Origin: Leptolyngbyaceae cyanobacterium SM2_5_2 | Lineage (GTDB): Bacteria > Cyanobacteriota > Cyanobacteriia > Phormidesmidales > Phormidesmidaceae | DNA length: 35,693 bases | Direction of reading: 5' to 3' | Assembly: GCA_012031045.1 (NCBI GenBank) | Contig: JAAUUR010000002.1 | Span: 1-35,693, forward strand | Shown: positions 1-35,693 of the stretch, in pieces | Layout of the letters: each line of letters begins with the position of its first letter | Numbering within the stretch: the stretch's first letter is position 1 | Translations under genes and position numbers: made by a program | Notes under the pieces: generated by a model | Database searches by the model: none | The model's input: only the letters and a program-made list of their open reading frames with translations | What the model was told of the DNA's origin: nothing

Positions 1-1484
1 GTGTAGAGGTTTGAGGTTTTGGGATTGTAATTGCCTGTACCAATATGAACGTAGCGCCGGATCTCATCACCTTCCTCCCGCACCACCAGCATAGTTTTAG
101 TGTGGGTTTTAAGGCCAACAATGCCGTAGACTACGTGAACACCTGCATTTTCCAGCTTTTTCGCCCAGATAATGTTATTTTCCTCATCAAAACGGGCTTT
201 CAGTTCCACCAGGGCTACTACCTGCTTGCGATTCTCAGCCGCCGTAATCAGCGCCTTCACAATGGGTGAGTCGCCGGAGGTGCGGTACAGCGTCATTTTA
301 ATAGCCAACACCTGTGGGTCGCTAGCAGCCTGAGTGATAAACTCCTGTACCGATGCTGTAAAGGATTCGTAGGGATGATGCACCAAAAGATCCCCTTGGC
401 GAATCACGGCAAAAATATCAGGAGCCTGCTCAGCATAGTCATCATCATCCATGTCGATAACGGGCTTAAGCCGCCGAGGAGTAACGGCTGACCAGGACTT
501 ATCCTTTAGAGCTGGCAGTGGTAGCGCCATAAAGGAGAACAAATCTTTCAGGTTTAGCAACCCATCAATTTCGTAAACTCGGTCATCCGTAACCTTGAGC
601 TCTCGGATCAGCTGCTGCCGCAGGTCGTCGGGCATCGAGCGTTCTATCTCTAACCGGCAGACGAACCCCTCCAGCCGTCGCTTGCTGATTTCTTGTTCAA
701 TGGCTAACAGCAGGTCATCCGCTTCATCTTCCAGAATTGGAAAATCGGCATCTCGCGTAATGCGAAAAGCATGACAACCCGCAATCGTCATGCCTGAAAA
801 CAAGTAGTTTAAGTTCTCAGCAACCACCTGTTCCAGGGGCACCCCTACCCATAGCTGGGGCTCGCCGTTGTAATAGCATAGCGGCTCCGGCATCTTAACA
901 AACCGAGGTAGTGTGCTGGGAACCTTGACGCGGGCAAACTTTTCAATACCATTTTCTGGATTTACCACTCGCACCGCCAAATTGAGGCTCAAGTTAGACA
1001 TGCGCGGGAAGGGGTGGGACGGATCGACACTCAGCGGCGTTAGCACTGGGAAAATGCGCTTCTCGAAATAGTCTTTCAGGAAAAATTTTTGTTCATCACT
1101 AAGGTCGCTGTAATTTAGTAGACGAACTCGATGGTTAGTCAGAGCAGGCCTTAGGTCTTGTTCAAAGGTTTGATGCTGCAACTGCACTTTTTCGAGCAGA
1201 TGAGCCCGCATAACCTCCAGTTGCTTCGCTGGTGGGGTAGCATCTGGAGTGACTGTTACAACCCCAGCCTCCGTCTGTTCCATCACCCCAGAAATACGAA
1301 CCATAAAAAACTCATCCAGGTTAGAACTGTAGATGGCCAAGAATTTAAGCCGCTCCAGCAGAGGTGTGCGTGGATCCAGAGCTTCATGCAGCACCCGCTC
1401 GTTAAAGCTCAGCCAGCTCAACTCACGATTGATGTAGTACTGAGAATCGTCTAGCTTAATGCTCTGCTCTGCGACATTGGCCAT
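1..1484 (-). CDS. ppk1: Polyphosphate kinase 1, partial (3' end runs off the window; absent from the supplied ORF track)
   Basis: Manual reverse-strand translation from ATG at 1484: MANVAEQSIKLDDSQYYINRELSWLSFNERVLHEALDPRTPLLERLKFLAIYSSNLDEFFMVRISGVMEQ..., a characteristic PPK1 N-terminus, with open frame to the window edge. Confidence 0.93.
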   Translation of the reverse strand, partial: MANVAEQSIKLDDSQYYINRELSWLSFNERVLHEALDPRTPLLERLKFLAIYSSNLDEFFMVRISGVMEQTEAGVVTVTPDATPPAKQLEVMRAHLLEKVQLQHQTFEQDLRPALTNHRVRLLNYSDLSDEQKFFLKDYFEKRIFPVLTPLSVDPSHPFPRMSNLSLNLAVRVVNPENGIEKFARVKVPSTLPRFVKMPEPLCYYNGEPQLWVGVPLEQVVAENLNYLFSGMTIAGCHAFRITRDADFPILEDEADDLLLAIEQEISKRRLEGFVCRLEIERSMPDDLRQQLIRELKVTDDRVYEIDGLLNLKDLFSFMALPLPALKDKSWSAVTPRRLKPVIDMDDDDYAEQAPDIFAVIRQGDLLVHHPYESFTASVQEFITQAASDPQVLAIKMTLYRTSGDSPIVKALITAAENRKQVVALVELKARFDEENNIIWAKKLENAGVHVVYGIVGLKTHTKTMLVVREEGDEIRRYVHIGTGNYNPKTSNLY

Positions 1485-1872
1485 AGTCGTTGCCTTCTTC
1501 TCGATGCGTTTAGTTCGTCTAGCCGACGCATTCTATCCCCCGAACTTGATGTTTTGGTTAAGAACAGCCCCCTTAACCCTCGGCCCAAATCGCCTTAGCC
1601 TAGGTGCGCAAATCGTGAAACAAAGGGATGGCTCTCCGTCAGGCAATTCGATGAGTGCTACCGTATGAGCACTACCCCATGAGCCATCTGATCAGCCACG
1701 CCAGGCCGCCACAGAGGGGCCGCCACAGGGGAAAATACTTCGTGAATAGGTCGTTTCAATGAGCGGTTGATTAAAGTCAGGCTGATCCGCGTAGGGCGTT
1801 GCACTCTAGTGATAATCTGAATGATGGCGCTTTGGAATGTAACAGTGACATAGAAGTCGCCACATAAGCTGA

Positions 1873-3348
<1,476 letters not shown>

Positions 3349-3359
3349 CCAACGCCGCT

Positions 3360-3396
3360 GTGAGACAGGCGACTGTGAAACCTTTGTCTGTCTCAC
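3360..3396 (+). other. Inverted repeat/hairpin in atpD-atpC intergenic region
   Basis: GTGAGACAG (3360-3368) ... CTGTCTCAC (3388-3396), perfect 9 bp stem. Confidence 0.6.
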
Positions 3397-3427
3397 TTGA
3401 CTTAATCACACCTACTGCATAGTTGCC

Positions 3428-3835
3428 ATGGCTTTAACTGTTCGTGTTATTGCCCCAGACAAAACCGTTTGGGATGCCGAAGCTGAGGAAGTGATTCTCC
3501 CCAGCACAACAGGCCAGCTTGGCATTTTAGCTGGTCACGCCCCCCTCTTAACCGCATTGGACATTGGTGTCATGCGGGTTAGAGCCGATAAAACTTGGGT
3601 ACCCATCGCCCTGATGGGCGGGTTTGCCGAGGTTGATAGCAACGAAGTCACTATTCTGGTCAATGGCGCCGAACGTGGTGAAACCATTGATGTAGAAGCC
3701 GCCAAAACGGCCTACCAAGACGCTGAAGCCCGGCTGGCAAAAGTAAATGCTGAAGACAAGCAGGCGCTCATTCAAGCTAGACAAGCTATGAAGCGAGCCA
3801 GAGCAAGACTTCAGGCTTCAGAAGGGCTCAAATAG
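3428..3835 (+). CDS. atpC: F1 ATP synthase subunit epsilon
   Basis: 135 aa, [52 protein letters not shown]. Confidence 0.98.
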
Positions 3836-3836
3836 T

Positions 3837-3894
3837 CAACTACATAGCCTCCAACTTGATGTAGATTCACGTCACGCTGGGGGCTATGTAGTTG
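3837..3894. terminator. Long inverted repeat between convergent atpC and ycf65, probable bidirectional terminator
   Basis: CAACTACATAGCC (3837-3849) ... GGCTATGTAGTTG (3882-3894), perfect 13 bp stem. Confidence 0.55.
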
Positions 3895-3944
3895 GTATCT
3901 CTAAGCTAGACCGGCTGTGTCTTTACCGGGAGGTCAATACCCGT

Positions 3945-4244
3945 TCACGAACTCCCGGTAAACGTGATGTCTGGAAACCGGTCTTGGGCTTCTGTTAAGG
4001 ACTTACCCTTACCTTCTTCCTGCCAATAATTAATGATCTCAGTAGCCCTGTTGAGGATTTCAACCCGCTCCTCCTCTTCGATCCAAGGCTTACTCTCTAG
4101 CTCGGTTTTCATCTGTTCCCAGGCATCATTACGTGGCCAGAAGAAATACGATGTAAGCGGACTAGTGCCCTTACCCACAACCTGATCCACAGCCAGCGCC
4201 ACGTCATTTTCTAGCCAGAGCACCTTCAAGACAAATCTGGACAA
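3945..4244 (-). CDS. Ribosomal protein PSRP-3 / Ycf65
   Basis: 99 aa: [52 protein letters not shown]...INYWQ matches the PSRP-3/Ycf65 family. Confidence 0.93.
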
Positions 4245-4330
4245 GTAGACCTCCGCCGTAATTCCAAAAATACTACAGTCTATAATCTTACCATCTCTGT
4301 TGCTTACCCTTGGCCTTGTGTCCTAAAACT

Positions 4331-5148
4331 ATGCCTCTCTTAACTGACCCACAAGCCATCGTTGTTTTTGATATTGATGGGGTATTGCGGGATGTCAGTA
4401 ACTCCTACCGGCGCGCTTGGCAGATACGGTTGAGCAGTTTAGCCAGGGCGGTTATCGTCCCTCTCCAGAAGATATCGACACCCTCAAGGGTGAGGGACTG
4501 TGGAACAACGATTGGGAAGGTTCCCAAGAATTGGTCTATCGCTATTTTGAGCAACAGGGGCAGAGGCGAGAGCAAGTCCCATTGGCTTACGAAGAATTAG
4601 TAGCCTTTTTTCAAAGTCGCTATCGAGGCCCAGACCAAACCAACCCGGATAGCTGGACAGGTTATATCACTCAAGAACCGCTGCTGGTCAATAACACCTA
4701 CTTTGAGCAACTGACTGTTAATCAGATTGCCTGGGGGTTCTTCAGTGGGGCTACTCGGGGGTCGGCTCGCTATGTGTTGGAGCGCCGTTTACAGCTCAGT
4801 AATCCGGTACTTATTGCCATGGAAGATGCTCCCGGTAAACCCGACCCCACTGGGTTGTTCAAGGTAGTCAACCAGCTCACAGAGCAGCATCAGTTGCCTG
4901 GGTATTTGCCGGTCATTTACGCGGGTGACACCGTGGCCGATATGCAAACCTTGCACTATGCTCAGGCCCAAAATCATCATCGCCCCTGGATTGGGGTAGG
5001 AGTGCTGCCGCCCCATGTTGTCGCTAAAGACGAGGCTTATCGACAAGCCTATCAAATCGCTCTGGAACAGGCTGGGGCTCAGGTGGTGCTAGCTGAGATT
5101 GCTGATTTGACCGCCAAAACCATTCCCTTATGGCTAAGGCAGAGCTAG
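4331..5148 (+). CDS. HAD superfamily hydrolase (TIGR01548-like), interrupted by an apparent -1 frameshift near 4416
   Basis: ORFs 4310-4600 (FDIDGVLRDVSNSYRRA) and 4417-5148 (ADTVEQFSQGGYRPS...) join if one T is restored in GCTTGG. Confidence 0.8.
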
Positions 5149-5257
5149 CCTAAAGTGGGCAACAACCTGGCCTGCGGTTTTTACCCAGTGTCCGCACCGA
5201 GAAGGGGGGCTGATTGTGCAGCCTCGCCTCCATGATAGTCGTGAAAACGCTTTACAA

Positions 5258-5287
5258 CAAAAAGGGAGGTGATGTACTCACCTCCCT
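5258..5287 (-). terminator. Rho-independent terminator of the PEP-CTERM gene
   Basis: AGGGAGGTGA-tgtac-TCACCTCCCT perfect 10 bp stem, followed by a T-run on the minus strand. Confidence 0.75.
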
Positions 5288-5340
5288 GGAGAACCACACA
5301 AGGGCTAGACAGGAGCGTTCAGCTTGCGATTGGAAACGGA

Positions 5341-6203
5341 TTAACTGCTGGCTGTTTGCTTGCGGCGTAGAGTGGTAAATCCTCCCACTCCCAGCACCAG
5401 AAGGCTTAACATAGCCGAGGGCTCAGGCACGTCTTCCGTAGGCCGGCCCTGCTGCGCTCCACGCACCGCAAAGACCACATCGTTATAGTCAAGGTCGCCA
5501 CCGCCGATGATGTCTTCAAAGCCCAGAATAATCCACTCGTTATGCTGGAAGGCCACCACGTGCTGCAAACGGTCCGCGTTCTGAGTGGCGTCAGCTCCAA
5601 GGGTGCGTCGGGCCACTTCCTTGTTGTACTTTTCCACTTCCTTGGCTTTGGCATCAGCCTTGGGCTTAGCCAGGTTAAACCCATCGGAATGATGGAAAAA
5701 TTAAGCTGCGTCGGGCCATTAAATTTGCCGAGGCTTACTCCCTGACCCAAGGCCAGTGGGCCATTGCTGTTAGATAAAATACTGTTGGGAGAGGAAACAT
5801 CCTCGAAAATTATATCTGATTTCACCAGATCTCCAGCATCGTTAGTGGCGGTGTAGAGGAGCTGGTTTCGATATCCTGCCCCCTCATTAATGAAATAGAC
5901 TTCTACAGGGTCAACTCCATTCCAAAAAAGCTTGCTGGCATCCAGTTGATACTGACTCAAGAAGGAGGAAGATAGGGCGTTGCGCTCACCTTTAACCAGT
6001 CCTTTAACAGCACTCAACGTTTCTGATGACTCAAGTAGATTCATAGATTTGAGATTTTCAAACCCCAAGTCATTAGCAAATTCCTTTGGGGTAAGGCTAG
6101 CGCTAGGGAGTGCCGCCATAGCCGGTAGTGAAGCGATAGCACTGACGGAGAGTGCCGCTATCGCTGCAACTCCAACTCCAAAAGCTTGACGATTAATAAC
6201 CAT
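5341..6203 (-). CDS. DUF4114 domain, PEP-CTERM sorting-signal protein; apparent frameshift at an A5/T5 run near 5696-5700
   Basis: Signal peptide at N-term (MVINRQAFGVGVAAIAALSVSAIASLPAMA), EWIILGFEDIIGGGDLDYNDVVFAVRG, C-term VPEPSAMLSLLVLGVGGFTTLRRKQTASS. Confidence 0.82.
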
Positions 6204-6593
6204 GGGTGAACTCCTTTTAACGAGATAGGGTGGTTGTAAAAATACCCGTGTTTTTGGAAGGGTGTTGAAGGTGTTTGTTGGCAAAGAAAAGGATCGTGCG
6301 GATTGAAGCTTAGAAATCTGTTAAGGCTGCGGCGCACTGTTCTAATCTACTAAGGGAGGGTTCCAACTAACCTGAGTAGATACCACGGCTTTGAGGTGTT
6401 AGTTCAATAAATCTAATATAAATCGATAGAAAAGTGCGGTGATAATTACGGAGAGTGCCTCAGTGTTTTTGCGGTTAGGTCGCCGATAGCGTTATGGATC
6501 ACGCCTTAACCAGAGTATCTTGACCGCTATAGCTCAGTGTCCTGTGCTAAATCAGGTATGGTGTAGGTACTTGATCCTGCTACAGCCTGGCCC

Positions 6594-7417
6594 ATGTTTT
6601 CTCAACCTACCCGTAAGCGCTTTGGTCAGCATTGGTTGAAGAGCGAAGCAGTGCTCCAGGCCATTTTGGCCGCAGCGGCGGTAACTCGCCAAGACTGTGT
6701 ATTAGAAATCGGCCCTGGTACTGGAGCCCTTACTCAAGGATTGTTATCTTTAGCTGAAGCCGTAATCGCGGTTGAAATTGATCGAGATCTGTGTCAGAAA
6801 TTGGGACAGCAGTTTGCTGAGTATGATAATTTCCAGTTGGTTCAGGGCGATATCCTGCAGATAGATTTACTCTCTCTTAGAGCAGAGCAGGCTGTTTCAC
6901 AAGGATTGCCCAACAAAGTGGTGGCCAATATTCCCTACTATATTACTGGGCCAATTTTAGAAAAGTTGTTAGGCACTATTGCGGCACCGAATCCCTACCC
7001 TTACCAAAGCATTGTGCTGCTGGTGCAAAAGGAGGTGGCAGAGCGACTTTATGCTAAATCTGGTTCTAAAGCTTTTGGAGCCTTATCGGTGCGGGTTCAA
7101 TACCTAGCTGACTGTGAGCTAGTGTGCGCAGTACCAGCCTATGCCTTTCAACCGCCGCCCAAGGTTGATTCAGCGGTAGTGCGGCTAACGCCCAGAAACC
7201 TGAGCGTAGCGGTAGACAAGCCCGCTAGGCTTGAGGACTTGGTTAAGCTAGGATTTGCCAACAAGCGCAAAATGTTGCGCACAACTTGAAGGGGGTCATA
7301 GATCGCAATCAGCTTGCTAATCTAATGAAAGAACTTGCTATTGCTGACACTGCCCGGGCTGAAGATCTGAGCGTGGAGCAGTGGGTGTCTTTAACTAACC
7401 AACTGAACCGTTTCTAA
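6594..7417 (+). CDS. rsmA: 16S rRNA (adenine1518/1519-N6)-dimethyltransferase, frameshift near 7281
   Basis: RKRFGQHWLKSE, EIGPGTGALTQGL, VANIPYYITGPILEKLL. Restoring one A in CGCACAAC gives KMLRNNLKGVIDRNQLANLMKELAIADTARAEDLSVEQWVSLTNQLNRF*. Confidence 0.93.
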
Positions 7418-7423
7418 ACTACT

Positions 7424-7570
7424 ATGATCCCTCCTGGCGATAACGACTCCAATCGTAAAAAGTCTGCGGTGGAGAAATCCACCATTTCCATTGATGCCGG
7501 TACCTTGGTACTGATTATTAGTCTGTTAATCCTGGTGCCGCTGTTATTGACCGGCTTCATTTCTCAGTAG
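7424..7570 (+). CDS. Small single-TM protein, 48 aa
   Basis: MIPPGDNDSNRKKSAVEKSTISIDAGTLVLIISLLILVPLLLTGFISQ*, manually translated, fits the rsmA-ispE gap exactly. Confidence 0.6.
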   Translation: MIPPGDNDSNRKKSAVEKSTISIDAGTLVLIISLLILVPLLLTGFISQ

Positions 7571-7610
7571 GGAGAGCGCTACAATCCTGTTGCTGTTCTT
7601 TGTGTTCTCC

Positions 7611-8555
7611 ATGCGCCTGTACTCGTTGTTAGCCGCTGCAAAAATTAATCTTTATCTGGAGATTGTGGGCAGTCGGCCCGATGGTTTTCATGAATTAATT
7701 ATGGTCATGCAAAGCGTTAGCCTGGCTGATCGGGTAACGGTGCGCAGTATTGGTGTAGACCAGATTCGGGTGCAGTGTGATCATCCCTTAGTGCCTGCTG
7801 ACCCAAGTAACCTGGCCTATAGAGCAGCGGCACTATTGGTGGAGAAATTTCCAGGGGTCATGGCAAAGCTAGGCGGGGTTGAGATTACTTTAGAAAAGCA
7901 AATTCCCGTTGGGGCTGGGCTGGCAGGTGGTTCAGGGAATGCGGCAGCGGTGCTGGTCGGTTTGGATTTACTATGGCAGCTTGGGCTCACCCAACGTGAA
8001 CTGCAAGAACTAGGAGCAGAACTGGGGTCAGATGTGCCTTTTTGTATCAGTGGTGGTACCGCTATTGCTACTGGGCGAGGTGAGCAATTGGATCCTCTCC
8101 AAGGATCTGACGCCCTCTACGTTGTGCTGGCTAAGTATGAGTCGGAACTGGTTTCAACCCCTTGGGCTTACCAAACCTATCGGGCTGAGTTTGGCGCTAC
8201 CTATAGGGCTGATGTTAGGGAGTTTGAGGTACGACGTTCGCAGGTGCGTGCTGGTGCTATGGTATCGGCCCTGGCTCACCACAATAGCGCTGCGATTGGC
8301 CAGCATCTGGCGAATGATCTGGAGAAAGTTGTGTTGCCGGCTCACCCTAAAACTGCCGAATTAAAAGCGGTGATGACCAATCTGGGAGGGTTAGGCACGT
8401 TGATGTCAGGATCTGGCCCCACTGTGTTTACCCTGGTAGATACGGCGGCCGAGGCGGAGGCCATTGCTCAACAACTCAAAGCCAAAATCCCAGACCCAGA
8501 TCTAGGTGTGTGGATCGCCCAGTTTGTACCAACGGGTGTGCAACTTACACCTTGA
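7611..8555 (+). CDS. ispE: 4-diphosphocytidyl-2-C-methyl-D-erythritol kinase
   Basis: AAAKINLYLEIVGSRPDGFHEL, PVGAGLAGGSGNAAAVL, GSDVPFCISGG, LMSGSGPTVF. Confidence 0.96.
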   Translation: MRLYSLLAAAKINLYLEIVGSRPDGFHELIMVMQSVSLADRVTVRSIGVDQIRVQCDHPLVPADPSNLAYRAAALLVEKFPGVMAKLGGVEITLEKQIPVGAGLAGGSGNAAAVLVGLDLLWQLGLTQRELQELGAELGSDVPFCISGGTAIATGRGEQLDPLQGSDALYVVLAKYESELVSTPWAYQTYRAEFGATYRADVREFEVRRSQVRAGAMVSALAHHNSAAIGQHLANDLEKVVLPAHPKTAELKAVMTNLGGLGTLMSGSGPTVFTLVDTAAEAEAIAQQLKAKIPDPDLGVWIAQFVPTGVQLTP

Positions 8556-8572
8556 GCCCTTACGTTGAATTC

Positions 8573-8905
8573 ATGGAGGTAGTTATGAACGAGGAAACTT
8601 CATCCCCGAAAACCGAGGCCATTGCCTCTCTGGGCAAAATTTTGAAGTGCTTTAGCGGTGCAGGTTTGGCCGCTACCATTGCGTTACTGGCCTATCGGCT
8701 GATGGGGGCAATTGCGGCTACCTTTGAGGCTAAGCCGCTTATTTCAGACAATCTAGCCGTAGTGAACATTGCCTCAGCCGTTCGCACGTTAGTAGTGGGC
8801 ATGGTTGCCCTGGGGGCTGGGGTATTTGGTATGGCTGGGTTAGGGTTGTTTCTGCTGGGGTTACAACTTGCTGTTCAACGGATGACCCAAAAGCCTGCCA
8901 GTTAG
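8573..8905 (+). CDS. DUF3082-like cyanobacterial membrane protein
   Basis: ~110 aa with two hydrophobic segments; FEAKPLISDNLAVVNIASAVRTLVVGMVALGAGVFGMAGLGLFLLGLQL. Confidence 0.7.
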   Translation: MEVVMNEETSSPKTEAIASLGKILKCFSGAGLAATIALLAYRLMGAIAATFEAKPLISDNLAVVNIASAVRTLVVGMVALGAGVFGMAGLGLFLLGLQLAVQRMTQKPAS

Positions 8906-8933
8906 CTGTTCCTCATCTTCATCAACGATTAGG

Positions 8934-9797
8934 ATGGGGATAGTTGACCGTTTACCTAGAGTAACAATACACGCTATGGTGGCTCAAAAATTAGAACAAC
9001 TTCAGGCTTTATTAGCCGAAATGGATCGGGTTTTAATTGCCTACTCAGGTGGCATCGACAGTACCCTGGTTGCTAAGGTGGCCTGCGATGTCTTAGGTTC
9101 TGCGGCTTTGGCTGTGACCGCCAATTCTCCCTCACTAATGCCAGAGGATTTGGAAGATGCCAAAGTACAAGCGGCCACCATTGGGATTGCCCATGAAATT
9201 GTTCAAACCTATGAGTTAGATAACCTCAACTACGCTAATAACCCAGTAAACCGATGCTATTTCTGCAAAAGCGAACTGCATGATACCCTGCGCCCCTTAG
9301 CTCTAGAGCGTGGCTACCCTTACGTGGTAGACGGCGTCAATGCGGATGATCTGAATGACTACCGTCCTGGTCTGCAAGCGGCTAAGGAACGGGGGGCAAG
9401 ATCGCCCTTGGCCGAGGTAGGGGTTACCAAATTAGAGGTACGAGAACTATCTCGCCAACTAGGGCTACCCTGGTGGGATAAACCAGCCCAGCCCTGCCTC
9501 AGCTCTCGGTTTCCTTATGGAGAAGCGATTACGATGGAGAAACTGCAGCGGGTGGGGCGGGCTGAGCGTTATTTGCGAGATTTGGGGCTGCGCACGCTGC
9601 GGGTGCGATCTACAGGAGATACGGCGCGCATCGAAATTCCTGCTGATCTTATTAAAGATTTTATTGCTTGTAATGATTTAGATGCCTTGGTTATAGCCTT
9701 CCGGAACTATGGCTTTACCTATGTCACACTGGATCTGGAAGGATTCCGAAGCGGTAAGCTAAATCAGGAATTACTCTTTACTACCCCTAGTCGTTAG
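8934..9797 (+). CDS. larE: ATP-dependent sacrificial sulfur transferase LarE
   Basis: PP-loop SGGIDST, NRCYFCKSELHDTL, PAQPCLSSRFPYGEAI. Confidence 0.93.
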   Translation: MGIVDRLPRVTIHAMVAQKLEQLQALLAEMDRVLIAYSGGIDSTLVAKVACDVLGSAALAVTANSPSLMPEDLEDAKVQAATIGIAHEIVQTYELDNLNYANNPVNRCYFCKSELHDTLRPLALERGYPYVVDGVNADDLNDYRPGLQAAKERGARSPLAEVGVTKLEVRELSRQLGLPWWDKPAQPCLSSRFPYGEAITMEKLQRVGRAERYLRDLGLRTLRVRSTGDTARIEIPADLIKDFIACNDLDALVIAFRNYGFTYVTLDLEGFRSGKLNQELLFTTPSR

Positions 9798-9811
9798 AGT
9801 TATCCGCAGCT

Positions 9812-10864
9812 ATGACGTATTTTATTGCCGGTGATATCGGCGGCACAAAGACTATTTTGCGGTTAGTGGCTACAACGACTGATATAGCCCCTCCTGCTAC
9901 TCCCATTCCCTGTTTTGAGGCTACCTACCCCAGCCAGGCTTACCCTGATTTGGTACCTATGGTTAAGGAATTTCTCCTTACGGCTACGGAGACTCTTGGC
10001 CAAACCATTGAACCAGAACGGGCTTGTTTTGCGATTGCTGGCCCCGTGCTCAATAACACCTCTAGCCTAACTAACTTAACCTGGTCACTGGAGGGGGAGC
10101 GTTTAGAGGAAGAACTCACCCTAGATCGAGTGCAACTGATTAATGACTTTGAAGCCGTAGGCTATGGCGTATTTGGTCTACAGACCGAGGATTTACATAC
10201 CCTGCAAGCGGGCGATCCACAGCCCCAAGCACCAGTGGCTGTGATTGGGGCTGGTACTGGTTTGGGGCAGGGGTTTGCCATTACTAAAGGTGTTTGGCCA
10301 GTGGTGTTTCCTTCCGAAGGGGGACATACCGACTTTGCCCCTCGCTCTGAACTTGAATTTCAACTCTCCCGCTACTTGCTGGATAAACACCAAATCTCTC
10401 GCGTTTCGGCAGAACGGGTGGTGTCAGGTCAGGGCATTGTCTCAATTTATCAATTCTTGCGCGATCGCGAATTTGCCGCTGAATCCGCCGATGTGGCTCA
10501 AGCCATTACAACCTGGGAACGCCAGTGCGGGTTAGCCACCAAAACCATTGATCCAGCCGCAGTGATTGCGATCGCTGCCGCCCAGGGCCATGATCACCTT
10601 TGCCAAAAGGCGATGAACATTTTCGTCGAAGCCTACGGGGCAGAAGCGGGGAATTTGGCCCTAAAACTGCTACCCTACGGTGGCCTTTACATTGCTGGGG
10701 GAATCGCCGCCAAAAATCTTGACCTTATGACTTCTGGGCTATTTATGGAGGCCTTTACCCACAAAGGTCGAGTTAGCCCCCTCCTGGATAAAGTGCCCGT
10801 TCACATTGTGCTGAACCCTCAGGTAGGGCTGATCGGTGCCGCGCTTAAGGCCTCAGAGCTCTAA
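9812..10864 (+). CDS. glk: Glucokinase
   Basis: FIAGDIGGTKTILRL, GAGTGLGQGFA, PSEGGHTDFAPRSE, GGIAAKNL. Confidence 0.96.
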   Translation: MTYFIAGDIGGTKTILRLVATTTDIAPPATPIPCFEATYPSQAYPDLVPMVKEFLLTATETLGQTIEPERACFAIAGPVLNNTSSLTNLTWSLEGERLEEELTLDRVQLINDFEAVGYGVFGLQTEDLHTLQAGDPQPQAPVAVIGAGTGLGQGFAITKGVWPVVFPSEGGHTDFAPRSELEFQLSRYLLDKHQISRVSAERVVSGQGIVSIYQFLRDREFAAESADVAQAITTWERQCGLATKTIDPAAVIAIAAAQGHDHLCQKAMNIFVEAYGAEAGNLALKLLPYGGLYIAGGIAAKNLDLMTSGLFMEAFTHKGRVSPLLDKVPVHIVLNPQVGLIGAALKASEL

Positions 10865-11222
10865 GCCAACCAGCATTCCGGCATGGAGCAAGCTACTCTG
10901 TCTTCAACAGAATGCGTACAGAGGTGAGGGTATTTCAGGTAGAGCGTTTAGCCCCTGGGAGTGCGTCATAATTTCGCCAGAGAAAATTCCCTCAGCCTCC
11001 AATAGCCCCGTATTGCGGCTCAAAGGCAAGCTCTGCAAAGCTTTTGACTTATGCCGACATGAGTAACGCAGAATCCAGGTATATAGGGCATTGATTTTTC
11101 TCTCATTGAATGATGACGCACTCCCTAGCCCCTTGCCTCAATCTGCAACCAGCATCTTAAGATAGTTGAATGACTGTTAAGCTAATTTTCTGTTGGTGCA
11201 GCCGTAACCTGCTTTCAACCCC

Positions 11223-12296
11223 ATGAGCCTATCTCTAAGTTCCGACTCCGTGCTAGAAGTTTTGCGCCCAGTTCAAGACCCTGAACTGCAAAAAAGCCTG
11301 GTTGAGTTAAACATGATCCGCAATGTTGCTATCCGCGATGGTGACGTCAGTTTTACCCTGGTGCTCACTACTCCGGCTTGCCCTCTGCGGGAATTTATCA
11401 TGGAGGACTGCGAAAAGGCGGTACGAACCCTGCCAGGGGTCAATAGGGTCAACATTGAGGTGACGGCTGAAACCCCTCAGCAAAAATCTCTACCCGACCG
11501 CACTAGCATTGAGGGCGTTAAAAATATTGTGGCTGTATCTAGTGGTAAAGGCGGCGTGGGTAAGAGCACGGTCGCTGTGAACCTAGCCGTGGCTTTAGCT
11601 CAGGCGGGTGCCGCCGTAGGGTTGATTGACGCCGATATCTACGGCCCTAATGCACCCATGATGATGGGTTTGAGCGATGCCAATGTTAAGGTTCGTCAAG
11701 GCCCCCAGGGAGAAGTATTGGAACCCGCCTTTAACTACGGCGTCAAGATGGTTTCCATGGGATTTTTGATTGATCGTGACCAGCCTGTTATCTGGCGTGG
11801 CCCTATGCTGAATGGCGTGATTCGGCAGTTCTTGTATCAAGTGCAGTGGGGCAACCTCGACTACCTAATTGTGGATATGCCCCCCGGTACAGGCGATGCT
11901 CAGCTAACGCTAACTCAAGCCGTGCCCATGGCTGGCGCAGTCATTGTGTCAACGCCTCAGAATGTTGCTATTGCCGATGCCCGCCGAGGTTTGAAAATGT
12001 TTCAGCAGCTTCAGGTACCGGTATTGGGAGTCGTTGAGAATATGAGCGTCTTTATCCCTCCGGATGACCCAGAAAAACGCTATGACATCTTTGGTTCTGG
12101 TGGTGGTGAAAAGATATCCGCAGAGCTAGGGGTGCCCCTTTTGGGTTGTGTACCGCTGGAAATGCTGGTGCGGCAAGGTGGCGATCAGGGTATTCCTATT
12201 GTGGTACAGGCTCCTGAATCAGCCTCTGCTAAAGCGCTCTGGGGAATTGCCCAGCAACTGGCAGCTAAAGTTTCCATTGCGGCACTAACCTCCTAA
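11223..12296 (+). CDS. Mrp/ApbC-family Fe-S cluster carrier ATPase
   Basis: N-term MIP18-like domain, VSSGKGGVGKSTVAVNLA, WRGPMLNGVIRQFLYQVQWGNLDYLIVDMPPGTGDAQLTL. Confidence 0.95.
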   Translation: MSLSLSSDSVLEVLRPVQDPELQKSLVELNMIRNVAIRDGDVSFTLVLTTPACPLREFIMEDCEKAVRTLPGVNRVNIEVTAETPQQKSLPDRTSIEGVKNIVAVSSGKGGVGKSTVAVNLAVALAQAGAAVGLIDADIYGPNAPMMMGLSDANVKVRQGPQGEVLEPAFNYGVKMVSMGFLIDRDQPVIWRGPMLNGVIRQFLYQVQWGNLDYLIVDMPPGTGDAQLTLTQAVPMAGAVIVSTPQNVAIADARRGLKMFQQLQVPVLGVVENMSVFIPPDDPEKRYDIFGSGGGEKISAELGVPLLGCVPLEMLVRQGGDQGIPIVVQAPESASAKALWGIAQQLAAKVSIAALTS

Positions 12297-12298
12297 CC

Positions 12299-13557
12299 AT
12301 GTTAAGCACTCAATTTCAAAAACGCTGGCGGCTGTTAGCCAGCGGTTGGCAAGGGGTAGACTGGTTGTTATTTTATTGCCTACCTTGCTAGTTGGGTTTT
12401 CTAGCCTGGTCTTAAGTAGCGTGCAGGTAGGCTTGGGCGAAGTGCGTTACGACCTGAACCATTTGGTTTTAGGAGTATTGGCGCTGACCTTAGCCCTATG
12501 GATTGCACGGCAACGCTATGAGCTACTACAGCAGTGGTATCTGGTTATCTATGCCCTTACCAATGCATCCCTTATTTTGGTCATGTTCATTGGTACAGTT
12601 GGCTCTGGCGCCCAATCCTGGATTGGGGTAGGTAGCTTTTATATTCAACCCTCTGAGTTTGCCAAACTGGGCGTTATTATCACCTTAGCGGCCCTGCTCA
12701 GTCGGCGGGATGCCTCCAATCTATTAGGTCTGGGCACAGCCCTTGGTTTCACAGCCGTTCCATGGGTTTTAATCTTTATTCAGCCCGATTTAGGTACATC
12801 CCTTGTCTTTGGGGCAATTGTGCTGGGTATGTTGTATTGGGCCAACTGTAACCCTGGCTGGCTAGTTCTGTTTGTGTCGCCTTTAATCGCTGCTGTTCTG
12901 TTTCATCTGCTGCTGCCAAGTTGGCTGGCCTGGAGTGCACTCATGGGGGCCATTGCCTGGTTTACCTTGCCATGGCGGTGGTTTAGCACGATACTAGCTA
13001 CCGCTATCAACCTAGTTTCTGGAAAACTTGGTGAGGTGCTGTGGAGTCTACTGCACGACTATCAAAAAGATCGACTCATTCTTTTTCTTGACCCAGATAA
13101 AGATCCCCTCGGTGGTGGGTATCACCTGATCCAGTCGCGCATTGCTATTGGTGCGGGGCGGATTTGGGGCCAGGGGTTAGGCGAAGGTACCCAAACTCAG
13201 CTCAACTTTATCCCCGAACAGCACACTGACTTCATTTTTTCTGCAGTTGGTGAAGAGTGGGGCTTTGTAGGTTGCCTTTTTGTACTAGTAGCCTATTTGT
13301 TTATCTTCTTTCGCTTGGTGGTTATTGCTCAAAACGCTAAGGATGACTTTGGCTCCCTTTTGGTTGTGGGAGTGTTCACGATGTTGGTGTTTCAAGTCGC
13401 TGTTAACATTGGTATGACCATTGGCTTAGCACCCATTACCGGAATTCCACTGCCCTGGATTAGCTATGGTCGCTCAGCCCTGCTAACCAACTTTGTGGCC
13501 CTGGGTGTAGTGCAGTCGGTTGCTAACTTTCGCCATCGCCTTAAGTTTACGGATTAG
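12299..13557 (+). CDS. rodA: Rod-shape determining protein RodA (FtsW/RodA/SpoVE family), frameshift near 12371-12374
   Basis: ATG at 12299 gives MLSTQFQKRWRLLASGWQGVDWLLF. Adding one T joins it to the ILLPTLLVGFSS... frame; contains PDLGTSLVFG and LPWISYGRSALLTN. Confidence 0.88.
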
Positions 13558-13713
13558 TTTTCGTGCGTAGAACAGGGTAAGCCTAGTATAGAAAGGCAGA
13601 AGTACGAAGGCAAAAGACAGAATGGAAAACCTGGATTGGGAAAGGTTTTCGGCCTGGCTAATGAGTGCGTTACTTCCGCCGCAGAGTAATAGGCTCAGCT
13701 CTAGCCTTGGAGC

Positions 13714-15268
13714 CTAGGAACCGGTAGAGTTGTCTAAAGCCTCTATAACCTGCTGATACAATTCGTTAGCGTGGGCTGGGCTAGTACCAATGCAAGTCAG
13801 CCCTAGCTTTCCATACTCTGACAGGCAGCCCCATCAAATGAAAGGCTGCCCCTATACCCAAAATTGAGTTGAAATGGAGCTGTTTACTGACGATGATGTC
13901 CATCAAATCACTAGGTAGAAGCCCCCGATAGTGAGGCTTTTGTAAATTATCTGAAGCCCGATAATAGCGAACCTGTTCTTGCTTAGTGTAGAACAGGCCA
14001 TCTTCCTGGTTAAAACGTCCCTCTGTTAGCATTTTCATAGCCATTAGGGGATGGGTCGTGCCACCCTTTCGTAAATTAATTTCGATAGCCTGGAGATCCC
14101 ATTCAGAGGATACAAAGCCTTGCTTAGGAACAGCGATAAAATCCACTCCAAACCGTTCTAGGGCACCCTGGGCAGCCAGCTCCTTGCCAATCCGTTGACC
14201 CATCTCTTGAATCAGCAACCGATAGTCAGCCCGGGCCGGAAACGAACATCCCAGAAAAATTTGACCATCGGGGCCACCCAATTCCTGGTCATGGGTAGAT
14301 AGAATTTCGACCTTGCCCAATGGCGTAACCCGACCTTGCACACTTGGGGATTGTTTATGGCGGCCTTCTATAAAGGCTTCAGCAATGGCACCTAGGGTAT
14401 GAATTTTTTCGGCAAAGTGAGGCCAGGTTTCGGTAGAACACTGAAAACTTAACGAGTCTAGCGCTGACAGTAAAGCTTTAGCCCGCTCTCGGTGGTTAAC
14501 TGTCCCCGGAGCAACCCCCTGCAGCGGCCGCAGATCTAAAATGGCGTTGCCTTCTCCTGAAAAGCCTTGATTGAGTTTAATGACTAGGCGCTGCAAGGTA
14601 GGCAACTGTTCCCAAACCTCGGCCACCGCCATTGCCAAATCTGTAGCTGAAAAGACTAGTTCACTACCAACCGGGTGTGGAATACCGCAGCGCCTAAAAA
14701 TTTCTCGACTGCCGCTTTTAGTGCCCCAGTGCAGCAGGTCAGGATCCACAGCGAGTAGGGGCAAGCCCAGTTGTAGCGATAACTCTCGCTCTAGGTGGGT
14801 GGAGTTGTAGCAGGTCATGTATCCCTTGTTGGGGTCAATCACCCGGCGAATGCGCTCTAGTAAGCGAGGGCGATCAAGCAATTTCTGTGTCAGCGGCTGG
14901 TGGGAGCCATCATAGGTTGCAAATAAGGTTAATCGTTCGCGGGCATGGGAGCTAGGAATACCCGGCAGCAGCTCTAAATAATAATCTACGATGCTGGGGT
15001 GAAGGGGCTGGGAGGTAACATACACTAGGCGAGTATTTGGGTTACGTAGGCGGATCAATGAAAATAGCAGCCGTTCTTCATAGTGGTTGACCCCCTCAAT
15101 TTTTCGCAGTTCCTCCTGATCCAGGCTGAGGGAAGGTACTACTAGAATATGACGCTCCTGAGTATCAAAATTGTCTGTGGAACACCAGCGCTCTACCAAC
15201 TGCTGTTGCAGTTGCTTAAATTCAGACTGCTGAGTGACTTGCGACTTAACCAGCGACTCTACCCCCAC
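13714..15268 (-). CDS. PGM1-related peptide ligase (ATP-grasp-like), frameshift at C4 run 13829-13832
   Basis: 495 aa ORF plus an out-of-frame C-terminal tail LSEYGKLGLTCIGTSPAHANELYQQVIEALDNSTGS* recovered by removing one G on the coding strand. Confidence 0.75.
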
Positions 15269-15364
15269 GCTTTTACTCCTTCATCGGACAATCGTCAAAA
15301 GACCGCTTCAGCCTGACCTGTTTATGCCAGCGTATAGGTATGGAACGAGTATAGGGGAATAACC

Positions 15365-15390
15365 AAAAAAAAGGAATGCTAGGCATTCCT
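15365..15390 (-). terminator. Rho-independent terminator of the sigF-like gene
   Basis: AGGAATGC-cta-GCATTCCT followed by T8 on the minus strand. Confidence 0.8.
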
Positions 15391-15461
15391 GGGGGGGACA
15401 TTCAACGGCGTCTCCAATAACCTGTGGCTACCGACCTTAGGTTGAAAGGGATCGGTAGATG

Positions 15462-16247
15462 TTAGGGATCTGTTTGCAGATTTTGGGGTTGCAGAAAGGC
15501 AATCATTTCGTCTACCCCACGTTGGATGCGGCGGGTCACCGTCATGGGGCTAACGCCGATCTTCTCAGCTACTTCCTTACGAGATAGACCGTTAAAAAAA
15601 ACAAACTCAATAGCGGCTCTAGTTTTATCTTCCAATTGGTTAAGGGCGCGCTGAATTTGCTGGCGATCCTCCTCTAGAGCCTGCATTAACTGGTAATGCG
15701 TATCAGGCAGGGTATCACCCAGGGTGATATTAGAGTCAATCTGCTGGCAAACAGTGGCATCTAAACTGAGGGGCAGGCGGTTTTTATGGGCCATCTTGAC
15801 CTCTCGCCACTCTCTAACCGACACTCCCAGGGCATCGGCCATTTCGCCATCGGTGGGGGTACGGCCCAGTTCACGCATTAACTCCATCTGCAATTTTTGA
15901 GACTCTTTTTGCAGGTCTTGCCAACGACGGGGAATTTTTACGGTTGTGCCCCGATCTCGCAAGAAGTGCAGCATCTCACCGCGAATATAGGGGACAGCAA
16001 AGGAACTAAAGGCGCAGCCCTGGCCAGGGTTAAATCGTTCAATGGCTCGAATCAGGCCAATGTAGCCAATCTGCTCTAGGTCTTCATAGGGTTCTGAGCA
16101 CTGATGGCTCACCCGATGCGCGATTTTGCGTACTAGACCAGCATTGAGGCGAACCAGCTTGTTGCGGAGTTGGACGGTGGGGGCTTGCTGATATTCCATC
16201 AGTAGTTCCATGCCCCGAGAGCGAATTGAAGAGGTTTGAGTAGCCAT
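15462..16247 (-). CDS. sigF: RNA polymerase sigma factor, SigF-like (group 3)
   Basis: YEDLEQIGYIGLIRAIERFNPGQGCAFSSFAVPYIRGEMLHFLRDRG; C-term HTH GLSRKEVAEKIGVSPMTVTRRIQRGVDEM. Confidence 0.88.
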   Translation of the reverse strand: MATQTSSIRSRGMELLMEYQQAPTVQLRNKLVRLNAGLVRKIAHRVSHQCSEPYEDLEQIGYIGLIRAIERFNPGQGCAFSSFAVPYIRGEMLHFLRDRGTTVKIPRRWQDLQKESQKLQMELMRELGRTPTDGEMADALGVSVREWREVKMAHKNRLPLSLDATVCQQIDSNITLGDTLPDTHYQLMQALEEDRQQIQRALNQLEDKTRAAIEFVFFNGLSRKEVAEKIGVSPMTVTRRIQRGVDEMIAFLQPQNLQTDP

Positions 16248-16493
16248 ATCTGCGGATGTCCTTGCGAGAGCGAGTTCCTTGAGAACTGTGTCCTATTCTC
16301 CGAAGTGACAAGGGGCATCACCATCGTTGATCTACGGGATTCTAAAATGGGCTCTAGCGAGACCTCAGTAATCCTACGGGCAACGGAGCTGACTTTTCCC
16401 CTGAGTGGCTTTCCTTTGGGTACCCAAAAATCAAGATAAGCTAGAGATACCCTTTGAGTATGTCGAACACTTTACATTGGCTTGGGTTGTGCT

Positions 16494-17255
16494 ATGGCGT
16501 TAAGGGCCGTTTTGCTAGATTTTAATGGCGTTATCATCAACGATGAGCCGCTGCACCAGCAACTTATTCAAGATTTGCTGCTAGAAGAAAATCTCCGCCC
16601 TAGCCTAGATGACTATAACCAAGCCTGTTTAGGGCGTACAGATCGAGCCTGCATTGCAGACCTGTGGCACCGCCAAGGGCGAGTTGTAACCGAAGCACAG
16701 CTCAGTAAATTGCTAGAGCGCAAAGCAGCTCGCTACGTTCAAGCCTTGAATAGGCTACCTCACCTGCCACTGTACTCTGGCCTGGATGATGTTATCTATC
16801 AAATTCGAGCCGCCCAGTTAAAGCTGGCTGTTGTTTCCGGGGCGCGCCGCTGTGAAATTGAGACAGTCCTGGCGTTGGCTGGGGTAACCGATCATGTGGC
16901 GCTGATTGTATCGGGTGATGATGTCCCCCAAGCCGGTAGCAAACCGGCTCCAGACAGCTACCTGCTGGCTATTCAGCGGCTCAACGAACAGAATGTAGAT
17001 CTGGCCCTCCAGCCAACCGAGTGTTTGGCTGTAGAGGATTCCTTTTCAGGCATTGAAGCGGCTAAACGGGCCGGTGTGCCCGTTTTGGGTGTAGCCCATG
17101 CCTATCCTTATCACATGATTCATCGCCGAGCCGATTGGGTTGTTGATCATCTCTATGAGATCGATCTTGACTGGCTTAAAGCTTACTATTCCCCAGATTT
17201 AGCCTGCCCTGCAGCAACGGCTGGCTATGATGAGGGTAAGAGCTTTAGCGCTTGA
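16494..17255 (+). CDS. HAD superfamily hydrolase, beta-phosphoglucomutase-like
   Basis: VLLDFNGVIINDEPLHQ, VVSGARRCEIE, AVEDSFSGIEAAKRAGVPVLGV. Confidence 0.88.
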   Translation: MALRAVLLDFNGVIINDEPLHQQLIQDLLLEENLRPSLDDYNQACLGRTDRACIADLWHRQGRVVTEAQLSKLLERKAARYVQALNRLPHLPLYSGLDDVIYQIRAAQLKLAVVSGARRCEIETVLALAGVTDHVALIVSGDDVPQAGSKPAPDSYLLAIQRLNEQNVDLALQPTECLAVEDSFSGIEAAKRAGVPVLGVAHAYPYHMIHRRADWVVDHLYEIDLDWLKAYYSPDLACPAATAGYDEGKSFSA

Positions 17256-17427
17256 GATGGGTAAGCAACCAGCCTGCGACACGGTTCGAGGGTTAGTCTT
17301 GAACGCCGCCATTAAGCGACGACGTGATAAGTAGTTAAATTAGGCTGGTAACATACGCCATTTTCTAGGTTTTGTGCCAATGTAGGTAGCGGCAGAGTGC
17401 CCTTAGCGGGAGTACCGGGTCGATAGA

Positions 17428-18441
17428 ATGAGAAGGCAACTAGCACGATTTGGGCACTGGCGTCGCGCCTGGGCAATTGTTCACAACTGGATTAACAACA
17501 GCTATATGCTCGATTTTTTGAAGTATCGAGTAGGTCAGTCGCCGTGGGCTAAGCTAATTGGGCGCACACTATTAAAGTGGCAGCAGGATGAATGCCTGGA
17601 GATGGGGGCTGCCTTGGCTTACTATGGTGTGTTTTCGCTATTTCCAATGATTCTAGTGGTGTTGAGTGTGGTGGGCTTCTTGATTGGGCCGAGCAGTGCG
17701 GCTTTTAACACAGTGCTTAATTTCGCCCGCGAAGCCTTGCCTCCAGATGCCTTTCCTATCGTACAAACTACGCTAATTCAGTTCCATACTGGCAGTACCA
17801 GTGCGAGCATCATTGGTTTTGGTATTTTGCTGTTTACGGCTAGTGGTTTTTTTGGGGCCCTCAGTCGTTCCTTTGACAAGATTTGGCGGGTGGAGCCGAA
17901 TCATCGATTTGCTACTGGGGTGGGGGCGATCGCCCTCAATTTTATATGGCGACGGTTTTTAGCTTTTCTGCTAGTCATAGGATCGGCTGGGCTGGTGTTT
18001 ATATCGTTACTTTCTAATATTGCTATTGATGCACTACTGCGCTTGCTAGAACGATTCAACACCCTAGTAGCGCTAGAGACGTTGGCTCAAGTGCAGCTTT
18101 TACCCCTATTGCAATTAGGAGTATCTCTTGTGATTTTGATTCTGGTCGTTATGGTGCTGTACAAAGTTCTACCCCGTACCCGGGTCGCCTGGGGTGACAT
18201 TTGGCTAGGCGCACTTTTTACGGCCATTTTGTGGGTAATTTTGCAGCAATTGATCAGTAATAGTGTCATTAGCCTGGGCAGTCGGTTCCACTCCTACGGT
18301 GTGGTGAGTGGCTTTATGGTGCTGATGCTATGGATTTATTTAACTAGCCAGATTTTCTTTTTAGGTGGCGAACTCACCTACGTCTATGCTCACTTATTTG
18401 GCAGTCGGCGGGGGCATAAACGCCTTACCACAAAGCTATAG
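17428..18441 (+). CDS. YihY/BrkB-family inner membrane protein (start could be 17506)
   Basis: CLEMGAALAYYGVFSLFPMILVVLSVVGFL, ALSRSFDKIWRVEP, MVLMLWIYLTSQIFFLGGELTYVYA. Confidence 0.92.
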   Translation: MRRQLARFGHWRRAWAIVHNWINNSYMLDFLKYRVGQSPWAKLIGRTLLKWQQDECLEMGAALAYYGVFSLFPMILVVLSVVGFLIGPSSAAFNTVLNFAREALPPDAFPIVQTTLIQFHTGSTSASIIGFGILLFTASGFFGALSRSFDKIWRVEPNHRFATGVGAIALNFIWRRFLAFLLVIGSAGLVFISLLSNIAIDALLRLLERFNTLVALETLAQVQLLPLLQLGVSLVILILVVMVLYKVLPRTRVAWGDIWLGALFTAILWVILQQLISNSVISLGSRFHSYGVVSGFMVLMLWIYLTSQIFFLGGELTYVYAHLFGSRRGHKRLTTKL

Positions 18442-18486
18442 GCTCATCAATAATCTAGTTGGAGCTACAGACTGATGGGTTGGAGT

Positions 18487-21182
18487 TTAGCCGCGCCATC
18501 CCAGGAGAGCTAGAATTTGGTCGTCTTTGACGTGACTTACCAGATAGTCATGAACAAGCTGATAACGGCCAAGGGGAATTCCTGGCATCATAAATACCAA
18601 GCCTGAGCCTACCAAGACCTCCAGCACTAAGTCGAGCTGGTTGATTGTATAAAGTGCTCCTCGCAGTTTGAGTTCTTCCTCTAAATCTTCTCGACTTTTT
18701 TGAGGACGATAGAGGCGTTTCTCTCGGTCTATATCGGTGAGTAAGTAGAGAATGCCGCGGGCCAGCAACGCATTTTCTTGGCCACAGTCGTTTACGACAA
18801 CATCTAAAAAGCGTTGTACTAAGGTCTCCTTGGGGTGAGGGCCAAGTTGACGGTAGGCGGCCAGCGTATTAATCTCATCGCGCTGCAACTGGGCTCCTAC
18901 CACCTGGAGCTCGATAGGGCGCACCTGGTTGGCAACGGCAAGATCGGCTACTAGCTGGTGAATTAAAGCTTCTTCTAAGAAAAATTGAGCGCCCTGGGTG
19001 AGACGACGAATCAATACTTTTGCGTCGCTAGCCTGGAAGTTGCCGAGGTAATAGCGGTAGTCTCGGCTAAGAATGTCATAGCTGAGGCTATCCAGATCAA
19101 ATCCTCGCTCGATTTCAAGCAGGTAGTGTAGGTAATCTTCTCGGATGGCCAGCACGACCTTGATATAGGGCGTAGCTACGCATTCTACCAGAAAGGCATA
19201 CAGCTCTCGACGCTGAGCTAGCTCTGGGGATTCAGCCAGAAATTCCTCAAACTGATCGAAAATTAGCACAACTTGCCCATAGTGCTGCTCTGTGAGATCT
19301 CTAAGCCGAGTCAGAAGGGCAAAGGCATCGATTGCAGCGGCAGGCGGGGCAGCTTCGGTATTAGGGTCAACTCGTCGCTGAAGCGCTACCTCAAGGGCTT
19401 GATTAATGGCATCGGGCCAGTCACGGTAGCTGTTGACTAAGGCTGGAAACGTAGTTCGCCCTTCCGGGAAGGACTTAGTTAGGGCAGGTACCAGGCCACC
19501 GTAGAGGATAGAACTTTTCCCCACACCCGATGGCCCATGAATAGTGATTAACGGGTAACGGGGTTGCTCCAGGCGAGCAGTGAGGGCGGCAACGTCCTGA
19601 TCGCGTCCAGAGGCTTCTATCTCGGTAGCCAGCAAAGCCTGGATAGCGCTATCTGGACTCGTTGCTAAGGATTCTTGGGGCTGAATGTGGCTAGCCCCGA
19701 TGAAGGCACGCAGCTTAAATTGAGTATCCACCTGACGCTGCTGAAGCTTGATGCGAAAGGCCGCGCGGTAGTCTCGTCGGTTGTAGTGTTGCTGGCGCAG
19801 TATCTCTAAAATGCGTCGATAGAGGGGTAGGTCGAGGCTGGGTTGGGTTTGGTGGAGAGCGTCTTGTAGGCGGGCAATAGCGGTCTCTCCCTGTCCTAGG
19901 TCAATTTGGGTTTGGGCTAGCAAAACAGATACCAGCCCCGCTGGTAACGATCAGCCACCGTAAAGCCATCGTAGTTAGGATCTTCCTGCCTGACCTCAAC
20001 GGCCTCGGCAATGTCGAGAATATTCAGCGCTTTTTCAGCCGCGGCTTGAGCCGCCTGAATGTCTCCCCTGGCCAGGGCCACCTCGGCTAGGTAGCCATAG
20101 TCGCGGGCGAGCCGAACCGCATCACTACAGTGAAGAGCCAAGCCTTGGCGGGCAATCTCCTCCAAGCTGTCCCAGTCCTCCAGTTTTTGTTTGACCTCGG
20201 CCAGGGGATGTAGAAATTTGCCTACCCAGTCTAGCTGGTCATCCTCTCGGAAAATAGCCAGGCAGGCCGCAAAGCAAGCTTGGGCCTTTTCGAGCAGTTG
20301 CCGATAGACAACTCGCTGCACCGTCGCCCAACTGCGCCAAGTGACCCCCAGGTAGAACAATAAAATGGCTTGTTTTTGACGAGGGGTAGGGGTAGGGGGA
20401 GTGAGGGACAACGAGCCAGGCGCGGGCTCACCGGCCTGGGTTTGCCAGTAGGTGAGGCTCTGGTCGAAATAATACCGAGCCAGGTCGAGGTTGCTCTGGT
20501 TGAGGGCATCGCGCCCCTGGAGAAAATTTAGGCTGGCTTCGAGTTCAGTGTCTAGGAGCTGATGAGTTTGGGCTAAATCAACTAGGGCAAACTCTAGTTC
20601 GGTACGGAGGGTAGAACCGGGTTGATAGCGCAACGTATGGGCTGGGTAGGGGCTGTCATCCCCCAAGGAGAGCATGATGTTGAACAGGTCGTTAGCCTTT
20701 TGGTGCAGGGAGCGAACTAACTCTTCAGAGGGATAGTCAAACCGGATAGGGGCAGCGGCAAAGCTTTTGAAGTCAGGAGCATGGCGGTTAAGGAGAGCAA
20801 GGCTGCGGTCATTAACCCAGGCCACCAGAGGAAAGCTAAGGGTTTTGGAAAATTCATCGCGACCCAGGTTAGCCCCCTTGAAAAGGGCTTCGAGTTCCTG
20901 CACCACTTCAAAGCCGGTAATCATTAAAGCTGGCCCTGGTTGAGCGGGCAATCCCAGAACAATGGCGTGGCGCAGGTTTCTGGTCTGAGGCAGCAGTGCC
21001 ACAGCAACCACGGGTGTCGTGGCTTGCAGGTGCTTAACAAGTATGTTCTGTAAGCGTGCATAGTTGCATCGAGCTAGCACCAGAGAAAATTGATTGGGGC
21101 GCAGGGTAATAGCCCGCTTCAGTTCGGCCAGAGCGGTGTGGTTGTGGGCAATAATGGCTTCCTCAGAAAAGGGCGCATTCAT
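18487..21182 (-). CDS. N-terminal degenerate NTPase-like domain + TPR-like helices + STAND-type P-loop NTPase; split by an apparent frameshift at A4 run 19922-19925
   Basis: ORF 19917-21182 (NLGRDEFSKTLSFPLVAWVNDRSLALLNRHAPDFKSFAAAPIRF; helical repeats) and ORF 18487-19923 (Walker A GPSGVGKSS, Walker B VVLIFDQFEEF, C-term YQLVHDYLVSHVK). One added T joins ...RYQRGWYLF to LAQTQIDLGQGETAIARLQDAL. Confidence 0.75.
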
Positions 21183-21184
21183 GA

Positions 21185-22486
21185 TCAGCGTGACTGGGCC
21201 AGCCAGCTTTGGTAGCGAGTTGTTTCGGTCAATAGGGGGTTGATGCCAAACCAGCGGCCCTGGGGGTCACGATATTCGTAAAGAAACAGACTACGCACCA
21301 GAACGTTGTAGTCTTCGTCCCCCTGCACCGCCTGACGAGACACCGCCTGGAGCAGCAAAGTCCACTCATGATCGCTGACTAGACCGACCAGGCTATCGCG
21401 CTCATTGCGAATCACCGCCTCCAGGGTATCGCGTTGGAATGGCGGATCCTGCTTACGGAGGCAGCCATCGAGGAGGCGAATCAGGTTGCGCATGTGGCCA
21501 CCGCTGACGTGGCACAATCGATCCAGAGTAGCCAAATCCTCAAATACCTCGCCGACCTGGTCAATGCGCTGGTTCACATTCAGGTCAGGGAAAGCGCGAA
21601 TTAAAACCATTTGCCGCAGGAGGGCCAGTCCCTGTGAATTAGAGGTGCCGTCGCGATCCTGGAGCGGCACCATAGGCAGCACCAGCGGATTACTGCCAAA
21701 ACGATTGGACAACCGCACCAAATCATTAGAAAACATCAACTCCAGAGGAATGGTGTAAACCATGTGGCAGTCCAGCTGCTTGAGTTGCTCTCCCCGGTCT
21801 ACAAACAAGTATTCTGATTGCAACCGTCCCTGGCCTCTAGGCGCACTATCGACCCGATCCAGATTGTCCATAATGACCACTAACCGATTTTTATTCTGCT
21901 GCTGAAGGGCGGTATTCGCTGGGAGCAGCAACTCGTCATTAATAGCGGTGATGATATTCTTAGTGCGCGGCTCCAGGTATTGGCGGAGCTGACTACGCAT
22001 ATCCGGGCTTTGTTTGGCAGAGGCTGTAATGTTGGCAATGCCAGCGGAAAAGCTGACCTCTGAAATTTCCATTGGCGTTCGCAGGGTTTCGGCCAAATTT
22101 TGGAACAGCGTTTTTAAGTAATTTGGCTTAGTAACAATGCCAATGCTTTCCAGGTGCTCGCTAATATTGTGGGCGATGCTCAGCAAAATATCCGAGATTT
22201 CTACATCGGCCATTTCCAAATCGCGATCAGACTCGAAGTAGACGACTTCGTAGCGGCGCTGGGTGAGACCATTTTTGAGGCGAAACAGCTCCGTAGATTT
22301 GCCGCAGCCAATGTGACCCGTAAACAACTGAGTCGTCGGGCGATTGCTGGCCAGACGGGCAATTTTGCGCTCTAGCTCCTGCACCAGGTCGCCGCCGCGC
22401 ACGGTGGAAAAGTCGATGTAGTAACGCCTATCCCGCAGCGGCTGAGTGGGGTCGCAGGCTTCGTAGAACTCCTGGAGTTTCAGCAT
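21185..22486 (-). CDS. AAA+/STAND-like P-loop ATPase, first gene of the two-NTPase operon
   Basis: Walker A GHIGCGKST, Walker B RLVVIMDNLDRV. Stop codon is 2 nt from the start codon of the next gene. Confidence 0.8.
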   Translation of the reverse strand: MLKLQEFYEACDPTQPLRDRRYYIDFSTVRGGDLVQELERKIARLASNRPTTQLFTGHIGCGKSTELFRLKNGLTQRRYEVVYFESDRDLEMADVEISDILLSIAHNISEHLESIGIVTKPNYLKTLFQNLAETLRTPMEISEVSFSAGIANITASAKQSPDMRSQLRQYLEPRTKNIITAINDELLLPANTALQQQNKNRLVVIMDNLDRVDSAPRGQGRLQSEYLFVDRGEQLKQLDCHMVYTIPLELMFSNDLVRLSNRFGSNPLVLPMVPLQDRDGTSNSQGLALLRQMVLIRAFPDLNVNQRIDQVGEVFEDLATLDRLCHVSGGHMRNLIRLLDGCLRKQDPPFQRDTLEAVIRNERDSLVGLVSDHEWTLLLQAVSRQAVQGDEDYNVLVRSLFLYEYRDPQGRWFGINPLLTETTRYQSWLAQSR

Positions 22487-22709
22487 AGGGCGGGTTGGCT
22501 AGGGTTGATTCCAGGGTATACGATAGAACCCGCCTACGGTAGAACGGGGGTAAAAATCTCTTAAACCCACGGCCCATTGCGGTGGAATCGCCGGGCTGAA
22601 AGATAACGGTGAAGTTGAGCGGCGGCCAGTAATCCTGAAACGAAGTGCGAAGATTTGATCCCGTCCGCTCCATGAGCGCTGTGAAAATAACTCTCCCTTC
22701 TACAATGCC

Positions 22710-23168
22710 TTGAACGCCTGGCTGGGTCAATCGGTGCCCTGGGCGGATCGGGGCCATGACCGCCATCACGACTCAGTTAGGCTGGCACTACCGGATAATG
22801 CCTGCGGCCACGCTGCGCGAACGGGCGAAGCGCAATACCTGGATTTGGCGAGCCGGTCGCGGGTGGTGCCCATTGAAGGACATTCACCTTATACCTTCGA
22901 GGAATACGGCTGGCGCTTCGACATTGAGGAGGGGTTTCTCGACGACCAATCCAACGGCTGGAATCTCCAGAAATCCGAGATTCGCGACCTCTGTGCCCTC
23001 TCCCGGCTCTGGTTACTTGTGGCGGTCGCTACCCTCTATGTCACCGCCCAAGGGGGCGAAGTCGTTGCTGCGGGCTACCGTCGCTGGGTTGACCCCCATT
23101 GGTTTCGCGGCAATCGCTACTTTCGCATGGGCTGGGATTGGCTGAAAGCGGCCTTAGCGAACGGGTGA
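22710..23168 (+). pseudogene. Decayed DDE (IS4-like) transposase C-terminal fragment
   Basis: Pieces in alternate frames: VPWADRG, LGWHYRI...RNTWIWRAGRGW, RVVPIEGHSPYTFEEYGWRFDIEEGFLDDQSNGWNLQKSEIRD..LSRLWLLVAVATLYVTAQG; no N-terminal half. Confidence 0.65.
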
Positions 23169-23323
23169 CCACTCATCCATCATGTCTGTTTCACCCATAA
23201 CCGCGATCCTGAACCCGCAATGACCTCTCGGAAGCAGCATGAGCAGCGCACCTATGGAGTCGAGTTCAAAATACACACGTACGGCTATGCCGCCGATTAG
23301 TTTTGTCCGTCAGCCAGTAAGTA

Positions 23324-23437
23324 GCCGTGTCTAACTTAATTGTAAGAAGGGAGTTTGGGGGCTGCGTCCCCAGGCAGGGGTTTCACCCCCTCCACCCCCT
23401 CCTGCGTCTTCTATTTAATTGCACCCACCTACTTAGT
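23324..23437. repeat. MITE-like element with imperfect terminal inverted repeats
   Basis: AGTAAGTAG...TTAATTGTAAGAAG at the left and CTTCTATTTAATTG...CTACTTAG at the right; a related end occurs at 30066-30093. Confidence 0.4.
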
Positions 23438-23502
23438 GCGACTTTAGCCTGATTAAAGAACCAAGCAATTTCTACGTTAGATTTTTCAGTTGAATATCCA
23501 AA

Positions 23503-24129
23503 TTAATGTTCAAAAATACTGTTGTATTGCAGTAAGTCCAGGCTGACAAATGTAGGCAGGCATTGGAAACATTCCTGTGCTAATTCCCATCGCCCTTCAC
23601 GCCTGAGCATGGCTTCTAAAGTGGTGTGAATGTTATGCAAATAGCGGACATCGTTAGCGGCATAGCGAAGCTGCTCTTCAGACAAATTCATCACATTGCC
23701 CCAGTCTGAACTTTGGGCGGTTTTATCTAGCTCGGTGCCTTCTAGCTCTTTAACAACATCCTTGAGGCCGTGTTTAGGGCTGTAGGTACGGCTGAGCTTG
23801 CTGCTAATTTTAGTGCAAAAAACAGGGTTAACCCAAATGCCTAGATGATAGCGCAGAGTGGCTAGGTCAAACCGGGCAAAGTGAAATAGCTTGAGGATAT
23901 GGGTTGTCTCCAAAAGCTGCTTTAGGTGCGGAGCTTCAGTCTGGCCTAGTTCGATACGAACCACCGCTACGTACCCGGAGGAATCCGCTAGTTGCACTAG
24001 GCAAAGGCGATCGCGCTGGGGTAGTAACCCCATGGTTTCAGTATCGCAAGCTAGCACACTAGCCTGGAGGTAGTGGTCGAGCAGATCAGCCGAGAGGTCG
24101 CGATCGCAAATTTCAAAATTATCCGCCAT
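23503..24129 (-). CDS. rnd: Ribonuclease D / 3'-5' exonuclease domain protein
   Basis: LACDTETMGLLPQRDRLCLVQLAD, LFHFARFDLATLRYHLG, AANDVRYL (DEDDy motifs). Confidence 0.93.
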   Translation of the reverse strand: MADNFEICDRDLSADLLDHYLQASVLACDTETMGLLPQRDRLCLVQLADSSGYVAVVRIELGQTEAPHLKQLLETTHILKLFHFARFDLATLRYHLGIWVNPVFCTKISSKLSRTYSPKHGLKDVVKELEGTELDKTAQSSDWGNVMNLSEEQLRYAANDVRYLHNIHTTLEAMLRREGRWELAQECFQCLPTFVSLDLLQYNSIFEH

Positions 24130-24159
24130 GACAACCATCCTGATTTTTTCTCGGTTGGG

Positions 24160-24480
24160 GGTAGCCAATCATCATCCAGAGTTTGTTCCTGGCTAAAGCT
24201 AGGAACATCGAGAACTACTAGGTCTGGGCCTAGCTCAATGGCCTTAAGAAATAGCCTTCGAGCATTTTTGTATTGTTTAGGAGATGCTCACATAATCGCA
24301 TTAAATAGCTCGAAAGCGATCATTTATCGCTTCTGCCCAAACTCTCTATCTCCTCAATTAAATTATCCAAATCCAGACCGACAAAATTCTGAGCTTTTAA
24401 CTGTGCTACCGTTTCGTCCAACCAGAGTTGGTAATCCACTTCATAAAGGGACTTAAGACTTGGATCAGCCGCTATGCTCA
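24160..24480 (-). pseudogene. DUF29-family remnant
   Basis: From ATG at 24480: MSIAADPSLKSLYEVDYQLWLDETVAQLKAQNFVGLDLDNLIEEIESLGRSDK* then in another frame YKNARRLFLKAIELGPDLVVLDVPSFSQEQTLDDDWLPP; middle missing. Confidence 0.6.
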
Positions 24481-24554
24481 TTTGCACGGTTCTTCCTTAG
24501 TTAGCTGCCGCCTCAGAGTTTTGAATGTTGAATTCAAAACTAATCACTCAAAAT

Positions 24555-25810
24555 TTACCCCAAATCTCCTAGCGCCTTGGCCACCGTCTGCACATCCTTA
24601 TCACCCCTGCCAGAGGAATTAATCACAATCCGGGGATTCCCAGCCAGTTGGGGGCAGAGGTATTCCAGGTAGGCAAAGGCGTGGGCCGTTTCTAAGGCGG
24701 GAATAATCCCTTCCAGGCGAGAAACCCGTTGAAAAGCATCCAGTGCTTCCTGGTCGGTAACACTATAATATTCGGCTCGTCCGGCATCCTTCAAAAAGCT
24801 GTGCTCAGGGCCAACGCCGGGGTAGTCAAGCCCCGCACTGATGGAGTGGGCCTCGATTACCTGGCCATCGCTGTCTTGCAGCAGGTAGCTCATGGCTCCG
24901 TGGAGCACGCCGACCCGACCCGCTGTTAGCGTGGCCGCATGTTTACCGGTGTCCACGCCGCTACCGGCCGGCTTCAATGCCAATCATCCGCACAGTGGGT
25001 TTCATCCACAAACTCGTGGAACAGACCCATGGCGTTAGAGCCGCCGCCCACGCAGGCCAGCAGAATATCCGGCAGGCCGCCAAATTTTTGCAGGCACTGA
25101 GCGCGGGTTTCTTCCCCAATGATGGCGTGGAAATCGCGCACCAGCATCGGGTAGGGGTGCGGCCCAGCCACGGAACCCAGAATGTAGTGGGTGGTTTCTA
25201 CATTTGTCACCCAGTCGCGGATGGCTTCAGAGGTGGCATCTTTGAGGGTGCCGGTACCGCCGCCACGCCCCGCACTTCCGCCCCCATCAGCCGCATGCGG
25301 AAGACATTCAGTGCCTGCCGCTCCATATCGTGAACGCCCATGTAAATAACGCACTGGAGGCCAAACCGGGCGCATACCGTAGCGGTGGCTACCCCGTGCT
25401 GGCCCGCCCCGGTTTCGGCGATAATGCGCGGCTTGCCCATGCGCTTGGCCAGCAACACCTGACCGAGGGCATTGTTAATTTTGTGCGCCCCCGTGTGGTT
25501 GAGGTCTTCGCGCTTCAGGTAAATGTCTGGGCCGTTGCCATCGGGGCGGCGATAGTGAGCCGTCAACCGTTCGGCAAAGTAGAGGGGGCTGGGCCGTCCT
25601 ACGTAGTCGGCCAATAACCCATTCAGCTCGGCCTTAAACTCGGCCTCGTCCCGATAGCGATAGAATGCCTGCTCCAACTCACTCAGGGCGGGCATTAGCG
25701 TTTCGGGCACGTATTTGCCGCCAAACTGGCCAAAGCGACCCAGGGCATCGGGGCGAGGGGCTTGAAGATTGGCAGCGGTTTGGCGGGGGGGAGATCGGCG
25801 TTTGGGTCAC
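24555..25810 (-). CDS. trpB: Tryptophan synthase beta subunit, broken by about four indels
   Basis: Three ORFs cover one protein: [24 protein letters not shown]..., [90 protein letters not shown]. Confidence 0.9.
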
Positions 25811-25883
25811 GGGGGCTAAGGGATGAACAGCATCAGGTAGCCCCTATTATAGGGAATGAGCAGGCACGGCGCTATTAGGTTGA

Positions 25884-27423
25884 TCAATGCCCGGCCATGC
25901 GGTGGCCAATCTCTTTGACATCGGCCTCAGCCATGGGGCTGTCATAGGCAAAGTGTCCTTCGCTAATCACCAGGATGCGATCGGCCAGGGCCAGCAGTTC
26001 ATCCAGGTCTTCGCTGACCAGCAGCACGGCCACGCCACGGTTGCGAGCATCAACAATAGAACTATGGATGAAATCTACGGCCTTAAAATCTAGCCCAAAG
26101 CAGGGGTTAGCGGCAATCAGCAGCTTAATGTCAGGGGAGGACAACTCACGGGCCAGCACCGTGCGCTGGACGTTGCCACCAGAGAGGTGGTGAATGGGGG
26201 TTTCTGGCGACGGCGTTTTTACCGAGAATGCTGTAATCAGCTCCTGCGCTGTCTGACGAATGGCCTTGAGCACTAGCCACAGGTTCCATTTGGCCTGGGG
26301 TGGGCGGTCGAAGGTACGCAGAGCCATGTTTTCGGCTACGCTCATGCCCGGTACGCAGGCATTACGGAGGGGTTCCTCTGGCAGGGCATAGACCCCGTAG
26401 CGGGCCATTTCAGGCCGAGTAGCTCCGTAGGGTTCGCCATTGACTCGAACTTCGCCCTGGGTGGCGGGGCGCTGACCGGCTAGCACTTCTACCAGTTCCC
26501 GCTGGCCATTGCCTGATACCCCGGCAATGCCGACAATCTCGCCGGTGTGCACGGCCAAATCCACCGGGCCAAAGGCTACTACGCCGTTGTCTTTATTGGC
26601 GCAAAGACCATGCACTTCCAGCACAGGGACACGTTCAGTCTGTTCAGCCTTGGCTACGTCCTTAGGCTGGCGTTCTTCGCCCAGCATCATGTGGGCCATG
26701 TCGGCCACGGTTAAGTCTTTCACCGGCCCATTTCCAGCCAAGTGGCCCTTGCGAAGTACCGTTACCTCATCGGTAAAGGCCATCACTTCTCGGAATTTGT
26801 GGGTAATCAGCAACACACTGAGATGACCAGCCTGTACCTCCTGCCGTAATAGCCCCAAAACTTCGTCCGCTTCATCGGGAGTCAACACTGAGGTGGGTTC
26901 ATCCAGAATTAGGATGCGGCTTTTCAGATAAAGTTGCTTGAGAATTTCTAACTTTTGCTTTTGCCCAGCGGCCAGTTGCGCCACCGGTAGGTCAAGATCT
27001 ACCCGAAAGGGAGATTGATCCATAAACCCATGGAGGGCGTCGTACTCGGCGGCCCAGTTGATAATCTGCCTGTGGTCGTAGCGAGACAGCACAAGATTTT
27101 CAGCCACCGTCATCGCCGGTACCGAGGTGAAATGCTGATACACCATGCCGATGCCGACTTCGTGGGCATCCTTAGGGCTATCGACGGCATGGAGTTGGTC
27201 GTCAATCATAATTTGCCCGGACGTAGGGGTGTAAAAGCCCATGATGCACTTGACCAAGGTGCTCTTACCGGCCCCATTTTCCCCCAGTAGGCCATGAAAG
27301 GTGCCAGGCTTCAGGGCCAAGTTGACATCCTGAAGCGCCACCAGGGAACCAAAGTGCTTGGTCATATTGACGACCTTTAGTTCAGGCGGAGCGGTTTTGA
27401 CGGCGGGTGCGGCAGTGGTGGTC
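25884..27423 (-). CDS. Double-domain ABC transporter ATPase (COG3845 type, simple sugar/nucleoside-like)
   Basis: Two ATPase modules: GLLGENGAGKSTLVKCIMG; LSGGNVQRTVLARELSSPDIKLLIAANPCFGLD. Confidence 0.92.
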
Positions 27424-27466
27424 ATAGTGGCAAGGCGAAGAAGACGCCAACGAAGTAAACGTAAAA

Positions 27467-28594
27467 TTACTCTGCATGATACGGCCAACAGCTCTGCAAA
27501 GCTGTCAAAAAACGTTCATTTTCAAAATTTGTTCGCACGGCTACGCGCAGGTAACGATCGCCCAGTTCTGCAAAGCTAAGGCAATCCCTAATCAAAATGC
27601 GATGTTGTTTCAGCAACCGCTCTTGCAGGGGCAGCACCGATTGCTCAGCCTGCACTAGCAGATAATTTGCGGCCCCCATTAAGGGATATAACCCCGGCAA
27701 GTTGGCCAAGCCATCCCACAGGGCTTGCCGAGCCGGAGGCAACCACTGCCAGGTTTGAGCCTGAAACTCGTGATCGGCTACCGCTGCAATGGCGGCGGCG
27801 ACGGCCAGTTCATTCACCGGCCAGGGGTCGCGCCACTGCTGCCAGCGGCGCAGGCGGTCGGGGTGGCCGATGGCGTAGCCAATCCGTAGGCCAGGCAAGG
27901 CATAAAACTTGGTGAGCGATCTCACCACCACCAGATTGGGATGCTCTGTTACCCAGGGAATCAGGCTTTGGGCCTGGGAGGGCGGTAAAAAGTCCATAAA
28001 GGCTTCATCCACCACGACTAAGCTAAAGCGCTCTAACAGCGGCAGTAGATCCTGGGCCGCCAAGAGATATCCGGTGGGATTATGGGGATTGTTAATCAAA
28101 CAACCGGCCGCCGTCTCAGGAAAAGACAGGTCAGCGTTGAACAAACCTAGCTCACTTACCGCCCGGTCTGATGCTTGGGAGGCCAGTAGCGGCCAGGGCA
28201 GGCAGGTCACCCCAAAACTTTGCAAGGCCCGCTGGTAATCACCAAAGGCAGGAACCAACACATAGGCAGCCGCAGGCTGGGAATTTGCGCTCAGATCAAG
28301 GTCGCGGGCAGCCCAGGTTAACAATTCCGCCGCCCCGTTTCCGGGCAATAGCCAATCAGCCGCCAGACCATGATAATTCGCTAGGGCCGCCCGTAGCTCA
28401 CCATAGTAGGGATCGGGATAGTGCTGCAACCTACCCATGGCCCCCTGGATGGCCACTAGAACTGAATCAGGTGGCCCCAAGGGGTTAATGCTGGCCGAAA
28501 GATCTAAAAGAGAATTGGGGGAACAGCCCGCGATTTCAGCCGCCCAAGCTAAATTCCCCCCATGCACAGGTCGAATTGACGTTGAATGAGACAA
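27467..28594 (-). CDS. cobD: Threonine-phosphate decarboxylase-like PLP aminotransferase (CobD-like)
   Basis: HGGNLAWAAEIAGCSPNSLLDLSASINPLGPP, NNPHNPTGYLL, RSLTKFYALPGLRIGYAIG. Confidence 0.85.
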   Translation of the reverse strand: MSHSTSIRPVHGGNLAWAAEIAGCSPNSLLDLSASINPLGPPDSVLVAIQGAMGRLQHYPDPYYGELRAALANYHGLAADWLLPGNGAAELLTWAARDLDLSANSQPAAAYVLVPAFGDYQRALQSFGVTCLPWPLLASQASDRAVSELGLFNADLSFPETAAGCLINNPHNPTGYLLAAQDLLPLLERFSLVVVDEAFMDFLPPSQAQSLIPWVTEHPNLVVVRSLTKFYALPGLRIGYAIGHPDRLRRWQQWRDPWPVNELAVAAAIAAVADHEFQAQTWQWLPPARQALWDGLANLPGLYPLMGAANYLLVQAEQSVLPLQERLLKQHRILIRDCLSFAELGDRYLRVAVRTNFENERFLTALQSCWPYHAE

Positions 28595-28602
28595 GGTAGG
28601 AT

Positions 28603-28899
28603 TTACTTAGCCACCTTTTCTTTGAACAATTTGCCTGCTGAAAAAGCTGGCACCTTGGTCGCCGGTATTACCATCGTATCGCCAGTTTTGGGATTGCGCC
28701 CCTCACGCTCCTTGCGCTCCCGACGCTCAAAGGAACCAAAGCCAACCAGGGTAACTTTGTTGCCTTCTGCCACCGCTTCCATGATGGCATCAATGGTGGC
28801 GGTGATTACTGAGTCCACGTCTTTTTTCGTAATCGGCTTATCTAAGCTAGCAGAAGCCTTCTCGGCCACCTTATCAATGAGTTCGCCTTTGTTCATCAC
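28603..28899 (-). CDS. HU-family DNA-binding protein
   Basis: MNKGELIDKVAEKASASLDKPITKKDVDSVI...VTLVGFGSFERRERKEREGRNPKTGDTMVIPATKVPAFSAGKLFKEKV. Confidence 0.98.
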   Translation of the reverse strand: MMNKGELIDKVAEKASASLDKPITKKDVDSVITATIDAIMEAVAEGNKVTLVGFGSFERRERKEREGRNPKTGDTMVIPATKVPAFSAGKLFKEKVAK

Positions 28900-29370
28900 T
28901 GTCTCCTATGGGAAAAGGAACATTCGAGGCAATTAACCACCTGCCGCTGATAGGCCACTATGACCATAACCGACAGAATGGCTGAAACCCCTGTAAACTG
29001 AGAATTTCACTGCCCCATTCTAAGGGCAACTTTAAAAAAGTGGATCGTCAAAGGCTTTAATTTATGTAGATTTCGGGCTTTTTTAAGAAAGTTAACGACT
29101 TAGGCCGTCTTTTTGTCCTGCGGACGGGAGTAATGGCAACCATTGAAACGCCATCACAGATAGCCCTACAGCGGTTTAGGGGCGGGTACCAGGAACATCA
29201 CCACCAGCGGGAATCCTGACCCTAGCAACCCGGTTGGGTAAGTTGTGTCTCTATAGGCGCGGCTTCTAGCCGCCAGCTTTGAGAGTTTGGCCAATCAACC
29301 AGAGCAGTCCCTTAAAAATTGGTTTGGAACCAGAGCTTAAAATGGTCGAAAGACGATGGGGCTAACGGCA

Positions 29371-30015
29371 ATGGTTCTCCTGCATGAATTGACTAACCGA
29401 ATCACCCTGGACGACCCGGAAGAACGGAGGGTTCTGAGTCGAGTGTCGTGGGAGCAGTACGAAGCCCTGCTGGCAGATTTGGGGGATGGGTCAGCCTATC
29501 GGGTTCATTTTCTAGATGGAGTGTTAGAAATTTTGGCACCCAGTCGCAACCATGAAAGCGGGAAAACCCGGATTGGCGATTTACTGCTGATCTATTTCCT
29601 GGAAACCAATACCGAATACTTTCCGATGGGTTCGACTACGCTGAAAAAGCCAGAACGACAGGCGGGCGGCGAACCGGATGAGAGCTACTGCATTGGCACG
29701 GACAAGGAATTCCCTGATCTGGCGATTGAGGTGATCGTCACCAGCGGCAGCATCAATCGCCTGGAGTTGTACCGACGGCTAGGGGTAAGGGAAGTGTGGT
29801 TCTGGCAAAAGCATCGCCTTTCCCTGTATCACCAGCGAGAGGAAACCCCTGACCAGTTTGCCGAAACCGCTGGGTATGAGCCCATTCAACAGAGTGAAGT
29901 GCTGCCCGATCTGGATCTGGGGTTGCTGACCCGCTGCCTGCAAAATCTCAATCCGTTAGCGGCGGCCAAGGCTTTTCGGCAGGAGTTGCAAGAACAAGGG
30001 ACGGCCATCGGTTAA
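29371..30015 (+). CDS. Uma2-family endonuclease-fold protein (DUF820)
   Basis: SWEQYEALLADLGDGSAYRVHFLDGVLEILAPSRNHE...PDESYCIG...PDLAIEVIVTSGSINRLELYRRLGVREVWFW. Confidence 0.93.
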   Translation: MVLLHELTNRITLDDPEERRVLSRVSWEQYEALLADLGDGSAYRVHFLDGVLEILAPSRNHESGKTRIGDLLLIYFLETNTEYFPMGSTTLKKPERQAGGEPDESYCIGTDKEFPDLAIEVIVTSGSINRLELYRRLGVREVWFWQKHRLSLYHQREETPDQFAETAGYEPIQQSEVLPDLDLGLLTRCLQNLNPLAAAKAFRQELQEQGTAIG

Positions 30016-30032
30016 TGAGGGTGTAGAAAAGT

Positions 30033-30055
30033 CCCCCTCTCGGTGCGAGAGAGGG
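30033..30055. terminator. Hairpin downstream of the Uma2 gene
   Basis: CCCTCTCG-gtg-CGAGAGAGGG. Confidence 0.5.
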
Positions 30056-30089
30056 CCGCTCCATCATCTATTTAATTGACCACGACTAC

Positions 30090-30382
30090 TTACTCCAGCC
30101 GCAGGATCTTATCCATCACCACCATCCACTGATGCGGCGCTTCGGCACTTGGGCGGCGCTCGCGGCCAGAGTCAGCCTCAGGGGTGGGGACGGGTATCGG
30201 CTCGCACCCGTCGTTGGGGTCGGCATAGCCGTAGCGATGCAGAATTTTAATGACCCGGTCTAACCCCCGCAAGCTGACGTAGAGCACATGGCGTACTCGT
30301 TCGGGTTGGGGTTGCGGTCTGGATGACGAGGCAGGTGGAAGATTGGACGCGCCGCTGGCATCCGATTCGGGATATTGGAACA
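30090..30382 (-). CDS. Hypothetical protein
   Basis: MFQYPESDASG...ERVRHVLYVSLRGLDRVIKILHRYGYADPNDGCEPIPVPTPEADS...HQWMVVMDKILRLE; plausible composition, no confident family. Confidence 0.55.
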
Positions 30383-30410
30383 TGTCATTCGTTTTCCTTG
30401 CTAAGTGGAT

Positions 30411-30488
30411 AGACCCACCCCTACACCTCCGAGGAGGGGACGACAAACCTCCCCTCTCGGAGGGGTGCCCGGAGGGCGGGGGTGGGTG
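30411..30488. repeat. REP/BIME-like palindromic repeat
   Basis: CCACCCCTACACCTCCGAGGAGGGG-acgacaaa-CCTCCCCTCTCGGAGGGGTGcccggagggcgGGGGTGG. Confidence 0.6.
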
Positions 30489-30892
30489 AGGAAAAGAACG
30501 CGAAAACCCCAGCCACCCACGCAGTTAACGTGCAAGGTTGGGGGCTGGGGTACCATAAACCCTAGCCACGCAATCTGCTACAGAGATTTGCGGGGTTAGC
30601 TGTTCGTGGGTGTTCCTAGCACCTACGGACAGCGCCGAGATTTTCGAGCCCTGTGGACATCGCCGCCCGGTATGAACGGCTTAGTGTGAAAGAATACTGG
30701 TACAGACGCTTGGTGTCAAGCCAATCTGGAACTTTTTTGCAGATACGTCTGTAGTCTGGTAGCAAATGCCACCCAGGTCAGCCATCACAGGTAGGGTGCC
30801 ATCATCGCCCCGCGCACTAAAACTGATGTACAAAGATCGATGCTATCGATAGCACATAATTACGTAGTCGTATTCTAAATTTTCTCAGAAGG

Positions 30893-30973
30893 TTTCCGTA
30901 TAACTCCCCGCTGACGGTGGATTATACGGAAATCGTCTGTATAACTACCTTATAGAGGGCAGTTATACGGAAA
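30893..30973. repeat. Composite palindrome with perfect 13 bp terminal inverted repeats and internal copies
   Basis: TTTCCGTATAACT (30893-30905), ATTATACGGAAA (30921-30932), TGTATAACT (30939-30947), AGTTATACGGAAA (30961-30973). Confidence 0.75.
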
Positions 30974-31038
30974 GCATTGGCATAATAAGTTGCCAAGCTG
31001 CTTAGGGAATTGATGGGGCTGCCGTTTAAAGATATTCT

Positions 31039-31773
31039 GTGAGTGCGATGCTTAGAGAGATTGATGAAGAGATTTGGGTTGCCGAACAACCTTTACGGTA
31101 TCTCGGACTTAGTGTTGGGACAAGAATGACAGTCGTTCGGCTAGAAAATTGCGAATTAGCTGTTATTTCACCAATTCAAGCCAGTGATGCAATTGTGAGT
31201 CAACTCAGCCAACTTGGAACAGTCAAGCATATTATTGCTCCCAATCTTTATCACTATTTATTTGCAGCCAATTTCAAATCACTTTACCCATAGGCAACGT
31301 TTTGGGCTGCACCAGGTTTGGAAGTTAGAAAAACAGAATTACCGATCGACCAAATCATCGGGAGTGATGCAAACGATCTATGGAGTAGGATTGAATATGT
31401 ATTTTTGACGGATTCAAGACGCTTGGGTTAAACGGTTTTTGAATCACTTAATGAATGTGTATTCTTCCATGCTGTGAATCGCACTCTGATATTGACGGAT
31501 ACTGCCTTTCATTTTGATGAGAGTTTTCCAATACTCACACAATTAGCTACCAGGATGCTTGGAGGCTATAAAAGCTTGAGTCCATCGCTATTGGAGCGAG
31601 TTGCAACAACGGAAAAGGAGAAAGTAAGAAAGTCGGTTGAGCGGGTTTTAGGCTGGGACTTTGAGCGAGTGATTATGGCTCACGGCAGTATCATAGAGCA
31701 GAATGGGAAAGAGAAGTTCAAGCAGGGATACGAGCAATTTTTAGGGAAAGCGGTGAATATCGCTGCTGATTGA
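31039..31773 (+). pseudogene. DUF4336 protein gene with two in-frame stops (TAG 31291, TAA 31429)
   Basis: One reading frame throughout: MLREIDEEIWVAEQPLRYLGLSVGTRMTVVRL...HYLFAANFKSLYP*ATFWAAPGLEVRKTELPIDQIIG...RRLG*TVFESLNECVFFHAVNRTLILTDTAFHFD... Confidence 0.75.
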
Positions 31774-31776
31774 GCT

Positions 31777-31999
31777 ATGAGGTACGTATTTCATCCTGAA
31801 GCGCTGAATGAATACGCTGAAGCAGTTCAATACTACACAGAGCAGAGAGTTGAGGTTGCTCAAGCGTTCGTAAACGCGATTGAGGATACAGTCAATGCGC
31901 TCACGGATGATTTGATGTTGGATTACGACGACCAAGGAAAGAATTGTTGCCATTACAATTGATAACTATTCTAAAAATGTGGATGTCGTTAATCTTTAA
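31777..31999 (+). pseudogene. Chimeric remnant: RelE/ParE-type toxin N-terminus joined to a DUF2283 C-terminus
   Basis: MRYVFHPEALNEYAEAVQYYTEQRVEVAQAFVNAIEDTV then LMLDYDDQGKIVAITIDNYSKNVDVVNL* after removing one A near 31940. Confidence 0.6.
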
Positions 32000-32094
32000 G
32001 CCCTTGATTTGCCGTTGTTAAGTGTGTAACTAGACACATGCTAGAAAATGTTAGGAGAAACATTATTTGGGAGGCTATGTAGCCAAATCCGGCG

Positions 32095-32284
32095 GCATAA
32101 TAAATCGTTGCAGCGACGGAATAAAGATAATTGGTTAGGATACAGAGGTTACTAGTACTGGAAGACAGAAGGATGAAGGCGGAATGATGAAAGAGGATTA
32201 CAGGGCGCATAAGGGTTTCCGCCTTAGCAAAGTGAGTTATCTCCACCGCAGAGTACTAGCCGTCGCTGAAGGGGAACGTTAGGC
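32095..32284 (+). other. Candidate degenerate attC (unusually long)
   Basis: GCATAAT (32095) ... CAGCGACGG (32111-32119) ... CCGTCGCTG (32260-32268) ... GTTAGGC (32278-32284). Confidence 0.4.
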
Positions 32285-32359
32285 TGCTTGAAGTCGTCGG
32301 TGAGGTAGTACCTTAAGATTATTAGTAAGGGTCCTAGTATTGCGAAGGAGGACAATCTC

Positions 32360-32881
32360 ATGCAGTTGAGGAGAAATAGTATTTCGCAACGGATAAGCTA
32401 TTTGGTGTTTCCTGGGGGCGCTATTATTCTCTCTATCTTAATGGGCGCATGGGTATTTATTCTGGGTGTCTCAAGTTATCAAGCTGCGGCTAGCTTCAAA
32501 GACAAGGCTCTTTCAACAGCTGGAATAATAATTGGCACTAGAACTGAGTCAGGTGGTGGTTCTATTGGGGGTTCTCTTCCACCTCGTTATGTCTCTACTG
32601 TCCGTTTTGAAACTGAAAAAGGAAAAATAGTGCAGTTCACAGTTGACGGCATTTGCCAAGCTACATCATTTAGTCTACACCTATGCAACGGGAGAAAGGT
32701 GCAGGTCTTATACGCTTCTGACAATCCCGAATTGGCAATGATTAAGAGAGGACTTAGTCCTTTAGATAAAGCGAGAAGTAATATTGGATTGGGAATATTC
32801 TTGATACTTAGCGGAGTAATGACATTCATCGTTGCTCCAACGGAGTATGGCGGACGATTCGGTCCGACTCAGCAGAACTGA
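32360..32881 (+). CDS. DUF3592-like membrane protein, putative integron cassette cargo
   Basis: 173 aa, N- and C-terminal TM segments, central YVSTVRFETEKGKIVQFTVDG...GRKVQVLYASDNPELAMI. Confidence 0.75.
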   Translation: MQLRRNSISQRISYLVFPGGAIILSILMGAWVFILGVSSYQAAASFKDKALSTAGIIIGTRTESGGGSIGGSLPPRYVSTVRFETEKGKIVQFTVDGICQATSFSLHLCNGRKVQVLYASDNPELAMIKRGLSPLDKARSNIGLGIFLILSGVMTFIVAPTEYGGRFGPTQQN

Positions 32882-32913
32882 TATTTTTGAACACTTCGGG
32901 ACGAGCGGCAACC

Positions 32914-32999
32914 GCCCAACACTGCGTTGGAACGGCGGAGCAGGAGGGCTCGGTTATGAGGCAAAGGTTGCTTGCCGCCGCCCAAGCGAACCGTTAGGC
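32914..32999 (+). other. Integron attC recombination site
   Basis: R'' GCCCAAC (32914-32920) and R' GTTAGGC (32993-32999) bracket an imperfect palindrome CGTTGGAACGGCGG...CCGCCGCCCAAGCG; 33 bp after the DUF3592 stop. Confidence 0.7.
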
Positions 33000-33025
33000 G
33001 CAACGCGGAGCTTTGGAGATCCGAT

Positions 33026-33775
33026 ATGGAGTTCACAGGAAAAGTCGCATTGATAACGGGTGCTGGAACCGGCAACGGGGAGGCGATAGCAGAGCGTCTC
33101 TTCGCTGGTGGAGCGTCGGTCGGGTTGGTTAGTCGTCGCCTTGATACGGTGCAAACGGTCTGTCAGAGAATTGACCCGGAAGGTATGCGGACGTTGGCTG
33201 TTGAAGCAGATGTACGTGATCCAGAAGCCATGGAGTCCGCAGTCAGGCGTGTTGTCGAGCGCTTTGCGAAGCTGGATCTGGCTGTAAACAACGCTGGCAT
33301 CACTGGCTCGGCTGGAGTACCGGTGCAGGACATAGGAGTGGAGATATGGCATGAGGTAATCGAGACCGACCTGACAGGTATCTTCTACTCACTGAAATAC
33401 GAGATACCGGCGATGCTTGCGAATGGGTCTGGTGCGATCGTCAATATGTCGTCTGCCAATGGCTTGGTCGGCCTGCCGGGAATGGCGGCGTATACGGCGG
33501 CCAAACACGGAATCATTGGTCTGACTCGTTCTGCTGCGCTAGAGTTGGCCGAGTCTAATATCCGCGTATGTTCAGTGGCCCCTGGGTATGTCGCAACCCC
33601 ACGGATAATGAATTCTGGCAAAGAAGTCACAGACTGGATGGCTAGCGTACATCCCATGAAGCGCCTTGCGACTCGGGAAGAAGTAGCGGATTTGGTCGCA
33701 TACCTATTGAGTGAGCGCGCGGCCTTTATAACTGGCAGTGTTTACTCTATCGATGGCGGGTATACGGCACAGTAG
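33026..33775 (+). CDS. SDR-family oxidoreductase (classical)
   Basis: GKVALITGAGTGNGEAIAERL, NNAGITG, YTAAKHG catalytic YxxxK, SIDGGYTAQ C-terminus. Confidence 0.95.
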   Translation: MEFTGKVALITGAGTGNGEAIAERLFAGGASVGLVSRRLDTVQTVCQRIDPEGMRTLAVEADVRDPEAMESAVRRVVERFAKLDLAVNNAGITGSAGVPVQDIGVEIWHEVIETDLTGIFYSLKYEIPAMLANGSGAIVNMSSANGLVGLPGMAAYTAAKHGIIGLTRSAALELAESNIRVCSVAPGYVATPRIMNSGKEVTDWMASVHPMKRLATREEVADLVAYLLSERAAFITGSVYSIDGGYTAQ

Positions 33776-33883
33776 TGGCATCGCACATAACAGTCTCGAT
33801 TGCCCCGGCAGCTACCCATCCCAAGCTGTCACGGCAATCTATCAACATATTTGGCTATATTCAACTCATTTGCCTGGGCATTA

Positions 33884-33915
33884 AAAAGCCAGAGGCATAG
33901 CTACCTCTGGCTTTT
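33884..33915. terminator. Bidirectional rho-independent terminator between SDR and psbA
   Basis: AAAAGCCAGAGG-catagcta-CCTCTGGCTTTT perfect 12 bp stem. Confidence 0.85.
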
Positions 33916-33948
33916 GCAAGGCTCTCCTAATTCTGCTTTCTTTGAGGT

Positions 33949-35033
33949 TTAGGCTTGAGTTGCCAGCCCAGAGTCTTGATAGGCGACTGGGATAGCAGGC
34001 GCACTGGCCAAGTCTAGGGGGAAATTGTGGGCATTGCGTTCGTGCATGACCTCAAAACCTAAATTGGCTCGGTTAACTACATCTGCCCAACTGGGCAAAA
34101 TGCGCCCCTGGGAATCCAAAATGGAGTGGTTGAAGTTAAAGCCATTCAGATTAAAGGCCATAGTGCTAATGCCCAGGGCCACAAACCAAATGCAAACCAC
34201 TGGCCAGGCGGCTAAGAAAAAGTGCAACCAGCGAGAGTTATTAAAGCTAGCGTACTGAAAAATTAGCCGACCAAAGTACCCGTGGGCCGCCAAAATGTTG
34301 TAGGTTTCTTCTTCCTGGCCAAACTTGTAGCCCGCATTTTGAGATTGGCTATCGGTGGTTTCTCGAATCAAACTTGAGGTCACCAGGGAGCCATGCATAG
34401 CACAGAATAAAGAGCCACCCAACACCCCCGCTACCCCCAACATGTGGAAGGGATGCATGAGAATATTGTGCTCAGCCTGGAAGACAAACATAAAGTTAAA
34501 GGTGCCGCTAATGCCCATCGGCAGGCCATCAGAAAAGCTACCCTGACCGATAGGATAAATTAAAAAAACCGAGGTAGTGGCCGCTACGGGGGCACTGTAG
34601 GCCACACAAATCCACGGGCGCATCCCTAAGCGGTAGCTGAGTTCCCACTCGCGGCCCATATAACACAGTAGGGCTGGAATGTAGTGGAAAGCAATCATTT
34701 GATAGGGGCCACCGTTATAGAGCCATTCATCCAGAGTGGCAGCCTCCCAAATTGGGTAAAAGTGGAGCCCAATGGCATTAGACGATGGCACTACGGCGGC
34801 GGTAATAATGTTGTTACCGTAAGCAAGGAACCCGATAACGGCTCACGAATGCCATCAATATCGACAGGTGGTGCCGCAATAAAAGCAAGCACAAAAACGA
34901 CGGTGGAAACGCCTAGCAGAGGAATCATTAACACGCCAAACCAGCCTACATACAGCCGGTTTTCAGTGCTGGTGACCCATTGGCAGAATTGCTCCCAAAA
35001 ATTGGTTTCTTGACGTTGAATAGTTGTAGTCAT
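33949..35033 (-). CDS. psbA: Photosystem II D1 protein (divergent form), apparent frameshift near 34821
   Basis: ORFs 34791-35033 and 33949-34791 join if one T is restored ([25 protein letters not shown]); [42 protein letters not shown]. Confidence 0.97.
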
Positions 35034-35172
35034 GGGTATAGATAAAAACTCAACAGAGTAATATAAGCATTAGAGCAAAAAAAGATGAAGATCCTGGGAA
35101 GGAGGGGGATTTTGGTGGGTGGTAGGTGGTAACTATCCAGGGAGTAAACTGACTGACTGACATATCTCAAAT

Positions 35173-35257
35173 GTAGGTTGGGTGAAACGCAGTGGAACCC
35201 AACACCAGCCACTATTCTGGGGCCTGTTGGGTTCTGCTAGCGCGCCACCCAACCTAC
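35173..35257. repeat. REP-like inverted repeat
   Basis: GTAGGTTGGGTG...GGAACCCAACA...TGTTGGGTTC...CCACCCAACCTAC. Confidence 0.7.
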
Positions 35258-35375
35258 GGAATATCAATGCTTTTCGACGTTGTGTCAGTCAACCAGTCTA
35301 CTGCCTTCTTACTTAGGCCTTTCAGTACTAGTGGCCACCTACTTCCTGAATACTTAAAAATTGGCAACTAATGGT

Positions 35376-35522
35376 CTAAGCACGATCACTGGGATAGGTT
35401 TTATATCCATACAGAATGAACACGATACAGCCTACGGTAAACACCAGTAAACTGACAAAAATGCCGCTGGCGGTTGAGGCAATTTGACCTTCTCCATAGG
35501 CGAGGTAGAACAGGGGCAGCAT
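35376..35522 (-). CDS. Small single-TM protein, 48 aa
   Basis: Manual translation: MLPLFYLAYGEGQIASTASGIFVSLLVFTVGCIVFILYGYKTYPSDRA*. Confidence 0.55.
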   Translation of the reverse strand: MLPLFYLAYGEGQIASTASGIFVSLLVFTVGCIVFILYGYKTYPSDRA

Positions 35523-35643
35523 AGGAATACCTCAGCAGTTAATAACGCAAGGGCATGATTTGTTTGGTTGGCACCATTAATTGGGTGTAGGCCAATTGAC
35601 GTTGGGTGCATCCCAGTTTTGCAAGTTTGCCTCTTCCCCCCAG

Positions 35644-35675
35644 CCCCCTACTCCCCAAAAATGGGGAGCAGGGGG
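35644..35675. repeat. GC-rich hairpin repeat
   Basis: CCCCCTACTCCCC-aaaaat-GGGGAGCAGGGGG, one mismatch in the stem. Confidence 0.65.
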
Positions 35676-35693
35676 AGCCAGATTCAAAAGTCT

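Follow-up and report, generated by a model that had tools for sequence, protein, structure and literature searches.

A conserved cyanobacterial gene pair coupling an ORC/STAND-type ATPase to an nSTAND1 protein: a candidate two-component STAND switch

Background

STAND ATPases drive apoptosis in animals and immunity in plants and bacteria, and most of those known carry sensor, switch and effector in a single chain. The Avs proteins are an example, with an N-terminal effector, a central STAND domain and a C-terminal repeat sensor.

In published contexts (Kaur et al. 2021, PMC8195603), nSTAND1 domains likewise share a single protein with effectors, EAD adaptors or sensors of the lectin type. nSTAND2 domains are found in a two-gene operon, in which the gene for an active STAND ATPase adjoins a gene whose product has a motif-less ATPase-like domain fused to variable modules (PMC8195603, Figure 6C). 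In the cyanobacterial locus described here, the switch seems to be split over two ATPases joined by a conserved P-loop-less domain, and effectors such as TIR are carried, in variants, by the partner ATPase.

The gene pair and its products

The window, that is the whole stretch of DNA analysed (35,693 nucleotides of contig JAAUUR010000002.1 from Leptolyngbyaceae cyanobacterium SM2_5_2), contains the following features:

21185..22486, minus strand: gene A, an ORF for a 433-aa P-loop ATPase of predicted ORC/Cdc6-CED-4-STAND type
Elements of gene A: Walker A at aa 57-65, Walker B D207, SGGHxR motif with R333
19917..21182, minus strand: gene B part 1 (B1), 421 aa, from the ORF, its AlphaFold2 model and Foldseek TPR matches
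Layout of B1: ND at about aa 1-150, a P-loop-less alpha/beta domain, then TPR-type helices
18487..19923, minus strand: gene B part 2 (B2), 478 aa, with the end of the helical region, nSTAND1 and a conserved YQLVHDYLV end
19917..19930, minus strand: one-base frameshift in gene B at a short T run, from DNA comparison with congeners
17428..18441, plus strand: yihY/BrkB-type membrane protein gene (Pfam PF03631, E 3e-53), convergent to A and B

As the first-pass annotation of this DNA had reported, two minus-strand genes separated by two bases (21183-21184, B starting 2 nt past the stop of A) each have Walker A and B motifs: GHIGCGKST and VVIMDNLDRV in A, GPSGVGKSS and VVLIFDQFEEF in B. The ATPases of both are intact. 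Walker A is kept in 138/138 A genes of relatives, and the nSTAND1 domain of B relatives retains Walker A in 105/105 and Walker B in 99/105. Read across the frameshift, the whole of gene B (18487-21182) encodes about 898 aa. Around the pair lie yihY, rnd and the genes of a sigma factor and a HAD hydrolase. Of the stated location between yihY and rnd only one half is conserved, yihY being the sole flanking gene of the window kept in congeners (with a cysC-like gene between); rnd is not kept. A dead transposase had been placed next to the module, but the ORF concerned (22710-23168) gave no match in a Pfam search, leaving a transposase remnant unconfirmed.

The STAND, KAP and AAA models of Pfam match protein A below threshold only, and A is not a member of the P-loop ATPase Sll1717 family (NF047389; 21 bits against a cut-off of 75). 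With its AlphaFold2 model (pLDDT 88) as query, Foldseek returned Cdc6/Orc1 as the best match (E 9.5e-7) along with ORC, CED-4, Apaf-1, TnsC and RdrA, at TM-scores of about 0.3-0.5, which indicate a fold class and not a family. The C-terminus is modelled as a helix-hairpin region resembling a winged helix. By its modelled fold, A is an ORC/STAND-type ATPase with a predicted AAA+-like core and C-terminal winged helix. Solved structures related by sequence gave nothing meaningful for A, B2 or ND.

The second gene had been described as encoding TPR-like helices ahead of a STAND-type NTPase, and this order holds. The AlphaFold2 model of B1 (pLDDT 88) has an alpha/beta domain (residues 1-150 approximately) followed by TPR-type helices, for which the Pfam TPR match is below threshold, and B2 matches Pfam nSTAND1 (PF20703) over aa 106-464 (E 6.6e-31, 108.7 bits against a cut-off of 27.1). 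Judged by this profile match, B is a member of the nSTAND1 family with intact Walker A and B motifs.

The N-terminus of B, here called ND, had been read as a degenerate NTPase-like region. In the ND model, helices and strands alternate as in an AAA+ core, the P-loop is absent (0/124 sequences) and its position has shrunk to a short turn. R108, invariant in the ND alignment, lies ten residues before the fourth strand, and the invariant R231 of A is placed in the same way. Profile-profile comparison by hhalign (126 ND and 138 A sequences) gave a probability of at most 2% for homology. Sequence profiles therefore give no support to ND as a STAND relative or homologue of A, and an inactive STAND domain is kept as a structural suggestion: only the modelled order of strands and helices agrees with the earlier description. 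A PDB fold search with B1 as a guide to ND was uninformative, since TPR proteins dominate its matches. The model of ND would fit a partner domain with an inactive ATPase, and the A:ND copy numbers presented below suggest that it is probably the conserved partner domain of A.

Conservation and inheritance

A was found in 43 and B1 in 41 of 59 related genomes searched, mostly adjacent to each other. In a sample drawn evenly across the phylum, A-type genes occur in 62/244 genomes, every one of at least 3.8 Mb. A scan of GTDB genomes yielded more than 550 A loci, the best 80 of which were analysed and are all cyanobacterial. Among these 80, the closest named relatives in A are Nodosilinea sp. WJT8-NPBG4 (86%) and Leptolyngbya sp. 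FACHB-60 (85%), and a same-strand ND partner directly follows A in 73, usually within 1 kb; 13 of the 73 partners overlap or abut A. Three of the seven loci without a partner have a contig end within 1.5 kb. The check that the first-pass annotation had proposed, conservation of the pair across cyanobacteria, thus comes out in its favour, as does its view that a second dedicated ATPase is coupled to the STAND protein: the two genes are strongly linked.

The typical partner in relatives is longer than that of the window (1,620-1,900 aa) and consists of ND, a helical TPR region, nSTAND1 and a WD40 propeller. In the Nodosilinea branch, B stops directly after nSTAND1, without the WD40 tail. The reported absence of WD40 is accordingly true of the window lineage but not of most orthologues. 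As the WD40-less form accounts for five changes on the tree of 80 A proteins, the propeller was lost or gained repeatedly, also within the family of the window. More remote A paralogues share about 30-35% identity, and the ND downstream of them is joined either to TPRs and nothing else or to NACHT plus TPRs. With partners as varied as TPR, NACHT-TPR, TPR-nSTAND1 and TPR-nSTAND1-WD40, what stays constant is A plus ND, and this is the core of a conserved cyanobacterial module.

Within the genus of the window, the pair is convergent to yihY in 13/15 loci and to a cysC-like gene in 14/15. No third conserved operon gene was found in the genus, these two convergent genes being the only ones to recur beside B. 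In most congeners the cysC-like (APS kinase) gene separates B from yihY; the window lacks it (18441-18487).

Pairwise distances over 40 loci situated beside ftsQ and ftsZ correlate strongly, both between A and FtsZ (r=0.96) and between A and B (r=0.98), and 0/999 permutations were as high. The chromosomal pair is therefore vertically inherited.

Some copies depart from the usual arrangement. One congener has an A paralogue apparently interrupted by a transposase-like ORF, with the ND partner remaining (L207, 2790-6999), and solitary ND-like genes of 167-176 aa with no adjacent A are present at two loci (L213, 6502-7002; L214, 11717-12244).

Variants with TIR domains, doubled ND and ternary operons

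A multi-gene form is found in 3/193 genomes of the Nostocaceae family, in which A is followed by a second A copy with a TIR domain (A'; PF13676, E 1.2e-31) and then by a B with nSTAND1 and no WD40. ND is doubled along with A'-TIR: two loci have two NDs in one B, and at another a separate ORF for a 143-aa ND stands ahead of the ND-nSTAND1 ORF. This match of two A proteins with two NDs is the strongest indication in these data that one ND serves one A. A and ND change together in copy number, and the effector sits on A. The statement that the module has no recognisable effector applies to the window copy; it fails for these three relatives, in which TIR is nevertheless not on the STAND protein. 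The TIR-bearing forms are rare and not orthologous to the window copy, and Calothrix sp. NIES-4101 carries one of them on a mobilizable plasmid.

A-type domains also occur in another type of operon. In one genome (locus L189), a 674-aa protein has an A domain as its C-terminal part. Its operon is of the MoxR-vWA-iSTAND type, the other members being iSTAND (PF19995, E 1.4e-20), a vWA protein of CoxE type and a MoxR-like AAA ATPase. A plasmid of Nostoc sp. C057 carries an A-like domain fused to the SAV_2336 N-terminal domain, with a MoxR gene adjacent. Effectors occupy the corresponding positions in MoxR ternary conflict systems (Kaur et al. 2020, PMC7159879). A paralogues were found on eight cyanobacterial plasmid records (the hosts including Calothrix, Nostoc and Acaryochloris), and an acidobacterial plasmid carries a more remote one. 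The plasmid-borne paralogues, together with the TIR and ternary-system variants, support a conflict-type origin.

What the pair may do

With the gene pair, its domains, their linkage, the copy-number covariation, the variants and vertical inheritance as computed observations, we read the operon as an NLR-like two-component STAND switch in which A is assembled with the ND of B and the output passes through A; we give this reading a probability of roughly one half. A, an ORC/CED-4-type ATPase, would be held by or assembled with ND, the TPR helices (and the WD40 propeller in most relatives) may sense or scaffold, and the nSTAND1 ATPase would act as a nucleotide-gated switch. A signal would cause B to open, to oligomerise and to gather A subunits, after which A would deliver the output. 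What this output could be is suggested by the variants, in which a second A carries a TIR domain, presumably NAD-consuming, or A-type domains take the effector slot of MoxR ternary operons. Because of these variants, stress or cell-death-type signalling from a vertically inherited chromosomal copy seems, by analogy, most likely for the window form, which has neither WD40 nor TIR. Counting against the switch are the lack of a visible effector and of a C-terminal sensor in the window copy, the rarity and non-orthology of the TIR-bearing forms, and the profile comparison, which does not relate ND to STAND domains.

The nSTAND1 and TIR modules, the paralogues on Calothrix, Nostoc and Acaryochloris plasmids and the presence of A-type domains within MoxR ternary conflict operons would also be expected of an Avs/NLR-type system for defence against phages, with a toxic output as yet unseen, and relatives of A weakly match, below threshold, antiphage or candidate-defence models. 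We find such a system doubtful, as the window orthologue occupies one site in nearly all congeners and follows vertical descent, the C-terminal sensor repeats are missing from the window copy, and no A-type gene was matched in 50,697 phage records. PADLOC 2.0 gave no significant match either, the best E values being 0.0033 for A (candidate PDC-S20) and 0.05 for B2. Mobile phage defence is the less likely function for the window copy. The first-pass annotation had envisaged a two-ATPase signalling or defence system; the two-ATPase pair stands and the variants support a conflict-type origin, but a vertically inherited, chromosomally anchored pair does not agree well with a mobile defence island.

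The site beside ftsQ and ftsZ

The position of the pair in other filamentous cyanobacteria makes a division-linked role a main rival to the two-component switch. Of 70 named loci, all from the best-scoring set, that extend far enough upstream, 47 have the pair divergent from ftsQ, mostly with ftsZ behind, at a gap of 101-3062 bp. As these loci were selected by score, a comparison by hand in the even phylum sample was added, which placed A within about 4 kb of ftsZ in 24/62 A-bearing genomes from at least 8 families, always divergent. Nostocales have PsbO-like and sigma-factor-like genes downstream of B. In seven genomes a TPR-type A gene lies 3-12 kb from ftsZ on its other side, so two A-type modules flank ftsZ in some genomes.

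The pair could then be a constitutive regulator linked to cell division or the filament, co-expressed with or acting on the divisome, with the ftsQ-ftsZ site being functional. The recurrent position divergent from ftsQ and close to ftsZ, the correlation of A and FtsZ distances and the frequent second, TPR-type A all speak for it. A common position can, however, be inherited without a common function; in the genus of the window and in many other genera, the pair does not lie near ftsZ (which is on contig C473 in the window genome), and the TIR, plasmid and ternary-system variants point elsewhere. We regard such a regulator as unlikely, even if a constitutive cellular role accounts for the fixed site of many relatives no less well than cell death does.

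The two-component switch may also be drawn more broadly. A plus ND would then be an undescribed two-ATPase core in which ND gates the ORC/CED-4-like A and to which sensors (TPR, WD40, NACHT) and outputs (TIR, the ternary slot) are fitted, and the copy beside ftsQ and ftsZ in filamentous cyanobacteria would physically link division control to an apoptosome-like checkpoint. This is speculative, and we put it forward tentatively. The system is old, vertically inherited in filamentous cyanobacteria and often beside division genes, and looks like part of the cell's own circuitry instead of a stray defence island. If its function proves to be in cell death or in the control of division, it would offer a testable case of immune-type machinery within normal bacterial multicellularity.

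Anabaena PCC 7120, whose ftsQ is alr3857 (PMC7766704), probably carries the pair at the same place, just beside ftsQ. A literature search, largely outside subscription journals, found no paper on the pair or its ftsQ-ftsZ site, and nothing useful on Anabaena all3855/all3856 or Npun2340/2341. The latter is a pair of Nostoc genes listed in the MNS STAND clade, and it is possible that the pair was glimpsed in earlier STAND surveys.

The frameshift in gene B

B is split near 19920 into B1 and B2, the shift being located at a short T run. A continuous B (903-1031 aa) is encoded by each of the 15 loci examined in congeners, in agreement with the earlier reading of a single protein of about 898 aa. 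The source genome is a 531-contig draft, 84% complete, and its sole trpB (24555-25740), some 4 kb from the operon, is broken over three frames. Given the split trpB and the intact congeners (15/15), the frameshift is most simply, and probably, an assembly or base-calling error. A programmed frameshift was ruled out, as none of the 15 congeners has one and trpB is broken nearby.

Contig C1 of the same genome carries another A paralogue, which is frameshifted too and lacks a B downstream (L084, 13198-14744); a PIN-like ORF on the opposite strand comes next. At this place, congeners (loci L074, L080, L081 and L101) have retained a paired partner (as two ORFs in L101). That the operon is a decaying pseudogene in the source strain, as the frameshift in B and this likewise frameshifted, B-less paralogue might suggest, is very improbable, since B is intact in 15/15 congeners, the Walker motifs of the window copy are undamaged and base errors are simpler in an assembly that also breaks the genome's only trpB.

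Comparison with known systems

None of the domain and defence libraries searched names the ND or A family, in line with the proposal that the pair is uncharacterised. Its closest relations are nonetheless recognizable. B2 belongs to the same domain family (Pfam) as the nSTAND1 conflict NTPases, but its nSTAND1 is fused to ND-TPR, and the ATPase paired with it is encoded by a separate gene. Avs and the NLR/apoptosome proteins CED-4 and Apaf-1 have a STAND switch and helical repeats in common with the pair, and the modelled fold of A is near both CED-4 and Apaf-1. The pair departs from the Avs/NLR plan in having two ATPases, repeats N-terminal to STAND and an effector that is absent or on the partner; the Avs layout was not found in the window pair, which has no effector and N-terminal TPRs, and in which B ends at nSTAND1. 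The MoxR-vWA-iSTAND ternary system (PMC7159879) occurs only in variant L189, the window locus being without MoxR, vWA and iSTAND.

The nSTAND2 operon embodies the same two-gene principle as A and B. In nSTAND2 systems the inactive partner bears a GT4 or HEPN effector, which is absent here: the partners carry TPR, nSTAND1, WD40 or NACHT only, and TIR is on A'. Neither A nor ND has an nSTAND2 match among the Pfam matches listed, ND has a P-loop in 0/124 sequences and no sequence relation between ND and A was found. nSTAND2 systems are described as mobile (PMC8195603), whereas A and B are chromosomally anchored, and B, unlike the partner in the nSTAND2 operon, holds a second, active STAND domain.

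Follow-up and report, generated by a model that had tools for sequence, protein, structure and literature searches.

A gene cassette with attC beside a probable integron platform that has lost its integrase gene, in a genus of cyanobacteria with many such platforms

The window, i.e. the whole 35,693-nt stretch of Leptolyngbyaceae cyanobacterium SM2_5_2 DNA that was analysed (contig C148), carries the following features between positions 30090 and 33775, with the basis of each assignment given in brackets.

30090–30383, minus strand: small ORF of 97 aa, the constant platform gene (family 3′ of intI elsewhere)
30482–30710, minus strand: conserved leader, its RNA read towards the small ORF (intI adjacency, fold in 31 copies)
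30711–30814, no strand: repeat extension (common to the intI-less copies on C374, C514, C393, C56 and C19 of the same genome)
30815–30821, no strand: putative point of the missing intI (repeat homology stops at 30814; homology to sequence upstream of intI starts at 30822)
30822–30992, plus strand: attI/intI-promoter-like region with palindromic units (matches to L144 and L067)
31048–31773, plus strand: interrupted DUF4336 gene, a pseudogene (ORF list, congener comparison)
31778–31959, plus strand: fragment of a ParE-like toxin, joined to the DUF4336 end (Pfam score under the cut-off)
32254–32284, plus strand: 3′ half of an attC, ending in GTTAGGC (nucleotide match to an attC in L062)
32279–32993, plus strand: gene cassette of 715 bp (sequence reading and the G/TT rule)
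32360–32881, plus strand: cassette ORF of 173 aa, weakly DUF3592-like (ORF list, profile search)
32914–32999, plus strand: complete attC (fold and covariance model R1)
33026–33775, plus strand: SDR-family oxidoreductase gene, probably a second cassette without its own attC (profile search, R1)

A first-pass annotation, made from the sequence alone, had proposed an integron cassette with an attC in this cyanobacterium, and the ORF, the 86-bp element at 32914–32999 and the GTTAGGC positions on which it relied all lie where it had placed them. The first base of the element is 33 bp past the ORF stop, its ends are GCCCAAC (32914–32920) and GTTAGGC (32993–32999), and a further GTTAGGC (32278–32284) precedes the ORF. 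The bottom strand folds into a long imperfect hairpin with paired ends, as expected for an attC, with a fold energy that by itself is not unusual (z −1.14; 30 of 200 shuffles equally good). Consensus ends by themselves are weak evidence for an attC, because complementary RYYYAAC/GTTRRRY pairs 70–110 bp apart are expected 0.8 times per random sequence of the window's size, or 0.07 times with a stem added. A plain genome scan for these motifs was dropped, having given 140 matches versus 209 in the reversed control, and, because a folding-based scanner (also given up) missed true attC sites, we built a covariance model, R1, from 35 sites adjoining cyanobacterial intI (alignment A1). These were picked by hand from 58 candidates upstream of intI (a control of roughly double the length gave 12), excluding the own-genome site, attI-like palindromes, non-cyanobacterial sites and sites of odd length; the training set thus held none from the genome under study and one from a congener (L017).

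This model provided the decisive test, matching 32914–32999 with 51.4 bits and E-values of 3.5e-7 in the whole genome, 1.2e-8 over 22 loci and 2.8e-10 in an unfiltered search of 30500–34500. These data clearly identify the element as a genuine attC, and the proposed cassette has come through the covariance-model search, in which the annotation had named a missing hit as evidence against itself. A chance palindrome or an assembly artefact is a highly improbable explanation: the frequency of consensus ends just given and the draft state of the genome (531 contigs, 84.2% complete, 5.95% contaminated) would allow for it, but the whole-genome E-value and the occurrence of similar attC sites in intI loci (e.g. 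L081, L038 and L064) speak against it.

Crossover in attC takes place at G/TT, and by this rule the attC terminates a 715-bp cassette. A search of 386 genomes of the phylum with the encoded protein gave, in addition to the protein itself, three weak relatives, and of the DUF3592 label that the protein had been given the weak likeness stands, whereas the score (20.1 bits to PF12158) is below the gathering cut-off of 25.3 bits. Upstream, 32254–32289 has 92% identity over 36 bp with an attC in locus L062, and R1 found no full attC around 32278 in 30500–34500; the GTTAGGC at 32278 terminates the 3′ half of a second attC whose left half is missing. This 4-kb segment holds, by R1, one complete attC and one half. 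The window's cassettes are private to the source genome, being absent from the 25 other genomes of the genus, where matches are limited to short SDR or attC stretches, so that the locus is not invariant among relatives, as the annotation had required of a real cassette. Genome-wide, R1 recognized 29 sites at E ≤ 0.01, the second match within the window being a weaker, attC-like site on the minus strand at 22601–22687, which scores 35.1 bits (E 0.001 over the full genome) and has no platform beside it.

The annotation had reported no tyrosine recombinase in the window, which holds for intI, there being no match on C148, but intI does occur elsewhere in the genome. An intact ORF on contig C445 encodes a 324-aa IntI with 474.3 bits to TIGR02249 (the integron integrase model; cut-off 265), and the search for intI elsewhere that the annotation had recommended also recovered three decayed copies, on C126, C193 and C103. 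The decayed genes are frameshifted in L012 (5053–6026), 5′-truncated in L013 (5101–5442) and internally deleted in L014 (9667–9852). Since C445 also bears the cyanobacterial RNA Yfr1, it is not an obvious contaminant. The relatives of its IntI among the 80 matches listed are mostly from Leptolyngbyaceae and similar cyanobacteria, 66 of them being labelled cyanobacterial (L032, titled Gracilibacteria, is left in this count). The IntI proteins in L032, L065 (Poribacteria) and L069 (Ktedonobacter) are 67–72% identical to the cyanobacterial one, which could reflect either transfer or mis-binning. The annotation had overlooked both the C445 integrase and the rest of the platform, i.e. the small gene, the leader and the attI-like region.

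The small ORF gave no match in Pfam, NCBIfam or PADLOC; its predicted structure has a mean pLDDT of 71.9 and a pTM of 0.47, and no convincing relative was found in the PDB (best E 0.19). Its family is nevertheless tied to integrons by position: a search of 80 intI loci, cyanobacterial and other, gave 14 hits, every one 1.3 kb or less 3′ of intI, and an HMM of the family found 13 loci, 13/13 adjoining intI (the distance limit over these searches being 1.3–1.5 kb). Of the 26 intI loci found in the genus 21 were fetched, and in 12 of these the leader lies 24–94 bp past the intI end. The leader is present in 21/26 genomes of the genus and 8/37 other genomes of the family, scored on up to 12 matches per genome, with 13 copies in the genome studied here. 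The predicted fold is retained in 99.2% of cells across 31 copies, and the covariation score of 0.158, reached by 0/500 shuffles, compares with 0.127 in shuffles and falls to 0.04–0.06 when the alignment is slid. Pairs changing on both sides number 4/54, which 38/500 shuffles reach, and further pair types are no higher than in shuffles (456/500), so the leader RNA is, on these predictions, likely to be structured. Rfam gave no match at the gathering score, and sub-threshold identities (c-di-AMP, 22.2 bits, in L013; others elsewhere) were rejected as inconsistent. By eye, a promoter-like TTGACA-17-TATTCT lies on the minus strand. At the left boundary of the platform we found no transposon end, because the copies diverge at the stop of the small ORF, with terminator-like sequences that differ by eye.

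On the other side of the leader, 30822–30992 matches the L144 sequence that directly precedes intI (78% over 132 bp, E 2e-23) and the attI region upstream of intI in L067 (80% over 98 bp). Its 3′ core reads GTTGCC, so the GTTRRRY core is not intact and looks damaged. The 230-bp repeat (30482–30710) had been dropped as sole proof of a deleted intI, being a multicopy repeat of the genus, and the claim was taken up again because attI homology and intI adjacency supported it separately. With the leader on one side and intI-upstream-like sequence following it, intI appears to be missing between 30814 and 30822. In addition, the locus has been rearranged, because DUF4336, an ordinary chromosomal gene in congeners, lies between the attI-like region and the cassette. 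Within 31048–31959 the broken DUF4336 is joined at a short shared sequence to the ParE-like fragment, which is 95% identical over 128 bp to L103; in the congener locus L097 the DUF4336 gene adjoins a menB-like gene, as judged by eye.

Taken together, these features make it highly likely that intI has been lost from an integron platform here, and that the locus is a decayed copy of a dispersed and mostly integrase-less system; an integron with a lost intI is preferred to a stray attC because both the attI-like region and the usual neighbour gene of intI have been retained. Off-target insertion by an IntI acting from elsewhere, with the nearby leader and attI-like region a coincidence, would be in keeping with the intact IntI on another contig, with one of the origins of CALINs described in the available text of PMC8618304 (which also includes intI loss) and with the placement of attC sites in this genome, where 7/29 lie downstream of a leader on the same strand and 22/29 are not within 9 kb of one. 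We regard it as quite unlikely, however, given that the small gene and the attI-like region lie 1.3–2.2 kb upstream in the correct orientation and that this arrangement recurs many times in the genus.

With regard to published categories, in the portions of the cited papers available, a CALIN is two or more attC without an integrase by the IntegronFinder 2 default (PMC9024848) and a SALIN a single attC without one (PMC12690207). The locus has an attC ending its cassette, as a complete integron does, and lacks the intI that a complete integron has next to its array; with a single complete attC and one half in 30500–34500 and no intI on C148 it is a SALIN rather than a CALIN, so the annotation's view of it as integrase-less holds and its view of it as a cluster, strictly, does not. 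Like CALINs and SALINs, it has an attC-bearing cassette without an adjoining intI; unlike them, it keeps an attI-like region and an intI-flanking gene, and is one of many such platforms, with only one complete attC.

Platforms of this type are scattered through the genus, most of them without intI. Sequence like that upstream of intI was found in 18/27 intI-less platforms and in none of the control segments; for 13 of the matching platforms the opposite strand gives a match as well, since the units are palindromes. A larger set gave 43/86 intI-less copies versus 0/86 in the control (42/85 once the duplicate was removed, L105 and L224 being one place). All but one of the 26 genus genomes contain attC, including the ten with no intI match. 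In the two-contig genome G002, which has no intI at E ≤ 1e-20, there are 13 leaders and 16 attC, of which 12 lie within 9 kb downstream of a leader on the same strand (0.14 expected) and none within 9 kb on the opposite strand or the other side. In 60 further platform regions 25/26 attC were likewise downstream on the same strand. Counted as for G002, the figures were 4/14 in G023 and 2/17 in G003, with contig sizes partly rounded, and most attC of these two genomes and of the genome studied here are not near a leader.

It could be argued that the small gene and leader form an element of their own, mobile or regulatory, that settles near integrons, so that its copies are not integron remnants, and both the 43/86 intI-less copies without a recognizable attI-like region and the 13 leader copies in a single genome would fit such an element. 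We consider this unlikely, since every member of the gene family found in the 80 intI loci lies beside intI, the leader lies within 94 bp of intI in 12 loci, and at 13 sites different species share a conserved left flank, which also argues against the platform copies being freshly mobile.

These 13 orthologous sites, defined by their left flanks, allowed the segments beside the leader to be compared between species. Among species pairs with both flanks conserved, 43/46 differ in the segment between, although some right blocks of 500–650 bp may be repeats instead of flanks; when the right block has to span 1 kb or more, 28/30 pairs differ. Similarity averages 0.99 at the leader, drops to 0.07 at 330–1000 bp and recovers to 0.47 at 3–3.5 kb (68 pairs selected by left flank, so left-side values are biased upwards). 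Thus the content of the segment varies between species while the flanks stay. We infer that the variable segments are cassettes changed by IntI. General recombination or other mobile elements acting at hotspots is a less probable source of this variation, but one with an appreciable chance of being right: 12/13 orthologous sets have no member with intI (the remaining set has intI in G010, a piece of it in G025 and none in G012), and the variable segments contain repeats other than attC, in multiple short blocks. Change by an integrase is favoured by the abrupt onset of change at the attI position and by the strand and side shared by 25/26 attC of the platform regions. The platform regions compared included no ortholog of the site in the window, and for this reason the loss of intI at that site is deduced from paralogs.

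IntI inserts cassettes at attI via the folded bottom strand of attC. In the sequence of events that we propose, the small gene and its structured leader would mark the side where intI ended and the attI-like region the point of cassette insertion, intI having formerly lain between the two. A past integrase would have put cassettes in by recombining bottom-strand attC with attI, leaving the DUF4336 pseudogene, the ParE fragment, the half attC, one full cassette with attC and the SDR gene. Platforms may have spread before the species split and then lost intI repeatedly, their content having continued to change through an integrase elsewhere or before intI was lost. Action in trans by a distant integrase, here that of C445, on sites without intI is plausible, and the accessible part of PMC9668308 notes that mobilization in trans is possible for CALIN cassettes. 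With a damaged attI core and a left attC of which only half is present, the window's own copy probably no longer works as a landing site; we take it to be a relic, with a remaining attC that may still be usable. More tentatively, and as a possibility that we would not yet favour, the integron of this genus may consist of distributed, fixed and vertically inherited attI platforms, each marked by a structured leader RNA together with a small gene linked to integrons, mostly integrase-less and filled and emptied in trans.

Descriptions of integrons place a single attI next to intI. Sedentary chromosomal integrons, as in Vibrio and Xanthomonas, combine an IntI-family integrase with attC cassettes in one long array. 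The present system is similarly chromosomal, with the same integrase family and attC cassettes, but has many short platforms over the genome instead. Cyanobacteria are among the integron-bearing phyla in the available text of PMC8618304, PMC2426708 and PMC8352920, and the IntI and attC here are of the same type; in those parts of published accounts that were available we found neither the multiplicity, nor the intI loss, nor the leader/small-gene marker. Nor did the open literature, subscription papers excluded, yield in its accessible portions any dispersed integrase-less attI platforms, which would be missed because the main detection program, as described in the available part of PMC9024848, does not detect attI outside class 1 and drops single attC by default. 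Were an integrase to serve the platforms in trans, a single genome could operate numerous cassette landing sites independently of one another; the orthologous sites make cassette turnover between species directly measurable.

Further along the window, a psbA-like gene (33949–35033, minus strand) is split into two frames near 34791, as a pseudogene or through a sequencing error.
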